Assembly (NCBI RefSeq): GCF_016859125.1
Contig: NZ_CP069338.1
Span: forward strand, 10,791,501 to 10,855,500
Length of the DNA stretch: 64,000 nucleotides
DNA from: Archangium violaceum
Lineage (GTDB): Bacteria; Myxococcota; Myxococcia; Myxococcales; Myxococcaceae
Direction of reading: 5' to 3'
The position numbers were made by a program, and so were the translations under genes. A model generated the notes under the pieces. The model made no database searches and was not told the DNA's origin. It saw only the letters and a program-made list of their open reading frames with translations. Below are positions 1-64,000 of the stretch, piece by piece. Positions within the stretch are counted from its first letter, which is position 1. Each line of letters begins with the position of its first letter.

Positions 1-142
1 CGGCGAGCAGGGCGTTGGCCGTGTTGTTCATCACGACATAATTCGTGATGTTGTGCACGAGCGGCGACCGCTCCCGCACCGCCTTCAGCGACTCCCACAC
101 TCCTGAGATCAGGTCCACTGAGAGCTCCTCCTGCCAGGTCAT
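1..142 (-). CDS. thiM: Hydroxyethylthiazole kinase ThiM, N-terminal part (cut by window edge)
   Basis: The minus strand from an ATG at 142 reads 47 codons to the window edge. Residues about 27-47 contain [20 protein letters not shown], the N-terminal substrate-site signature of ThiM, which phosphorylates 4-methyl-5-(2-hydroxyethyl)thiazole for salvage into thiamine. The rest of the gene lies outside the window. It is divergent from the kinase gene that starts near 239. I looked for a TPP riboswitch in the 100 bases upstream and saw neither the CUGAGA nor the AUCUGG-type core. The family call is strong despite the short piece. Confidence 0.8.
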
Positions 143-238
143 CTAGCACCATCCGCCCCATGAGGGCAGGCTGACTGCCCTCCTGGCGTGCCGTTGAACT
201 CGCCTTGCCTCCCAGGCTGCAAGAGAATGGGGGGCGAC

Positions 239-1912
239 ATGCCCCTCTTCCACCGTCCAGGACGCGTGACACCGCTCGGCAGACAACTGCTCGCCGAGCA
301 CATCCGGTCGGATACCGCCGCCCGAGAAGCCTCCGTGGCCCGGTTCAACAGCGGGGTGTGCTGCCTCTTCATCCTCACCGCGCTCGCCCTGGGACCCCTG
401 CTCGGCTGGCCTCGCGCCCTCTCCGTGGCGGGCATGTGCGTCCTCTATGCCGGGTACTACGCGTGGCTCGCCCGGATCTTGAGCCGGGGCTGGTTCCATC
501 CCGCCCTCTGCTGGTTCAACGTCTGCCTGGAGACCGCCGCCGGAGCGTGGATCTTCCTCTTCGACATCCTCTATGGGGATGCCGAGCAGGCGCTGTCCAA
601 CCCCTCGGCCGTCCTCTGGAGCACGCTCATCCTGCTCGCGGCGTTGCGCGCCAATCGCGGGCTGGCCTTCTTCGCGGGCTGTCTGGTGACGGCCGAGATG
701 TTGCTGCTCTACTTCTTCGTCGCCCTGCCCCGGCTGAGCGAGCCCATCGCCCTGATGTTCACACCGACGCTCATGGTGCAGCGCGCCATCTACTACTTCA
801 CCACGGGTGGGTTGGCGGCCTTCGTGGCCAGCCACCTGACGCGCAAGGCCGAGGAAGCCCTGCACGCCATCCGGGCGAAGGACCTGGTGGGCAAGTACTT
901 CCTGCACGAGAAGCTGGGGGTGGGCGGCATGGCGGAGGTGTTCCGCGCCACCTACAGCCCGGAGGGTGGCTTCGAGAAGGTGGTGGCCATCAAGCGCATC
1001 CTCCCGGCCTACGCCGAGGACGAGGACTTCGTGACGCTGTTCCGGCGCGAGGCGGAGCTGGGCTCGCTCCTCAACCACTCCAACATCGTCCAGGTGCTCG
1101 ACGTGGGCCGGTTCGCGGACACCTACTTCATGGCCATGGAGTTCATCGAGGGGCTCTCCCTGCGCGAGCTGATCAAGCTCCACGGCCCCCTGCCGCCAGC
1201 GGTGGTGGCCTACATCGGGGCGGAGATGGGCCAGGCGCTCGACTATGTCCACCGGCGCACCGCGAGCGACGGCGTCCCGCTGAACCTCGTCCACCGGGAC
1301 GTGAATCCGCCCAACATCCTGCTGTCGCGCATTGGTGAGGTGAAGCTGGGAGACTTCGGGGTCGCCCGCGCGGCCATCCATGTCCGCCTCACCCAGGCCG
1401 ACCGGGTCCGCGGCAAGCTGGGGTACATGTCTCCGGAGCAGGCCCGGGGCGAGCCGTTCGACGGGCGCGCGGATCTCTTCGCGCTCGGCCTCACGCTGCA
1501 CGAGGCGCTCACGGGACGGCGCCTCTTCCAGGGAGAATATGTGTCCGACACGACGCGGAGCGCTCCCCCGCCCTTCATCCTGCCGCCCTCGAGCTTCCGT
1601 CCAGACATCCCCCCCGCGCTCGACGCCGCCATCATGGGCCTGATCCAGTGGAGGGTGGTGGACCGCACGCCCCGGGGACTGAGGTTGCGCGAGCAGCTCT
1701 GTGAGCTGACCGGCGCCGTCGCGCCCTATCCTCACGGACAGGAGGCGCTGGCCCGCCTGGTCCAGGAGGCCATGGTGCGCAGGAAGCAACCGGTCGTGAT
1801 CGGCGCTCCGGAGCAGGAGACCCGGCCGGAGTGTGATCCCGTCCTCGCCAGGAGCGAGGAGCCCACGGCGGTCCTGTCACCGAAGGGCGCGGTCGCGGGT
1901 AGGAAGGACTGA
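239..1912 (+). CDS. Membrane-anchored Ser/Thr protein kinase
   Basis: A 557-residue Hanks-type kinase with an unusual order: several hydrophobic segments occupy roughly residues 35-195 and the kinase domain follows from about residue 217. Visible motifs are the glycine loop GVGGMAEV (about 226), VAIK lysine (about 250), HRDVNPPN catalytic loop (about 351), DFG (about 371) and an APE-like SPEQARGE. The catalytic loop has Asn where most kinases have Lys (HRDLKPEN); the HRD aspartate is kept, so activity is plausible. I chose ATG 239 because of the GGGG tract just upstream; in-frame GTG 188 and ATG 227 are alternatives. The C-terminal 130 residues carry no domain I recognise. The target is unknown. 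Confidence 0.87.
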   Translation: MPLFHRPGRVTPLGRQLLAEHIRSDTAAREASVARFNSGVCCLFILTALALGPLLGWPRALSVAGMCVLYAGYYAWLARILSRGWFHPALCWFNVCLETAAGAWIFLFDILYGDAEQALSNPSAVLWSTLILLAALRANRGLAFFAGCLVTAEMLLLYFFVALPRLSEPIALMFTPTLMVQRAIYYFTTGGLAAFVASHLTRKAEEALHAIRAKDLVGKYFLHEKLGVGGMAEVFRATYSPEGGFEKVVAIKRILPAYAEDEDFVTLFRREAELGSLLNHSNIVQVLDVGRFADTYFMAMEFIEGLSLRELIKLHGPLPPAVVAYIGAEMGQALDYVHRRTASDGVPLNLVHRDVNPPNILLSRIGEVKLGDFGVARAAIHVRLTQADRVRGKLGYMSPEQARGEPFDGRADLFALGLTLHEALTGRRLFQGEYVSDTTRSAPPPFILPPSSFRPDIPPALDAAIMGLIQWRVVDRTPRGLRLREQLCELTGAVAPYPHGQEALARLVQEAMVRRKQPVVIGAPEQETRPECDPVLARSEEPTAVLSPKGAVAGRKD

Positions 1913-1942
1913 CTTCCCGGAGATATCCAGTAGAGAGGTGAC

Positions 1943-3772
1943 ATGCGAAGCATCGATGTGTGGGCCAGGATGGGCCTCTTGCTCCTCCTGGGGGGTGCGC
2001 TCAGCGCCTGTGGGCTGGTGCGCGATTACATCCAGGAGGACCGGAAATCCTCGTACGCGCTTCCGGCCTTCACCCATGAGGCGGGAGACTGGCGTACCGA
2101 GCGGGTGCGGATGCGGGATGGCGTGGAGTTGTCCACCCGCATCCTGCTGCCCAAGGGGGTGGAACGGGCGCCGGTGGTGCTCATCCGCAACCCCTATGAT
2201 CTCCGTTTCCTCTTCGAGCTGAGCTGCGACCTGTTCGTCCGCTACGGCATGGGCTGCGTCCTCCAGGACGTCCGCGGGCGGCTCGACAGCGGCGGCGAAT
2301 GGTGGCCCCTGATGAACGAGCAGGCCGATGGCGAGGACACGCTGCGTTGGCTCGTGCAGCAGCCCTTCGTCGACGGTCGCATCGCGCTCTACGGCATGTC
2401 GTATCTCGGGGGAACCGCGCTCGCGGCTTCGGCGGGGCAGCTCCCGGTGGAAGTGAAGACGATCGTCGTCAGCGTGTTCGGCACGGACCTGCGGGAGGTG
2501 CTCTCCGAGCGGGGGCTGATGCCACACGAGCTCCTGACGGCGTGGGCGGCCTACATGCCGGGGCGCGAGTCGAAGCGCAGCGCGGGCTCGGCCTACCGGA
2601 AGATGCTCGCGCACCGGCCCCACCTCGAGGCGGATGTCGCGAGCTTCGGAGCGCCCCTCCCCTTCTATCGCGAGTGGTTGACGTCCCTACAGCCCGGGGG
2701 AGCGCTGTGGCAGCGGCCGGAGACCGAGGCCCTGCGCCAGAGTCCGAAGCACCTCGGGATCCCGATGCTCCTCGTCGGAGGGTTCGACGATCCCTTCCTC
2801 CCGGCGACCCTGCGCACCTGGGAATCGCTCGCCACGCGTGAGCAGAGCGTCATCGTGGTGGGGCCGTGGAACCACCTGGGAGCGCAGGGTGGAGCAGGCG
2901 TGAAGGTCACCGGCATCAAGGATGGCCTCGAGCAGTGGGGCACCGTGATTCCCTGGCTGCGCCACACGCTCCAGGGCGTTCCCCTGCCGTATGCCACCGG
3001 TCGCGCGCTCATCGCCGGGCATGGAGACCCGGGCTTCCGCGAGCTGCCCACCTGGCCTCCACCCACGCAGGAGCAGGTGCTCTTCCTCGATGCGGCACGG
3101 GCCGTCGCGGCGCCGGGGGCCTGTGCCTCCTCCTCGCTGACGTCCGAGCCGGACTCCACGCCGGCGGAGCTGAGCTACCGCTATGACCCTCTCCAGCCGT
3201 GGAAGAGCGAGGGAGGCGCACGGGGGATCGCGTTCGCCTTCTTGAGAGGGGATGGCGTCGAGCCGGGACCCGTGGAGCAGACGTGGCCCTGCGAGCGCGA
3301 GGATGTGCTGCGTTTCCTGGGCGCGGAAGCCGTGCGTGACGAGCGCATCGCCGGCCGGGCCCGGTTGCGCCTGCGCGTGCGTTCGAGCGCGGAGGACACC
3401 GCGTTCGTCGCCAAGCTCGTCGACGTGGACGCCAGGGGGCGGGCACTCCACGTGACCGATGGCGCGGCCACCCTGCGCTGGCCCACCGCGGACACCGCGA
3501 CGCTCGTGCCCTACGTGCCGGGAAGTGAGCGCGAGGTGGAGATCGACTTCCATCCCACCTCCTGGGTGCTCTCGAAGGGGCACCGGCTCGGGGTGTGGGT
3601 GTCCTCGTCGAGCCATCCCATGCTGTCGGTGCACATGAACACCGCGCGGCCCTGGTACGAGGAGACGACACCCGTGGTGGCCCAACAGACGGTGGTGCTC
3701 GGAGGCGAGGGGGGCTCGCGGCTCGCCGTGCCACTCGAGGCCCCAATCACTCCCGCCTCCGCGGCACGGTGA
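1943..3772 (+). CDS. CocE/NonD-family alpha/beta hydrolase lipoprotein (X-Pro dipeptidyl-peptidase-like, S15)
   Basis: The protein is 609 residues. The N-terminus has a hydrophobic run ending in LSAC, a lipobox with Cys23, so it is probably a lipoprotein. The GMSYLGG motif at about 150 contains the expected nucleophilic Ser; GGFDDPF and GPWNHLG supply candidate Asp and His of the triad. The C-terminal 200 residues match the jelly-roll part of the CocE/S15 family. Members cleave esters or amides (cocaine esterase, glutaryl-7-ACA acylase, X-Pro peptidases); the substrate here cannot be read. GAGGTG precedes the ATG. It starts 30 bases after the kinase gene, so the two may be co-transcribed. Confidence 0.87.
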   Translation: MRSIDVWARMGLLLLLGGALSACGLVRDYIQEDRKSSYALPAFTHEAGDWRTERVRMRDGVELSTRILLPKGVERAPVVLIRNPYDLRFLFELSCDLFVRYGMGCVLQDVRGRLDSGGEWWPLMNEQADGEDTLRWLVQQPFVDGRIALYGMSYLGGTALAASAGQLPVEVKTIVVSVFGTDLREVLSERGLMPHELLTAWAAYMPGRESKRSAGSAYRKMLAHRPHLEADVASFGAPLPFYREWLTSLQPGGALWQRPETEALRQSPKHLGIPMLLVGGFDDPFLPATLRTWESLATREQSVIVVGPWNHLGAQGGAGVKVTGIKDGLEQWGTVIPWLRHTLQGVPLPYATGRALIAGHGDPGFRELPTWPPPTQEQVLFLDAARAVAAPGACASSSLTSEPDSTPAELSYRYDPLQPWKSEGGARGIAFAFLRGDGVEPGPVEQTWPCEREDVLRFLGAEAVRDERIAGRARLRLRVRSSAEDTAFVAKLVDVDARGRALHVTDGAATLRWPTADTATLVPYVPGSEREVEIDFHPTSWVLSKGHRLGVWVSSSSHPMLSVHMNTARPWYEETTPVVAQQTVVLGGEGGSRLAVPLEAPITPASAAR

Positions 3773-3804
3773 AGAGTCCCTCTCATCTGTCGCCGGTGTC
3801 CGTG

Positions 3805-3831
3805 CCACCGGGTGTCTGCGAAACCCGGTGG
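3805..3831. terminator. Hairpin between convergent genes
   Basis: A perfect 9-bp stem (CCACCGGGT / ACCCGGTGG) with a 9-nt loop lies 33 bases after the hydrolase stop and 19 bases before the stop of the convergent gene. There is no T-tract, so its role as a bidirectional terminator is inferred from position and stability. Confidence 0.5.
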
Positions 3832-3849
3832 AGTGCCCCTCCCGACTGC

Positions 3850-4290
3850 TCAGCCCGCGTGCTTCTCGATGAGCTTGCCGATGCGGGGGACGGCGGCCTC
3901 GACGTTCTTCTTCGCCGTGCCGCGGAGCTTCTCGTAGGTGCCCTTCACGAGCCCGCTCTGCGCGTTGCGGACCTTCCCGTCCGTGATGGCGAGCAGGGCA
4001 TCGGCGGCGCGCCCCGAGTTCGACGTGATGTGGGCGGCCACCGGCTTCCCGCCCGTCTTGGCCTCCTGGTAGAGCGGATCGAGCGCCGCGGCGAACTCGG
4101 GGAGGAGATCCGAGACGGCGTGCCTGATGAAGCCGGGCTTGATGCCCTTCACCGCGCTGTAGCCCGCCTTGATGGCGAGACCCGAGATGCCGCCCTTGTC
4201 GGCGACCTCGGCGTCGATGAGCGCACAGCAGTCGTCGATGACCGCCGTCTTCTTGGTCTCGTTGGTAAGTGTCTCGGTGAGTGACGCCAT
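3850..4290 (-). CDS. Small conserved protein of unknown function (DUF6918-like)
   Basis: A 146-residue soluble protein with no signal peptide. It begins MASLTETLTNET and contains the segments ALIDAEVADKGGISGLAIKAGY and KPGFIRHAVSDLLPEF, which I associate with a family of small uncharacterised bacterial proteins (DUF6918); that name is from memory. It is predicted mostly helical. ATG 4290 is preferred over an in-frame ATG at 4380 because an AAAGG sequence lies about 10 bases upstream and because the upstream extension is Arg/Pro-rich and unlike the rest. Function unknown. Confidence 0.65.
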   Translation of the reverse strand: MASLTETLTNETKKTAVIDDCCALIDAEVADKGGISGLAIKAGYSAVKGIKPGFIRHAVSDLLPEFAAALDPLYQEAKTGGKPVAAHITSNSGRAADALLAITDGKVRNAQSGLVKGTYEKLRGTAKKNVEAAVPRIGKLIEKHAG

Positions 4291-4401
4291 CCCATCATGC
4301 CTTTCGTTCACCGGGCGGAACGCAACCGGGGGCCGGGAGTCCCGTCCGGCCCGACCGGGCGCATAGCACATCCCACGCACGGGAGGGCCCTCGCTCCTCG
4401 G

Positions 4402-5010
4402 TCAGGCCGTCAGGTACACGGAAGGTGCTGCCCTGCCCCACGGTGCTGTCCACGGTCATGACGCCGCCGAGCGCGCGGATGATGTCGTGGCTGATGGACA
4501 GGCCCAGGCCCGTCCCTTCCCCCACCGGCTTGGTGGTGAAGAGTTCTCCAGCACCTCGTGCAGATCCAACGGGTGGGTGAGCACCGCGTCGCCGAGAGAG
4601 AGCGCCCGGAGGCTCTCGACGATGAGCCGCATGCGCTCGGTGCCTCACGGGCCTCGGTGAGCGCCTCCAGCAGCTCGCGCAGGTCCTCCTGGGGCAGCTC
4701 CAGCCGGCGCAGCTCGGTGCCGATCCACCTCGCGCGCCTCGTGGCCCAGCAGGGACTCGGCGTGGGCGTTGAGGCGCAGCAGGCGCAGCAGGCGCAGTTC
4801 CCAGTGTCTGCCGGTCGAACTCCAGCGTGTTCTGTGCCTCCTCCGGAGACATCAGCTCGCTGTCCTTGCGACCGATGATCTCCTCCGCCGGCCTGCCGGG
4901 GAAGCGAGCCCCGACGCTGTTGATGAAGGTGTAGCGCCCCTGCAGATCCTTCGTGATGGAGAACGCAATACCCGTGAGGCGGTGGCGGGCGCAGGAGCTC
5001 CCTCGTCCAG
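4402..5010 (-). pseudogene. Decayed PAS-domain sensor histidine kinase
   Basis: Read on the minus strand, the 5' part encodes a PAS segment ([20 protein letters not shown], then [17 protein letters not shown]). The following region only makes sense if several frames are joined: [12 protein letters not shown], then [20 protein letters not shown], then [20 protein letters not shown], then [20 protein letters not shown] (HATPase G box). A final shift precedes the likely original stop at 4402. At least four frameshifts are needed, and the HisKA phospho-acceptor region is damaged. This is a genuine remnant rather than one sequencing error. It is adjacent to the RpoH-type sigma gene, divergently oriented. 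Confidence 0.75.
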
Positions 5011-5290
5011 ACCCCCCCGTCCGTCCAACAGCACACGTTTGGCCCGACCCGAGGTCCACTGCACGTCCGGTGCCGCACACCCCATCTCTTCTGGACACAG
5101 GACGTGGGCAAAACCCCACACATCGCACGCACAAAACCCACCATTCCTCCCCCCCAACCACCTGGGGAAGGGGGTCGACTGTAAAAAGTTCCAAAAACCG
5201 GGTCTGTAAAAACGACCGATTACCGGCCTAGTCATGGAGGGCGCGCGCTGCAAGTACCCGCTTTCACTGAGGGACGTTCCGAAAGGCCCG
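5011..5290. other. Intergenic region without a supported gene
   Basis: This stretch between the kinase remnant and the sigma-54 promoter is rich in C and A runs and has no reading frame with recognisable protein content on either strand. It may hold upstream activator sites for the sigma-54 promoter at 5291, which would normally lie 80-200 bases upstream, but I could not identify a convincing repeat pair. Confidence 0.5.
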
Positions 5291-5308
5291 CTGGCACCCG
5301 TATTGCTC
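5291..5308 (+). promoter_or_regulatory. Sigma-54 (RpoN) promoter
   Basis: CTGGCACCCGTATTGCTC matches the sigma-54 consensus TGGCAC-N5-TTGC, with GG and GC exactly 10 bases apart. The predicted start site, about 12 bases past the GC, lies near 5318, giving a leader of about 60 bases to the ATG at 5376. It implies that the downstream sigma factor depends on an NtrC-type activator. Confidence 0.75.
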
Positions 5309-5375
5309 TTGGCAAGGGGCACGAAGTCGGAACGCAAACCCCACCTTCTTTTCACCCACCCCGAGAGACGACCCC

Positions 5376-6257
5376 ATGCAGGCCACCTCTTCCTTCTCCG
5401 CCGATACCCTCTCCACGTACCTCTCGGACATCAACCAGTACCCGCTGCTCACGCAGCCCGAGGAGCAGGCTCTCGCGCGTCGCTTCCGCTCGGGAGACCT
5501 GGCGGCGGGTCACAAGTTGGTGACGAGCAACCTGCGCTTCGTGGTGAAGGTCGCGTACGAGTACCGCTCCTACGGCATCAAGATGTCCGACCTCATCCAG
5601 GAGGCGAACATCGGCCTGATGAAGGCGGTGCAGAAGTTCGATCCGGACAAGGGCATCCGCCTCATCTCCTACGCGGTGTGGTGGATCCGCGCCTACATCC
5701 AGAACTACATCCTGAAGAACTGGAGCCTGGTGAAGCTGGGCACCACGCAGGCCCAGCGCCGGCTGTTCTTCAGCCTGGCGCGCACGCGGCGCGAGCTGGA
5801 GAAGCTCGGCTCGGGCGACGGCGCCATCGTGGACGCAGAGGAGATCGCCCGGAAGCTGAACGTGAAGGCCTCCGAGGTGCGCGAGATGGAGCAGCGCATG
5901 GGCGGGCGGGACTTGTCGCTGGACGCGCCCGTGGGCGAGGAGGGTGACGCCACGCACCTGGACTTCGTGGAGTCGGAGTCCAACTCGCAGGTGGACGAGG
6001 TCGCCGACCGGCAGCAGGCGAAGATGACGCGCGAGCGCATCCAGCAGGCGCTGATGCGGCTGGATCCCCGCGAGCGCTTCATCATCGAGCACCGGGTGAT
6101 GGGTGACGCGGAGATGACCCTGAGCGAGCTGGGCGAGCACTTCGGCTTCTCGCGCGAGCGCGCCCGCCAGCTGGAGATCCGCGCCAAGGACAAGCTCAAG
6201 GCGGAGCTGGCCTCCCTCATGGCCGAGGTGGGCATGGACGAGGCGTCCGCCCTGTAA
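5376..6257 (+). CDS. rpoH: RpoH-type (sigma-32 family) RNA polymerase sigma factor
   Basis: A 293-residue group 3 sigma factor. Region 2 includes [39 protein letters not shown] and [15 protein letters not shown]. It is followed by [16 protein letters not shown], which matches the RpoH box (Q-R/K-K/R-LFFNLR), and a region 4 helix-turn-helix ([21 protein letters not shown]). Myxobacteria carry several paralogues (SigB, SigC, SigD), so this could be one of those rather than the general heat-shock factor. Its expression appears to be sigma-54 dependent from the promoter at 5291, linking alternative sigma factors in a cascade. Confidence 0.87.
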
Positions 6258-6279
6258 CCCTACTCGGGAACGAGTAGGG
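6258..6279 (+). terminator. Stem-loop directly after the sigma gene
   Basis: CCCTACTCG and CGAGTAGGG form a perfect 9-bp stem with a GGAA tetraloop, beginning at the base after the TAA stop and ending 10 bases before the next ATG. No T-tract follows, so it may attenuate or protect mRNA instead of terminating fully. Confidence 0.5.
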
Positions 6280-6289
6280 TACGGGGACG

Positions 6290-6970
6290 ATGAAGCCGTG
6301 GAAGGTGATTGATCGAGCGCCCGCTCCGGGCGGTGGGGAGCTGGTGCTGCACCAGCGAGGCGAGGAGTTCGCCATCCGTGTGAACGGCCGCGAGCTCATG
6401 TCCAGCCGCCAGCACGGCTCCGAGGAGAAGATGGCCGAGGTGGCCTGTACGGGCCTCGGCGGCAAACGCCCACGGGTCCTCGTGGGCGGATTGGGGCTGG
6501 GCTACACGGTCCGGGCCTCGCTGGAGCGGCTGCCGCCAGAAGCCGAGGTGATCGTCTCGGAGCTGGTGCCGGCGGTCGTCGCGTGGAACCAGGGTGTGTT
6601 GGCGCCCCTGGCCGGCAGGCCGCTCGAGGATCCCCGGGTGAAGGTGGAGACGCGAGACGTGGGAGAGCTGCTCCGTCAGGCGGAGGGGCACTACGACGCG
6701 ATCCTCCTGGACGTGGACAACGGTCCCGAGGCCCTCACCCAGGAACAGAACCGCTGGCTCTATGGGGAGCGCGGTCTGGCCGCCATCCGGCGTGCGCTGA
6801 AGCCGCGGGGCGTGGTGGTGGTGTGGTCCGCCGCACCGGATCGCGCCTTCTCCAGCCGGCTGAAGCGGGCGGGATTCGACACCGAGGTGGTGGAGACTCC
6901 CGCGCGAGGCAAGGGCGGTGGGCCCCTGCACACCCTCTTCATCGGGCGCGTCCGAGTGACGCCTACCTGA
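6290..6970 (+). CDS. Spermidine-synthase-like (SpeE family) methyltransferase-fold protein
   Basis: The 226-residue protein has a Rossmann core with a glycine-rich cofactor loop (VLVGGLGLGYT, about 62-72), an acidic strand end (SELVPAVVAWNQ) and an LLDVDNGPEALT segment where SpeE enzymes bind substrate. It lacks the N-terminal beta domain of full spermidine synthases and is shorter than the usual 280 residues, so it may be a spermine-synthase-fold methyltransferase with another substrate. It follows the sigma gene in the same direction after a stem-loop. Confidence 0.68.
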   Translation: MKPWKVIDRAPAPGGGELVLHQRGEEFAIRVNGRELMSSRQHGSEEKMAEVACTGLGGKRPRVLVGGLGLGYTVRASLERLPPEAEVIVSELVPAVVAWNQGVLAPLAGRPLEDPRVKVETRDVGELLRQAEGHYDAILLDVDNGPEALTQEQNRWLYGERGLAAIRRALKPRGVVVVWSAAPDRAFSSRLKRAGFDTEVVETPARGKGGGPLHTLFIGRVRVTPT

Positions 6971-7102
6971 CAATTCGTTTTCGGGAAATGAAAAGGGGGG
7001 GCTTCCTTTGTTCCCCCAAAGATGCCACATAGGAGCCTCCCTCGCACAGAGCGACGGAGTTCCGGCGCATTCCACCGCGTCGGGCGAGAAAGAAGAAAAG
7101 TA

Positions 7103-7306
7103 ATGGCGACTGGTACCGTGAAGTGGTTCAACGACGCGAAGGGCTTCGGTTTCATCACGCAGGAGGGCGGTGGCGAGGATCTGTTCTGCCACCACACCGC
7201 CATCCAGACCGAGGGCTTCCGCACCCTGGCCGAGGGCCAGCGCGTGGAGTTCGACGTGGCCCGCGGCCCCAAGGGTCTGCAGGCGCAGAACGTCCGTCCG
7301 CTGTGA
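7103..7306 (+). CDS. Cold-shock domain protein
   Basis: A 67-residue single-domain CSD protein starting [20 protein letters not shown], with RNP1 (KGFGFI) and a histidine-bearing RNP2 segment (DLFCHHTAI). It binds single-stranded RNA or DNA and acts as an RNA chaperone. The start is the ATG 8 bases after a purine-rich AAGAAGAAAAG tract; an in-frame ATG at 7022 would add a non-homologous basic tail. The 130-base leader contains complementary G7 and C5 runs (about 6994-7019) that could fold, in keeping with leader-regulated csp mRNAs. Confidence 0.9.
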
Positions 7307-7343
7307 TGCGGACCTGAGCCACTTCGACGAGCGGCTCGAACCG

Positions 7344-7373
7344 GGGCCTGCTTCCCTTCCTGGGAGCAGGCCC
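7344..7373 (+). terminator. Rho-independent-like terminator of the cold-shock gene
   Basis: GGGCCTGC and GCAGGCCC pair, extended by CCC/GGG with one bulged T, around a short loop and followed by a T-rich TTGGTATTTCT. It lies 38 bases after the cold-shock stop and just before the stop of the convergent amidase gene, so it may serve both. Confidence 0.7.
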
Positions 7374-7382
7374 TTGGTATTT

Positions 7383-8879
7383 CTAGAGCGCCCGTCCGGA
7401 GATCCGAGGCTTGCGCCCCACCCACGGGCGGGCCTGCTCCAGCTGCGCGGCGAGGCGCAGGAGCGTGGCCTCGTCTCCGAAGCGGGCGGCGAACTGCACG
7501 CCGATGGGCAGCCCGGCGGCGTTCCAGTAGAGCGGCACCGACATGGCCGGCTGCCCCGTCTGGTTGAAGAGCTGGGTGTTGGGCGTGCGCTCCAGGCTGT
7601 TGCCGGCGAGCGCGTCGAACATCTTGAGGATGACGGGCTTCAGCGGGAGCTTGCGCAGGACGGCCAGCGCGGCGATCTCGGCGGGTTTGAGCGCCAGCTC
7701 CCCGACGCGCACCGGCGGATGGGCCAGCGTCGCATCGAGGAAGAGATCGTACCGCTCGTGGAAGGCCGCCATCACCCGGGAGGCCCGGTGCATGGAGTCC
7801 CGCGCCTTCTGCAGATCCGCCGCGGTGAGGATGTTACCGATCTGCGCGAGCGCCCAGGTGGAGGCCTCGACATCCGTCGGGCCCACCGTCCTGCCCTTCA
7901 GCGCGCCGATCTCCTCCACCTGCACCGCCACGTTGGCCGCGACGATCACGAGGTAGGCGCGCACCAGCTCCTCGCGATCGAACCGGGGAGCGTCCTCGAC
8001 GAGCTCGTGTCCCAGCTCCTGGCAGAGCTTCACCGCGTCCAGGACGGCGGCGGCGCACTCCGAGTGCACGTTCTTCCCGAAGAGCGAGCCCGTGGAGAAG
8101 GCGATGCGGAGCCGTCCAGGCGGGGTGCCCACCTCCTGGAGGAAGGGCCTGGCGGGAGGCGGCGCCACGTAGGGAGCGCCAGACTCCGTCCCGTGGGTCG
8201 CATCGAGCATCGCCGCGCTGTCACGCACGCTGCGGGTCAGCACGTGCTGCTGGACGAAGCCGCCCCACCCCTCCCCCACATCCGGGCCCACGGGGTTGCG
8301 GGCCCGGGTCGGCTTGAGCCCGAAGAGGCCACACGCGGACGAGGGAATGCGGATGGAACCACCCCCGTCTCCGCCATGGGCCATGGGCACCACCCGTGCC
8401 GCCACGCAGGCCGCCGAGCCTCCGCTGGAGCCTCCGGGCGTATGGTCCGGGTTCCAGGGGTTGCGCGTGGGACCGCGCAGCGCCGGCTCGGTGACGCCGA
8501 GGATTCCCAGCTCGGGCGTGGCCGTCTTGCCCAGCATGATGACGCCCGCGCGGCGGAAGCGCTTCATCAGCTCCGCGTCATGGTCGGGGACGAAGCCCAC
8601 CAGCGCCCGGCAGCCGCCCGCGTAGGGCTCGTTCGCCAGATAGCCGTCCAGGTCCTTCACCAGGAAGGGGACCCCGGAGAATGGCCCCTCGGGCAGCGGC
8701 CTCACGGCGGCATCGCGTGCCTGGTCGTACATCTTGTGGACCACCGCGTTGAGGATCGGGTTGACGGCCTCGATGCGAGTGATCGCCTCCTCCACCAGCT
8801 CCGTGGGGTGGACTTCCTTCTTGCGAACCAGCGCGGCGAGGGCGGTCGCGTCGAGCTCGTCGTATCCCTGGATGGCCAT
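7383..8879 (-). CDS. Amidase (amidase-signature family)
   Basis: A 498-residue enzyme with the full amidase-signature triad: Lys in PFLVKDLDG (about residue 82), cis-Ser in GGSSGGSAACVAA and nucleophilic Ser in GGDGGGSIRIPSSACG. It hydrolyses a carboxamide; the fusion of subunits needed for GatA cannot be inferred, as no gatB or gatC is nearby and the C-terminus (NQTGQPAMSVPLYWNAAGLPIGVQF) is typical of free amidases such as 6-aminohexanoate-cyclic-dimer hydrolase relatives. I used ATG 8879; an in-frame ATG at 8897 leaves only 8 bases to the divergent start at 8906. Confidence 0.9.
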   Translation of the reverse strand: MAIQGYDELDATALAALVRKKEVHPTELVEEAITRIEAVNPILNAVVHKMYDQARDAAVRPLPEGPFSGVPFLVKDLDGYLANEPYAGGCRALVGFVPDHDAELMKRFRRAGVIMLGKTATPELGILGVTEPALRGPTRNPWNPDHTPGGSSGGSAACVAARVVPMAHGGDGGGSIRIPSSACGLFGLKPTRARNPVGPDVGEGWGGFVQQHVLTRSVRDSAAMLDATHGTESGAPYVAPPPARPFLQEVGTPPGRLRIAFSTGSLFGKNVHSECAAAVLDAVKLCQELGHELVEDAPRFDREELVRAYLVIVAANVAVQVEEIGALKGRTVGPTDVEASTWALAQIGNILTAADLQKARDSMHRASRVMAAFHERYDLFLDATLAHPPVRVGELALKPAEIAALAVLRKLPLKPVILKMFDALAGNSLERTPNTQLFNQTGQPAMSVPLYWNAAGLPIGVQFAARFGDEATLLRLAAQLEQARPWVGRKPRISGRAL

Positions 8880-8905
8880 GGGCCAGCTATCTACCATGCG
8901 CCGCC

Positions 8906-9340
8906 ATGGCGAAACCCCAGTATTGGCTGATCAAGAGCGAGCCCTCCGTCTACGCCTACGCGCAGCTGGAGAAGGACGGCAGGACGGAGTGGACGGGCGT
9001 GCGCAGCTTCGAGGCTCGCAACAACATCCGAGCGATGAAGCCCGGCGACCTGTGCCTCTACTACCATTCGAACGAGGGCAAGGCCGTGGTGGGCGTGGCC
9101 CGGGTGCTCACCGATCCCGGACCGGATCCCACCGCGCCCGGTGAGGACTGGGCCTCGGTGGAAGTGGGGCCCGTGGTGGCGCTCGAGGAGCCGGTGACGC
9201 TCGCCACCATCAAGGCCACCCGCGAGCTGAAGGACTTCCCGCTCATCACCCGGAGCCGGCTGAGCGTGGCGCCCGCCACCGCCGAGCACTTCAAGCACAT
9301 CCTCGCCATGAGCGGGACGAAGCTGCCCCGGGCGAAGTGA
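8906..9340 (+). CDS. EVE domain protein (PUA-like fold)
   Basis: The 144-residue protein is a single EVE domain: YWLIKSEPSVYAYAQLEKDG, WTGVRSFEARNNIRAMKPGD and LYYHSNEGKAVVGVARV are family hallmarks. EVE domains bind modified nucleobases in DNA or RNA; housekeeping bacterial homologues resemble human THYN1. It is divergent from the amidase with only 26 bases between start codons, so each promoter probably lies inside the other coding region or the mRNAs have very short leaders. Confidence 0.9.
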   Translation: MAKPQYWLIKSEPSVYAYAQLEKDGRTEWTGVRSFEARNNIRAMKPGDLCLYYHSNEGKAVVGVARVLTDPGPDPTAPGEDWASVEVGPVVALEEPVTLATIKATRELKDFPLITRSRLSVAPATAEHFKHILAMSGTKLPRAK

Positions 9341-9355
9341 GCGGAGCGCGGCGGC

Positions 9356-9964
9356 TCAGGCGTTGGCCGGGTGCAACTTCTGCTGCAGGAGGTTCGCCCG
9401 GTTGCGCGCCGACAACAGCTGCTGCCGCAGCGACTCGGCGTCGCGCGCCACGTCGACGAAGTCCTGCGCCTCCGCGTCGCTCGCCAGGGAGCCGGCGCTC
9501 TCCGCCACCTTCGACATCCGGTCGTTCACCATCTGCAGCGAGGAGATGATGTCCTCGGCCTTCACCGGCTCGCCCTTCTGCGTCCGGCTGGCCAGCTCCT
9601 GCATGTGCGAGCTGAGCAAGCCCGCCTCCTGCCCCAGCGCCGCGAAGCGCTCCATCAACGACTGGTACACCTTCGTGCGCTCCTGCAGCTCCAGCGCCCG
9701 GTTGTTCACCTCGGCCGCCAGCACCTGCTGCCGATCCCTCCAGCCGTTGAGCACCGAGAGCAGCGAGCGCATGTTCGCCACCATCCGCTCGTCGCAGTCC
9801 GCCACCTGGTTGAGCAGCTTGCCCATCCGCTCCAGGTGCTTCTGCGACCGGAGCTCGCCCGTGCGGACCTCCTCCGCGAGGATCTCGAACTTGCGCAGCT
9901 CCTCTTCGATCGCCATCGCGGCGTTGACCAGCTCGGAGGAATCGGACTGCTGCCGCTTACTCAT
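9356..9964 (-). CDS. Coiled-coil protein of unknown function
   Basis: A 202-residue cytoplasmic protein without signal or membrane segment, rich in Glu, Gln, Leu and Ala with heptad-like spacing over most of its length (EEELRKFEILAEEVRTGELR, ALELQERTKVYQSLMERFAA). No catalytic motif is visible. It is convergent with the EVE gene, with 15 bases between stops. It could be a structural or scaffolding protein; I do not recognise the family. Confidence 0.6.
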   Translation of the reverse strand: MSKRQQSDSSELVNAAMAIEEELRKFEILAEEVRTGELRSQKHLERMGKLLNQVADCDERMVANMRSLLSVLNGWRDRQQVLAAEVNNRALELQERTKVYQSLMERFAALGQEAGLLSSHMQELASRTQKGEPVKAEDIISSLQMVNDRMSKVAESAGSLASDAEAQDFVDVARDAESLRQQLLSARNRANLLQQKLHPANA

Positions 9965-10027
9965 AGGTGCTGCTCCCGTCGGGAAGAGGAGGGGCCGAGC
10001 CCTGTTCCTAACAGATCCCCTTCCAAC

Positions 10028-11482
10028 TCACTTCCCCGAAGTGGCCTGAAGCGATGCCGGAGCAACCCGCGCCAGCTTCGGCCCCACGAAGGTGTGCCGC
10101 TGAAATGCCACCCAGTAGACAGTCAACAGGATCAGGGCCCCGGCGAACGTGTACCCGGCCAGCTCGTTGGGGGGCAGGACGAAGAGCACCATCACCACCG
10201 CGCACCAGCCGAGCGCCACCACGTTCACCAGCGTGGAGTAACGTCCCAGGTCCCACGGTCCCCGGTGCGTCCACGTCCCATTGCGCCGCGCGATCAGGCC
10301 CACCAGCACGGGCAGTGCGTACGAGGCGTAGAGCGCCAGGGTGCTGAGCGCCACCATGGCGGCGTAGGCCCCGCTCCAGATGGCCACCAGGAAGGCCGCC
10401 GCCACCGACACCCAGATGGCCACATGCGGGCTGCGGTAGCGCGGTGACACGCGCGCGAGCAGCGGAGAGGCCGGCAACCCCCCATCCCGCGCGAACGCGA
10501 AGAGCATGCGCGAGTTGGACGTCACCGAGGACAGCCCGCAGAACCACATGGCCCCGATGGCGATCCACACCAGCGCCCCGCCGAGCGCGGGCCCGAGCGA
10601 CTCGCGCAGCACGTGCAGGAAGGGGTTGGGCGCGGCGGCCGCGGCCGACAGGTCTCCAATCGCCAGCGTCACCCCCGCCAGTAGCACGTACCCCACCACC
10701 GCGCTCACCGCCACGGACAGGAAGATGCCCCAGGGCGCGTTGCGCGTCGGATCCACCGTCTCCTCGGAGACGTGGGCACTGGCGTCGTAGCCGGTGAACG
10801 TCCACTGCGCCTGCAACAGGCCGATGAGGAAACCATAGGCGTAGACGTTGCTCTCCGTGGAGAAACGCGTGAGGAGGAAGGAGGCGTCCTGCTTGGGCGC
10901 GAAGGCCACCAGCGCGCCGATCACCACCGCCACGCCGGCCACGTGGTACCAGGCCGACAGGTTGTTGAGCAGCGCCACCGCGCGCACGCCCACGTGGTTG
11001 AGCACCGCGTGCGACAGGAGGATGGCCGCGTAGAGCGGCAGCACATAGCCCCGCTCCCGCGGCCACCCGAACATGTCCGCCACGAACTCCGCCAGGCCAT
11101 AGTCGATGCCCGCGGTGATGGCGAACTGGCCGATGGTGTTGAGCCACGCCGTGAAGAAGCCCACCCGCACGCCCCCGAGCATGGCGGCCCAGTGGTAGAG
11201 CGCACCCGCCGTGGGGTACGAGGAGGCGAGCTGCGCGAGGCTCGCCGCCACCGTCAGCGTCATCACCGCCACCAATGGCCAGCCCACTCCCATGACGAAC
11301 GGCCCGCCGAAGCGCAGGCCATGGCCATAGAGCGTCACCGCTCCGGTGAGGATGGAGATGATGGAGAAGGAGACGGCGAAGTTGGAGAAGCCGCCCATGT
11401 CACGCAGCAGTTGCTGCGCATATCCCAGACGCTGGAGCTGAGCCGCGTCCGCCTCCAGCTGGTGCTTCTTGTCTGCATCCAT
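10028..11482 (-). CDS. APC-superfamily amino acid permease
   Basis: A 484-residue inner-membrane transporter with about 12 hydrophobic segments. The N-terminal FSIISILTGAVTLYG and YPTAGALYHWAAMLGG are characteristic of the eukaryote-like GABA/choline/amine permease branch of the APC superfamily, in which FSIxSxxTGxxT forms the first helix. Substrate is probably an amino acid or amine such as GABA, but cannot be fixed from sequence. ATG 11482 (MDADKKHQ) is preferred over 11494. The gene stands alone between unrelated genes. Confidence 0.85.
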   Translation of the reverse strand: MDADKKHQLEADAAQLQRLGYAQQLLRDMGGFSNFAVSFSIISILTGAVTLYGHGLRFGGPFVMGVGWPLVAVMTLTVAASLAQLASSYPTAGALYHWAAMLGGVRVGFFTAWLNTIGQFAITAGIDYGLAEFVADMFGWPRERGYVLPLYAAILLSHAVLNHVGVRAVALLNNLSAWYHVAGVAVVIGALVAFAPKQDASFLLTRFSTESNVYAYGFLIGLLQAQWTFTGYDASAHVSEETVDPTRNAPWGIFLSVAVSAVVGYVLLAGVTLAIGDLSAAAAAPNPFLHVLRESLGPALGGALVWIAIGAMWFCGLSSVTSNSRMLFAFARDGGLPASPLLARVSPRYRSPHVAIWVSVAAAFLVAIWSGAYAAMVALSTLALYASYALPVLVGLIARRNGTWTHRGPWDLGRYSTLVNVVALGWCAVVMVLFVLPPNELAGYTFAGALILLTVYWVAFQRHTFVGPKLARVAPASLQATSGK

Positions 11483-11566
11483 TCCCGTGACCATGGCGCC
11501 TGGGCCAGGGGAATGGGAAGGGGCGGCGGTGCGAAAGTGTGGGCTCGGCGATACCGGGAGGAAGCG

Positions 11567-12148
11567 TCAGCGCTTGCCAGCCTCACGCTCCGGCGCCGGG
11601 GGAGCGGGGGTCCTGGGGACCTCGATGCGCCGCTCGATACGGATGCGCCGCGGCGACGCGCCCGGAGTCATGGGACCCATCTCCGCCTCCAGCTTCTGCC
11701 AGTAGTCGGGGCCCAGCGTCTTCTTGATGGCCACCATCAAACCCACCCGGTTCTGCCGCACCGCCGTCTCCGCGCGGCCCACCTTCTCCACCAGCTCCTT
11801 CACGGTGCCCTCGTTGGGGCTCGGCTGGCGCAACTCCTTCTCCAGCGCGAGCTGGGTGCGCTTGAGCTCCGCCTCCAGGCCGATCAGCGCGTCGTTGGCC
11901 TCGAAGGTCAGATCCTGCACCTTCTGCACGAGGCCCTGCGGCAGGCCGATCTTCGCCGCCACCTGCGGCGGAATCCCATAGGACGGCGGCGCCAGCGGAT
12001 GCTCGGGCGGAAGCGGAGGCGCCGGCGGCACTGGAGGCAGGGGCGGCATCGGCTGCTGCACGTTGACGCGCACGTCCTCCGTCCTGTCCTGCGCGAGCGT
12101 CGGCACGGCGGTGAGGACCACGAGGGCACACATCAGCTTCTTCATCAT
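11567..12148 (-). CDS. Periplasmic CpxP/Spy-like stress or metal-sensor protein
   Basis: The 193-residue product has a clear signal peptide (MMKKLMCALVVLTAVPTLAQ), a Pro-rich stretch (residues about 30-55), then a helical domain resembling the CpxP/Spy/ZraP heavy-metal-sensor group: an IGLPQGLVQKVQDL start, long amphipathic helices and a terminal KTLGPDYWQKLE in place of LTPEQ. Such proteins act as periplasmic chaperones or modulators of envelope stress sensing. It is third in an apparent operon after an ECF sigma factor and its anti-sigma factor (42-base gap), which fits a stress-output or feedback role. Two adjacent ATGs (12148, 12145) are possible starts. Confidence 0.62.
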   Translation of the reverse strand: MMKKLMCALVVLTAVPTLAQDRTEDVRVNVQQPMPPLPPVPPAPPLPPEHPLAPPSYGIPPQVAAKIGLPQGLVQKVQDLTFEANDALIGLEAELKRTQLALEKELRQPSPNEGTVKELVEKVGRAETAVRQNRVGLMVAIKKTLGPDYWQKLEAEMGPMTPGASPRRIRIERRIEVPRTPAPPAPEREAGKR

Positions 12149-12189
12149 GGTGCTGCTCCTTTCATTCACTGCGCATTCACTGCCACGGC

Positions 12190-12717
12190 TCACTCACGTC
12201 GGGAGCCGTCTGGCGGACGCACCCAGACGGCGAGCGCCCCGAAGGGCTGGTACATCTCGTCCTCGACGCTCGGGTGGGTGCGCGTGTAGCCGTACACCTC
12301 GCCGAACAGCGCCCCGATGGAGGCGACCTCGCTCCCCTGCCCCTCTGGCGCAGTCCGCACGGGCTGCTCGACCCGCAGGGAGCCCTCCGCGGCTCCCCCC
12401 ACCACCGGCGTGTCCTCGACGGATACCGGCGTCCTCACGCGGGGCGAGACGAGCAGGAACAGGGTGACCACGGCGGCCGTGGCGGTGGCGCTGGCCACCC
12501 TCCGGCGGCGGTGCTGGCGGCGGCGAACTTCACCGAGGATGGCCTCGCGCGCGAAGGGGGCCGGAGCGGGTGGCTCCGGCAGTTGGAGCGCGCTGGCGGA
12601 GGCATGGAGTCGGGCGAGCGAGCGGCACGCGGCGCACCGCTCCAGGTGGGCCTGGAAGTCCGGAGGCCGGGGCAGGCGCTCGTCCACGAGGGCCGCGGCG
12701 ATGTCCTGGCAGCTCAT
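12190..12717 (-). CDS. Membrane anti-sigma factor with zinc-finger (ZAS) domain
   Basis: A 175-residue protein with an N-terminal HLERCAACRSL (H-x3-C-x2-C, about residues 25-35), the zinc-binding anti-sigma motif, a Lys/Arg-rich cytoplasmic end and one membrane segment near residues 78-95 (SATATAAVVTLFLLV). The C-terminal 80 residues would be periplasmic. It overlaps the upstream sigma gene by ATGA, so the pair is translationally coupled and very probably interacts. Confidence 0.83.
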   Translation of the reverse strand: MSCQDIAAALVDERLPRPPDFQAHLERCAACRSLARLHASASALQLPEPPAPAPFAREAILGEVRRRQHRRRRVASATATAAVVTLFLLVSPRVRTPVSVEDTPVVGGAAEGSLRVEQPVRTAPEGQGSEVASIGALFGEVYGYTRTHPSVEDEMYQPFGALAVWVRPPDGSRRE

Positions 12718-13247
12718 GGGGTGTCTCCTTGGAGCGCGTCCGCGGCCTTGAGCTTCTGGAGCGCCCGGTAGAGGTGGATGCGGACGGTGCCGCGTTCGAT
12801 GTTCATGGCATCGGCGATGGCATCGAGATCGAGCCCCTCCAGGTACCGCAGGGAGAAGGCCGTGGCCTGCTGGGCCGGGAGCGTCCGCAGGGCCCGGCCG
12901 AAGGCGCGCCAGCGCTCGGCACCGGCGAAGCGCTCCTCGGGCGAGGGCTGCGGGGCCGGACCGAGCTCCAGCACCTCGCGCAGGACGTTCCACACCCGGC
13001 GTCGGCGCAGGTGGCCCATGGCGCGCGAGACGAGGATGCGCCGCAGCCAGGCGGGGCCGGCCCTGGCATCCCTCAGGGTGTGGCGCTTCTCGTAGGCGTC
13101 GGCCAGGGCGGACTGCACGAGATCCCTCGCCTCCTCCCCATCCCACACCAGCCGCCGGGCCAGCCGCAGGAGGGCCGCCTGCTCACCCTCCACGAGCACG
13201 TCGAAGTCGAGGGGGGTGACCCTCTCCTTCATCGACGGCTCGTTCAT
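12714..13247 (-). CDS. ECF-family RNA polymerase sigma factor
   Basis: A 177-residue sigma factor: region 2 has LVWDGEEARDLVQSALADAY, and region 4 has LPAQQATAFSLRYLEGLDL and an HTH in IADAMNIERGTVRIHLYRAL. ATG 13247 (MNEPSMKERV) is chosen; upstream ATG 13292 would overlap a GGAAAC element around 13287-13292 that resembles the -35 of autoregulated ECF promoters. First gene of a sigma/anti-sigma/CpxP-like operon, probably responding to envelope stress. Confidence 0.85.
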   Translation of the reverse strand: MNEPSMKERVTPLDFDVLVEGEQAALLRLARRLVWDGEEARDLVQSALADAYEKRHTLRDARAGPAWLRRILVSRAMGHLRRRRVWNVLREVLELGPAPQPSPEERFAGAERWRAFGRALRTLPAQQATAFSLRYLEGLDLDAIADAMNIERGTVRIHLYRALQKLKAADALQGDTP

Positions 13248-13377
13248 GACGGCGGTGCCCTTCAAGGTCGAACCTCGTTGCCCGGTTTCCACTCAGGAGG
13301 ACGCACGAGCCCCTCGGGAGGCATACCGCTGATTTTTCCCCCTGTTTTCCAGCCCCTCCGGGAGAATCCCCGGCCCC

Positions 13378-13821
13378 ATGCCCCCATACGAGATCCGTCA
13401 GGTTTCCGCCGCGGAGACGCGCCACCTCCGCCACGTCGTGCTCCGCCCGCACCAGCGCCCCGAGGAGCTGGTCTACCCGGGAGACGATGCCCCGGACACC
13501 CTGCACCTGGCGCTCTACGTGGGAGACGCGCAGCACGGGGTGGCCTCGCTCTACCGCGAGCCCCAGCCGGGCTCGAGGTCCACCACCGAGTGGCGCCTGC
13601 GGGGGATGGCGGTGCTCGCCGCGGACCAGGGCAGGGGTCATGGCGCCGCCCTGCTCCAGGCCTGCATCGCTCATGCGACGCGTCAGGGCGGCACCCGGCT
13701 GTGGTGCAACGCGCGCACGACGGCGTCGGGCTTCTACCGCAAGCTGGGCTTCGCCGTGGAAGGTGGGGAGTTCGAGCTCCCCGGCATCGGCCCGCACTAC
13801 CTCATGTGGCGGGCCCTCTGA
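13378..13821 (+). CDS. GNAT-family N-acetyltransferase
   Basis: A 147-residue single-domain protein. The acetyl-CoA loop is visible as LRGMAVLAADQGRGHGAALLQ (V-x-x-x-x-Q-x-x-G-x-G/A), followed by LWCNARTTASGFYRKLGFA, the usual beta5-alpha4 end of GNAT enzymes. Acceptor unknown. It lies divergent from the ECF sigma operon and converges on the TPR gene with an 10-base gap. Confidence 0.85.
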   Translation: MPPYEIRQVSAAETRHLRHVVLRPHQRPEELVYPGDDAPDTLHLALYVGDAQHGVASLYREPQPGSRSTTEWRLRGMAVLAADQGRGHGAALLQACIAHATRQGGTRLWCNARTTASGFYRKLGFAVEGGEFELPGIGPHYLMWRAL

Positions 13822-13831
13822 GTCAGAGGAG

Positions 13832-14419
13832 TCAGAGCGCGGTGGCGCGCATCAGCCGGCCCGCGAGCTGGGTGTACTGATCTCGCTTCTCGGTGTCCCC
13901 GAGGTGCGCCCAGACGTCCGCCAGGGCCCTGGCCGCTTCCGTGAGCCCCGGATGCAGCTCCAGCGCCATCTCCAGCACGTGGCGCGCGTGACGGTAGCGC
14001 GCCTTGCCCGTCAGCCCGATGCCCCGGGTCCGGTGCTTGCCCGACTCCGTCAGGAGCGCCTCGCCGAGGGTGGCGATCTCCACCGCCGTCGCCTCGAGCC
14101 AGGCCTTCTCGGAGTTGAGCTTCCGCGCCTCGTCCAGCAGCGTCCTCGCCGCCTCCGGCTCGTCCAGCTCGAGCTGGCAGAGCGCCGCGTTGCGATAGTG
14201 CTCGGCCGTCTCCGGATCCAGATCGATGGCGCGCTCGAAACACTTCAGCGCCTCGCGCGGACGTCCCAGACTGGCGAGCGAGGATCCCTTGGCGCTCAGC
14301 GCCAACACGTGGTTCGGATCCTGAGCCAGAACGCGATCGAACACCTGGATGGCGGCCTGGTGATGACCAGACATCGAGAGGCTGACGCCCTCATTGAATG
14401 CCGCGAGCAGAGTGGACAT
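13832..14419 (-). CDS. Tetratricopeptide-repeat protein
   Basis: The 195-residue protein has three or four TPR units: AFNEGVSLSMSGHHQAAIQVFDRVLAQDPN, then SAKGSSLASLGRPREALKCF with AIDLDPE, then a looser RNAALCQLELDEPEAARTLL, and another near the C-terminus (HARHVLEMALELHPGLTEAA). The real start is ATG 14419; an in-frame upstream ATG at 14635 would add 72 non-repetitive residues. No signal peptide. TPR proteins mediate protein-protein contacts; partner unknown. Confidence 0.8.
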   Translation of the reverse strand: MSTLLAAFNEGVSLSMSGHHQAAIQVFDRVLAQDPNHVLALSAKGSSLASLGRPREALKCFERAIDLDPETAEHYRNAALCQLELDEPEAARTLLDEARKLNSEKAWLEATAVEIATLGEALLTESGKHRTRGIGLTGKARYRHARHVLEMALELHPGLTEAARALADVWAHLGDTEKRDQYTQLAGRLMRATAL

Positions 14420-14631
14420 AGGGCCCCTTGTCGCCGGCACGCATGCCGGCCTCGTCGTGCGACCGGCCCATGAACCTCGGCCGGACATGGAAGCGTGACA
14501 GGACAAAGGACTTCTCGGGAATCCCAAACCTGTAGGCGCTGTGGCCCGGTCCACATCCCCACCTGGATTCCCGCTTCTCCGGACAGAAAGTGAATCTTCT
14601 GCGACGAGGCGCCGACGAACGGCGCCGCGCG

Positions 14632-15438
14632 TCAAGGCACCTTCTCGAGGGTGAGGGAGGTCTGCGAGAGCGGCTCCGGCAAGGGCAGCGGCTCGCGGCG
14701 GGCGCGGTCCGGGTCCTGGGCCAGCTGGCGCGCGGACTCCATCAGCGCGTTCACGTCGAAGGGCGCGTCACTGGTGACGAAGAAGAAGCGCTCGAAGACG
14801 GGGGCGTCGTCCAGCTCGTAGGCGCTCGGCAGCGACACGGTGCCGCCCTTCAACTCGAGCGAGCCCGTGAGCGACTCCGGGAAGTGGAGCGTGACGGAGC
14901 CCCGGCCGTCCACGGACAGCACGGCGCCGTAGCGCCGGCCCGCCGACACGTAGCTGAGCTGCAACACGTCGCCCTGCCGCGCCCGGGCCGGGTCCACCAG
15001 CGGCTCGGGCTCGCCCCGCCTCTGGCGGTGGATGAGCAGCTTCGGCTCCAAACCCTTGGTGCGCGTCGTCTCCAGCAGCGCCACCTGCTGGGGCCGGGAT
15101 TCCTCGGGCAGCTTCTCGCGCGAGAAGAACATCATCAGCGCGAGGCCCAGGGCCAGGGGCGCGCCCAGCGCGACGGCCGGTAGCCAGCCGCGCGTGGGCC
15201 GGGAGGCGTTCAGCGAGCGGGAGGCCTCCACCCCCCTGCGACGGCGCGCGACCTCGGCGACGACCTGGGAGGGGGGGAGCTTCTCGAGCGTGGCCCCATC
15301 ATCCGACTCCAGTCGGGCGAGCCGCTCGAGACCCTCGGGCTCCGCGGCCAGCCGGGCGCGGGCGGCGGCCAGTTCCTCGGGGGGCAGCTCTCCCAGGGCG
15401 ATGCGCTCCAACAGCCAATCGGGCGTGCGTTGGGACAT
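14632..15438 (-). CDS. ActD-like membrane protein, probable anti-sigma partner
   Basis: The 268-residue protein starts with a short cytoplasmic domain (MSQRTPDWLLERIALGELPP), has a membrane segment near residues 85-107 (LPAVALGAPLALGLALMMFF) and a C-terminal beta-rich domain with GDVLQLSYVSAGRRYGAVLS, which resembles DUF4384-type modules. This N-terminal pattern is common in myxobacterial proteins annotated as ActD-like (ActD belongs to the act operon controlling C-signal production in Myxococcus). It starts two bases after the stop of the sigma-factor gene upstream, so it likely acts as that factor's membrane regulator. Confidence 0.62.
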   Translation of the reverse strand: MSQRTPDWLLERIALGELPPEELAAARARLAAEPEGLERLARLESDDGATLEKLPPSQVVAEVARRRRGVEASRSLNASRPTRGWLPAVALGAPLALGLALMMFFSREKLPEESRPQQVALLETTRTKGLEPKLLIHRQRRGEPEPLVDPARARQGDVLQLSYVSAGRRYGAVLSVDGRGSVTLHFPESLTGSLELKGGTVSLPSAYELDDAPVFERFFFVTSDAPFDVNALMESARQLAQDPDRARREPLPLPEPLSQTSLTLEKVP

Positions 15439-15439
15439 G

Positions 15440-15919
15440 TCAGGCGGCCTCCAGTTCCTGCAGGTGGGAGCGCAGGGTGCGCAGGCGCTTGCGGACTCCG
15501 GAGACGGAGAGGCCCACTTCCTTCGCCACCTCCTCGTACGTCATCCCGTCCACCAGGTGCAGCACGGCGATGGTGCGCGTGGACACCTGCTCGCGTCCGA
15601 AGAGCCGCTCCAACACCGCCGCCGCCCCCGTGCGCGCCTCCATGTCCTCCAGCGAGGCGATGCGCACCAGCAGCTCCTCGTCCGCGTCCGCCGGGCGCCG
15701 GCGCTCCGAGCGCATCCGGTTGAGGCACACATTCGTCGCCATGCGGTGCAACAGGCTCGAGGGGGCCGTCTGCGTCAGCGCCTCCTGATGATCGATGAGC
15801 TGGACGAATACGTCGTGCATGGCGTCCACGGCCCGCTCCTCGTCACGAAGAAGGAAGCGGCAACGCCGGAGCACCATCGGTCCATACCGGCGGTAGCAGG
15901 CTTCCACATCGATGGCCAA
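15440..15919 (-). CDS. ECF-like RNA polymerase sigma factor
   Basis: A 159-residue sigma-70-family protein: region 2 is ACYRRYGPMVLRRCRFLLRD with EERAVDAMHDVFVQL; region 4 is LVDGMTYEEVAKEVGLSVSG with VRKRLRTLRSHL. I chose the TTG at 15919 because GGAGG lies 8 bases upstream; an in-frame GTG at 15955 adds 12 residues with no family similarity. It forms a two-gene operon with the ActD-like membrane protein. Confidence 0.78.
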   Translation of the reverse strand: MAIDVEACYRRYGPMVLRRCRFLLRDEERAVDAMHDVFVQLIDHQEALTQTAPSSLLHRMATNVCLNRMRSERRRPADADEELLVRIASLEDMEARTGAAAVLERLFGREQVSTRTIAVLHLVDGMTYEEVAKEVGLSVSGVRKRLRTLRSHLQELEAA

Positions 15920-16070
15920 CGTCGGACCCTCCGTCCCTTGCGCGCACCTGAACACCGGAGCGGGCGCGAACTGTTACCTCGCGTCCCGTCATTTCGTGCA
16001 ACGGGATGGTGAGGGGCCGTAAGTAGCTGGAATCGCGTCCGTCAGCCAGTGTGGAAGCAGCCGGGGAAGC

Positions 16071-16865
16071 TCAGCGCCCCGCGTCCAGGAGGGCCGAGAA
16101 ACCCGCGACGAAATCCGGGTAGCGGGGCCGCCACCCCAGCGCCTTCAGCCGGGCATTGGAGATGGCCCGATCACCCCGGAGGGACTCGTGCAGGGAGGCC
16201 AGGGGGACGGCGGGCGGAGGCGGCAGCCCCATTCGCGCGCACAGCCAGGCGGCCGTCTCCGCCTGGGTCGCCGGCCGATCATCCGCCACGCAGTACCAGC
16301 CCCCCAGCTCCCCCTTCTCCAGCACCACCTGGATGGCCTGCACCAGGTCGTCCACGTGCACCCGGGAGATGCGGCCCCCTCCACTCTCGGGGATGCGGAG
16401 CGTGCCGGCCCGGAGGCGCTCGTGCAGGCCCCGGCCGGGGCCGTAGATGCCCGCGACGCGCAGGGCGATCCCCCCGAGCCGCCGGTACCGCGCTTCCGCC
16501 TCGATGCGGCCACGGCCATTCGCGGAGCTGGGGTCCACCGGCGTGTCCTCGTCCACATGTCCCCGCGCCCCCCCGTAGACCCCCGTGGAGGAGAGGTAGA
16601 CGAGGCAGGAGGGACCCGTGCGCTCCAGTGACGCGGCCAGGGTGGCGTCGAGCCCGGCGTCCGGTGGAATGGAGATCACCACGTGCGCCTCCTTCGAGGA
16701 CGCCACGGCCTCCTCCAGCGAGAGCAGTTGGACGCCCTCGCGGGACAGCTCCTCGCGGCGCTGCTCGTCACGGGTCACCGCCAGCACCCGGCGCCCCTGG
16801 CGGGCCTCCTCGCGCGCCAGCCGCGTCAACGTGTAACCACATCCGAGCAGGATGAGCGGAGTCAT
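16071..16865 (-). CDS. NAD(P)-dependent epimerase/dehydratase-like SDR protein
   Basis: The 264-residue protein has an atypical nucleotide loop (LLGCGYTLTRLAREEARQG, of the YeeZ-like GxGYtG type), an active-site segment VYLSSTGVYGGARGHVDEDT containing the Ser/Tyr pair, and ALRVAGIYGPGR. This is the atypical SDR5/YeeZ branch of NAD(P)-binding sugar-epimerase-like proteins, whose substrates are mostly unknown. Monocistronic, divergent from a histidine-kinase gene. Confidence 0.8.
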   Translation of the reverse strand: MTPLILLGCGYTLTRLAREEARQGRRVLAVTRDEQRREELSREGVQLLSLEEAVASSKEAHVVISIPPDAGLDATLAASLERTGPSCLVYLSSTGVYGGARGHVDEDTPVDPSSANGRGRIEAEARYRRLGGIALRVAGIYGPGRGLHERLRAGTLRIPESGGGRISRVHVDDLVQAIQVVLEKGELGGWYCVADDRPATQAETAAWLCARMGLPPPPAVPLASLHESLRGDRAISNARLKALGWRPRYPDFVAGFSALLDAGR

Positions 16866-17004
16866 GCCCCGCGATTACTGGGCCGGTGCGGGGAACGCAA
16901 GCGGGCGTTGCTGGCGGGCATGTGTCGTAAACTGGATGCCCCCTCCGGGGGAGGACTCGGGGTGACACCGTGCCCCAACGCCCCTCGTGGCAGCGTTCTC
17001 CGTG

Positions 17005-18333
17005 ATGAACGCAGATCGCGCCGCGCTCCAGGCCCAGCTCCGGGTGAAGAAGAGGGCCTTCTTCGTCTCCGCGGGGATGATGGCGACGAGCCTCCTGCTC
17101 CACTGGTTGATCTCCCCCGCCCAGGATCCGAGGCTGGTGTTGGTGCAGGTCGCCTGGAGCGTGAGCTTCGTGCTGCTCGGACTGGGAGTGGGGGCGGGAC
17201 TGCTGGCCCCCTGGGCCTCGGGCTCCGCGTCCGCGCTGGTGTGCATCGCCTCGGTGACCGCCATCGTCCACTACACCGGTGGACCGGCGAGCCCCTACTT
17301 CGTGACGCTCGTCGCCGCGCCCCTCCTGCTGTCCATGTTCACCCCGGACTCCCGGCTGCCGACGCTGGTGTCCCTCGGGACGATGTTGGGCGCGGTGGTG
17401 CTGTTGAACGTCCTGGCCGGAGTACCCACGGGCACCTTCCTTCCGCAGGTGCTCACCTTCGGCCTCATCGGGAGCATCGGGCTGTACGGAGGGAGTACCT
17501 ACCGGCGGCTGCGCGAGGCGGAGAAGGTGGCCCAGGAGGAGCGGCTGCGCGCCCTGGCGCAGCTGGCCGAGAGCGAGCGGCTGCGGCGGCGCGCCGAGCG
17601 CGAGCGCGCGGAGGTGGAGCGGCTGGTGCTGGTGGGGCAGCTCGCCACGGGAGTAGCCCACGAGGTGAACAACCCGCTGGCCTTCGTGAAGTCCAACCTG
17701 CACTACCTTGAGCAGGAGCTGCTGGGCGAGGGCTGGCCTCCGGACATGTCCGAGCTGCGCGAGCTGCTGGATGAAACGCGGCAGGGGGTGCTGCGCATCC
17801 AACAGATCGTCACCGACCTGCGGCGCTTCTCGCGGGAGGGGAATGGGAACGAGGAGGAACAGGGCGACCCGGGGGATGCGATGGAGGAAGCCAGACGGCT
17901 GGCCTCGGTCCGCCTGCGCGGCCTGGGCGACGTGGAGCTGGACGTCCCCTCGGGGTTGCCGATGGTGCGGCTGGGGCAACGGCGCCTGGTGCAGGTGCTG
18001 CTGAACCTGCTGCTGAACGCGGCGGACGCGGTGGAGGGAGCGGAGCCCGCGCGCCGGGCGCGCATCACGCTGCGGGCCCGGCGGACGAAGGAGGGCGTCC
18101 GGTTGGAGGTGGAGGACAACGGCCCGGGCATTCCCCCGGAGGTGCTGCCGCGGCTCTTCGAGCCCTTCTTCACCACCAAGCCCCCGGGAAAGGGCACGGG
18201 CCTGGGACTGGCGCTGTGCCTCGAGTACGTCGCCCGGACGGGGGGGACGCTCACCGCGGAGAACCGGCCCGAGGGCGGCGCCCGCTTCGTCCTCACTCTG
18301 ACGGACGCGTCGGCGACCGCCTCGGCGGCCTGA
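17005..18333 (+). CDS. Membrane sensor histidine kinase
   Basis: A 442-residue kinase. Residues about 20-165 form several membrane segments with no large periplasmic loop. A coiled-coil linker (EAEKVAQEERLRALAQLAES) leads to HisKA with phospho-acceptor His in GVAHEVNNPLAF (about residue 219) and a HATPase domain with N, G1 and G2 boxes (NLLLNAADAV, VEDNGPGIPP, GKGTGLGLAL). Start ATG 17005 is preferred; GTG 16987 is also in frame. No response regulator is adjacent, so the partner is elsewhere. The DEAD-box gene follows after 24 bases and could be co-transcribed. Confidence 0.88.
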   Translation: MNADRAALQAQLRVKKRAFFVSAGMMATSLLLHWLISPAQDPRLVLVQVAWSVSFVLLGLGVGAGLLAPWASGSASALVCIASVTAIVHYTGGPASPYFVTLVAAPLLLSMFTPDSRLPTLVSLGTMLGAVVLLNVLAGVPTGTFLPQVLTFGLIGSIGLYGGSTYRRLREAEKVAQEERLRALAQLAESERLRRRAERERAEVERLVLVGQLATGVAHEVNNPLAFVKSNLHYLEQELLGEGWPPDMSELRELLDETRQGVLRIQQIVTDLRRFSREGNGNEEEQGDPGDAMEEARRLASVRLRGLGDVELDVPSGLPMVRLGQRRLVQVLLNLLLNAADAVEGAEPARRARITLRARRTKEGVRLEVEDNGPGIPPEVLPRLFEPFFTTKPPGKGTGLGLALCLEYVARTGGTLTAENRPEGGARFVLTLTDASATASAA

Positions 18334-18357
18334 GCATTGTGATACAAGCCGCCCAAC

Positions 18358-20082
18358 GTGAGCACCGCAACGGACACCATCCCCACCTTCGAAGAACTGG
18401 GCCTCGGGCCCGCCCTCGTGGAGGCGCTCGGCGCGCTCGGCTACGAGGAGCCCACCCCCATCCAGCGGGCCGCCCTGCCCCCGCTGCTCGCGGGCAAGGA
18501 TCTGCTCGGCATCGCCGCCACCGGCACCGGCAAGACCGCCGCCTTCTCCCTCCCCCTCCTCCAGCGCATCACCCCCGGAGGCAAGCGCGCGCCGTTCTCC
18601 ACCTCCGCGCTCGTGCTCGTCCCCACGCGCGAGCTCGCCATGCAGGTGGCCGAGGCCATCCACCGCTACGGCCAGAAGCTCGGCATCAGCGTGCTGCCCC
18701 TCTACGGCGGCCAGCCCATCGGGCAGCAACTGCGCGTCCTCAAGCGCGGCGTGGACGTCGTCGTCGCCACCCCGGGCCGCGCGCTCGATCACCTCAACCG
18801 CCAGTCGCTCCTGCTCGACTCCGTCCAGACCGTCGTGCTCGACGAGGCCGACGAGATGCTGGACATGGGCTTCGCCGAGGACCTGGAGGCCATCCTCGAG
18901 GCCACCCCGGAGGAGCACCAGACGGCCCTCTTCTCCGCCACCCTGCCCCCGCGCATCGCCTCCATCGCCGAGCGCCACCTGCACCAGCCCGTGCACGTGC
19001 GCATCGCCAAGGAGAAGGTCGCGCCCGGCACCGGCCCTCGCGTGCGCCAGACGGCCTACATCGTCCCGGGCGCCTTCAAGGCCGCCACGCTCGGGCGCGT
19101 GCTGGACGTGGAGGCCCCCACCGCCGCCATCGTCTTCTGCCGCACCCGCACCGAGGTGGATGAGCTCACCGTGTCGCTCAACGGCCGGGGCTGGCGCGCC
19201 CAGGCCCTCCACGGCGGCATGGACCAGGCCCAGCGCGACCGCGTCCTCAAGCAGTTCAAGAGCCACGCCGTGGATCTGCTGGTCGCCACCGACGTGGCCG
19301 CGCGCGGACTGGACATCGAGAAGCTCTCCCACGTCGTCAACTACGACGTGCCCAATGCCCCCGAGGCGTATGTCCACCGCATCGGCCGCACGGGCCGCGC
19401 CGGGCGAGAGGGCGTGGCCATCACCCTCGCCGAGCCGCGCGAGCACCGGCTGCTGCGCAACATCGAGAAGCTCACGGGCCAGCGCATCGAAGTGGCCACC
19501 GTGCCCACCGTGGCGGACCTGCGTGCCCGCCGGTTGGAGCTCGTGCGCGCCTCCCTGCGCGAGGCCCTGGTGGCCGGTGAGCTCGACTCGTACCGCTCCG
19601 TGGTGGAGAGCCTCGCCTCCGAGTTCGACCTGGTGGACGTGGCCACCGCCGCGGTGAAGCTGCTCCACGACGCCCAGGTGGAGGGCAACGAGCAGGAGGA
19701 GGAGGACATCCCCACCCTGCCCCCGCCCGCGCAGAAACCGCCCCGTCCGGGCAAGAACGCCCGGATGACGGAGCGCGCCGGAGCCCGGGAGCGGCCGGGT
19801 GGGCCGCCGGGAGCGAAGCGCCGCTCGGGCCCGTCTCAGGACTTCGACATGGCGCGCCTCTTCATCGGCGTGGGCCGGCACGCGGGCGTACGACCCGCGG
19901 ACCTGGTGGGCGCCATCGCCGGCGAGGCGGGCGTGGAGGGACGACGGATCGGCGCCATCGAGATCGGCGACAACTACTCCCTCGTCGAGGTGCCCGAGCC
20001 CCTCGCCGATCAGATCATCACCGCGCTGCGCCAGGCCACGCTGCGCGGCAAGAAGGTGCAGGTCCGGCGCGACCGGGGTTGA
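18358..20082 (+). CDS. DEAD-box ATP-dependent RNA helicase (DeaD/CsdA type)
   Basis: A 574-residue helicase with Q motif (PTPIQRAALP), motif I ATGTGKT (about 54), Ia PTRELA, motif II DEAD (about 161), motif III SAT (about 192) and motif VI HRIGRTGRAGR (about 340). A basic linker (about 465-495) leads to a C-terminal DbpA/CsdA RNA-binding domain ([20 protein letters not shown] to the end) related to RRMs that recognise rRNA. Likely works in ribosome assembly or cold-adapted mRNA remodelling. GTG start without a clear Shine-Dalgarno sequence. Confidence 0.92.
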   Translation: MSTATDTIPTFEELGLGPALVEALGALGYEEPTPIQRAALPPLLAGKDLLGIAATGTGKTAAFSLPLLQRITPGGKRAPFSTSALVLVPTRELAMQVAEAIHRYGQKLGISVLPLYGGQPIGQQLRVLKRGVDVVVATPGRALDHLNRQSLLLDSVQTVVLDEADEMLDMGFAEDLEAILEATPEEHQTALFSATLPPRIASIAERHLHQPVHVRIAKEKVAPGTGPRVRQTAYIVPGAFKAATLGRVLDVEAPTAAIVFCRTRTEVDELTVSLNGRGWRAQALHGGMDQAQRDRVLKQFKSHAVDLLVATDVAARGLDIEKLSHVVNYDVPNAPEAYVHRIGRTGRAGREGVAITLAEPREHRLLRNIEKLTGQRIEVATVPTVADLRARRLELVRASLREALVAGELDSYRSVVESLASEFDLVDVATAAVKLLHDAQVEGNEQEEEDIPTLPPPAQKPPRPGKNARMTERAGARERPGGPPGAKRRSGPSQDFDMARLFIGVGRHAGVRPADLVGAIAGEAGVEGRRIGAIEIGDNYSLVEVPEPLADQIITALRQATLRGKKVQVRRDRG

Positions 20083-20200
20083 ACGCCCGTGGCGGGAGGG
20101 ATCCGACGAGGGCTCGTGCCCTCCGTCGGGTCTTCTTGCCAGCGTCGCCGGGCCCTCCCTACCCATATAGGCACGAAGAGCCTGGGAACAGGGGGGAGCC

Positions 20201-23200
20201 GTGAACCGGGTGGAGGTCTCTCGAGCGGAGCAGGACTCGCCTGTGCTCCAGGAGATGGGCCCCTATCTCCTCCAGGGGGTCCTCGGCAGCGGCGGCATGG
20301 GAATCGTCTACCTGGGAGTCCACCGGGAGACGGGCGAGCGCGTGGCGCTGAAGACGGTGCGTGTCACCCGCGCCTCCACGCTGGCGAGCATCCGGCGGGA
20401 AGTCCAGTTGCTCAGTCGCATCCAACACCCGGGCATCGTCCGGATCCTCGATCACGGAAGCTCCGGCGGCCTCCCCTGGTACGCCATGGAGCTGCTGGAG
20501 GGACGGACCTTCAATCAGCTCATCGAGGGGTACTACCACCAGGCCAACACCCGGGCTCGAGACGCGGCGCCGAAGCTGCCCGCCCGCCCGCTGTTGGAAC
20601 GGGTACTCCAGCTGTGCGCGCCGCTGGCCTACCTGCACGGCTGCGGCATCGTCCACCGCGACCTCAAGCCCGGCAACATCTTCATCCGGAAGAACGGCAC
20701 CGTGGTGCTCGGCGACTTCGGGGTGGTGGTGGAGTTCGGAGGGGCCCAGGGACGGGAGGTCCTCCAGGCGGACCACGCCGGCATGGGCACGCTGATGTAC
20801 ATGGCGCCCGAGCAGATCCGCGGAGATCTCGTGGACGCCCGGGCCGACCTCTACGCCCTCGGCTGCATCCTCTACGAGTGCGTGACCGGCTTCGTCCCCT
20901 TTCTCGGCAACTCGCCGCAGATCGTCCGCCGCCGGCACCTGCAGGACACGCCCACGCCTCCTTCCCTGCTCGCCGAGGAGCCCATCCCCGAGCCGCTGGA
21001 GTGGCTCATCCTCAAGCTCCTCGCGAAGCGGCCCGAGGACCGGCTCGGCTATGCCGAGGACGTGGCCCGGGTGCTCTCGGAGCTGGGAGTGGAAGCCGAT
21101 GAGCCCGACGAGGATCGCCCCCGGCCCCGGCCCTACCTCTACCGCCCGCCCTTCACCGGGCGGAAGGAGGCCATGCGCGAGCTGAACGATCTCCTGGACG
21201 AGATGCTGTTCTGCAAGGGCGGGCGGGTCTTCATCGGCGGTGGCAGTGGCGTGGGCAAGACACGGCTGGCCCTGGAGCTGGCCCGCGAGGCCCTCCACCG
21301 GGATCTCCCGGTGGTGACCTGCGAGTGCATCCCGCTCGGTCTCTCCGGCACGCGGGTGGATGCCGGCATGAGGGCCCCGCCCCTGCATCCCTTCCGCTCG
21401 CTGCTGGCCGCGGTGGCGGATCACTGCCAGCACGGCGGCGCGAAGGAAACGGCACGGCTGCTCGGACCGAAGGGCAAGGTGCTGGTCGCCTACGAGCCAT
21501 CCCTGGATCAGCTCCCCGGTCAGCGGGAGCTGCCTCCACCGCCCCCAGTCCCGGATGCCGATGCCGCGCGCGCCCGCATCTTCTCCGCCCTCCAGGATGT
21601 CCTCTTCGCCTTCGCCGAGGAGGATCCGGTCCTGCTGATCATCGACGATCTCCAGTGGGCGGACGAGATGACCCTGGCCTTCCTGCGGCAGCTACGGCAC
21701 GAGGACCTGGTCGAGCGAGGCGTGCTGCTGCTGGGCACCTACCGCATGGAGGAGATGGGTGACGCGCTGCGGGAGGTGGTCTCCGCCCCGGGCTCCCTTC
21801 ACATCGAGCTGGGACGGCTCGACGAGCGCAGCATCGAGTCGATGGCGCGCGGCATGCTCGCCCTGCACTCACTCCCCCGGGACTTCGACAGGCTGGTCCG
21901 CCGCTCCGAGGGCAACCCGTTCTTCGTCGCCGAGTACCTGCGGGCCACCATCTCCGAGGGGCTGCTCCACCGGGACACCGCCGGCGAGTGGCGGCTGGAC
22001 GAGCGGGTGCGCACGGGGGACTCGCTCGAGGAGCTGTCGCTGCCCGGCTCCATCGCGGAGATCATCCACCGGCGCCTGCGCGACCTGGACGCCAGGGCCC
22101 AGCTGGTGGCGGAGACCGCGGCCGTGCTCGGACGCGAGTTCGACGCGGACCTCCTGCTGGACACGGTGCCGCTGGAGCACACGGCGGCCCTGGAGGCCCT
22201 GCAGACGCTGCGGGTCCGGCAGATCCTCGAGAAGGCCGCGGGCGGCAGGCTGCGCTTCCTCCACGACAAGCTGCGGGAGTTCACCTACGCCAGCATCACG
22301 TCCCAGCGAGGCCGCCAGCACCACCGCCGGGCCGCGGAGGCCATCGAACACCGCTACCAACAGGCGCTCGACTTCTCCCTGTACTTCCCGAGCCTGGCCA
22401 ATCACTGGGCCAAGGCCGAGGTCCACGATCAGGCCAGCCGCTACTTCCAGCTGGCGGGGGATCGCGCGAGCGCGACCCATGCCAACGCGGAGGCCATCCT
22501 CTTCTACCGGGCGGCGCTCACCGAGGCCCACGCGTACCTGCGACAGGAGCGCGACGAGCCGGAGGACTGGCGACGGGCCCTGCTCCGCGTCCACGAGCAC
22601 CTGGGAGACGTCCTGGCGCTCTCGGGACGGCAGGAGGAGGCCCGGGCGGCCTTCGGCGACGCGCTGGCCCGGCTCTCCCCGGACGAGCGGCTCCATCGCG
22701 CCTGCATCCATCGCAAGGTAGGCAAGACGTGGGAGACACTCCACCAGCACGAGGACGCGCTGCGCGCCTATGACGAGGCCGAGGCCGCCCTGGGACCCGC
22801 GCCCGAGGAAGCCGGCGAGCGAGCCCCGGACATCGCCGACTGGTGGAAGGAATGGGTGCAGCTCCAGGTGGATCGTCACTGGACGTACTACTGGATGAAC
22901 CGGCGGGAGGAGATGGACGCGCTGGTGAGGAAGTTACGAACTGTCGCGGAGACACGGCTGACCCCGCTGCAACGCGCCAACTTCTTCGTGATGGTGCTCA
23001 ACACCGCCTTCCGCCAGGAGCGCTACGTGGTCCAGTCCGAGACGTTGGAATACGGCCGCCTCGCGGTGGAAGCCGCCGATGCCTCGGGGGAGCCAAGCAC
23101 GCGCGTGGCCACCCGCTTCAGCAACGCCTTCGCCCTGCTGTTCCATGGAGACCTGGACGAGGCCGAGCGGCAAAGCCTCGCCGGGCTGGAGCTGGTGGAA

Positions 23201-23701
23201 CAGACGGGGGACCTGACGCAGAAGTCACGCCTCCTCACCTACCTGACCCTGATCTACCGCAAGCGGGGCGACGTCGACCGCGTGCGCGAGTACAGCGAGC
23301 GGAGCCTGGAGCTGGCACGCGCCACGCAGATGCGTGACTACGTGGGCGCGGCCCGGGCCAACCACGCCTGGGTGGCCTGGCGGGAGCAGCGGGTGGACGA
23401 CGCCGAGCAGGAGGCTCGCACGGCCCTGGAATGCTGGAGCAAGCTCTCGACGCTCTACCCCTACCCGTTCCAATGGCAGGGATTGTGGGTGCTCGTGGCG
23501 GTGGAGCTCCAACGTCATGCGCTGGCTCGAGCGGTGGAGCATGCGCACGCACTGCTGGACCCGACCCAGCAGCGACTACCGGAGTCCCTGACCTCCGATC
23601 TGGAAGCGGCACTCGACGCATGGAAGCAGGGTCGCCAGGAGCAGGCGCGGGAATACCTGGAGCACGCCGTCGGCTCCGCCCGGCGACAGGGATTTCTGTG
23701 A
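20201..23701 (+). CDS. Multidomain Ser/Thr kinase with AAA ATPase and TPR-like region (PknK type)
   Basis: The 1166-residue protein has a kinase domain at about residues 20-290 (VLGSGGMGIVYLG, VALKTV, HRDLKPGNIF, DFGVVVEF, MAPEQIRG), a STAND-type ATPase at about 320-600 (Walker A GGGSGVGKT near 345, Walker B LLIIDDLQWADE near 480), and a helical TPR-like C-terminal half of more than 500 residues. This is the PknK/MalT-like signalling layout common in myxobacteria: the ATPase-TPR part probably senses a ligand or partner and controls the kinase. No membrane segment. GTG start preceded by GGGGGGAG. Confidence 0.92.
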   Translation: MNRVEVSRAEQDSPVLQEMGPYLLQGVLGSGGMGIVYLGVHRETGERVALKTVRVTRASTLASIRREVQLLSRIQHPGIVRILDHGSSGGLPWYAMELLEGRTFNQLIEGYYHQANTRARDAAPKLPARPLLERVLQLCAPLAYLHGCGIVHRDLKPGNIFIRKNGTVVLGDFGVVVEFGGAQGREVLQADHAGMGTLMYMAPEQIRGDLVDARADLYALGCILYECVTGFVPFLGNSPQIVRRRHLQDTPTPPSLLAEEPIPEPLEWLILKLLAKRPEDRLGYAEDVARVLSELGVEADEPDEDRPRPRPYLYRPPFTGRKEAMRELNDLLDEMLFCKGGRVFIGGGSGVGKTRLALELAREALHRDLPVVTCECIPLGLSGTRVDAGMRAPPLHPFRSLLAAVADHCQHGGAKETARLLGPKGKVLVAYEPSLDQLPGQRELPPPPPVPDADAARARIFSALQDVLFAFAEEDPVLLIIDDLQWADEMTLAFLRQLRHEDLVERGVLLLGTYRMEEMGDALREVVSAPGSLHIELGRLDERSIESMARGMLALHSLPRDFDRLVRRSEGNPFFVAEYLRATISEGLLHRDTAGEWRLDERVRTGDSLEELSLPGSIAEIIHRRLRDLDARAQLVAETAAVLGREFDADLLLDTVPLEHTAALEALQTLRVRQILEKAAGGRLRFLHDKLREFTYASITSQRGRQHHRRAAEAIEHRYQQALDFSLYFPSLANHWAKAEVHDQASRYFQLAGDRASATHANAEAILFYRAALTEAHAYLRQERDEPEDWRRALLRVHEHLGDVLALSGRQEEARAAFGDALARLSPDERLHRACIHRKVGKTWETLHQHEDALRAYDEAEAALGPAPEEAGERAPDIADWWKEWVQLQVDRHWTYYWMNRREEMDALVRKLRTVAETRLTPLQRANFFVMVLNTAFRQERYVVQSETLEYGRLAVEAADASGEPSTRVATRFSNAFALLFHGDLDEAERQSLAGLELVEQTGDLTQKSRLLTYLTLIYRKRGDVDRVREYSERSLELARATQMRDYVGAARANHAWVAWREQRVDDAEQEARTALECWSKLSTLYPYPFQWQGLWVLVAVELQRHALARAVEHAHALLDPTQQRLPESLTSDLEAALDAWKQGRQEQAREYLEHAVGSARRQGFL

Positions 23702-23796
23702 GGGCAGGCAAGCCTCCCGGTCCATCTTCCATCACATTTCCCTCCCCCCCACTCTCTCCCTGAGGAGTCACTTTCCCCTGGCGGAGGTGGGAGCGC

Positions 23797-24720
23797 ATGA
23801 GGCACGTCACGACCGTGGTAGGCGCCACCGGGCTGCTGGGCGGTAGGATCTGCGAGCATCTGGTGGCGGCGGACGTGCCCGTGAGGGCCCTGGTCCGGCC
23901 GACCTCGGCTCCAGACAGGGTCGAGCGGTTGGCGCGGGCGGGGGTGGAGCCCCGGCGGGGAGAGCTGAAGGATCCCGCCTCGCTCGATGCGGTCTGCGAG
24001 GGAGCCCGGGCGGTCATCTCGACGGCCTCCTCCACGCTGTCGCGACAGGCGGGAGACTCCATTCAATCCGTGGATCTGAACGGTCAGCTCGCCCTCGTGA
24101 AGGCCGCCCGGCGCGCCGGAGTGGAGCACTTCGTTCTCATCTCCTTCGCTCCCCTCCAGGGGCGCTTTCCCCTGCAGGATGCCAAGCGCGCGGTGGAGGA
24201 GGCGCTGAGGAGGAGTGGAATTCCCCGCTACACCGTCCTCCAGCCCAGCTACTTCACCGAGGTCTGGCTGAGCCCCGCCCTCGGCTTCGATTACCGGAAT
24301 GCCCGGGCCCGCCTCTTCGGAACGGGGCACGGAGGGATGAACTGGATCTCCGTCGAGGACGTGGCCCGCGCCGCCGTGAAGGCCCTGACGAGTCCCCGGG
24401 CCTGGAACGCGGTGCTCGAGCTCGGCGGGGAAGAGGCGCTCGGCCAGCTCGACGTGGTCCACCTCTTCGAGCAGTGGAGCGGGCGGTCCTGGACCCTGGA
24501 GCACGTGCCCGAGCAGGAGCTTCGCGAGCAGTGCATCGGCGCCACGGATCCGCTCCAGCGCTCCTTCGCCGCGCTGATGCTCAATGTCGCGCTCGGAGCC
24601 CCGGTCGATCCCAGGCCGGCGATGGAGGCCCTGTCGCTACGCCCCAGCCGACTACGCGACTACGTGGCGCGCGTGGTGGCCGAGCAGTCGCTGCCGCAAC
24701 GTGAACCCCAGATGAGCTGA
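23797..24720 (+). CDS. NmrA-like NAD(P)-binding SDR protein
   Basis: The 307-residue protein has the atypical-SDR loop VVGATGLLGGRICEHLVAAD, followed by VRALVRPTS and RGELKDPASLDAVCEGARAVI, the pattern of NmrA/HSCARG and complex-I-assembly-like NAD(P)H-binding proteins. ISVEDVARAAVKAL matches the family's late helix. Substrate unknown; some members only sense NAD(P)H. It precedes the YcaO-TfuA genes by 100 bases in the same direction; a short GACTC/GAGTC inverted repeat after its stop could separate them. Confidence 0.8.
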   Translation: MRHVTTVVGATGLLGGRICEHLVAADVPVRALVRPTSAPDRVERLARAGVEPRRGELKDPASLDAVCEGARAVISTASSTLSRQAGDSIQSVDLNGQLALVKAARRAGVEHFVLISFAPLQGRFPLQDAKRAVEEALRRSGIPRYTVLQPSYFTEVWLSPALGFDYRNARARLFGTGHGGMNWISVEDVARAAVKALTSPRAWNAVLELGGEEALGQLDVVHLFEQWSGRSWTLEHVPEQELREQCIGATDPLQRSFAALMLNVALGAPVDPRPAMEALSLRPSRLRDYVARVVAEQSLPQREPQMS

Positions 24721-24820
24721 CTCCCGCTGGAGTCATCCTGTTGGCGGGACCGGGGTCGCGTCCGTCCGGGGCGCATCCCAGTCCTCGTCAGGTCATCGGT
24801 GTCAATCCCAAGAGGAGCAT

Positions 24821-25621
24821 ATGAATCAGAACGGTCATCAGCCGTCGCAGCTGAACGGTCAAATCGATTCACGAGTCCGGTACATCCTGTTCACCGGCAA
24901 GGTGAAACACGGTCACTTGTTGCGTTATCTCCTGGCGACCCAGGGTCGAAAGCGATTGCTGGAGACATATGGATTGCGCCGGCAGGTGAAGTCTTCCGCG
25001 CTGACGGGCGACCCGGATCATGTGTTCGAGGTCTACTACGCCGACGAGCCCGAGCGGCTGATCCGGGATTCCGACCAGCCCCTGGCGCTGGACGGAATGA
25101 TGAACGAAGAGGACGCCGCGCAGTACCTGGCGCTCCAGGAGATCATCGACGCCGAGCGACTCCCGGCGCGTGAGGTGTTGGATCCCTCGAGCCCGGAAAT
25201 CCCCCACATGCGGACGCTCCTCCAGATGCCCTATTTGCTCGAGCAGAAGAGCCAGGAAGAGGTCTCCCGGGATCTGGCGACGGCGCCCTACCTCCTGAAC
25301 GACATCTGCGTCCTGAAGAAGGAGGACGGTGAGGACCCGGTGAGCAGGCTCACCCGCTTCACTGATTACGTGTCCCAGATCATCCCCACCTTCGCCCAAT
25401 CGGGCTTCTCCCTGCTCGTCGCGGGCCAGTTCGAGTCCCACCCCGACTGGATCCTCAACATCTGGCAGCTCGAGAACCTCGAACAGCACCGGGAACTGAT
25501 GCTGCGGCTCGCGGACAACCGCGTGTATTCCGAGATCGACAAGCTGTGCAACCAGGAGCAACACCTCTGCCGGAACGTGTCGCGCTTCTATCAATACCAT
25601 CCCTTCCTGATGACCGCCTGA
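24821..25621 (+). CDS. Unrecognised protein, first gene of the YcaO-TfuA cluster
   Basis: A 266-residue soluble protein of unknown family, preceded by AGGAG 5 bases before the ATG. The N-terminal third (VRYILFTGKVKHGHLLRYLL, KRLLETYGLRRQVK) is mixed alpha/beta. The C-terminal 90 residues (SGFSLLVAGQFESHPDWILN, WQLENLEQHRELMLRL, ending FYQYHPFLM) have the strand-helix spacing and Trp/His pattern of NIPSNAP-like dimeric alpha-beta barrels; this is a weak resemblance by eye. It ends 30 bases before the two-module gene of the same cluster. A role as accessory enzyme or binding protein for the YcaO-TfuA pathway is inferred from position only. Confidence 0.7.
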   Translation: MNQNGHQPSQLNGQIDSRVRYILFTGKVKHGHLLRYLLATQGRKRLLETYGLRRQVKSSALTGDPDHVFEVYYADEPERLIRDSDQPLALDGMMNEEDAAQYLALQEIIDAERLPAREVLDPSSPEIPHMRTLLQMPYLLEQKSQEEVSRDLATAPYLLNDICVLKKEDGEDPVSRLTRFTDYVSQIIPTFAQSGFSLLVAGQFESHPDWILNIWQLENLEQHRELMLRLADNRVYSEIDKLCNQEQHLCRNVSRFYQYHPFLMTA

Positions 25622-25651
25622 GACAGACGATCCCTCAGCAGGAGCCACCTC

Positions 25652-26449
25652 ATGAACAACGGAAAATCAAAGCCAGGCCAGGCCGAGCGGACACGCGTGA
25701 CGGCACTGCAACTCGAACAAGACGATCTGGTCATCTTCGGCGAGGACGGGAAGTTCCACCACGTACCCAAGACCTACTACGCGACCCCGGAGCAACGGCT
25801 CCCGGACAGGTTCAAGAGCGCACCGGAGTTCCTGGTGGGACTGGGGGCGGTGGTCGCGGACGTCACCGCCTATCAATCGGCACAGGAGGATGAGACGGCG
25901 CGCGAGCCCTTGACGGCGGATTGCGCCTGCATCGTGCTGAACATGGCCGCCATCCGGCAGGAGAGCGAGAAGCACAAGGATCCCCGCGCCGGGCGCCCGA
26001 TCCCGAACGGCGACCCGGTGAATGCCACCTCCGAGCCCCCCGAGGTCGAGAGCCCGCCAGGACTGCGGGTCGAGAGGGACGACCTGGTCATCTTCGGCGA
26101 GGACGGGAAGTTCTACCTGGTGAAGAAGCAGTACTACGAGCAGCAGGTGCTCCCGGAGGACATGCAGAGCGCACCACAACTCATGGTGGAGCTGGGCGCG
26201 GTGGTCGCGGACATCCCCCGTCTGCCCACGGCGGGCAGCGCCTGCCAGTTGGTGAACATGGCCTCCATCCGGAGGGGAAGCGCGCACGCCGCCCGGCTCG
26301 TCAAGGGGCAGCGGACGCAAGGCCTGGAGGTGGAGGGACAGAGACCCGTCGAGCGCCGCGCCCAGACCCGTCGTGGCTCGAGGTCCGGAGGCTCACGTAG
26401 GCGCGTCACGTCCATCGCCCACCGCGGGGATGACAGGAACGACGAATGA
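25652..26449 (+). CDS. Two-module tandem-repeat protein, candidate substrate of the YcaO-TfuA pair
   Basis: A 265-residue protein of no known family, with two copies of a module (about residues 21-103 and 140-210). Shared signatures are DDLVIFGEDGKF, a YY pair, SAP-L-V-LGAVVAD, and a closing Cys-containing segment (CACIVLNMAAIR in the first, ACQLVNMASIRR in the second). The last 50 residues are Arg-rich and look disordered. Its TGA overlaps the ATG of the YcaO gene (ATGA), so the two are coupled in translation. The repeated leader-like part followed by a Cys-rich segment would suit a RiPP-type precursor or another modified polypeptide; it could also be a structural partner. That role is inference. 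Confidence 0.72.
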   Translation: MNNGKSKPGQAERTRVTALQLEQDDLVIFGEDGKFHHVPKTYYATPEQRLPDRFKSAPEFLVGLGAVVADVTAYQSAQEDETAREPLTADCACIVLNMAAIRQESEKHKDPRAGRPIPNGDPVNATSEPPEVESPPGLRVERDDLVIFGEDGKFYLVKKQYYEQQVLPEDMQSAPQLMVELGAVVADIPRLPTAGSACQLVNMASIRRGSAHAARLVKGQRTQGLEVEGQRPVERRAQTRRGSRSGGSRRRVTSIAHRGDDRNDE

Positions 26450-27708
26450 TCGACCCGGCGACCCACACCGCCGCCACCGGACCGGCGGCGCCCAAGCGGT
26501 ACCGGGAAGGGACGCACCGCCTGCGCTCCCCCGAGGAGACGCTGCGGCGGGTGCGTCCCCTGATGGCGGTGATGGGCATCACCCGCATCGCCAACATCAC
26601 CGGCCTGGACCGTCTGGGCATTCCCGTGGTGACGGTCTGCCGGCCCAACTCACGCTCCCTCGCGGTCTCCCAGGGCAAGGGGTTGGATCTCACCTCGGCC
26701 AGGGTCTCCGGGCTCATGGAGGCCGTGGAGACGTATCACGCCGAGCACATCACCCTCCCGCTCGTACTCGCCAGTCACAACGAGCTGCGCTTCAGCCATC
26801 CGCTGATCGACGTCACCCGGCTCCCCCGGCTGTCGGTGGGCGCCTTCCACCCTTCCCTGCGGCTGCTGTGGATCGAAGGCCGCGATTTACGGGGCAACAC
26901 CCCGGTGTGGCTGCCCTACGAGCTGGTGCATACCGACTACACGCTGCCGCTCCCCTCCGGCAGCGGCTCGTTCTTCATGAGCTCCAACGGGCTGGCCTCC
27001 GGCAACCACCTGCTGGAGGCGATCAGCCACGGCCTGTGCGAGGTGGTGGAGCGCGACGCGACCACCCTCTGGCACCTGCGCACCGCGGAGGAGCGGCAGC
27101 GGACCCGGCTCGACCTGGACACCGTGGAGGACCCGGGCTGCCGCGAGGTGCTGGAGAAATTCGATCGCGCCGGGGTGGACGTGGCCGTCTGGGAGACGAC
27201 CTCGGATGTCGGTCTGCCCGCCTTCTTCTGCATGAGCGCCGAGCGCTCGCCGGAACCCCTCCGCCCGCTCTTTCCCACGACGGGCGCGGGGTGCCATCCC
27301 GCCCGCCAGGTGGCGCTCCTGCGCGCCCTCACCGAGGCGGCCCAGGTCCGGGCCACGTTGATCTCCGGCTCGCGCGATGACCTGGGCGTCGCCCGGTACT
27401 ACGAGACCCTGACGGACCCGGCCCTCTGGCTCCGCGTCCGGAAGCTGATGCACTCCGGCGAGCCCGTGCGGCGCTTCCACGAGATTCCCTCCTTCGAGGG
27501 GGACAGCTTCGACGAGGACGTGGCCTGGGAGTTGGAGCGTCTGGCCGCGGTGGGACTCGAGCAGGTGGTGGTGGTGGACCTCTCCAAGCCCGCGTTCGGG
27601 ATCGCGGTGGCGCGAGTGGTCATTCCCGGCCTGGAAGCCATTCACGACGCTCCGGGCTACGTCCCAGGTGCCCGGGCCCGCCGGCTCCTGGAGGAGCGCT
27701 CGCGATGA
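26446..27708 (+). CDS. YcaO-family ATP-dependent modifying enzyme
   Basis: The 420-residue YcaO enzyme has the ATP-binding motifs of the family: SQGKG (about 75), GLMEAVETYHAE (about 89-100) and NGLASGNHLLEAISHGLCEVVERDA region (about 181-205). YcaO proteins activate amide carbonyls by phosphorylation, making azolines, amidines or, together with TfuA, thioamides. The C-terminus ends VVIPGLEAIHD...RRLLEERSR and lacks the PxPxP end of azoline-forming cyclodehydratases; no E1-like or flavin oxidase gene is adjacent, which also speaks against azole formation. It overlaps both neighbours by ATGA. The likely product is a thioamide in the neighbouring protein or in another target. Confidence 0.88.
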   Translation: MIDPATHTAATGPAAPKRYREGTHRLRSPEETLRRVRPLMAVMGITRIANITGLDRLGIPVVTVCRPNSRSLAVSQGKGLDLTSARVSGLMEAVETYHAEHITLPLVLASHNELRFSHPLIDVTRLPRLSVGAFHPSLRLLWIEGRDLRGNTPVWLPYELVHTDYTLPLPSGSGSFFMSSNGLASGNHLLEAISHGLCEVVERDATTLWHLRTAEERQRTRLDLDTVEDPGCREVLEKFDRAGVDVAVWETTSDVGLPAFFCMSAERSPEPLRPLFPTTGAGCHPARQVALLRALTEAAQVRATLISGSRDDLGVARYYETLTDPALWLRVRKLMHSGEPVRRFHEIPSFEGDSFDEDVAWELERLAAVGLEQVVVVDLSKPAFGIAVARVVIPGLEAIHDAPGYVPGARARRLLEERSR

Positions 27709-29144
27709 TCTACGTCTTCGTTGGACCGACCCTCTCCGTGGAGGAAGCCAGGGCGGAGCTCGACGCGGTGTTCCTGCCGCCCGCGGCCCAGGGAGACGTG
27801 TACCGGACCGCGTGCGAACGCCCCGAGGCCATCGGGCTCATCGATGGGTACTTCGAGCGCACGCCCGCCGTGTGGCACAAGGAGATCCTCTGGGCCATGG
27901 CCGAGGGCATCCACGTCTACGGGAGCGCCAGCATGGGAGCCCTGCGCGCGGCGGAGCTGGCCTCGTTCGGCATGCGCGGAGTCGGCGCCACCTTCGAGGC
28001 GTTCCTGCACGGCGATCTGGAGGACGATGACGAGGTCGCGGTGGTGCACGCCCCGGCGGAAGAAGGCTATCGCCCGCTCTCGGAGGCAATGGTCAACATC
28101 CGGGCCACACTGGCGAGCGCCGAACGGGCGGGGGTAGTCCGCCTGGAGACGCGAGCCACATTGGAACGGATCGCCAAGGGGCTCCATTACCCGGAGCGTT
28201 GCTACCCCGCCCTGCTGGCCCAGGCTTCTCGCGAGGGAGTACCAGCCGTTGAGCTGGAGCGGCTCCGTTCCTGGTTGCCCCGGGGTCGCATCAACCAGAA
28301 GCGAGAGGACGCGCTGGCCATGCTGCGCGACATGCGCGAGGAGCTGGCGAACCACCCCGGTCCGAAGAAGGTCACCTATTCGCTCTCGCGAACGGATGCC
28401 TGGGAGGAGGCGCGCCGCCGCTCCGAGCAGCTCTCCTCGACTCTGGAGGGACAGGGAGGAGAACCCCTGCGGGAGTCGCTCCTCGAGGAGCTGCGAATCT
28501 CCGGCACGTTTCCTCGAGCCCGGCGGGGAGCACTGTTACGTGCGCTGGCGGTGGAGGAGGCCATGCGGCAGGGGCATGCCGTCCGGGAGGAAGAACTGCG
28601 TGAGGTCTGCGACACGTTCCGGCGCGAGCGCGGCTTGCTCGAAGCGGAGCGGTTCGAGCGCTGGCTCGAGGAGCAGCACGTCGAGGATGAAGTGTCGTTC
28701 TTCGAGGGGGAGTTCCAGGTGCGCCGGATCGAAGCGCTCCTCGAACCGGAGATCGCCTGGCATCTGCCAGACCACCTGCGCTCAACCGGCGAGTACGGGT
28801 CGCTCCTGGAACGCGTCCGCCGCAAGGAGCAGGTGCTCGCCGGGTCCGGACTGGAGAGGCCAGGACTGGCCGAGGCAGGGCTCTCCGAGGAGGAGCTCTG
28901 GGAATGGTACTTCCAGGAGCGGCTCGAGCGCCCCGTTCCTGCGGACATCGACGTGTACGCGCGCGCCCAGGGGTTCGCCGACGAAGATGCCCTCCGGCGA
29001 GCCGTGCTACGGGAGCGATGTTTCCTGCTCCCGCGGCACGGCCATTCTCATGAATCAGGCCCGACGCCGACGCATGGCGAGCAGGACCAGGCCCAGCAGG
29101 GGCAGCAGCGGCTGCGCGCCCGAGGCGGCACAGCCCCCGAGTGA
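27705..29144 (+). CDS. TfuA-family protein with long C-terminal extension
   Basis: A 479-residue protein whose first ~230 residues are the TfuA domain (MIYVFVGPTLSVEEAR, IGLIDGYFERTPAVWHKEIL, VYGSASMGALRAAELASFGM). TfuA partners YcaO enzymes in thioamide formation, probably by supplying sulfur, as for methyl-coenzyme M reductase glycine and thioviridamide-type peptides. The extra ~250 residues are helical and Glu/Arg-rich. The final ~35 residues (from HGHSHESGP) are translated from DNA antisense to the MYXO-CTERM gene: about 70 bases containing the original stop are missing relative to the duplicated fragment at 32196-32336, where the frame ends RERYFLLPQQGRIDAPAA. The function should survive, as the added tail is outside the domain. 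Confidence 0.83.
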   Translation: MIYVFVGPTLSVEEARAELDAVFLPPAAQGDVYRTACERPEAIGLIDGYFERTPAVWHKEILWAMAEGIHVYGSASMGALRAAELASFGMRGVGATFEAFLHGDLEDDDEVAVVHAPAEEGYRPLSEAMVNIRATLASAERAGVVRLETRATLERIAKGLHYPERCYPALLAQASREGVPAVELERLRSWLPRGRINQKREDALAMLRDMREELANHPGPKKVTYSLSRTDAWEEARRRSEQLSSTLEGQGGEPLRESLLEELRISGTFPRARRGALLRALAVEEAMRQGHAVREEELREVCDTFRRERGLLEAERFERWLEEQHVEDEVSFFEGEFQVRRIEALLEPEIAWHLPDHLRSTGEYGSLLERVRRKEQVLAGSGLERPGLAEAGLSEEELWEWYFQERLERPVPADIDVYARAQGFADEDALRRAVLRERCFLLPRHGHSHESGPTPTHGEQDQAQQGQQRLRARGGTAPE

Positions 29145-29939
29145 GACGGAGAAGGAGCGCGTAGCGGAACGCGGCTCGAGAGTGTTTCCGCTGGCATCCA
29201 ACGCGCCCACGTTCAGCTTGTGCTCGCCCTCCTTCAAGGGAGCCGTTGGCCTGAAGCTCCAAGCCCCGGAGTCGTCGGCCAGCACCACGCCACTCTTCAC
29301 GTCATCGATGTAGACAGCCACCAGCCTCTGGGCCTGGGTCCGCCCGGAGATGACCGGGAACTCGGTATCCACGACGGCGCCGTCCGCAGGCTCCAAAATT
29401 TCCGGAGCGGAGGAAGCCAGGAGAGAGACGCTCCATTGATGGACGGAGGGAGACGGATCCACGTTGCCCGCGCTGTCCTTGGCACGCACCTTCAACGAGT
29501 GAGAACCCTCGGCGAGGTTCGTATAGAGCTGTGCCGCCGCACAAGCGGTGAAGTCGGCCGCATCATCGAGCTGGCACTCGAAATTCGTGGCCCCACTGGG
29601 GGACTCGAAGATGAAGACGGCGATCCCGGAGTAGTGGACGGACGGCGGACCCTCGACGATGTTGGTTTCAGGAGGCTCCGTATCCACATTGAAGGGGATG
29701 GAGGCGGAGCGAGCCCCCACGTTGCCCGCCGGATCGGTGGCCTCCGCGCTCACCGAGTGGGGCCCATTGCCCAGATTCACGGTGGTCTCAATAGTCCACA
29801 TCCCGAGATCGTCCGCCTGCTCGGAACCCGCGAGTTCCCCGTCCACGAAGACGCGAACCGTGCTGAATGGATCATCGACCTTTCCCTTGATGACCGGCGC
29901 TCGCGAGCCCACCATCCCATCTTTCGCAGGCTGGGTGAT

Positions 29940-31678
29940 CCCACCATATTCGCGACGACTGGCTCAAGACATGCATGAAGGCTGAGGTCGAGCGCGTTGG
30001 GTTGAGTTATCGGGCACAAGGCAGAGGAAGCCCGCCCCGGGGCAGCGGGTAGCAAGCAGGAGGAGATGGAGAGGGGAGTGGGGAGAGTGCGACACGTGAG
30101 CTGCAATTGACTCCAGGCAGCTACGTGATGTGCGCTGTGCTCAGCGAGCCCAGCTTCGTCCACAGCTTCTGCCAGAGGCTGGCCGACTCCCGGCCAATGA
30201 CCAGCACCACTCTTCTGGCGTGTAACAGCACCCGCGCGGCTACTTTGAGCACCCGCTCGCGCACACGGAGCAGCCCCAGCCCTCGCCCGTGGCCTGCTCC
30301 ATCAGCACGCGCGCGGCGTGCACCAGGTTGTAGGCCAGGGCATTGAGCAACAGGCGTACCTCGTTGTTGGCGAAGGCGTCGATGGACACCGAGCGCTGGA
30401 CGGGCGGCTGCCCCCGGTACTTGGACTTGGGCCGTCTGGCCGAGGAGAGCGCCGGGGCCAGCACGTCCATGAGCTCTCCGAAGTGGCCCTCCGCCGTGCC
30501 GCGTTGGCGGTAGTGCTCCAGCAGCGCCTGTGCCGGCATCTGCTCCTTGCTCCAGCTCGTCACCAGCCAGAAGGCGTGCGGGAAGAGCTCGTCCTTCCTC
30601 TCCAGCACTACCAACACCACGCGCCGCGCACGGCTCCAGCCCTGCGCCTGGTACTCCCATTCGTACAGGTGGGTGCCCGGCTCCCCCAGCGGCACTCCCG
30701 AATTCATGAAGCGCGGCAGCGCCGCCTCCCGCTGCAACACGCTGGTGTTGCGCACGCGCGCCACGTAGGGCGTGCCTCGCTCCTCCAGCTTCGCCAGCAG
30801 CTTCTCCTCGGGAAAGCCCGCGTCGAAGCGCACCGCCGCCACCTCACACACCTCCTTCTCCACTCGCCCCAGCAACTCGTCGATGAATTCCAGCGCTCCA
30901 TTGGCGCTGTGCACGTTTCCTCGCGCAACCTCACGTCCAGCAGGTCTCCCGTCTCGGCGAGACTGGCGACAATCGGGTGGTACATGCGTACTCCGTAGTG
31001 CCCGTTGTACGCGCTGCCCTCCTGGTGCCCATGCACCTCCACCGGCAACCCGTCCACGTCCACCGTCACCTGCTTGAGCTTCTGGCCCTTGGGCTGCTGC
31101 GCCCTCAGCCTCCGCCCCGTCTGCCACACCAGCGCCTCGTGCAGCACCTTCCGGTTTTCCTCTCGCGCCAACATGGCCGTCAGCCGCGACAAGGTGGGCT
31201 GTGAGGCCAACCCCTCCGCTCCCCCCTCTTTCCCCCTCAGCGGCACGCTGCTCTTGCTGTCCGACACCGCCAACCTCAACGCCGCGTCCCTCCTGAGCGC
31301 GTCCGCGTCGTCGTGGTCTCTCCACCCTTGCCCCAACAGCAGAAGGTCCGTGCGCACCAACTCCCTCAGCGAGTGGGTTATCCGCTTCTCGTCTCGCGTG
31401 TCCGTCAACATCTCCCCCAGCCAGCGCGTCAGCCCCAACCGCTCGTCCACCTCCCTCAGCAGCACCGCACCTGCCTCCGACGTCAACCGCTCCGCCCTCG
31501 CCTCCAGCTTCACGGAGCCGTTGAACTCCAGCCCGAAGTCGTTGAGGATTTCACCCATGACGCGCCTCCTGCCTTGTGGTGGTGGATGTCTGAACAACAC
31601 CCCTCTACCACTCGGGAGGTCAGGCGCGTCACCCTCCTTTTCCGGTCATCCTCCTGCACCTCTCGTGAATAAGGCGGG
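29940..31678 (-). mobile_element. IS1380-like insertion sequence
   Basis: The element is 1739 bp. Its ends are imperfect 16-bp inverted repeats, CCCACCATATTCGCGA on the left and CCCGCCTTATTCACGA (reverse complement) on the right, with three mismatches. The 5-base direct repeat GTGAT flanks it (29935-29939 and 31679-31683). The uninterrupted target GGCTGGGTGATCTGCAC survives in the paralogue near 33280, confirming the insertion point. It carries one transposase gene, broken by two frameshifts, and about 180 non-coding bases at its left end. Confidence 0.92.
30121..31558 (-). pseudogene. IS1380-family transposase, two frameshifts
   Basis: Starting at MGEILNDFGLEFNGSVKLEA, the protein carries the IS1380 DDE features: VDVDGLPVEVHGHQEGSAYN (first Asp, with HG-QEG-YNGHYG), a second acidic region in AAVRFDAGFPEEKLLAKLEE, and HYRQRGTAEGHFGEL with the Glu. 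A one-base loss near 30918-30921 shifts the frame between VRLRE and NVHSANGALEFID; a second shift near 30275-30290 separates GEGWG from LLRVRERVLKVAARVLLHAR. The intact product would be about 478 residues. It is probably inactive unless the shifts are sequence errors or are rescued by programmed frameshifting. Confidence 0.85.
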
Positions 31679-32051
31679 GTGATCTGCACCCCGGGAGCTA
31701 CGTTATCGATAGTCCATATGTATTGGGCAGGGGTTATATCCACGCCGGTGGCATCCATGGCCCTCACCAGGAAGGTGTGTCGGCCATCGGCAAGCCCACT
31801 GTAGCTCTTCGGGCTGACGCACGGGCTGTAGTCGGATCTATCGAACGAGCATTCAAAGGTCACACCAGATGTGGTGGAAGTGAACGTGAATCTAGCGTCC
31901 CTCTGTTTTGTATAAAGCGAAGGCCTGGCGGTGATTTGCGTATCCGGCGCGGCCAGGGCAACGGTGGGACAGAGCCCTACGGCCCATAGCACCAACGGCA
32001 GACATCCTCTCATCTATTACTCCTCCAACAGTGATAGGTTGACCCGGCTAG

Positions 32052-32195
32052 GGCCTGGTAGGTGAAGGTGAAGCGTCGTCAGCAGCGATGGCGGCTGGTT
32101 GAGAGAAGAAGCAAGCCCCCCCAACCCCAGCAGGGGCAGTGAGGCATCGGTGCCCGAGGAGGCACAGCTCAACCCGCCACCGATCGAAGCGGCCA
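32052..32195 (-). pseudogene. C-terminal fossil of a large MYXO-CTERM protein
   Basis: On the minus strand this stretch reads SIGGGLSCASSGTDASLPLL then GLGGL, matching the tail SIGGGLSCTASGTGVSLSLL of the 1392-residue protein encoded at 33675-37853. The Arg cluster has been lost. The upstream flank (32014-32051) also matches the leader at 33610-33668. It is the truncated end of the tandem duplication described in the findings. Confidence 0.75.
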
Positions 32196-32336
32196 GACCG
32201 TCCCGCTCCCCCGGACATCGGCGTGTATGCACGTGCCCTGGGGTTCACCGACGAGGATGCGCTCCGGCGTACCGTGCTGCGGGAGCGATACTTCCTCCTC
32301 CCGCAGCAGGGCCGCATAGACGCCCCAGCCGCCTGA
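32196..32336 (+). pseudogene. C-terminal fossil of tfuA
   Basis: The frame reads RPDRPAPPDIGVYARALGF, then TDEDALRRTVLRERYFLLPQ and a stop after RIDAPAA. It is homologous to TfuA residues about 408-445 encoded at 28929-29040 (VYARAQGFADEDALRRAVLR). It has no start or TfuA domain. It shows where the ancestral tfuA stop was and marks the left end of duplication copy 2. Confidence 0.8.
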
Positions 32337-32394
32337 AAGGCGGACCAGTCACCGAAGGGCCCGCGCCAGGGCACGGACCCCGCGCGGCGTTGAA

Positions 32395-33609
32395 TCAGCT
32401 CCGACGCCGACGCATGGCGAGTAGGACCAGGCCCATCAGGGGCAGCAGCGGCTGCGCGCCCGAGGCGGCACAGCCCCCGAGTGAGACGGAGAAGGAGCGC
32501 GTAGCGGAACGCGGCTCGAGAGTGTTTCCGCTGGCATCCAATGAGCCCACGTTCAGCTTGTGCTCGCCCTCCTTCAAGGGAGCCGTTGGCCTGAAGCTCC
32601 AAGCTCCGGACTCGTCGGCCAGCGCCACGCCGCTCTTCACGTCATCGATGTAGACGGCCACCAGCCTCTGGGCCTGAGTCCGCCCGGAGATAACCGGGAA
32701 CTCGGTATCCACGACGGCGCCGTCCGCGGGTTCCAGGAGATCCGGAGCGGAGGCAGCCTGGAGGGAGACACTCCATTGATGGACCGAGGGAGACGGGTCC
32801 ACGTTGCCCGCGCTGTCCTTGGCACGCACCTTCAACGAGTGAGAACCCTCGGCGAGGTTCGTGTAGAGCTGCGCCGCCGCGCAAGCGGTGAAGTCGGCCG
32901 CATCATCGAGCTGGCACTCGAAGTTCGTGGCCCCACTGGGGGACTCGAAGATGAAGACGGCGACTCCGGAGTAGTGGATGGACGGCGGACCCTCGACGAT
33001 GTTGGTTTCAGGAGGCTCCGTATCCACACTGAAGGGGATGGAGGAGGAGCGAGCCCCCACGTTGCCCGCCGGATCCGTGGCCTCCGCGCTCACAGTGTGA
33101 GGCCCGTTGGCCAGATTCAGGGAGGTCTCCAGGATCCAATCTCCGTCCGCCTCAGCCTCCACGGAACCCGCGAGTTCCTCGTCAACGAAGACGCGAACCG
33201 TGCTGAATGGGTCCTCGACCTTTCCCTTGATGATCGGCGCTCGCGAGCCCACCCCCTCGTCCTTCGCGGGCTGGGTGATCTGCACAGAGGGAGCTACGTT
33301 GTCGATAGTCCATGGGTACCGGGCAGGGGTCGTATCCACACCGGTGGCATCCACGGCCCTCACCAGGAAGTTGTGCCGACCATCGGCGAGCGCACTGTAG
33401 CTCTTCGGGCTGACGCACGGGGTATAGTCGGACCCATCGAACGAACATTCAAAGGTCACACCGGATGTGGGAGAATTGAATGTGAATGTGGCTTCCCTCT
33501 GCTTTGTATAGAGCGGAGGAGCGGCGGTGATTCGCGTTTCCGGCAAAGCCAGGGCAACGGTGGGACAGAGCCCTACGGCCCATAGCACCAACGGCAGACA
33601 TCCTCTCAT
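32395..33609 (-). CDS. Ig-like MYXO-CTERM surface protein (copy 2, intact)
   Basis: The 404-residue protein has a signal peptide (MRGCLPLVLWAVGLCPTVAL), an N-terminal Cys-pair module (FECSFDGSDYTPCVSPKSYS, then DGRHNFLVRAVDATG), an Ig-like module beginning VQITQPAKDEGVGSRAPI, a second Cys-pair module and a further Ig-like module. The C-terminus GGCAASGAQPLLPLMG plus a hydrophobic run and RRRRS is a MYXO-CTERM tag, so it is probably exported and anchored at the outer surface. ATG start with TATTACTCCTCC complement (GGAGGAGT) as a strong ribosome site. It is paralogous to the interrupted gene at 29055-32013. Role may be adhesion or surface structure. Confidence 0.85.
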   Translation of the reverse strand: MRGCLPLVLWAVGLCPTVALALPETRITAAPPLYTKQREATFTFNSPTSGVTFECSFDGSDYTPCVSPKSYSALADGRHNFLVRAVDATGVDTTPARYPWTIDNVAPSVQITQPAKDEGVGSRAPIIKGKVEDPFSTVRVFVDEELAGSVEAEADGDWILETSLNLANGPHTVSAEATDPAGNVGARSSSIPFSVDTEPPETNIVEGPPSIHYSGVAVFIFESPSGATNFECQLDDAADFTACAAAQLYTNLAEGSHSLKVRAKDSAGNVDPSPSVHQWSVSLQAASAPDLLEPADGAVVDTEFPVISGRTQAQRLVAVYIDDVKSGVALADESGAWSFRPTAPLKEGEHKLNVGSLDASGNTLEPRSATRSFSVSLGGCAASGAQPLLPLMGLVLLAMRRRRS

Positions 33610-33674
33610 CTATTACTCCTCCAACAGCGTTAGATTGACCCGGATCGGGCCAGGTAGGTGAAGGTGAAAAGGCG

Positions 33675-36600
33675 TCAGCGGCGATGGCGGCGTCGAGCGG
33701 AGAGCAGGATCAACCCCCCCACTCCCAGCAGGGACAGAGAGACACCGGTGCCCGAGGCGGTGCAACTCAACCCGCCACCAATCGACCGAAGCGGCTCCCC
33801 CTCCATGTAGCGAACGGTGAAGACTCGAACCAGCGAGTGCTGCTCGCTGGTGTTGCCAGCCACGTCCGTCGCCTCAGCCGTCATTCTATACACCCCATCT
33901 TCCAGGGGCTCTGGGGGTCTGAAGATCCAATGTCCCGACTCATCCACCAGCGCGACACCGCTCTTCTTGTCATTGATATAGACGGTTACCGAGCCATTGG
34001 CCACGGCCGTTCCGCTGATGCCCGGTGTCCTGGTATTCACCTCGGCACCATCAGCTGGTTCCAAGATCTCGGGAGCTCGCGGCAACTCGACGAGGACATA
34101 CCATTCATAGACCGAAGGCTCCGGGTCCACATTTCCAGCAGGGTCCTTGGCGCGAACCCGAAGCTTGTGGGTACCATTGGCAAGTCCCGAGAAGAGCGAT
34201 TCCGCGCCACAGGCCGTGTAATCCGGAGCATCGTCGAGCTGGCACTCGAATTCGGTGGCTCCGTTGGGGGACGAGAAGACGAAAGCCGCCAGTCTGGAGT
34301 TATGGGTGGAAGGTGGGCCCTCGACAATGTGGGTATCAGGGGGCTCCGTGTCCACGGTGAAGGCCTGCATGGGGGTACGAGGACCTGTATTCCCGGCTGG
34401 ATCCGTGGCTTCAGCGCTCACCGTGTGCGGGCCATTGGCCAGGTGCATGGGCGACCTGAAAGACCATGAACCCGAGTGATCCACGAGCAGATCCCCAGCC
34501 AACTCGCCATCGATATAGACCCGCACCGTACTGAGCGGCTCCTCCAACCTGCCTGTAATGAGGGGCGTTTGTGAGTTCACCATCTCCCCATCCGCAGGCC
34601 TCAGCTCTCGCACCTCGGGCGCAATGGTGTCGACGATCCAATTGTATCGAGTAGGACTACCATTTCCCGCCTTGTCCACGGCCTGCACGGAGAAGGAGTG
34701 AGAGCCATCGGCGAGTCTGGTATATGTGATCCCCTCGCTCGGGCACGGCTTGAAGGCGGCATCGTCCAGCGAGCACTCGAACCGCTCCACATCTCTGGCC
34801 GTTGAAGAGTACGTGAACGTGGCCTCCTTCGAGTTGGCCAACACGGGCGGCTTTACATGGATGCGGACATCCGGCGCCTCCGTGTCCACGGTCCACGAAT
34901 ACGTGGCCGGGCTGCCATCCACGTTTCCCGCCGCATCCACGGCCCGCACCGCGAAGGTATGGGGGCCCTGACTCAATCCGGTGTATTTCTTCTCACTTGT
35001 GCACGTCGCGTAGGCGCCCCCATCCAGCGAGCATTGGTACGTCACACCCGTCTCATTCGACGAGAACGAGAACGTGGCTTCCGTCGAGTTGGTCAGCAGG
35101 GGCGGCTTCGTACCGAGGCTCGTTTCTGGCGCATTCGAGTCCACGGTCCACGAGTGCGTGGCCGGACTGCCATCCTTGTTGCCAGCCCCATCCACGGCCC
35201 GTACCGCGAAGGAGCGGAGTCCCTGAGCCAACCCGGTGTACTCCACCCCACTGGTGCAGGTCGCAAAGGAGCCTCCGTTCAATGCGCACTCGAATCCCAC
35301 CACATCGCTACTTGTTGACGAGAACGTGAAGGTCGCCGAAGTGGAACTGGTCACCGCTGGCGGCTTCGTACCGAGGCTCGTTTCTGGCGCCTCCGTGTCC
35401 ACGGTCCACGAATACGTGGCCGGGCTGCCATCCACGTTTCCCGCCGCATCCACGGCCCGCACCGCGAAGGTATGGGGGCCCTGACTCAATCCGGTGTATT
35501 TCTTCTCACTTGTGCACGTCGCGTAGGCGCCCCCATCCAGCGAGCATTGGTACGTCACACCCGTCTCATTCGACGAGAACGAGAACGTGGCTTCCGTCGA
35601 GTTGGTCAGCAGGGGCGGCTTCGTACCGAGGCTCGTTTCTGGCGCATTCGAGTCCACGGTCCACGAGTGCGTGGCCGGACTGCCATCCTTGTTGCCAGCC
35701 CCATCCACGGCCCGTACCGCGAAGGAGCGGAGTCCCTGAGCCAACCCGGTGTACTCCACCCCACTGGTGCAGGTCGCAAAGGAGCCTCCGTTCAATGCGC
35801 ACTCGAATCCCACCACATCGCTACTTGTTGACGAGAACGTGAAGGTCGCCGAAGTGGAACTGGTCACCGCTGGCGGCTTCGTACTGAGGCTCGTTTCTGG
35901 CGCCTCCGTGTCCACGGTCCACGAATACGTGGCCGGGCTGCCATCCACGTTTCCCGCCGCATCCACGGCCCGCACCGCGAAGGTATGGAGGCCGTGGCCC
36001 AACCCGGTGTATTTCTGCCCGCTGGTGCACGAAGTGTAGGCGCCATCGTCCAGCAAACACTCGAATCCCTTCACATCGCTGTCCGTTGACGAGAACGTGA
36101 ACGTGGCTTCCGTCGATTTGGTCAGCAGGGGCGGCTTCGTATCGATTCTCGTACCTGGCGCACTCCAGTCCACGAAAAAGCTGACATCCTGAGAAGAATC
36201 ACTGGTTTCTCCAGATCCACTTTCCGCCTTGACTCTTATGATATACTTTCCGCCCTCTATGAAGGCGGCGCTGTCGGCATAGCCACCCGGGGGGACATTC
36301 AGAATCCATGACCCAGAGCTGACAGAAGCCTCCTTCGTCGTATGAATGCCCGCCTCGCCTTCAGCATAGATACTTACACTCACTTTTTTGGCGTCCGAGG
36401 CATTGCCAGCAATTGAAAACCCCCGTTCAGTATTCACAAAAGCGCCGTCCACCGGGCTCGTCACCGTCGGGGGCGGCGGCTTGGCAGAAGCGTCCACAGG
36501 CACGGGCTGTGATCGGACAACAACGCCCGCGTGCACGGCAAGCGCCTCCATCGTCGGCTGGGCACCACGTCCAGATCCAGAAGAGCGGACCTCGTGCATG

Positions 36601-37853
36601 CCTGGTGAGAAACCAGCCAGTCCCGCCTCACTGGTGGCAAGACAGTCACTCGACGACCCGGCCAGGAGGAACACTCGTCCACCGCCACCTCCGCCTCCCG
36701 GGCCGCCACCTCCCATGAAGCCACCCACGGTATTTCCACCGGCACCGCCGCGCGCGGAGACACTGCCGCACTCCGCAGAGCCGACGAGCCGCAGGAGAAT
36801 GTCTCCACCTGCCCCGCCACCGCTGCCCCCGCCCACACTCGCGCTTCCACCCGCCTCACCATCGGCGGCAATGGAGCCCAACCCCGACAGCTCCAAGGCA
36901 CGAATGAAGATGACGCCTCCTCCCGCCCCTCCTTCCGGGCCAGACCAGTCCTCGCCGTGGCCACTCCCACCACCTCCACCAAAGATCAGGCGCTCGAACG
37001 TGGAATGGACGAGCTTCGCGCCTCCCTGCCCTCCGATGTCCAGGGAGCCCTCCCCCAGGTCGGCGGACCACCCGCCTCGTCCACCTGGCCCGCCATTGCC
37101 TCCTCCGCCGCCTCCCGCCATCGGGCACACGCCGCCACCACCCCCGTTGGAGCCGCTCTCCCGCCCGGTCTTCATGGGGCCATACTGCGTGACGGCCACG
37201 CCCTCGCCCTTCCGTGCTCCCGGCCGGGCGGCCACGGCCATCCCCATGCACCGCTCCGGGTCGGACGCGTCCGGGGCATAGCGGCCCCCCCGGAATCCCG
37301 CGCCCGTGGCACTGATCTCCCCGTCGTTGCGCACGGTCCCCGTGGCCAGGAACGCCACCACTCCGCCGGTGCCACCATCCCAGGGCACCGCGCGGAGACT
37401 CGCGCCCCTCTGGACGTGGACGTCGGTGTACTCCGGAATCCGGATGACCTGCGTCACGCGTGCCGCATAGGAGTGCACCAGCGGCCCCTTCAACGTCAGC
37501 GTTCCATTCCCCACGGCCGCCAGCCGGGCCAACTCCCACCGTCCCACCGGATCATCCGAGAGCACGATCGGCCCGGACACCCCAGGCCTGGGCTCCGGTA
37601 CGAGGCCCGTCGCCTGGAACACCAACACCAGGTCTCCGGCCCCGAAGCCCTCCGTCCCCTCCACCAGCAGCACGCCGTCCCCCGGCGCCGCTGGCCCCGT
37701 CATCTGGGTGTAGCTGTTGACCACCCTCCCCGCCTCCGTCACGACCAGAGACCCGTCCCGCCCGGTCCCCAGCCCGAAGGTGTCGGGCTCGGCCAGGGCC
37801 ACGGTTGAAAACAACCCCATGGCGAACAGCGCCACCTGGAACCCTCTCTTCAT
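33675..37853 (-). CDS. Large glycine-rich Ig-repeat MYXO-CTERM surface protein (AgmC-like)
   Basis: A 1392-residue exported protein. Signal peptide about 1-21 (ending TVALA); an N-terminal domain to ~180 (DTFGLGTGRDGSLVV, VGRWELARLAAVGNGTLTL, IRIPEYTDVHVQRGASL) that I associate with myxobacterial proteins annotated as AgmC; a Gly-rich region (~225-410) with long Gly runs; then about eleven Ig-like or Cys-pair modules of ~85 residues, and a MYXO-CTERM-type tail (GGGLSCTASGTG ... ARRRHRR). Part of the repeat array is duplicated nearly exactly (34876-35901). It follows the OmpA gene by 33 bases and likely forms an operon with it. Function in gliding or adhesion is inferred from the AgmC resemblance only. 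Confidence 0.8.
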   Translation of the reverse strand: MKRGFQVALFAMGLFSTVALAEPDTFGLGTGRDGSLVVTEAGRVVNSYTQMTGPAAPGDGVLLVEGTEGFGAGDLVLVFQATGLVPEPRPGVSGPIVLSDDPVGRWELARLAAVGNGTLTLKGPLVHSYAARVTQVIRIPEYTDVHVQRGASLRAVPWDGGTGGVVAFLATGTVRNDGEISATGAGFRGGRYAPDASDPERCMGMAVAARPGARKGEGVAVTQYGPMKTGRESGSNGGGGGVCPMAGGGGGGNGGPGGRGGWSADLGEGSLDIGGQGGAKLVHSTFERLIFGGGGGSGHGEDWSGPEGGAGGGVIFIRALELSGLGSIAADGEAGGSASVGGGSGGGAGGDILLRLVGSAECGSVSARGGAGGNTVGGFMGGGGPGGGGGGGRVFLLAGSSSDCLATSEAGLAGFSPGMHEVRSSGSGRGAQPTMEALAVHAGVVVRSQPVPVDASAKPPPPTVTSPVDGAFVNTERGFSIAGNASDAKKVSVSIYAEGEAGIHTTKEASVSSGSWILNVPPGGYADSAAFIEGGKYIIRVKAESGSGETSDSSQDVSFFVDWSAPGTRIDTKPPLLTKSTEATFTFSSTDSDVKGFECLLDDGAYTSCTSGQKYTGLGHGLHTFAVRAVDAAGNVDGSPATYSWTVDTEAPETSLSTKPPAVTSSTSATFTFSSTSSDVVGFECALNGGSFATCTSGVEYTGLAQGLRSFAVRAVDGAGNKDGSPATHSWTVDSNAPETSLGTKPPLLTNSTEATFSFSSNETGVTYQCSLDGGAYATCTSEKKYTGLSQGPHTFAVRAVDAAGNVDGSPATYSWTVDTEAPETSLGTKPPAVTSSTSATFTFSSTSSDVVGFECALNGGSFATCTSGVEYTGLAQGLRSFAVRAVDGAGNKDGSPATHSWTVDSNAPETSLGTKPPLLTNSTEATFSFSSNETGVTYQCSLDGGAYATCTSEKKYTGLSQGPHTFAVRAVDAAGNVDGSPATYSWTVDTEAPDVRIHVKPPVLANSKEATFTYSSTARDVERFECSLDDAAFKPCPSEGITYTRLADGSHSFSVQAVDKAGNGSPTRYNWIVDTIAPEVRELRPADGEMVNSQTPLITGRLEEPLSTVRVYIDGELAGDLLVDHSGSWSFRSPMHLANGPHTVSAEATDPAGNTGPRTPMQAFTVDTEPPDTHIVEGPPSTHNSRLAAFVFSSPNGATEFECQLDDAPDYTACGAESLFSGLANGTHKLRVRAKDPAGNVDPEPSVYEWYVLVELPRAPEILEPADGAEVNTRTPGISGTAVANGSVTVYINDKKSGVALVDESGHWIFRPPEPLEDGVYRMTAEATDVAGNTSEQHSLVRVFTVRYMEGEPLRSIGGGLSCTASGTGVSLSLLGVGGLILLSARRRHRR
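34876..35901 (-). repeat. Two tandem 513-bp repeats inside the large surface-protein gene
   Basis: The segments at about 34876-35388 and 35389-35901 are nearly identical; reading them side by side I found a single base difference (GTACCGAGG against GTACTGAGG). Each unit encodes 171 residues, that is two Cys-pair modules. A third partial match follows after another 513 bases. 513 is a multiple of three, so unit number can change without breaking the frame. Confidence 0.9.
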
Positions 37854-37886
37854 TGGTTCATCTCCCCCTCAGCGCTCGCGCGGGCC

Positions 37887-39680
37887 CTACTCGGGCCAGA
37901 TGATTTCGAACTCCACCCGGCGGTTGTTCTCCCGGCCGGAGGCCGTGGCGTTGCTGTCGATTGGCCGGTCCTGTCCGTAGCCCTTCGCATCCAGCCGCTC
38001 CGGCTCCACCCCCTTCTGGATGAGGAACCGGCGCACCGACTCCGCCCGAGCCTGGGACAGCCGCAGGTTGGACTCACGATTCCCTCGATCGTCCGTATGC
38101 GCCCCCACCACGACGAGAGGGAACTCCGGGTGCTCGTTGAGCACCTTCGCCAACAACGTCAGGATCGCATCCGAGGTACGCCGCAGCCGCGAGTCTCCAG
38201 GCTCGAAGAGGATTCTCGACGTCAGCTCTATCTTCGTGGGCGTGAGGATGACGAGCGGCATCTCGTGCTTCGGACACCCATAGTTCGTCTCGAGGCCCGC
38301 CACATTGGGACAACTGTCCAGGCGGTTGACGACCCCGTCCCTGTCAGCATCCGACTCCGGGCAGCCCTGACGCTCCACCGGTCCCGCCATCACCGGACAC
38401 TGATCCAGATCATCCTCGACCCCATCCTCGTCCCGATCCCTCTTGGGGCAGCCCTCATGGTCCGCCAGTCCTGGCATCTCCGGGCAGCGGTCCTTCTCAT
38501 CCGCCACGCCGTCTCCGTCGCCATCCGGCATCGGGCAACCCTTCCACACCGCCTCGCCCGGCTCCGTGATGCACGCATCCAGGATGTCCTCGATGCCGTC
38601 ATTGTCCGTATCCCGCCGCGGACATCCGTTGCGCTCCAGCGTCCCCGCCACATCCGGACACTGGTCCACCAGATTGCGCACACCATCCCCGTCCTCGTCC
38701 ATGTCGGGACACTCCTCGTAGGAGTGCGGCAGGTCCGGCGAACAGTTGATGGACGACTCTCCTGGCAGCCGAGAGGGCGTGACATCGCCGAAGGCGGTCC
38801 CCACCATCACCCGGAACAGGGGGGTCCCGGGTGCCGAGCCCACCCCCACCCCCGCGATCGTGAACACCTCCATCGACGGGTTCATCAGGAAGCGGGGTCC
38901 GAGCAGCAGCTCCACCGAGCTCGGCTGATCCACCAGGGGAACACTTCCCCGCACGTTCAGCTCCCAGCGAAGCCGCCGCCCCACCGTGGCCACTGCCGCC
39001 CCGAAACGTACTTCGTTGCCAATATCAGCCTGCTGATAGGGCGCGGTGCTCGAGGTCTGGAGCAACGGCCGCACCAACCCCTGGGCCTCCAACGCCAGGC
39101 GGAACCAGCCGAAGCGCCGGCCCACCATGACCCGCGGGGTGTAGCTCGGTTTCCCATCGCTCGCGAGCAGGGAGGCGCTCGCGAACGGCAGGCCCACCCC
39201 GACCCCCAGCGCCACGTCCAGCGGCATTCCCGCCACCTGGGACAGCAGTGACACGCGAGCACTCAGCGAGGGCGTGGCGATGCCGTACTCCGCCAGCGGC
39301 GCGATGCCCTCCGCGCGCAGGTCATCACCTCGCTGGAGCGCCACCAGGGGTATCTGCGCCCCCAATTCGAGCCAGCGGACCGGAGACCACGCGGCCGCCA
39401 GATGGGTGGTGACCCGGTGGCCAACCGCCGCCACCCGCTTGTTGCCACGGGCCATCACCAGCGGGTGGTGTTGGTAGTGCCCCATCGCCGACAGACGCAA
39501 CTCGCCCGCTGGCAACAACTCCCCCGTCCCCACCAGCAGCGAACCCGCGGCCCCCGGATTCAAATCCAGACGCTCCAGATCGAAGTCCGGCAGCACCTGC
39601 GGCTCACGTGCGAGCGCCCCGCCCCCGATCAGGAGGAGCCCCATCAGCCACATGCGCATAACGGGTCCATGACTGCTCAT
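37887..39680 (-). CDS. OmpA-family outer-membrane protein with thrombospondin type 3 repeats
   Basis: The 597-residue protein has a signal peptide (hydrophobic to GGGALA), a beta-rich segment about 25-310 that could be a membrane barrel, a run of Asp-rich calcium-binding TSP3 repeats about 325-470 (DMDEDGDGVRNLVDQCPD, DTDNDGIEDILDAC, DRDEDGVEDDLDQCP), and a C-terminal OmpA peptidoglycan-binding domain (ILFEPGDSRL, GAHTDDRGNRESNLRLSQAR, ENNRRVEFEI). It may anchor the surface complex to the wall. The start has a G-run 3 bases upstream; ATG 39659 is an alternative. First gene of an operon with the AgmC-like protein. Confidence 0.88.
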   Translation of the reverse strand: MSSHGPVMRMWLMGLLLIGGGALAREPQVLPDFDLERLDLNPGAAGSLLVGTGELLPAGELRLSAMGHYQHHPLVMARGNKRVAAVGHRVTTHLAAAWSPVRWLELGAQIPLVALQRGDDLRAEGIAPLAEYGIATPSLSARVSLLSQVAGMPLDVALGVGVGLPFASASLLASDGKPSYTPRVMVGRRFGWFRLALEAQGLVRPLLQTSSTAPYQQADIGNEVRFGAAVATVGRRLRWELNVRGSVPLVDQPSSVELLLGPRFLMNPSMEVFTIAGVGVGSAPGTPLFRVMVGTAFGDVTPSRLPGESSINCSPDLPHSYEECPDMDEDGDGVRNLVDQCPDVAGTLERNGCPRRDTDNDGIEDILDACITEPGEAVWKGCPMPDGDGDGVADEKDRCPEMPGLADHEGCPKRDRDEDGVEDDLDQCPVMAGPVERQGCPESDADRDGVVNRLDSCPNVAGLETNYGCPKHEMPLVILTPTKIELTSRILFEPGDSRLRRTSDAILTLLAKVLNEHPEFPLVVVGAHTDDRGNRESNLRLSQARAESVRRFLIQKGVEPERLDAKGYGQDRPIDSNATASGRENNRRVEFEIIWPE

Positions 39681-40064
39681 ACGCCCCCCCCCAACATTGC
39701 GTGTCTCAGGCCTACGTCCGTCTGCTCACCAGACCCGTTCCACTGATGAAACCATCCATGCGGAACGGAGCGTCGAGCCCGGCGGAGAAGCCCCATGATG
39801 TTGGTACAGGAACTTCCTCGTCCACATCAAGACACTTCGCCAGAAATACGAGCCCGCCCGCTCTCGAGCGTTTGGAGTCGGACGCCCGCTCCTTTCCGAT
39901 TCCCAGAACCCAAGAAGAAAGGACTGAAAATACCGAGCGGCATCGTCTATTTCCGTCCGCGGCGTACAGCGGTCACTGAGTGACCGACAATACCAGTATT
40001 TACGTGCGTCCTGGAATCAAGCGCGGGTGCAGAGGCCATACATCCTGGAGAGGATTTCAGCCGG
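39681..40064. other. Intergenic region, probable promoter of the OmpA operon
   Basis: No reading frame here has recognisable content; short plus-strand frames lack codon bias. It holds a 7-bp inverted repeat CGGTCAC-TGA-GTGACCG at 39970-39986, a possible operator or transcription stop between the oxygenase gene and the OmpA operon. GC is lower than in the flanking genes, as expected for a promoter region. I could not assign -35/-10 elements with confidence. Confidence 0.45.
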
Positions 40065-41249
40065 CTAGCCCGCGGCCCTGACGTGCTTCTGGTATTCCGT
40101 GCCGTCGGGGACCAGGGATGTCCGTTCGCGGTAGACGACAAGGTTCTCCGCGCGCGCTTGTTCCGCGGAGTCCGGTGTGCGGAGTTGCCAGCGCCGGGTT
40201 TCGGCATTTCCCGCGGCGAACAGCGGGAGCAGCGATGTGACCGACGAGGGAGGAATACCCAGAGCATCGGCGACCGCGTCGCCATGGAAACTCCGGGTCA
40301 GGGCATTGAACAGTTCTCGCGCCACGGGCTGCGTGAAGGGAGAGCCCGGAACGGCGCATGTCGCCTCCACGGTGGCATCCAGCAGCGCCGTGGCCAGGGC
40401 TCGCGTGTTCTCGTCCAGCGGAGAGAGGGTGGAGTCGACCAACTCCAGCAATGCCTCGGCCTCGGTATGGTTGTGCAGGGGCAGGAAGAAACCCTCGTCC
40501 AGGCCCAACAGGTAACCGACGTACCACCAGTGCCGGTAGAGGGCCTCTTGCTGCGCCTCGGTGATGGCGATCCCGACCTTCTCCAAGGCACGGAAGGGAA
40601 CCACGGTGAAGTCCAGCCAGGTGCGGGCGACGTCGGTCTGGTTGATGGGGACACCCCACCGCTCGTAATCCCAGCCGCGTTCGAGCGCGGTGGCACGCAC
40701 CCGGGCGTGCAGCAGGCGGACCTGAACGGTCTGGACGTATCCGGGCGCACCACGCACCAGACCACCAGGGAGCATGCTCTGGATGCGCCAGACGCCGGTC
40801 TCCAGCAGCCGCCTCGGCGCCATGGTGGCGAGCTGCCCGGTCTGCATCAGCAGCCGGGCGATGGCCGGCGAGCTGTAGGTATGCACCAGCGAGCCGAGGG
40901 AGAAGGCGAGGTCGCTCCAGAGCGGAGGAATGGACAGGGACACGACGTCGCCCTGGCTCAACGCCTCGCGGTCGACCCACTCGGGAATGGTCTCGAGCTG
41001 GCGCAGCAGCGCGGCGATGGCCGGCGGAGGGTTCTTCAGGCTGTCCAGACCGTCCGCGAGGCCCGCGTTGAGCATCTGCCTCCCGGCCTGGCCCAGCGCA
41101 TCCAACTCGGCGATCACCGCGTCCGCCAGCGGATCGCCCACGGCGAGCATGCGCGCCATGAAGTCCGCCCTCTCACCATGCCGGGCACGCGCGGCCCCGA
41201 AGTTGACCAACCTGCCAGCAATCCCAACATCCCGTTCCGTCGCACTCAT
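40065..41249 (-). CDS. MpaB/DUF2236-family oxygenase (latex-clearing-protein-like)
   Basis: A 394-residue protein of the DUF2236 family, which includes fungal MpaB and heme-dependent Lcp rubber oxygenases. Visible are FGAARARHGERADFMARMLA, WLDFTVVPFRALEKVGIAIT and YRHWWYVGYLLGLDEGFFLP, the family's central helices, which carry histidines that could ligate heme. Substrate unknown. ATG 41249 has GGAG 7 bases upstream (ATG 41261 is possible). It is divergent from a TetR gene and its leader contains three palindromic operators, so it is probably repressed by that regulator. Confidence 0.8.
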   Translation of the reverse strand: MSATERDVGIAGRLVNFGAARARHGERADFMARMLAVGDPLADAVIAELDALGQAGRQMLNAGLADGLDSLKNPPPAIAALLRQLETIPEWVDREALSQGDVVSLSIPPLWSDLAFSLGSLVHTYSSPAIARLLMQTGQLATMAPRRLLETGVWRIQSMLPGGLVRGAPGYVQTVQVRLLHARVRATALERGWDYERWGVPINQTDVARTWLDFTVVPFRALEKVGIAITEAQQEALYRHWWYVGYLLGLDEGFFLPLHNHTEAEALLELVDSTLSPLDENTRALATALLDATVEATCAVPGSPFTQPVARELFNALTRSFHGDAVADALGIPPSSVTSLLPLFAAGNAETRRWQLRTPDSAEQARAENLVVYRERTSLVPDGTEYQKHVRAAG

Positions 41250-41353
41250 GAAGATCTCCATTCCGGTCCGTAAGCGGCGACCGGGCGCTCCGGTGCCATC
41301 TGGGGACCTCTCGCCATCCTGGTGCACCGCTGGTACAGCGACCGGCCGGACTC

Positions 41354-41425
41354 CTGGACGATCGTCCAGTTCGTCTAACGCTCGAACTGGACGATCGTCA
41401 AGTGAATGACTGGACGATCGTCCAG
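41354..41425. promoter_or_regulatory. Three copies of a 16-bp palindromic operator
   Basis: CTGGACGATCGTCCAG occurs perfectly at 41354-41369 and 41410-41425 and with one mismatch (CTGGACGATCGTCAAG) at 41387-41402. The starts are 33 and 23 bases apart. They lie between the divergent oxygenase and TetR genes, the usual place for binding sites of a self-regulating TetR repressor. Confidence 0.88.
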
Positions 41426-41484
41426 CCCATGGACCAGACGGACATCCAGGACGGAGGGATGGGATTGGGGTGTAATGAGGGGGA

Positions 41485-42051
41485 ATGACGACCCCTGCCA
41501 TGGAACGAACGCGTGAGCGCATGATCCGCACCGCGCTCGAGCTGTTCTCGGAACACGGCTACGAAGGCACGTCCATCCAGATGATCGCCACGGCCATGGA
41601 GCTGTCGAAGGCGGCCGTGTCCTACCACTTCCGCACGAAGGAGGATCTCCTGGCGGCCGTGGCGGAGCCGGCGTTCACGGACCTGGGACGGTTCCTGGAT
41701 GAGACGGAGGCCGAGCCCAGGAAGGCGGTGCGAAGACGTCTGGCGCTCAGCGGCTACGTGTCGCTGCTGGTCAAGCACCGTGGGCTCCTGGCCCTGCTGG
41801 AGCAGGATCCGATCGCGGCGGCCAGCCCCGTCATCAGCGAGAAGATGACGCTCTTCGCCGAACGCATCAGACATCTCTTCGAGAGTGACGCCCCCGACAA
41901 CGCGGAGCTGGTGTATCTGGCGGTCACGCTCGGCGGGTTGCGCAATGCGGCGGCTTGGTTCCCCCATCTCTCCGACGAGGAACTGAACCAGCACCTGCTG
42001 GCGACCGCCGAGCAAATCCTCGGGCGCACCGCGCCGCGAACGACCCGATAG
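41485..42051 (+). CDS. TetR-family transcriptional repressor
   Basis: The 188-residue protein has an N-terminal TetR helix-turn-helix (RTALELFSEHGYEGTSIQMI, then ELSKAAVSYHFRTKEDLLAA) and a helical ligand-binding domain. It should bind the three palindromes at 41354-41425 and control both itself and the divergent oxygenase gene. The inducer is unknown; a lipophilic substrate of the oxygenase is plausible. Its stop codon abuts the truncated WD40 fragment on the other strand. Confidence 0.9.
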   Translation: MTTPAMERTRERMIRTALELFSEHGYEGTSIQMIATAMELSKAAVSYHFRTKEDLLAAVAEPAFTDLGRFLDETEAEPRKAVRRRLALSGYVSLLVKHRGLLALLEQDPIAAASPVISEKMTLFAERIRHLFESDAPDNAELVYLAVTLGGLRNAAAWFPHLSDEELNQHLLATAEQILGRTAPRTTR

Positions 42052-42052
42052 C

Positions 42053-42631
42053 GTGACCCGTCAGGGTCCGGGACTCGCCCGTGCTCACGTTCCACAGCCG
42101 CACCACCTTGTCCTCGCCCGCGGAGGCGAGGTGCCCGCCGTCGGGAGAGAACGCGAGCCGCCACACCTTCGCGCCGTGTGCGCCGAGCCTCTGTCCCTTT
42201 CCCGAGGAGGGCGCCCACAGCCACACCCCACCGTTCTCGTCCGCCGAGGCGAGGCGCTGGGGTCCGCGCAGCACGCGGGGCTCTCCGGTCGCGAGATCCC
42301 AGAGGATCGCGGTCCGGTCGGCGCTGGCTGCGGCGAGGTAACGCCCATCCGAGGTGACGTCCAGGCTGTTGACGAGCCCTTCGTGATGGTGGAGGTCCCT
42401 GGCCTGTCCCGTGACGGAGCTCCGCAGCCGGCTCACCCCCTCCTGGGTACCGATCGCCACCCAGGGGGTGCCCGGGACGAAGGCGAGCGACGTTCCGATG
42501 CCGAGGTTGCTCGCGAGCAATCTCGCCTCGCGGGTTCCGGGCATCCAGGAGTGGAGCTCTCCCCTCATGTCCACGGTGAAGAGGCGGCCATCCGCGGAGA
42601 ATCCCCCCACGGTGGGCCGGGCCTGGCTCAT
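42053..42631 (-). pseudogene. WD40-repeat protein remnant
   Basis: From an ATG at 42631 the minus strand encodes three to four WD40 blades (LVNSLDVTSDGRYLAAASAD with RTAILWDLATGE; RLASADENGGVWLW; VWRLAFSPDGGHLASAGEDK with VVRLWNVSTGESRTLTGH). A blade is shortened by about 15 residues between PRVLRG and QRLASAD. Similarity stops at the TetR stop codon, after which the frame runs antisense to tetR. A propeller needs more blades, so this looks like the internal piece of a larger protein, for example a kinase with C-terminal WD40 repeats. Confidence 0.7.
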
Positions 42632-42822
42632 GCATGCCCTTCCAGGAAATTCCGGGCTCTCGGTATAGTGATGCTCTCCTATGACCGTCAGCCGCCAGAG
42701 TCGAGCCCACACCTGGAACAGCCTACGCAGCCGCACCAGGGAGTTGTCCGCGAGATGAAGCGGTCCGTCATCCCTCTTTCGGGGGATCCCGACGAGGGTG
42801 ATGAGAGGTATCCAGCACACCG

Positions 42823-43455
42823 ATGAGTTCCTCAGGCCCGATCATCCGCATCCTGGTCGTCGACGATCATCCGGTGCTGCGCGAAGGGCTCAGCGCCATG
42901 ATCGCCGGGCAATCGGACATGGCGTTGATCGCCGAAGCGGAGAACGGCGAGCAGGCCTTGCGAGCCTTCCGCGAGCATCAGCCCGACATCACGCTGATGG
43001 ATGTGCGGATGCCCACGATGGGAGGCATCGATGCGATCACGGCGATACGCACGGAGTTCCCGACGGCACGAATCATCGTCCTGACGACCTACGAGGGCGA
43101 CGCACAGGCGCTGCGCGCCATCAAGGCCGGAGCATCCGGTTATCTGCTCAAGAGCATGCTGCGCAAGGAGTTGGTGGAGACGATACGCAGCGTGCATGCG
43201 GGACGTCGCCGCATCGCAGCGGACATCGCCTCCGAGATGGCCGAGCACGTGGCGGACGACGAGCTGACGGCACGAGAGCGTGACGTCCTGTCCTACGTCG
43301 CCGCCGGAAACGCCAACAAGGAAGTCGCCGCCCGGATGGGCATCTCCGAGGAGACGGTCAAGACGCACATGAAGAACGTCCTGACCAAGCTCGGTGCCAG
43401 GGACCGGACGCATGCGGTGGTTGTCGCGCTGAAGCGGGGAATCATCGACATCTGA
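42823..43455 (+). CDS. NarL/LuxR-type response regulator
   Basis: The 210-residue protein has a receiver domain with acidic pocket VVDDHP, phospho-acceptor Asp in LMDVRMP (about residue 59), Thr in VLTTYE and Lys in YLLKSM, and a C-terminal LuxR HTH (LTARERDVLSYVAAGNANKE, then ISEETVKTHMKNVLTKLG). It ends 20 bases from the stop of the convergent HisKA_3 sensor kinase, its obvious partner. Confidence 0.93.
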   Translation: MSSSGPIIRILVVDDHPVLREGLSAMIAGQSDMALIAEAENGEQALRAFREHQPDITLMDVRMPTMGGIDAITAIRTEFPTARIIVLTTYEGDAQALRAIKAGASGYLLKSMLRKELVETIRSVHAGRRRIAADIASEMAEHVADDELTARERDVLSYVAAGNANKEVAARMGISEETVKTHMKNVLTKLGARDRTHAVVVALKRGIIDI

Positions 43456-43475
43456 GACCGGCACGCCCCGGCGGC

Positions 43476-45173
43476 TCAGCGGCCTCCCCCCACGATGCGC
43501 CCCAAGCGGTTGCGCCAGGCACACTTCTGAGCGCCGAGATACGCGGCCCTGGCCGGCACGCGTAGCTCCACTTCCGTCCCGGACTCGCTGCGGCACGAGA
43601 TGTCGAGCCGCGCGCCGATCTTCTTCGCCCGCTCGCGCATTCCCGACAGGCCCCAGTGTCCGGGCCGTCCACCGGCCTGTAGGAATTCCACATCGACGCC
43701 GCGTCCATCGTCGCGGACGCGCAGACGGAGCTCCCGGCAGTCATAGGTGAGCGCCACCTCGATCCGCTGCGCATCCGCATGTTGGAACGCGTTCACCAGC
43801 GCCTCGCGACCGATGCGGAAGACCTCGTCGCGAACGATCGGCTCCAACGGCGTGGGCTGCCCCTCCACCACCACATGGAAGCCCGCGGAATGGTCCTGCC
43901 CGAACTCCTCACCCACCTTCGCGAAGGCATGGGACAGGCCCCTGGTATGCTCCGAAGCAGCGCGCAGATCCTTCACCCGGTCGCGACTCTCGACCAGAAC
44001 GTTGTCGGCCCGGTCCAGCGCATCCTCCATCGCGTTGCGCACGGGGTCTCCCACCGGGAGCATCTCCGCCACCGACTGGAGGCGCAGGACCACCCCCTGA
44101 ACGCCCTGTAACAGCGTGTCGTGCAACTCGCGAGCGATGCGCTCTCGCTCGCGGTGACGTTCCTCCAGCAGGCCGCGCATGCGCACCCGCATCTGGCGCA
44201 ATCGCAGCAGGAACAACCCCCACAGGCCCGCCAGGACCACGGCGAGGCACGACGCACGGAACCACCACGTCTGGAAGATGCCCGGCACCGCATGGATCCA
44301 CAGCCCGCCATCGGGCATCTCCAGGATTCCGGCGACACCCCGCAGGGGCTCGCTGCTGGCCACGGCCAGGGGATGGAAACGCTGCCCGTCGAAATGGACG
44401 AGGCCGAGCTGCCCACCCACCCACAACCGCCGCCCGGCGCGTAGCGCGGTCCCCAGTCCCACGTCGAGCCCCTCCGTGGCGCCGTAGCGGAGCACGAGAC
44501 CGTTGTCGACCATGACGATCCTGTTGTCGTGGTACCCCAGCCAGACGCGGCCCCGCGCGTCGGTCGTCGCGGAATAGATGCGTGCCACCTCGGTCGTGCC
44601 GAGCTGTGGGTCCATGCGTGTCCACACGCCGTCCTTCCAGCGCAGCAGCCCGCCCGTCGACATCGCGACCCACAACGCACCGGCCGCGTCCTTCGTCATC
44701 GCCTGGACCTGCTGAAAGGTCTCTTGGGATGGAATCGTGGCAACGCGCACGGGACGGTCGTTTTCAATGCGCCAGATGCCGTCCGAGGTCCCCAACCACA
44801 CGGTGCCTTCCGGATCGCGATACGCGCAGCGGACAGGTTCACCGAGCTCGGTGAACTCGACCTGCTTGTCGTGCAGCCGCATCAGGGGCCGGTTGGTGCT
44901 GCCCGCCCAGATCGCCCCATCGTTACCCGCGGCCAGGGCGAAGTCATGTGAGCCGCGCGGAAACTCCGCCAGCACCAACGAGCTGTGACGGAAGCAGTCG
45001 AGACCACCACTGGTGCCGACCCAGAGGGTCCCTTCGCGGTCCTGGCCGATGCCGCGGTCGCGGTCATTCGCCCGCGCGGTGGCGGTCACGCCGTACGACA
45101 GGAACAGACAGAGCCACGACAGGACCCATCGGTGCCACGACAGCTCCCTGCGGTGGCTCGTCGTATCCATCAT
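43476..45173 (-). CDS. HisKA_3 sensor histidine kinase with shortened propeller sensor
   Basis: The 565-residue protein has a signal/anchor (about 12-35), propeller repeats (GQDREGTLWVGTSGGLDCF, DPEGTVWLGTSDGIWRIEND, DARGRVWLGYHDNRIVMVDN), one membrane segment (about 265-290, WWFRASCLAVVLAGLWGLFL), HisKA_3 dimerisation with phospho-acceptor His in RIARELHDTLLQGVQG (about 350) and an HATPase domain. Family members are usually near 1000 residues, with two seven-bladed propellers and a Y_Y_Y domain before the membrane. Here DGGLWIH runs straight into VPGIFQTWWFR, so blades and the Y_Y_Y domain are deleted in frame. GGAG 7 bases upstream supports ATG 45173. Confidence 0.85.
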   Translation of the reverse strand: MMDTTSHRRELSWHRWVLSWLCLFLSYGVTATARANDRDRGIGQDREGTLWVGTSGGLDCFRHSSLVLAEFPRGSHDFALAAGNDGAIWAGSTNRPLMRLHDKQVEFTELGEPVRCAYRDPEGTVWLGTSDGIWRIENDRPVRVATIPSQETFQQVQAMTKDAAGALWVAMSTGGLLRWKDGVWTRMDPQLGTTEVARIYSATTDARGRVWLGYHDNRIVMVDNGLVLRYGATEGLDVGLGTALRAGRRLWVGGQLGLVHFDGQRFHPLAVASSEPLRGVAGILEMPDGGLWIHAVPGIFQTWWFRASCLAVVLAGLWGLFLLRLRQMRVRMRGLLEERHRERERIARELHDTLLQGVQGVVLRLQSVAEMLPVGDPVRNAMEDALDRADNVLVESRDRVKDLRAASEHTRGLSHAFAKVGEEFGQDHSAGFHVVVEGQPTPLEPIVRDEVFRIGREALVNAFQHADAQRIEVALTYDCRELRLRVRDDGRGVDVEFLQAGGRPGHWGLSGMRERAKKIGARLDISCRSESGTEVELRVPARAAYLGAQKCAWRNRLGRIVGGGR

Positions 45174-45600
45174 CCGCGCTCCTTCCGTGACACGAAACAT
45201 TTCCCATACCTCTCGAACCAGGTGCGGGAAATCCCTCGAAAGGGGGAGGAAGCGTCATACCTCCTTCGTGGGAGTCCGCGCCCCCCTTCGGACGGTAGCC
45301 AGCCCTCACTCGTTCTCGTGAGGCATTCACCCCATCGCTCTGAGACAGTCTTCGACACGCCTGTACATGAACGACTGATCCATTTCCAAATAATTGCCTC
45401 CAAATCCATTCCAAAACAAAGACAACAATCCCCTGTCCATCATGCTCACCGGAACAGAATACGAACGGCTGCTGTCCAGCCTGCGACTGAAGCGCCCGTG
45501 GGCGATAGGAAATGCGCACTCCGGGAACGCACCGCTGGAGGGCGTGGTCGGGGCGCGAATGGCCGTACGCGTGCAAGACAACAGGATCGATCACGGACCG
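45174..45600. other. Intergenic region, relatively AT-rich
   Basis: The segment around 45360-45440 is markedly richer in A and T than the rest of the window. It probably contains the minus-strand promoter of the histidine kinase. An 80-codon plus-strand frame (45394-45636) has no family I recognise except for its last 11 codons, which match the start of an NRPS adenylation domain. Confidence 0.45.
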
Positions 45601-45890
45601 TGGCGGTCGGTGCTGGATCTACTCGAGCAGCAGTGAGGGCGACATGCCGACCGTGTCGCGATGGCGGACGCGGCCGTCGAGGTGACGTACGCACAGCTAC
45701 GGGAGCGGACCCGGCGCCTGGCCGGGATGCTGCGAGCCAGGGGAATCGGGCGCGGTGATGTGGTCGCGATCGTGATGGACCGCGGGCCCGCCTTCGTCGA
45801 GACCGCGATCGCCGTCTGGCGAAGCGGCGCGGCCTATCTCCCGCTGGCCCCCGCGCACCCGGCGGCATGGCGTGAGGACGTCATTCGGAG
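45601..45890 (+). pseudogene. NRPS adenylation-domain fragment
   Basis: The frame reads WRSVLDLLEQQ, then a TGA at 45634, then GRHADRVAMADAAVEVTYAQ with LRERTRRLAGMLRARGIGRG and VWRSGAAYLPLAPAHPA. This is the N-terminal ~90 residues of an AMP-binding domain of a nonribosomal peptide synthetase. It has an in-frame stop and ends abruptly before any core ATP motif (no SGTTG-type A3), joined to P450 sequence in another frame. It is a deletion remnant of a biosynthetic gene cluster. Confidence 0.75.
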
Positions 45891-45935
45891 GGTGGGGCGG
45901 CCCTGGTTCCGGAGACGCATTTCCATTCCTATCCG

Positions 45936-46440
45936 ATGCCCAAGGACTGGCGGCGCCCGCTGGACCCTCCGGCTGAGTACAAGCGCCTCAGGAAAGAGGC
46001 TCCGATCACTCGCGTTCGGGTGTGGGACGGCAGCACGCCATGGCTGATCAGCCGTTACGAGGACGCCCATGCGGCCCTCGGCGATCCGCGGCTGAGCCTG
46101 GACTTCAGGCTGCCGGGATTCCCTCACACGTCGCCCACATCGGCGGCCCGGCTGGAACGGACCTTCCCGTTCCCATTCCGCGCCGATTCGGAGTACCGGG
46201 TCCAGCGGGCCATGCTCGTGCAGGAGTTCTCGTCGCGGCGGATGGAAGTCCTGCGACCGCGAATCCAGCGCACCGTCGACGAGGCGCTCGACGCGATGCT
46301 GGCCGGGCCGAGGCCCACCGACCTGATTGCGGCCTTCGCTCTCCCCGTGGCCATTCGCGTCATCTGCGACCTGCTCGGCGTCTCCCACGACGACCATGTG
46401 CGCCTGCATGGCCTCAGCTGCACGATCGGCTCCCCGCGAC
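45936..46440 (+). pseudogene. Cytochrome P450 N-terminal fragment
   Basis: The frame encodes SYPMPKDWRRPLDPPAEYKR, then TPWLISRYEDAHAALGDPRL, YRVQRAMLVQEFSSRRMEVL and PTDLIAAFALPVAIRVICDL followed by LGVSHDDH. These are the helices B to E of a bacterial class P450 (CYP105-like). The I helix, ExxR and heme-binding Cys are absent: similarity ends near 46440 and the frame runs on to 46571 without homology. Together with the adenylation fragment it is what remains of a secondary-metabolite cluster. Confidence 0.8.
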
Positions 46441-46528
46441 ACTGGGAGAGTCTGAGCCCCAACAACACACGATCGTCTGTCTCTAGAGGGGCGCTTGGAT
46501 TTCCTCGCGGCTCTCGCCCAATAAAAAT

Positions 46529-46557
46529 GGCCCCATGCACCCTATGTGCATGGGGCC
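46529..46557 (-). terminator. Rho-independent terminator of the NtrC-type gene
   Basis: GGCCCCATGCAC and GTGCATGGGGCC form a perfect 12-bp stem with a 5-base loop. On the minus strand the hairpin is followed by ATTTTTATT, the typical T-tract. It lies about 120 bases past the stop of the gene at 46674-48320. Confidence 0.85.
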
Positions 46558-46626
46558 TGCTACCCGTCTGAACATGACGGGGAGCGCCGAGAACCTTCGT
46601 CCCGAGCCAACTCGGGAACCTCTATA

Positions 46627-46659
46627 CCCTCACCCCGTCCCTCTCCCAGAGGGAGAGGG
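46627..46659. repeat. REP-like dispersed palindrome (copy 1)
   Basis: CCCTCACCCC, then CCCTCTCCC-AGA-GGGAGAGGG with a perfect 9-bp stem. It lies 15 bases past the stop codon of the minus-strand NtrC-type gene. Nearly the same sequence occurs at 57228-57259, also just past a stop codon. Confidence 0.75.
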
Positions 46660-46673
46660 TCTAACTCCCGGGA

Positions 46674-48320
46674 TCAGAATTCGGCCGTGGCCCTAGGGTC
46701 CACGATTCCGCATTCCTTGATCTTGTAGAGCAGCGCCTTGTAGCTGATGCGCAACTTGCCCGCCGCTCTCCTCTTGTTCCAGGCCGTGCGCTGCAGCATC
46801 GCCAGGATCGCCTCGCGCTCGGCCAGCATCGCCGCCCGCTTGCCAATGTCCTTCAGCGACATCTCCCCCTCCGGCACGCTCGGCGGCGGAGGCGGAGGTT
46901 GTGGCACGTCGAACGGGTTCGCGTAGCGCACCGGCGCCACCTGATTCACCGGCACCTCCACCGGCGGCACCACCCCTCGCGACGGCATCTCCAGGACCTG
47001 CACCGAGCCACCCGCTCCCGCCGCCGTCACCGCCGGCATCGCGGCGGGGACCGGCACCCGGAGCGTCGGCGCGGGAGGCTCCACGTCCCCGTCTCCCGCG
47101 TAGGACGTCGGCAGCGAGGGCGCGCTCGCCGGCGTCCTGCCCCCGGCTCGCAGCTCGTCCAGCACCAGCGTCGGATCCTTCAGCACGCACAGCCGGCGCA
47201 CCATGTTCTCCAGCTCGCGCACGTTGCCCGGCCACTCGTACTCGGTGAAGGCCCTCAGCACCTCGGGCGGCAGCTCCGCCACCCCGCTCATGTACTGCCG
47301 CCCGTACTTCTTCAGGAAGTGGTCCGTCAGCGGAACGATGTCCTCGGGACGCTCGCGCAGCGCCGGCAGCCGGATGGCCACCACGTTCAGGCGGTAGAAC
47401 AGGTCCTCGCGGAAGTTGCCCAGCTCGATCTCCCGCTCCAGGTCGCGGTTCGTCGCCACCACCACGCGGCTGTCCACCCGGACGCTCTTCTTGCCGCCCA
47501 CCCGGAAGAACTCCTCGTCCTGCAGCACCTGCAGCAGCTTGGCCTGCAGCCGGATGGCCATCTCGCCGATCTCGTCCAGGAAGATGGTGCCCTGGTCCGC
47601 CAGCTCGAACTTGCCCGGCTTCTCCGCCGTCGCGCCGGTGAAGGCGCCCCGCTCATGGCCGAAGAGCTCGCTCTCCAGCAGCTCGCCCGGCAGCGCCGCG
47701 CAGTTCACCTTGATGAACGGACGGTTGCGCCGGTTGCTGCGCGCGTGGACCTCGCGGGCAATCACCTCCTTGCCCGTACCGGACTCGCCCAGGAGCAGCA
47801 CGGGCACGTCCGTGTCCGCGATGCGCTCCACCAACGCGCGCACCCGGCGCATGGCCGGCGAGTGCGAGATGAGGACACGCTCCCCGCTCGACTCCTCCCG
47901 GGCCGTCGCCGCGCTCGCCACCTGCGCGCCCGCGGTGCCCTGCCTCGCCGGCATGCGGCTGCCCAGGGCCCGGCTCATCGCGTCTTCCAGCTCGTCATTG
48001 CTGAAGGGCTTGGACAGATAGTCGCTGGCGCCCAGCTTCATGGCGCGCATGGCGTCCTCGGCCCCGGAAAGGGCCGAGAGCACGATGACGGGCGCGCCAC
48101 CTCCGGAGGCCCGGTAGCGCCGCAACACCTCGAGCCCGCTCATCTCCGGCATCATCACGTCCAGCAGCACCACGTCGAATGAGCCACCGGAGAGCATCTC
48201 CAGTGCCTGGGAGCCACTCGACGCGCAGCGCACCTGGTACCCCGAGCTGCTGAGCAGCTCGGCGAGGAACGTCCGCACCTGCTCCTCGTCGTCCACCACC
48301 AGCACCGCGATCCGATCCAT
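46674..48320 (-). CDS. NtrC-family sigma-54-dependent response regulator
   Basis: The 548-residue activator has a receiver domain (VLVVDDEEQ, LLDVMMPEMSG with Asp about 53, VLSALSG, YLSKPF), an AAA+ domain (Walker A LLLGESGTGKEVIAREVHAR, ELFGHERGAFTGATAEKPGK with the sigma-54-contacting GAFTGA, Walker B GTIFLDEIGEM), a long Pro-rich linker and a C-terminal Fis-type HTH (MLQRTAWNKRRAAGKLRISY). It turns on sigma-54 promoters when phosphorylated; no cognate kinase gene is adjacent. ATG 48320 follows GGAGGCGAGGGG. It could act on promoters such as that at 5291, but nothing here links the two directly. Confidence 0.93.
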   Translation of the reverse strand: MDRIAVLVVDDEEQVRTFLAELLSSSGYQVRCASSGSQALEMLSGGSFDVVLLDVMMPEMSGLEVLRRYRASGGGAPVIVLSALSGAEDAMRAMKLGASDYLSKPFSNDELEDAMSRALGSRMPARQGTAGAQVASAATAREESSGERVLISHSPAMRRVRALVERIADTDVPVLLLGESGTGKEVIAREVHARSNRRNRPFIKVNCAALPGELLESELFGHERGAFTGATAEKPGKFELADQGTIFLDEIGEMAIRLQAKLLQVLQDEEFFRVGGKKSVRVDSRVVVATNRDLEREIELGNFREDLFYRLNVVAIRLPALRERPEDIVPLTDHFLKKYGRQYMSGVAELPPEVLRAFTEYEWPGNVRELENMVRRLCVLKDPTLVLDELRAGGRTPASAPSLPTSYAGDGDVEPPAPTLRVPVPAAMPAVTAAGAGGSVQVLEMPSRGVVPPVEVPVNQVAPVRYANPFDVPQPPPPPPSVPEGEMSLKDIGKRAAMLAEREAILAMLQRTAWNKRRAAGKLRISYKALLYKIKECGIVDPRATAEF

Positions 48321-48390
48321 CCCCTCGCCTCCCCTCACCCTGTCCATCTCGATTCACTCCGTGGGACGTCCCTGTCGGGTCCGCCCCTCG

Positions 48391-49341
48391 TCAAACCGTC
48401 AGTCCCATCCCAGCCGCCCCTGCCCCCCGGCGCTCCTCGCGAGCCCTGCGAAGGGCCTGCAACGAGCTGCTCAGCAACTGCACGGGCGTCCCCACCACAT
48501 CCGGATAGCTCACCGCGCCCAGCGTCAACGAGGGGCGCAGCACCCGTCCCTCCACCTGCAACCGGGCCAGGGCGAAGCGCTCGCTCACGCGCGCCATCAC
48601 GTCCGGCACGCCCTCCGCCGGAGTCCCCGGCAGCAGCACCGCGAACTCCTCCTCGCCCACCCGGGCCACCATGTCCGCCTCGCGCACCGTCTGGCCGAAC
48701 ACCACCGCGCTGTAGACGAGCAGGCGCTCGGCCAGCGTCCGGCCGGACGCCTTGCGCAGGGGACGGAAGTCATCGAGCGACCCCGTCACCACCGAGAAGG
48801 TGCCCCCGAAGCGCTCGGTCCGCCTCATCTCCAGGGCGATGAGCTCCAGCAGGAAGGCGCGGGTGTACAGCCCGGTGAGCGGATCGCGCAGCGCCGCCGA
48901 GCCCGCGTCCTCCGGGACGATCGCCCGGCGCACCGCCGCCTTCAGGCGCAGCTGGGCGCGCAACCGCAGCACCAACTCCTCGCCCGAGCCGGAGCGCGGA
49001 ACGATGTCCACGCACAGCCCCTTTTCCAGGCAGTAGCGGTACGTCTCCGGCTCCCCGGAGTCCACCAGGTACAGCATGGGCACCGCGCCCCGGCCCATCT
49101 GCCGCAGCCGTCGCGCCACTGAAATCGCCGCGTAGTCCGGCGGCTGGGCCGCCAGCACCACCGCGTCCGGGCGGATGGCCTCGAACAATGGCCCCGCCGC
49201 GTCGAAGCGCGTCACCGGCACCACCCGGAAGCCCGCCTCGCCCAGGACGACCCGGGTCCTCTCCAGGTCTCCCGCTCGCGGCTCCACCACCAGCACCGTC
49301 AGCGGCTGCTCCGCCCTTTTGTGCTTGCGCTTCAACGCCAC
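48391..49341 (-). CDS. Receiver-like plus degenerate GGDEF domain protein
   Basis: The 316-residue protein has an N-terminal receiver-like domain (TVLVVEPRAGDLERTRVVLG) and a GGDEF-fold domain from about residue 150 (LRDPLTGLYTRAFLLELI). The signature loop is RVGEEEF, with the second Gly of GGDEF replaced by Glu, and the usual FKxxND substrate-binding segment is DFRPLRKASG. Diguanylate cyclase activity is therefore doubtful; it may bind GTP or a partner instead. The receiver phospho-acceptor is also unclear. GTG start. It lies 70 bases upstream of the NtrC-type gene in the same direction, probably in one operon. Confidence 0.78.
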   Translation of the reverse strand: MALKRKHKRAEQPLTVLVVEPRAGDLERTRVVLGEAGFRVVPVTRFDAAGPLFEAIRPDAVVLAAQPPDYAAISVARRLRQMGRGAVPMLYLVDSGEPETYRYCLEKGLCVDIVPRSGSGEELVLRLRAQLRLKAAVRRAIVPEDAGSAALRDPLTGLYTRAFLLELIALEMRRTERFGGTFSVVTGSLDDFRPLRKASGRTLAERLLVYSAVVFGQTVREADMVARVGEEEFAVLLPGTPAEGVPDVMARVSERFALARLQVEGRVLRPSLTLGAVSYPDVVGTPVQLLSSSLQALRRAREERRGAGAAGMGLTV

Positions 49342-49463
49342 CGTGTCCCCCGTCCGGCCAGAACCTTTTTCCTCATCGTTCCTCCGGCGTACTTCCCAGG
49401 TTTACAGTCCTACCCACCCCTGCCCTTTCCATCCCCTTGTTTTTCCTGGGGTTGGGAAGGGAC

Positions 49464-49742
49464 TTACTCCCCGTGCGCACCTGAATCAGCAACTGGCGTG
49501 CCATTTGTCGCCCGACGGAGACACGCCTCGACCTCCGATTCCACCAGGCGGTGCTTGAAGGTGTCACGGTCGTCGATGATGACCACCGGGATGTCGTACC
49601 GCCAGGCGGCGAAGGCGGCGGGATCTGCCCGGATGTCCTCCTCCACCAGGTCGAAGGGGAGGCGCTCGCGTAGCCGCTCCAGCACTTCCCTGGCCTGGTC
49701 GCAGAGGCAACAGTTGGGTTTCGAGTAGAGTCGGACAATCAT
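49464..49742 (-). CDS. Glutaredoxin-like thiol protein
   Basis: A 92-residue thioredoxin-fold protein starting MIVRLYSKPNCCLCDQAREV, with a CCLC redox motif at residues 11-14, a cis-Pro region in YDIPVVIIDD and the small all-in-one size of the DUF836/YbbN-unrelated glutaredoxin branch. It likely reduces a specific disulfide or delivers reducing equivalents. The start is 21 bases from the divergent start at 49764, so the promoters overlap. Confidence 0.82.
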   Translation of the reverse strand: MIVRLYSKPNCCLCDQAREVLERLRERLPFDLVEEDIRADPAAFAAWRYDIPVVIIDDRDTFKHRLVESEVEACLRRATNGTPVADSGAHGE

Positions 49743-49763
49743 TCGGTCGAAGGATGTGACGCG

Positions 49764-50936
49764 ATGCGCGGTCTGTCAGGTGACTTCTCGACGATGCCCC
49801 TCAAGGATCTCGTCGCGTACCTGGGCAGCCGGCGGGCCACGGGAACGCTGAGGGTCATGCGGGCAGGCGTGCGCAAGCTCATCCTGCTGCGTGACGGGCA
49901 GGTGCTGAGCGCCAGTTCCAACCAGCCGCGCGAGTTCCTGGGCCAGTTCCTCATCAACATGGGGCACCTGACCGAGGAGCACTTCAGCAGGGCCTATGCC
50001 ACCCAGCGCGAGACGCGGGTGCCGCTGGGGAAGATATTGGTGATGACCGGGCTGGTGGCCGAGCAGACGGTCCGCGGCACGCTCACCCTGAAGTTCCGGG
50101 AGACGCTGCTGGACATGTTCCGCTGGGAGGAGGGCGAGTTCTCCTTCGACGCGGGCGCGGTGCCAGAGGTGGAGGGCGTGGATGCGCGCGTGGAATTGAC
50201 GGACATCCACCGGGAGGGCGAGTTCCGCGAGACGGCGTGGCAGGCCATCCGTGGGGCGTTCCCCTCGGGGAACCTGTACCTGACGGTGGACGAGAGCCGG
50301 CTGCCGGAGCCGCCCAGGCCGGGCACGCTGGACGCGAAGCTGGTGAAGCGCATCCGCGAGGGGCTGACGCTCGACGAGATGACCAAGGTGCTGCACGCCT
50401 CGGACTTCCTGGTGTACCAGCGGCTGTACGCGCTCTACCGGCTGGAGGCGGTGAAGGTGCAGAGCAAGCCACCGGCGGGGCGCCAGCGGCCCGCGCCGTC
50501 CGAGGACGAGGACGAGGCGCAGGTGGTGGACGTGGATGTGATCGGCGCCGAGTCCCCCACGGCCGAGGTCATCCAGGCGGCGCAGTCGTTCCTCGAGAAC
50601 GGCAACTTCCGGGATGGCGAGGCGCTGGCGCGGCGGGCGCACGAGATGTCGGCCACGCCGGAGACGGAGGAGCTGCTGCGCTCGGCGGAGGCCGCGCTGT
50701 TGGGGGCGCTGCGCCGGGAGATGCTGGACAAGCCCCAGGTGCCCTCGCTGCTGGTCTCGACGGCGCAACTCAAGACGACGCAGCTCAGCGCGCCCGAGCG
50801 CTACCTGCTGTCACGCATCGATGGCAAACGCGATCTGGGAGCCATCATCAGCGTGTCCCCGCTGAAGGAGTTGGAAGCATTGAAGTACTTCCAAGCCTTC
50901 GTGGACACCGGGCTGGTGAAGCTCACCCCGCGGTGA
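49764..50936 (+). CDS. DUF4388 (PATAN) domain protein
   Basis: The 390-residue protein begins with GLSGDFSTMPLKDLVAYLGS and TGTLRVMRAGVRKLILLRDG, the DUF4388/PATAN module frequent in Myxococcota and cyanobacteria and linked to two-component signalling. A second similar segment (GLVAEQTVRGTLTLKF) spans residues about 90-150. The remainder is helical with an acidic linker (about 245-260) and a C-terminal domain (PERYLLSRIDGKRDLGAIIS) also found in these proteins. Cytoplasmic; probably a scaffold or signalling adaptor. Confidence 0.82.
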   Translation: MRGLSGDFSTMPLKDLVAYLGSRRATGTLRVMRAGVRKLILLRDGQVLSASSNQPREFLGQFLINMGHLTEEHFSRAYATQRETRVPLGKILVMTGLVAEQTVRGTLTLKFRETLLDMFRWEEGEFSFDAGAVPEVEGVDARVELTDIHREGEFRETAWQAIRGAFPSGNLYLTVDESRLPEPPRPGTLDAKLVKRIREGLTLDEMTKVLHASDFLVYQRLYALYRLEAVKVQSKPPAGRQRPAPSEDEDEAQVVDVDVIGAESPTAEVIQAAQSFLENGNFRDGEALARRAHEMSATPETEELLRSAEAALLGALRREMLDKPQVPSLLVSTAQLKTTQLSAPERYLLSRIDGKRDLGAIISVSPLKELEALKYFQAFVDTGLVKLTPR

Positions 50937-50953
50937 ATCGGGTTGCGCATGCT

Positions 50954-50975
50954 CCCCCTCCCAGAGGGAGAGGGG
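50954..50975. repeat. REP-like dispersed palindrome (variant copy)
   Basis: CCCCCTCCC-AGA-GGGAGAGGGG forms a near-perfect stem with one bulge, related to the palindromes at 46639-46659 and 57239-57259. It is located between the convergent DUF4388 and penicillin-binding-protein genes and may act as a transcription stop. Confidence 0.55.
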
Positions 50976-50993
50976 ACCTCCACGGTAACGGAC

Positions 50994-52493
50994 TCAGGGG
51001 CCCGTCATCGCCGCCTTCGCGCCCGGAGCGGTGGGCGCGGCGGGTGTTCCGGCGACCTCCTCTGCGGGCAGCTCCTCGTCCGAGGACTCCTCTTCCGCGG
51101 GAGTCTCCTCGGCGGGCGTCGTCTCCTCCCTGGCGGGAGTCAGCGAGCCCGGAGGCAGGCGCGCCAGGCCCAGACGCATGGCCTCGCGGCCGAGCCACGT
51201 GGCCCGGATGCGCCAGAGCGGCTCGTTGACGATGACCGCCGCCACCGCCACCTTCGGGTTGTCCTTGGGCGCGAACCCCACGAACCACGAGTAGTCCCGG
51301 AAGGGCTTGCGGTCCGCCAGCGTCCCCGTCTTGCCCACCGCGCCCGGCACGCCCATGCCCCGCTCGCGGAAGGTGCGGCGCGCGGTGCCCCTGGTCACCG
51401 TCGCCTCCAGGAGGGTCGTCAGGTCGCGCGCCACCTCGGGCGACAGCACCTGCTCGCCGGCCGGAAGCGGCGCGTTCGGGTCGGGCTCGAAGAGGATGGG
51501 CTCCCTCCAGACGCCCTTGTTGGCCGCCACGGACGCCAGCAGCGCGCCGTGCAGCGGCGAGAGGTACACGTCCCCGAAGCCCGCGCCCGTCTGCGCGAGG
51601 CGGAACTCGTCGTCTTCCGGCACGGCGGCGAGCGACACGTCCGTGGGCACCGGGAAGGAGATCTCCCGGTTGAAGTGGAAGCGGGCCGCCGCGCGCTTCA
51701 GCGCGTCGGGCGACAGGTAGCGCTGCGTCAGCTTGGCGAAGACGACGTTGGCGCTCTTGCCCATGGCCTCGGCCAACGAATGGCACTGGCCATCGCGCGC
51801 GCTGTCCTCCAGCAGCTTCTCGGAGAGCCGCCGTTTGCCGCCGTGGAAGCACGTCTCGTCCATGGGGGTGACGCCGGCCTCCAGCAGCGCGGTGCCGGTG
51901 ACGATCTTGAAGATGCTGGCCGCGGGGAAGACGGCACGCGTGGACAACCCACGCAGGCCCGGCTGCGCCTGCGAGTGCTCGGCCATGGCCAGCACGCGGC
52001 CCGTGGAGGGCTCCAGCACCACCACGGCGCCGTAGGGCACCTCGTAGTCCGTGAGGATGTGGGTGAGCTGCGACTGGAGCGTCGGGTCGATGGTCAGCGG
52101 CACGTTGCCCTGGGGCCCCGGCACCACGAGCCGTCCCTGGGCGTCCTTCTTCGCCCGGGCGAGCACGTCCTGCTTCATGGACAGCGAGCGCAAACGGGCG
52201 AAGGGCGGATCCTGCTCGCGGGAGGGCACCGGCACGGGAGGAACGAGCCCCAGCATCACCCCGGCATCCACCTGCTCCGCCACTTCGGCGACCGAAGCGT
52301 CAGGCGTCCCGGCATCCAGCAGCGCCACCTCGGCCCCCGGCGTCGTTCCCCCATCCCGGGCGCTCCCTTCGTCGGCGCTCCCTTCGTCCGCGCCGACGAG
52401 AAGGAGGAACACGGGAAGGAGAAGCATCGCCGGAAAGGCGCGGGAGAGCGTCATACGGAACCGTCTCGCGGAGGGGGGGTTGGGGGGAGGCAT
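50994..52493 (-). CDS. Penicillin-binding protein transpeptidase domain protein
   Basis: A 499-residue exported protein with an N-terminal hydrophobic signal/anchor (LSRAFPAMLLLPVFLLLVGA) and a transpeptidase domain with active-site Ser in SIFK (about residue 190), SAN (about 240) and KTG (about 385). It lacks a glycosyltransferase domain and has a short, acidic N-terminal linker, so it resembles monofunctional class B or PBP2-like enzymes; the C-terminal tail is rich in Glu, Thr and Pro. It crosslinks or remodels peptidoglycan. Start ATG 52493 has GGCAGG upstream; ATG 52454 is the next choice. Confidence 0.85.
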   Translation of the reverse strand: MPPPNPPSARRFRMTLSRAFPAMLLLPVFLLLVGADEGSADEGSARDGGTTPGAEVALLDAGTPDASVAEVAEQVDAGVMLGLVPPVPVPSREQDPPFARLRSLSMKQDVLARAKKDAQGRLVVPGPQGNVPLTIDPTLQSQLTHILTDYEVPYGAVVVLEPSTGRVLAMAEHSQAQPGLRGLSTRAVFPAASIFKIVTGTALLEAGVTPMDETCFHGGKRRLSEKLLEDSARDGQCHSLAEAMGKSANVVFAKLTQRYLSPDALKRAAARFHFNREISFPVPTDVSLAAVPEDDEFRLAQTGAGFGDVYLSPLHGALLASVAANKGVWREPILFEPDPNAPLPAGEQVLSPEVARDLTTLLEATVTRGTARRTFRERGMGVPGAVGKTGTLADRKPFRDYSWFVGFAPKDNPKVAVAAVIVNEPLWRIRATWLGREAMRLGLARLPPGSLTPAREETTPAEETPAEEESSDEELPAEEVAGTPAAPTAPGAKAAMTGP

Positions 52494-52593
52494 GGTACCT
52501 GCCCCGGACAAGACGTCCATTCTCCCGCCGATGTTCCCCTGGAGAGCAAGAATCCTGGCGAGCCCCTGTCTGGCCCGATAGGGTCCAACCGCC

Positions 52594-53397
52594 TTGAACG
52601 GATTGAATGAAATCGCGGTGATCTGGGGCGCCGAATGCCGGCGCACCGTGCGCAGCGCGCGTGCGGTGGTGTTGCTCGGGCTCTACAGCCTGATCTCCCT
52701 GGTGGTGCTGCTGGTGGGGGCCCTCCTGCGCGCGTGGATCCAGCAGATGGCGGAGCAGGCTGGCGGCGTGCTCGCCCCCTCCGAGCAGATGCCCACCCTG
52801 GTGGTGGTGGTCTTCTACCTCAGCATCCTCTTCCTGCCCCTCTACGTGGCGTTGATGGGCTTCGATCAACTGAGCGGAGAGGTGGGGCCGCGCTCCATCC
52901 GCTACCTCACCGTGCGCGCTCGCCGCTCGTCGGTGCTGATGGGCAAGTTCCTCGCCCAGACCACGATCCTGCTGGGCCTGGTGCTCGCGCTGGATTTGAT
53001 CCTCTGCGTCTACGCGTGGCTCTCGACGCCGGGCTTCGGCTTCGGCGCCTTCGTCCTCAATCTGTTCCGGTTCTGGGTGGGGACCATGGTCTTCTCCCTG
53101 GCCTTCCTGGCGCTCACCACCTTGTGCTCCAGCTTCACCACCACCCCCGCGGTGAGCCTGGTCTTCAACTTCATCTGCATCCTGCTCGCCTTCTGCATCT
53201 GGCTGGCCGGCCTGTGGTTCGGCCGCGGAGAGGGCCATCCGCTCGAGAACATCCGCTACCTGTCGCCCATGAACTACTGCACGAAGCTGCTCGACCCGGA
53301 GCCCCTGCAGTTCGGCGGGAGCGCCCTGGCCTATGTCGTCTTCGCGCTGCTCTTCCTGGGTGGCGCCTACACCGCCCTGCGCACGAGGGACCTGTGA
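52594..53397 (+). CDS. ABC exporter permease (ABC-2 type)
   Basis: The 267-residue protein has about six membrane segments, beginning ARAVVLLGLYSLISLVVLLV. A conserved-looking loop (GFDQLSGEVGPRSIRYLTVR) precedes the second helix pair, as in ABC-2 permeases of Cu/natural-product and NosY-like exporters. TTG start. Its stop overlaps the GTG of the ATPase gene (GTGA), so both subunits are made together. Substrate unknown. Confidence 0.85.
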   Translation: MNGLNEIAVIWGAECRRTVRSARAVVLLGLYSLISLVVLLVGALLRAWIQQMAEQAGGVLAPSEQMPTLVVVVFYLSILFLPLYVALMGFDQLSGEVGPRSIRYLTVRARRSSVLMGKFLAQTTILLGLVLALDLILCVYAWLSTPGFGFGAFVLNLFRFWVGTMVFSLAFLALTTLCSSFTTTPAVSLVFNFICILLAFCIWLAGLWFGRGEGHPLENIRYLSPMNYCTKLLDPEPLQFGGSALAYVVFALLFLGGAYTALRTRDL

Positions 53398-54308
53398 GCG
53401 AGCCGGCGATCGATCTCGTCAACGTCACCCGGCGCTTCGGCCCCAAGAGCGCGGTGGATGGGGTGAGCCTCACGGTGCAGAGGGGACAGGTGTACGGGCT
53501 CATCGGCCCCAACGGCGCCGGGAAAACGACCACGTTCTCCATGATGTGCGGCTACCTGCGTCCCACCGGAGGCACGCTGCGGGTGATGGGCGTGAATCCC
53601 TGGGTGGATGGGGCCCTCAAGGGAAAGCTCGGCGTGCTGCCCCAGGACGCGATGCTGCCCGGTGGTTGGAAGGTGGGGCCGCTGCTCACCTACTGGGCGC
53701 GGCTGAGTGGCCTGGACAGGCCCGAGCAGGAAGCGCGCGAGTCGCTCGAGAAGGTGGGCCTCATGGAGGCCTGGGGCGTGGAGACGCACGCGCTGTCGCA
53801 CGGCATGGCCAAGCGCGCGGCCCTGGCGCAGGCCCTCATGGGCAGGCCGCCGCTGGTGCTGCTCGACGAGCCCACCGCCGGGTTGGATCCCCGCATCGCC
53901 AATCAGGTGCGGCAGGTCATCCGGGAGCTGAGGGATCAACACACGACGGTGGTGGTCTCCAGCCACAATCTCCAGGAGCTGGAGCAGTTGTGCGACGCGG
54001 CGGCCATCCTCGATCGGGGCAGGCTGGCCCAGGCCGGCACCATGGCCGAGCTCACCAGCCAGGCCGCCGAGTTCCGCGTCCAGGTGGCCAGTGGCACCGT
54101 CATCATCCCGGAGCTCCAGGCGATCCCCGGCGTCACTTCCGCGCGCATGGAGGGGGAGACGCTCCTGCACGTCCGCTTCGACGGACAGAGCCACAAACCC
54201 GAGGAGGTCATCAGCCGCGTGGTGGGCCACCTGCTGCAGACGGGGGTGCTCATCCTCGGCGTCTCGCGGGGCCATCGGCTGGAGGAGCGGGTGCTGCAGC
54301 TCACGTAG
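53394..54308 (+). CDS. ABC exporter ATP-binding protein
   Basis: The 304-residue ATPase starts with GTG (VSEPAIDLVNVTRRFG). Walker A GPNGAGKTT (about 38), Q-loop LPQDAMLPGG, a signature loop LSHGMAKRAALAQAL in which the usual LSGGQ is LSHGM, and Walker B LVLLDEPTAGLDP are present, followed by an H-loop SSHNL. Partner of the preceding permease. The degenerate signature is seen in several ABC-2 exporters and need not abolish activity. Confidence 0.9.
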   Translation: MSEPAIDLVNVTRRFGPKSAVDGVSLTVQRGQVYGLIGPNGAGKTTTFSMMCGYLRPTGGTLRVMGVNPWVDGALKGKLGVLPQDAMLPGGWKVGPLLTYWARLSGLDRPEQEARESLEKVGLMEAWGVETHALSHGMAKRAALAQALMGRPPLVLLDEPTAGLDPRIANQVRQVIRELRDQHTTVVVSSHNLQELEQLCDAAAILDRGRLAQAGTMAELTSQAAEFRVQVASGTVIIPELQAIPGVTSARMEGETLLHVRFDGQSHKPEEVISRVVGHLLQTGVLILGVSRGHRLEERVLQLT

Positions 54309-54533
54309 GAAGCAGGCCCCCTGGAGCGGAAGGAAATCCCGCCGGAAATTCCGGGTGAAACTCCGGGCCCGCTCGTGTCACTCACGAGCCGATGGCGCTC
54401 CGCTCCCCTTCATGCACAACCACCTGCCTTGCGGTCCCAGGCGAATGGGTGTTGGGGGAATTTTCGCCAAAAAGCTTCGTGTTTTCGGGGCCCTGGGTGG
54501 TGTCTTCACCCGGCCGGGTACGCCTGCGTCGCC

Positions 54534-54562
54534 TTGCGTGCTCGGAACGGGCTCTGTTATCT
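54534..54562 (+). promoter_or_regulatory. Candidate sigma-70 promoter of the thioredoxin-fusion gene
   Basis: TTGCGT, 17 bases, TTATCT fits a housekeeping promoter; the predicted start near 54569 gives a leader of about 70 bases. The 54309-54533 stretch upstream contains no supported gene. Confidence 0.5.
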
Positions 54563-54638
54563 ACCCGCGCCCTGCTGACTTGACCAAAGCCCGGGACCGC
54601 AGTCGGACCTGACGACGTACGAGGAGCTGAAAAGACTC

Positions 54639-56606
54639 ATGAGACCCAATGTGATCGTGGCCCTGCTGGTGGGCCTGGTGCTGGGATTCGTTGGTGGCCG
54701 TGCCTTCACCGGCAGCCCCACGACCAATGCCGCTGGCAACAAGCCCACGGCGGCCGCCGCCAACGCGCCCCGTCCGAATGCCCGGCCGGTGGATCCCACC
54801 GTCTTCAAGGTTCCCATCGATGGCTCGCCCGTGAAGGGCAACGCGGACGCGCTCGTCACGCTCGTCGAGTTCTCCGACTACCAGTGCCCGTTCTGCTCCC
54901 GTGCGAACGCCACGGTGGAGCAGCTCCAGAAGGACTACGGCAGCAAGCTGCGCGTGGTCATGAAGCAGAACCCGCTCTCCTTCCACCCGCGCGCCAGGCC
55001 CGCCGCGCTGGCCGCGCTGGCCGCCGGTGAGCAGGGCAAGTACTGGGAGTACCACGAGACGCTGTTCGCCAACAGCAAGGCGCTCGAGGACGCGGACCTG
55101 GAGAAGTACGCGAGCCAGCTGGGCCTGGACATCACCCGCTGGAAGGCGGACATGGCCAGCCCCAAGCTGTCGGCCATCGTCGATCGGGATCAGGCCCTGG
55201 CCGGCAAGCTCGGCGCCAACGGCACCCCGGCCTTCTTCATCAACGGCCGCTTCCTCTCCGGCGCGCAGCCGATCGCCAACTTCAAGACGCTGATCGACGA
55301 GGAGCTCGGCAAGGCCGAGGCCCTGACGCGTTCCGGCACCCCGGCGAGCCAGGTGTACGCCGCCATCATGGCCAAGGGCGTGGAGTCCGCGCCCAGCAAG
55401 GCCGCGCAGCAGGAGGCTCCGGCCCAGGCCTACCGCAAGGTGGACGTGCCCGCCGACGCTCCCTCCTTCGGCCCGAAGGACGCCAAGGTGACGATCGTCG
55501 AGTGGTCCGACTTCGAGTGCCCCTTCTGCAGCCGCGTCGGTCCCACGCTCAAGCAGATCAAGGAGACGTACGCCAAGGACGTGCGCGTGGTGTTCCGTCA
55601 CCAGCCGCTGTCCTTCCACCCGAACGCCAAGGGCGCCGCCGAGGCCTCCATGGCCGCCCATGAGCAGGGCAAGTTCTGGGAGTACCACGACAAGCTGTTC
55701 GCCAATCAGCGCGCCCTGGATCGCGCCTCGCTCGAGAAGTACGCCCAGGAGCTGGGCCTGAACATGGGCCAGTTCAAGGCCGCGCTCGACTCCGGCAAGT
55801 TCCGCGCGAAGGTGGAGGCGGACGCCGCCGCCGGCGCCGCGGTGGGCGCCAATGGCACCCCGACCTTCTTCGTCAACGGCCGTGAGTTCGTGGGCGCCCA
55901 GCCCTTCGACAACTTCAAGAAGATCATCGAGGAGGAGAAGGCCCGCGCCGAGAAGCTGCTGGCCTCCGGCACCAAGCAGGGCGACCTGTACGCCAGGCTG
56001 ATCGAGGAGGGCCTGAAGTCCAACGGAGCCGCTCCCCAGGCGCAGGCCCCCGCCGAGCCGCCCGTGCAGAACATCGAGGTCGGTAACGCCCCGGCGCGCG
56101 GCCCGAAGAACGCCCCCGTCACCATCGTGGCCTTCTCCGACTTCGAGTGCCCGTTCTGCGGCCGCGTGGTGCCCACGCTCAAGCAGATCGAGGACGAGTA
56201 CAAGGGCAAGGTCCGCGTGGCCTTCAAGCACCAGCCGCTGCCCTTCCACGCGAACGCGAAGCCGGCCGCCATGGCCGCCATGGCCGCCCACGAGCAGGGC
56301 AAGTTCTGGGAGTACCACGACAAGCTGTTCGCCAATCAGCGCGCCCTGGATCGCGCCTCGCTCGAGAAGTACGCCCAGGAGCTGGGCCTGAACATGGGCC
56401 AGTTCAAGGCCGCGCTCGACAGCAACAAGTACGACGCGCAGGTCACCGCGGACATGAGCGAGGCCTCCCGCGTGGGTGTCAACGGCACCCCCACCTTCTT
56501 CATCAATGGCCGCGCGCTCGTGGGTGCTCAGCCCGCCGAGGCCTTCAAGCGCGTCATCGATGAGGAGCTGAAGAAGAAGGGCTCGGTCGCGGCGGACCAG
56601 AAGTAG
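54639..56606 (+). CDS. Triple DsbA-like thioredoxin fusion protein
   Basis: A 655-residue protein with an N-terminal membrane anchor or signal (RPNVIVALLVGLVLGFVGGR) and three successive DsbA/thioredoxin_4 domains, each with a CPFC redox motif (near residues 82, 294 and 504) and a cis-Pro segment (NGTPAFFING, NGTPTFFVNG, NGTPTFFING). Period about 211 residues. It should make, break or isomerise disulfides in periplasmic proteins. Domains 2 and 3 share a stretch of about 130 bases that looks identical at DNA level (around 55660-55793 and 56290-56423). A strong terminator follows. Cys-rich Ig-like surface proteins in this genome would be plausible clients (inference). Confidence 0.88.
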   Translation: MRPNVIVALLVGLVLGFVGGRAFTGSPTTNAAGNKPTAAAANAPRPNARPVDPTVFKVPIDGSPVKGNADALVTLVEFSDYQCPFCSRANATVEQLQKDYGSKLRVVMKQNPLSFHPRARPAALAALAAGEQGKYWEYHETLFANSKALEDADLEKYASQLGLDITRWKADMASPKLSAIVDRDQALAGKLGANGTPAFFINGRFLSGAQPIANFKTLIDEELGKAEALTRSGTPASQVYAAIMAKGVESAPSKAAQQEAPAQAYRKVDVPADAPSFGPKDAKVTIVEWSDFECPFCSRVGPTLKQIKETYAKDVRVVFRHQPLSFHPNAKGAAEASMAAHEQGKFWEYHDKLFANQRALDRASLEKYAQELGLNMGQFKAALDSGKFRAKVEADAAAGAAVGANGTPTFFVNGREFVGAQPFDNFKKIIEEEKARAEKLLASGTKQGDLYARLIEEGLKSNGAAPQAQAPAEPPVQNIEVGNAPARGPKNAPVTIVAFSDFECPFCGRVVPTLKQIEDEYKGKVRVAFKHQPLPFHANAKPAAMAAMAAHEQGKFWEYHDKLFANQRALDRASLEKYAQELGLNMGQFKAALDSNKYDAQVTADMSEASRVGVNGTPTFFINGRALVGAQPAEAFKRVIDEELKKKGSVAADQK

Positions 56607-56627
56607 TCCCCGCCCCGCCTGAATGAA

Positions 56628-56663
56628 AAAGGCCGTCGGACCGAAGCGGGTCCGGCGGCCTTT
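56628..56663 (+). terminator. Bidirectional terminator after the thioredoxin fusion
   Basis: AAAGGCCGTCGGACC and GGTCCGGCGGCCTTT pair over 15 positions (one G-T), followed by TCTCTTT on the plus strand and preceded by AATGAAAAA, so it can also end the convergent RidA gene. Confidence 0.88.
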
Positions 56664-56702
56664 CTCTTTGGCGGGGGTCTTCCTCCCCCACCCTCGCGCG
56701 CG

Positions 56703-57089
56703 TCAGGACACGGCGATGGCGTCGATCTCCACCTTGGAGCCACGGGGGAGCGCGGCCACCTGCACGGTGACGCGCGCCGGGGGCGCGCCGGTGAAGTAGC
56801 GGCCGTAGACCTCGTTCACCTTGGTGAAGTCGCCCAGGTCGGTGAGGAAGATGGTGCTGCGCACCACGTGGGAGAAGTCAAGCCCGGCGGCCTTCAGCAC
56901 CGCGCCCAGGTTCTTCATCACCTGCTCGGCCTGGTCGATGACGTCCCCCTCGACGATGTTCATCGTCTTCGGGTCGAGCGGGATCTGCCCGGAGAGGAAG
57001 GTCATCTTCCCGGCGTCCACCTGCACCGCCTGCGAGTAGGGGCCGATCGCCTTCGGCGCTTCGTCGGAGTGCACAATCTTGCGAGCCAT
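56703..57089 (-). CDS. RidA-family enamine/imine deaminase
   Basis: The 128-residue protein has the YjgF/RidA core: APKAIGPYSQAVQVDAGKMT, FLSGQIPLDPKT, and the catalytic Arg region FTGAPPARVTVQVAALPRGS, ending VEIDAIAVS. RidA hydrolyses reactive 2-aminoacrylate intermediates from pyridoxal-phosphate enzymes. ATG 57089 is preceded by GAGGTG at 7 bases. Monocistronic. Confidence 0.93.
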   Translation of the reverse strand: MARKIVHSDEAPKAIGPYSQAVQVDAGKMTFLSGQIPLDPKTMNIVEGDVIDQAEQVMKNLGAVLKAAGLDFSHVVRSTIFLTDLGDFTKVNEVYGRYFTGAPPARVTVQVAALPRGSKVEIDAIAVS

Positions 57090-57227
57090 GCGTTCACCTC
57101 GAAGGTGAGGCGGCCAGGAGCGGCCGCGCGTCCGCGGCGGCTCTACCACCAGCCCGGCGGGCGGCCAACCCCCTGACAGGCGGCTTCGTCCGTGTGCGAA
57201 CGAGGCGCGCTACTGCCTCGTCACAGA

Positions 57228-57259
57228 CCCTCACCCCACCCTCTCCCAGGGGGAGAGGG
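57228..57259. repeat. REP-like dispersed palindrome (copy 2)
   Basis: CCCTCACCCC followed by CCCTCTCCC-AGG-GGGAGAGGG, a perfect 9-bp stem. It lies 13 bases past the stop of the Rel gene. Same element and same position relative to a stop codon as copy 1 at 46627-46659. Confidence 0.75.
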
Positions 57260-57272
57260 AGACGTTGCACGG

Positions 57273-59495
57273 CTAGATGCGCTCGACGGAGTAGACGCCC
57301 GGGAGACGCTCGATGGTGCGCATCAGGTCGGTGAGCTGCTTGAGGTCGGAGATGGTGACCTCGAAGGTGTTCACCGCGCGGTCATCCCCCGTGGCCCTGC
57401 AGTTGGCCTGGGAGATGTTGACGCCCTTCTTGGAGAAGGTGTTGGAGATGTCCGCGAGCAGGCCCGTCCGATCCGCCGTGAGCACGCGCAGGGTGACGGG
57501 ACGCTTGAAGTCGCCGCGCACGTCCCACGACACGTCCACCCGACGCTCGGGATCCGTGGCCAGCGCCTTGTCGCAGCCCACCGTGTGCACCGTCACGCCC
57601 CGGCCCCGGGTGATGAAGCCCGCGATGGGATCTCCCGGCACCGGGTTGCAACATCGGCCGAAGCGCACCAGCACGTCGTCCACGCCGCCGATCTGCACCC
57701 CGCTGCTGTTCTGCTTGCCCACCAGCTTCTTGGCGAAGTCGGTGACGCGGGACAGGCCCGGCAGCATGCTGCCGCTGGAAGAGGACGTCTGGCTCTCCAT
57801 GGCCGCCGCCGAGCCCTTGCCGTCTCCCGTCGAGGCCGCCAGCTTCTCCGGCGGAACCACGCGGGAGATCACCTGGTTGGGCACCACCTTGCCGTAGCCC
57901 AGGGCCACCAGCAGGTCGTCCTCCACCCGGTAGCCCAGCTCCTCGCAGGTCTTCTTCAGCTCGCCGTTCTTCAGCAGCCGGTTGAAGTTGAGCTGGTAGC
58001 GCTTGAGCTCCCGCTCCAGTAGCTCGCGGCCCAGCTGAAGGCTCTTCTCGCGCTGCTGCTGCTTGATGAAGCCGCGGATGCGCTGCTGGGCCCGGCTCGT
58101 CTTGACGAAGGTGAGCCAGTCCTTGGACGGGTGCGCCTGGGGGCTGGTGAGCACCTCCACCGTGTCCCCGTTCTTCAGCTTGTAGCGCAGCGGGACGATC
58201 TTCCCATTCACCTTGGCGCCCACGCACCGGCCGCCCACGTCCGAGTGGATGGCGTAGGCGAAGTCCACCGGCGTGGCTCCCCGCGGCAGGCTCCTCACGT
58301 CCCCCTTGGGCGTGAAGACGAAGACCTCGTCGGTGAAGAGGTCCACCTTCACCGTCTCCAGGAACTCCTTGGGATCCTTGAGGTCCTGCTGCCACTCCAT
58401 GAGCTGGCGCAGCCAGGCGAACTTCTCGTCGTCCTTGCTGACGTTGGGCGTCTTGCCTTCCTTGTACGCCCAGTGCGCCGCGATGCCCTCCTCGGCCACC
58501 TTGTGCATCTCCGGGGTGCGGATCTGCACCTCGATGCGCTCGCCCAGCGGACCAATCACCGTCGTGTGCAGCGACTGGTACATGTTGGGCTTGGGGATGG
58601 CGATGAAGTCCTTGAAGCGCCCCGGCACCGGCTTCCACAGCTGGTGCACCAGGCCCAGCGCCTCGTAGCAGCTGGGCACCGCGGGCATGATGATGCGGAA
58701 GGCGATGATGTCGTGGATCTGCTCGAACTCGATCCCCTGCGACTTCATCTTCTTGTAGATGCTGTAGACGTGCTTGAAGCGGCCGCTGACGTCGCCCTTC
58801 AGGCCGCGCCCATCCAGCTTGTTGTGGATGAGCGTGCTGACGTCCTCGATGTACTTCTCCCGCTCCTTCTTGCGCTTGTTGAGCTTGTCCTGGAGCGCGA
58901 AGAAGTCCTGGGGCTTCACGTAGCGGAAGGACAGGTCCTCCAGCTCGGTCTTGATCCAGCTGATGCCCAGGCGGTTGGCCAGCGGGGCGTAGATGTCCAG
59001 GGTCTCCTGGGCGATCCTCCGCTGCTTCTCCTCGGACATGTGGTCCAGGGTCCGCATGTTGTGCGTGCGGTCCGCCAGCTTCACCAGGATGACGCGGATG
59101 TCCTGCGCCATCGCGATGATCATCTTCCGGAAGTTCTCGGCCTGTTTCTCTTCTTGTGAGAGGGTGGCGGAGGCGGAGAACTTGGACAGCTTCGTGACGC
59201 CGTCCACCAGCTGGGCGACCTCGGGGCCGAACAGCTCGGTGAGCTCCTCGGCCGTGGCGAGCGTGTCCTCGATGGTGTCGTGGAGCAGGCCGGTGACGAT
59301 GGACGCTTCGTCCAGCTTCAACTCGGCGAGGAGCCCGGCGACCTCGAGCGGATGGATGAGGTAGGGCTCACCCGACTTGCGTAGTTGGCCCTGATGCACC
59401 TTGGCCGAGTAGACGTACGCCTTCTTGATGATGTCCAGATCGGGGTCCGGATGATAGGAGGCAACCCGCTGGAGGATGTCGTTGAGGCGAATCAT
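57273..59495 (-). CDS. rel: Bifunctional (p)ppGpp synthetase/hydrolase (Rel/SpoT)
   Basis: The 740-residue enzyme has an intact HD hydrolase domain (HPLEVAGLL, then LLHDTIEDT near 70), a synthetase domain (FKDFIAIPKPNMYQSLHTTV, with EVQIRT and GIAAHWAYKEG), TGS (VFTPKGDVRSLPRGATPVDF), a Cys-containing zinc-finger/CC region (RCCNPVPGDPI) and a C-terminal ACT domain. Because the HD motif is kept it can both make and degrade the alarmone, which in myxobacteria starts development on starvation. ATG 59495 (MIRLNDILQ) is chosen over 59537. Confidence 0.95.
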   Translation of the reverse strand: MIRLNDILQRVASYHPDPDLDIIKKAYVYSAKVHQGQLRKSGEPYLIHPLEVAGLLAELKLDEASIVTGLLHDTIEDTLATAEELTELFGPEVAQLVDGVTKLSKFSASATLSQEEKQAENFRKMIIAMAQDIRVILVKLADRTHNMRTLDHMSEEKQRRIAQETLDIYAPLANRLGISWIKTELEDLSFRYVKPQDFFALQDKLNKRKKEREKYIEDVSTLIHNKLDGRGLKGDVSGRFKHVYSIYKKMKSQGIEFEQIHDIIAFRIIMPAVPSCYEALGLVHQLWKPVPGRFKDFIAIPKPNMYQSLHTTVIGPLGERIEVQIRTPEMHKVAEEGIAAHWAYKEGKTPNVSKDDEKFAWLRQLMEWQQDLKDPKEFLETVKVDLFTDEVFVFTPKGDVRSLPRGATPVDFAYAIHSDVGGRCVGAKVNGKIVPLRYKLKNGDTVEVLTSPQAHPSKDWLTFVKTSRAQQRIRGFIKQQQREKSLQLGRELLERELKRYQLNFNRLLKNGELKKTCEELGYRVEDDLLVALGYGKVVPNQVISRVVPPEKLAASTGDGKGSAAAMESQTSSSSGSMLPGLSRVTDFAKKLVGKQNSSGVQIGGVDDVLVRFGRCCNPVPGDPIAGFITRGRGVTVHTVGCDKALATDPERRVDVSWDVRGDFKRPVTLRVLTADRTGLLADISNTFSKKGVNISQANCRATGDDRAVNTFEVTISDLKQLTDLMRTIERLPGVYSVERI

Positions 59496-59614
59496 CGAGT
59501 CGTCAGCAATGCTAACTGCCGCCCCCAGGGGGGGCAATGTCAGGACCTTGGGATTTGCGCGGGATGCGCTTTCGTTGACCCCGTGTTGCGCCCACTTCTA
59601 GAGTCGATCTGCCC

Positions 59615-60706
59615 ATGTCACAGCTCCTGCTGTCTGCTCTCGCCGTGGTGTGCCCGAACTGTGACGGCTACAATCCGCCCCGTGCGGAGGTGTGCGCGAG
59701 CTGCGGCACCCCGCTGAGCGAGGCGCCGGCCACGGCGAAGCCGCCACCTCCTCGAGCCATGCCCGCTTCCTCCGTGGGCAGGCCAGTCTCGGGTGTATCT
59801 CGTACCCCTTCAAGCGCCATTCGTCCGCCCGACGCCCCGCCCGGTCTGCGTCCGGCCTCGCGCACCCCGCCTCCCGTCGGCCCGGCTGGAGGCATCCCCC
59901 TGGCCGCCCGTCCCGCGCCAGGCGTGGCCGCACCTCGAAGCCCGGCGGCCCCCCTCCCCCTGACACGCCCCGCCGGAGCACCACCCCAGGCGGTGCCGCC
60001 TTCGTTGGCACACAAACCAGCCGCCGCGCCCGTCTCGGGAGCACGGCCCGCCCCGGCCGCCTCGCGCTTCGGTCTGGCGGTCGTCGCCGGCTCGGCCCGC
60101 GGCCAGCGCTTCAAGCTGCCCGTCACCGGCTGCACCGTGGGCCGCACCCGGGGCGCCATCCTCTTCGCGGACGATCCTTTCGTCTCCGCCCAGCACGCCA
60201 CCTTCCTCATCAAGGACAACGTGCTACATGTTCGCGACGAGTCCAGCGCCTCGGGCATTTATGTCACCATCCCGGGTGCGGAGACGCTCGCGCCGCTCTC
60301 CTTCTTCAGCATCGGCCAGCGCCTCTTCCGCTTCCTCGGGAAGCTCGAGGCCCCGCCGCCCCTGGCCGGACGCCCCACCGTCTACGGCGCTCCGGTGCCG
60401 CCCGGACAAGGTGTCTTCGGCGTGGAGGAGATGCTGGTGGGAGGCCGCAGTGGACGCACCGTCGTCACCTCCGCCCCGCTCCTGACCATCGGACAGGCGA
60501 ACTGTGACGTCTGCTACCCCCAGGAGGAAGGGCTGGCCGGCCGCCACTGCGAGCTGAGCTTCACCCTCACCGGCGCCCAGCTGCGTGACCTCTCCGGAGG
60601 CCTCGGCACGTACGTGCGCATCGTTCCCGGAGTGGACAGGCCGCTGCGCCCCGGAGACAGGGTGCGCCTGGGCCAGCACATCATCCAGGTGGAGCTGGTG
60701 GGCTGA
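59615..60706 (+). CDS. Zinc-ribbon plus FHA-domain protein
   Basis: A 363-residue protein: an N-terminal zinc ribbon (CPNCDGYNPPRAEVCASCG, residues about 13-31), a Pro/Ala-rich linker to ~145, then two FHA-like domains (TGCTVGRTRGAILFADDPFV with SAQHATFLI; and LTIGQANCDVCYPQEEGLAG with RHCELSF). FHA domains bind phosphothreonine. It is divergent from the Rel gene and converges on the zinc-ribbon kinase with 16 bases between stops. Likely reads phosphorylation by a nearby kinase. Confidence 0.85.
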   Translation: MSQLLLSALAVVCPNCDGYNPPRAEVCASCGTPLSEAPATAKPPPPRAMPASSVGRPVSGVSRTPSSAIRPPDAPPGLRPASRTPPPVGPAGGIPLAARPAPGVAAPRSPAAPLPLTRPAGAPPQAVPPSLAHKPAAAPVSGARPAPAASRFGLAVVAGSARGQRFKLPVTGCTVGRTRGAILFADDPFVSAQHATFLIKDNVLHVRDESSASGIYVTIPGAETLAPLSFFSIGQRLFRFLGKLEAPPPLAGRPTVYGAPVPPGQGVFGVEEMLVGGRSGRTVVTSAPLLTIGQANCDVCYPQEEGLAGRHCELSFTLTGAQLRDLSGGLGTYVRIVPGVDRPLRPGDRVRLGQHIIQVELVG

Positions 60707-60722
60707 GGAAACGGTCCGCCGG

Positions 60723-62669
<1,947 letters not shown>

Positions 62670-62733
62670 TGTGCGGGCATTGTTCGCCGCCCGAGCAACC
62701 CCCCGCCGGGCTTGATATGTACACCCGCCCGCC

Positions 62734-63489
62734 ATGGTCTACTGCCCTCGCTGCGACGCCGACAACCCCGACACCGCCTCCACCTGCCACGCCTGTGGCT
62801 CGCCCATCCGCTCCAACACGATGGTGATGGCCGCGCCGAAACCGGCGGCCCGGCCCCAGGTGGCCCTGCGCGTCGTGCGAGCGGACGGCGGCCCGGAGTC
62901 GGTGGTGCGGATGACCAAGGACACGCTCACCTGCGGCCCCCAGGGCGACCTGCCGCTGGCGGATGACCCCTTCATCATGCCCGTGCAGGCCCGCTTCTTC
63001 TTCTCGGGGGGGAGGTTGGCGGTCGAGGACGTGGGCGGCGCCAATGGCGTCTTCGTGCGCCTGCGCCAGGAGCGGGAGCTGCCCGTGGGCGGCGAGCTGC
63101 GCCTGGGCCGGCAGCGGCTGGTGCTCGAGCCCATCCCCGCGGCGGCCGTGGGTCCGGGTGGAGCCCACATCTGGGGCTCGAACGACCCGGGCTACCGGCT
63201 GAGGCTGGTGCAGATTCTGGAAGGGGGTCTGCGGGGCGCCGCCTTCCCGCTCAAGGAAGGGGACAACCATCTGGGGCGCGAGCAGGGGGACATCACCTTC
63301 GCCACCGATGGCTTCGTGTCGGGGCGCCACGCGCTGTTGATGGTGAAGCAGGACAGGTTGCGAGTGAAGGACGTGGGCTCTTCCAACGGCACCTTCATCC
63401 GACTGACCGGTCCGGTGTTCGTGGACAACGGGGACCACTTCCTCATTGGCCGCCAGCTGCTCCGGGTGGAGATCCAACTGGCGGCCTGA
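62734..63489 (+). CDS. Zinc-ribbon plus double FHA-domain protein
   Basis: A 251-residue protein starting MVYCPRCDADNPDTASTCHA, a zinc ribbon with C-x2-C and C-x2-C, followed by two FHA domains. The first is divergent (TCGPQGDLPLADDPFIMPVQ); the second has the canonical GR-x-S-x-x-H and N pattern (LGREQGDITFATDGFVSGRH, then SSNGTFIRLTG). It shares the ribbon type with the kinase and the FHA protein on either side, so the three may work together. Cytoplasmic. Confidence 0.87.
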   Translation: MVYCPRCDADNPDTASTCHACGSPIRSNTMVMAAPKPAARPQVALRVVRADGGPESVVRMTKDTLTCGPQGDLPLADDPFIMPVQARFFFSGGRLAVEDVGGANGVFVRLRQERELPVGGELRLGRQRLVLEPIPAAAVGPGGAHIWGSNDPGYRLRLVQILEGGLRGAAFPLKEGDNHLGREQGDITFATDGFVSGRHALLMVKQDRLRVKDVGSSNGTFIRLTGPVFVDNGDHFLIGRQLLRVEIQLAA

Positions 63490-63550
63490 GGAAAGCAGGA
63501 GGTCTCACGCGGGCCCGTACGCGAGAACCCCCCCTGCCCTCTCCTACGGG

Positions 63551-63913
63551 CTAGCCGTAGGACTTCTCCTTCTTCTCCTGCTCTTCCTTGCAGCGGATGC
63601 ACAGCGTCGTCACGGGCCGCGCCTCCAGCCGCTTGGGAGAGATCTCCTCCTCACAACGTTCGCAGATGCCGAAGGTGCCGTCCTCGATACGGCCGAGAGC
63701 ACGTTCGATCTTCTGCAGCAGGAACTTCTCCCGGTCCCGAAGACGGAACACCATGGACTGGGCGTACTCGGAAGAGGCCTGGTCGATCTCGTCGGGGAGA
63801 TCATCGGTGTCGAAGCTCGCTTCCTCCACCAGGGTCTTCTTGGCGCTCTCCAGCAGGCTCGTCTTGCTGTCCTCGAGCATCTTCTTGTAACGCTTGAGAT
63901 CTTTCTGGTTCAC
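63551..63913 (-). CDS. dksA: DksA/TraR-type zinc-finger RNA polymerase regulator
   Basis: The 120-residue protein has a coiled-coil N-terminal half (LKRYKKMLEDSKTSLLESAK) and a four-Cys zinc finger CERCEEEISPKRLEARPVTT with CIRC (C-x2-C-x17-C-x2-C). The acidic tip is represented by DDLPDEIDQASSEYAQSMVF. DksA works with (p)ppGpp at RNA polymerase, which fits the Rel gene 3.4 kb away. Some myxobacterial homologues act independently of Rel, so the exact role is open. It ends 62 bases from the convergent FHA gene. Confidence 0.9.
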   Translation of the reverse strand: MNQKDLKRYKKMLEDSKTSLLESAKKTLVEEASFDTDDLPDEIDQASSEYAQSMVFRLRDREKFLLQKIERALGRIEDGTFGICERCEEEISPKRLEARPVTTLCIRCKEEQEKKEKSYG

Positions 63914-64000
63914 AGCCTTAGGCTCCCGTGCATCGGGGAAAATGGGCCCTGGTGCCTCGAAAAAAATGGCCGGAAAGCTTTATTCACATGCGGTCTGATG
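63914..64000 (-). promoter_or_regulatory. Upstream region of dksA
   Basis: The 87 bases before dksA to the window edge contain two A/T tracts (GAAAAT and a run of seven A, read T on the coding strand) and no reading frame. They probably hold the dksA promoter and leader. No clear -35/-10 pair could be assigned. Confidence 0.35.

Follow-up and report, generated by a model that had tools for sequence, protein, structure and literature searches.

The window, a stretch of 64,000 nucleotides from Archangium violaceum, carries a run of genes on the forward strand at 24821–29144 that a first-pass annotation had described as four tightly packed genes, encoding a protein of no recognised family (gene 1), a two-module protein, a YcaO and a TfuA. 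All four open reading frames were recovered, with ATGA overlaps at 26446–26449 (two-module/YcaO) and 27705–27708 (YcaO/TfuA) and a spacing of 30 bases between gene 1 and the two-module gene. The four genes were thus correctly recognised, but a gene for a large kinase that is conserved with the set had been overlooked; an NmrA-like gene sits between this kinase gene and gene 1. The features are listed here, where A1 is an alignment of the two-module protein family (19 proteins found, query included) and A3 is an alignment of a 94-residue fragment of module 2 (49 sequences).

20210–23701, + strand: Ser/Thr protein kinase–AAA_16 protein, 1163 aa; a start of the reading frame is also possible at 20201
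23797–24720, + strand: NmrA-like NAD(P)-binding protein, 307 aa, Pfam NmrA 114 bits; accessory
24821–25621, + strand: gene 1, 266 aa, no known family; accessory partner within the window's subgroup
25652–26449, + strand: two-module protein, 265 aa; proposed YcaO–TfuA substrate
25709–25963, + strand: module 1, residues 20–104, borders set by eye from the sequence and A1
25928–25957, + strand: candidate site 1, CIVLNMAAIR, C93–R102; C93, N97 and R102 are invariant in A1
26075–26275, + strand: module 2, residues 142–208, borders set by eye from the sequence, A1 and A3
26243–26272, + strand: candidate site 2, CQLVNMASIR, C198–R207; only C198 and one other column are invariant in A3
26446–27708, + strand: YcaO, 420 aa, PF02624
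27705–29144, + strand: TfuA, 479 aa, TfuA domain and C-terminal extension
28548–28745, + strand: section of the C-terminal extension of TfuA that weakly resembles TIGR04500 (PpiC-related putative peptide maturation protein)

The identities given to YcaO and TfuA are borne out by family profiles. YcaO scored 287 bits against PF02624 (Pfam cut-off 25.7) and TfuA scored 158 bits against PF07812 (cut-off 30) over residues 47–165; with both families over cut-off and the genes adjacent, the two form a YcaO–TfuA pair. More specific profiles matched YcaO below their cut-offs, namely the two equivalogs for thioamidation of the McrA glycine (TIGR03266, 241.5 bits vs a cut-off of 365, and NF033432, 210.9 vs 235.2 bits) and the SagD-family azoline cyclodehydratases (TIGR03604, 132.5 vs 219.25 bits). 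The best solved relative of YcaO is MJ1094 (6pe3, E 4e-40, residues 18–398), and the ATP-site stretches are covered in this alignment as judged by eye; the cyclodehydratases TruD and LynD rank after MJ1094 among the solved matches. TfuA has a solved relative in 6xp8 (E 6e-33, residues 3–211). The C-terminal extension of TfuA had been missed, and its likeness to TIGR04500 amounts to 27.3 bits (E 2e-6), far below the cut-off of 180.

Neither the two-module protein nor gene 1 had a match above cut-off in Pfam or NCBIfam, in agreement with the earlier view of both as members of no recognised family. The two-module make-up can be read directly, with DDLVIFGEDGKF present twice in the protein. Predicted structures were too poor both for the complete two-module protein (mean pLDDT 46.3) and for module 2 (pLDDT 68.5, pTM 0.39), and a Foldseek search of the PDB with the module 2 model gave nothing (best E 1.2), so we claim no fold for this protein. 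A profile of gene 1 (A4) gave chance-level matches to solved structures (best E 0.12). A NIPSNAP-like fold was suspected for gene 1 and was dropped, since family and solved-structure searches gave no support. The gene 1 family comprises 16 proteins found, gene 1 included, with relatives in L005, L006, L032 (two) and L036 (two) and a longer form in L033–L035. NmrA-like homologues occur in seven of the eight stretches of the window's subgroup (the window, L006, L032, L033, L034, L035 and L036) and none was present in the eighth, L005.

The overlooked protein has a kinase domain at residues 22–283 (Pfam Pkinase, 154 bits), an AAA_16 ATPase domain at 314–498 (75 bits) and a C-terminal region with weak TPR similarity (TPR_12, 23.5 bits, below the cut-off of 30.1). 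It shares its kinase and AAA_16 architecture with the TOMM kinase/cyclase fusions but matched their profile partially and below cut-off (TIGR03903, 258.9 vs 705.75 bits), has no cyclase domain in a Pfam scan and is encoded with TfuA alongside. In PADLOC, 32 families matched this protein, the best 25 of the 32 all at the kinase domain (best PD-T4-6, 231.6 bits), and there was no match for the other four proteins tested. A known anti-phage defence system was therefore dropped as a reading, because the PADLOC matches listed are confined to the kinase domain. A crude sigma-54 promoter pattern was found upstream of none of the 34 kinases scanned (some starts are uncertain) and of neither of two window genes tried.

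Close relatives of the kinase define a family of loci. We found at least 36 close kinases in 96 family genomes, including that of the window, with the other 35 at 46–75% identity; because at most seven candidates were scored per genome, kinases of the same kind may be missing from this number. No more than five genes downstream of each of the 36 kinases listed, a protein is encoded that contains the motif C-x-[LIVM]-[LIVMF]-[ND]-[LM], by which what we call the slot protein was chosen. YcaO and TfuA are both in the fetched stretch at 33 of these loci, and in most sets the slot gene is immediately before YcaO. In a tree, all 34 kinase-linked YcaOs fall inside one group of 40 (support 99/99). The slot proteins range from 115 to 487 aa and fall into about nine types when counted by eye, many loci being near-copies. 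Several types (L028, L071, L076, L081 and L114) had no clear similarity by BLAST to the slot protein of the window (E 0.9–8), which is the two-module protein. From sequence comparison, the locus appears to belong to a family of YcaO–TfuA gene sets linked to a kinase, a novel variant of a known YcaO–TfuA type. Within the genomes searched the system is limited to the Myxococcus–Archangium group, and no description of it was found in the literature searched.

It had been suggested that the distribution of the two-module protein be checked for homologues that occur mostly without YcaO and TfuA, and the idea of a linked partner survived this check. Profile A1, built from its database relatives, had 16 matches, spread over 11 of 96 genomes. 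Each of them lies in a kinase-linked locus, and apart from a contig break (G061) both YcaO and TfuA are in the fetched stretch. A broader slot-protein profile, A2, was run on 195 genomes and had 41 matches in 28 of them, 40 being in kinase-linked loci, partly by construction because many rows of A2 were taken from those same loci; the single match elsewhere (E 3.5e-4) looks stray. Against solved structures A2 gave chance-level matches (best E 0.08). Two new A2 matches, in G035 and G005:C407, are slot proteins with a kinase but with no YcaO–TfuA alongside. G035 encodes elsewhere a YcaO–TfuA pair of the same group that lacks kinase and slot. A clean match between the two halves was not found, as the lone YcaO has its nearest relatives in L089/L096 but the lone slot protein has its own in L097, and the genome holds further YcaO–TfuA pairs (L093 and L102). 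The split case in G005 counts for less because its comparable YcaO (L084) is at a contig end.

The 37 slot proteins (8,507 aa) gave 41 motif matches, whereas 770 other proteins (279,316 aa) gave four, one of the four being in a second slot protein. This enrichment is partly by construction because slot proteins were chosen by the motif downstream of the kinase. A narrower form had 39 matches, in slot proteins only, vs a shuffle mean of 0.2, the 39 including the duplicate stretches L030 and L031. Despite this selection, no kinase locus lacked a motif-bearing slot protein. A strict search gave no match in 19 stretches with other YcaO–TfuA pairs or fragments (L027, L029, L074, L077, L079, L080, L084, L086, L087, L091, L093, L100 and L102–L108), considering reading frames of at least 40 residues within 3 to 3.5 kb of YcaO/TfuA. 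In the two-module protein the motif occurs twice (C93–N97 and C198–N202), and in A3 the only invariant residues are the Cys and the Leu two positions later. The Cys is shifted or lost in the second module of L033–L035, which counts against the reading proposed below, as does the chance that the hydrophobic half of the motif is no more than a buried strand.

We propose that the slot protein is a dedicated substrate of YcaO–TfuA, thioamidated at the motif, in a kinase-run pathway, and we put this reading as a whole at slightly better than even. The role of dedicated substrate is well supported by sequence comparison, since A1 and A2 matches fall in kinase-linked loci. In excerpts of the cited papers, YcaO–TfuA pairs thioamidate backbones, Asn included (PMC13174530), and the whole protein McrA is among their substrates (PMC5589413). 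Thioamide formation, which rests on the known chemistry of such pairs, would be the most likely event at the motif, and the modified residue would most plausibly be the conserved Cys or Asn. The slot protein would be produced together with YcaO and TfuA. It would probably dock through a stretch that resembles a hairpin, has a DG turn and lies some tens of residues ahead of the motif. YcaO, using ATP, would activate a backbone carbonyl within or beside the C-x-L-L-N-L motif, and sulfide delivered by TfuA would yield a backbone thioamide. The product would remain protein-sized, like McrA and uL16, and may act in the pathway run by the neighbouring kinase–ATPase protein. The first-pass annotation had left open whether the two-module protein was substrate or leader carrier; co-occurrence supports the substrate, and since the slot protein itself contains the conserved motif, a separate leader carrier is the less likely option. 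Its idea of a partner peculiar to the system is well supported as to dedication, but slot proteins of several very different kinds have the motif in common, the two-module protein being one of them, and the large kinase belongs to the set.

Another possibility, which we consider unlikely but not negligible, is a RiPP route in which the slot protein is a precursor, the module a leader, and the C-terminal part is modified and cleaved to a small peptide. In 31 of 36 loci the last motif ends 7–62 residues ahead of the C-terminus, a placing that resembles that of RiPP cores, and L086 and L093, whose YcaOs are in the group of 40, have ahead of YcaO an 81–83 aa proline-rich peptide that resembles an ordinary precursor and has a weakly similar hairpin stretch. 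Thioamidated RiPPs (thioviridamide-like, thiovarsolins and thiopeptides) also have YcaO–TfuA beside the substrate gene, as proposed here, and the std cluster, in the available part of its description (PMC13174530), has a conserved C-terminal motif and a thioamidated Asn resembling the slot motif. By contrast, slot proteins of 115–487 aa and the linked kinase set this family apart. As the earlier annotation had held, protease and transporter are absent from the six window genes of the set scanned, neighbours at other loci being partly scanned. In addition, the two-module protein bears its motif twice, followed by 167 and 62 residues, and the motif is almost invariant. Cores of antibiotic RiPPs are not known to be so nearly invariant.

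An E1-like or ThiF-like partner is usual for azoline-forming YcaO cyclodehydratases, and none was found among the six window genes scanned. This, the presence of TfuA in 33 of 36 loci and the ranking of MJ1094 ahead of TruD and LynD make it improbable that YcaO forms a thiazoline or other cyclised product at the conserved Cys while TfuA has another role, even though A3 shows this Cys in every sequence and thiazolines can, according to an excerpt of PMC13063428, be installed by YcaO enzymes. Equally doubtful is a slot protein that is a structural or sensing partner with the motif as a buried strand, YcaO–TfuA modifying the kinase or another protein, for which two observations would speak: like-patterned strands without Cys recur (by eye) in two long slot proteins, L028 and L076, and in L114 and L115 kinase and slot have no YcaO–TfuA next to them. 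The invariant Cys in otherwise divergent proteins and the slot gene directly 5' of YcaO in most sets speak against it.

With the slot protein as a thioamidated substrate, the window system would have both enzymes and a protein-sized substrate in common with the McrA system of methanogens (TIGR03266/NF033432) but differs in substrate, kinase link, TfuA extension and host group, its YcaO being under both cut-offs. To our knowledge, the uL16 substrate is not encoded next to its YcaO. In the available excerpts of PMC13063428, YcaO thioamidates the ribosomal protein uL16 in Pseudomonadota, an intact protein as proposed for the window, and TfuA is absent near the uL16-modifying YcaO genes. The backbone thioamide is a rare modification; McrA and uL16 are the protein substrates that the portions of the literature examined name. 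A further-reaching idea, which we hold tentatively, is that the slot protein is switched or primed by CxLLNL backbone thioamidation under the kinase–ATPase, a third class beside McrA and uL16 in which fast-changing scaffolds carry a fixed site. If true, the uses of YcaO–TfuA would extend beyond methanogenesis and peptide natural products. A family with a co-encoded protein substrate, a sharp candidate site and a linked kinase would offer a tractable bacterial system for the role of thioamides. In the two-module protein, candidate site 1 is spanned by peptide 85–102, EPLTADCACIVLNMAAIR, with a computed mass of 1902.94 Da, and candidate site 2 by peptide 191–207, LPTAGSACQLVNMASIR, with a computed mass of 1730.88 Da.

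The first-pass annotation had joined four genes into one set (gene 1, a two-module protein, YcaO and TfuA). In an open reading frame analysis of the window all four are present, with the overlaps that it described, and a family profile scan makes the YcaO and TfuA assignments certain. However, the set is larger than these four and also includes a kinase gene. The window spans 10791501–10855500 of a 12.68-Mb single-contig genome, and the genes that accompany YcaO and TfuA include the following:

20210–23701, Ser/Thr kinase–AAA_16 protein, with weak TPR similarity under the cut-off
24821–25621, gene 1, 266 aa, no family in a Pfam/NCBIfam scan
25652–26449, two-module protein, likewise no family in that scan

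The nearest solved relatives are MJ1094 (6pe3) for YcaO and a TfuA domain protein (6xp8) for TfuA. Neither window enzyme scores high enough to reach the cut-off of its NCBI equivalog family for McrA thioamidation.

With the kinase as query we searched 96 genomes of the family, scoring up to seven candidates per genome. Close kinase matches made up 36 of the 48 places among the matches listed, including the window itself; the other 35 are at 46–75% identity, and some of these (for instance in genomes G020 and G030) cover part of the protein only. The other 12 places are shorter matches within other large kinases, none of which is at a TfuA position among the matches listed. The neighborhoods of all 36 kinases were read with a simple purpose-made gene caller, except that the YcaO of locus L036 was taken from an in-frame reading. 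YcaO and TfuA occur in the same stretch as the kinase in 33 of the 36. In G061 the contig ends at the kinase locus, and YcaO–TfuA is found on a different contig, again at its edge (L073). Loci L114 (genome G035) and L115 (G005:C407) have the kinase and its downstream protein (the slot protein, described below) without an adjacent YcaO–TfuA pair. Locus L032 has a tandem pair of YcaO–TfuA sets, one with a single-module and the other with a two-module slot protein, and one kinase gene between them.

The YcaO tree was built from 52 proteins of at least 330 residues (the shorter fragments L029 and L077 were excluded). Such a kinase is in the same stretch for 34 of the 52 YcaOs, and all 34 fall inside one group of 40 with support of 99/99. 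The six other members are L073 at its contig edge, L080 from G035, L084 at a contig end in G005, L074, L086, and L093. The L074 YcaO adjoins a guanylate cyclase–AAA_16 protein, and those of L086 and L093 adjoin large kinase-like proteins; the L086 protein scanned as kinase–AAA_16–GAF–histidine kinase, and the L093 protein is like it in length and position. All three loci have peptides of 81–91 aa ahead of YcaO that start MKELQ(I/V)VG(D/E)DG. G035 thus has a lone kinase–slot pair plus a lone YcaO–TfuA pair from the group of 40, and these may work in trans. The pairing is inexact because the lone YcaO is nearest to L089 and L096, while the lone slot protein has its nearest relative in L097, at 63% identity. 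G005 resembles G035 but counts less clearly as a split system because its YcaO sits at a contig end; it also has complete sets (L006 and L069).

A protein carrying the motif C-x-[LIVM]-[LIVMF]-[ND]-[LM] is encoded within five genes downstream of the kinase in all 36 loci. These slot proteins have two modules (the window, L005 of Hyalangium versicolor and L006 of A. violaceum), a single module, a longer front with one module (the L037 type, with named relatives in Myxococcus, Pyxidicoccus, and Corallococcus), or are long and repeat-like (L028 and L076). The window protein is clearly related to that of L037 (BLAST E 2e-6) and has no clear BLAST relation to those of L028, L071, L076, L081, and L114 (E 0.9–8). 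We counted 41 motifs in 37 slot proteins (8,507 residues) and four in 770 other predicted proteins (279,316 residues); of these four, one belongs to L032, where it lies in a second slot protein. This contrast is inflated because the slot set was chosen by the motif, yet no locus lacks a motif protein. In the window's genome the narrower DNA-level pattern C-[FY]-L-[LIVMF]-[ND]-L, outside which the window sites CIVLNM and CQLVNM fall, gave one match, in the slot gene of the system's second copy at 12.186 Mb; a reversed control pattern gave six. In an alignment of 49 sequences built on the second module, no residues are invariant except the Cys and the Leu two positions after it. With a 25-residue profile of the hairpin-like stretch, the top 28 matches are slot proteins, many of them kin of the profile's own rows, followed by the L086 and L093 peptides (weak, E 0.03 and 0.07) and then L097 and L076; L071, L089, and L096 are absent from its first 60.

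In published work, YcaO activates a backbone amide in an ATP-dependent manner and TfuA is a hydrolase that relays sulfide from thiocarboxylated ThiS-type carriers (PMC13063428), a YcaO–TfuA pair thioamidates Asn (PMC13174530), and an McrA peptide is 16 Da lighter without YcaO or TfuA (PMC5589413). Because of this chemistry, the conserved Cys and Asn of the slot motif are the first candidate sites of modification.

Many loci have a sigma-54 activator at or near the kinase (18 BLAST rows including the query, at 60–100% identity to the L037 gene). Five scanned neighbors (L071, L081, L097, L101, and L116) have sigma-54 domains, and those of L071, L081, and L097 also have FHA domains, which could read phosphothreonine. 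The only relative in the window by BLAST is far away, at 46674–48347.

A broad profile of the slot proteins (31 rows, many taken from kinase-linked loci) was run on 195 Myxococcota genomes and had 41 matches; the 28 genomes that hold them all belong to the window's family. Up to 15 candidates were scored per genome, and the same 41 came out with up to 30. A profile of the two-module relatives had 16 matches, spread over 11 of the 96 genomes, and identified two loci when genome contigs were searched. A protein search with the broad profile gave at least 33 proteins, and the organism-named ones among the matches listed are all myxobacterial. TfuA is commoner, occurring in at least 109 of the 195 genomes, and the neighborhoods described here cover a part of its loci. 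Among the papers listed by literature searches on YcaO/TfuA and TOMM kinase systems, none gives an account of this kinase-linked family, judged by title and abstract opening. A broad mining of TfuA clusters names Corallococcus among the genera of the dominant proteobacterial families, and the word "kinase" is absent from its main text (PMC8120280); its networks may include some kinase-linked loci.

The second copy in the same genome (L028/L116, 12.174–12.196 Mb) comprises kinase, a 487-aa slot protein with SCYLLNLSTLL close to its end, YcaO, and TfuA. An ISAs1-like transposase gene separates its slot gene from YcaO, and a sigma-54 activator adjoins its kinase. Two more YcaO–TfuA pairs of other types lie at 7.05 Mb (L027) and 10.876 Mb (L029). 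The L027 type (with L102 and L104–L108) forms a separate YcaO group, and the slot motif was not found in these stretches; in L105–L107 a kinase gene directly follows TfuA. In the window, a convergent open reading frame on the minus strand (29055–29915) extends 90 bases into the 3' end of tfuA, and its product terminates in GGCAASGAQPLLPLLGLVLLAMRRRRA, which we take to resemble a MYXO-CTERM sorting tail.
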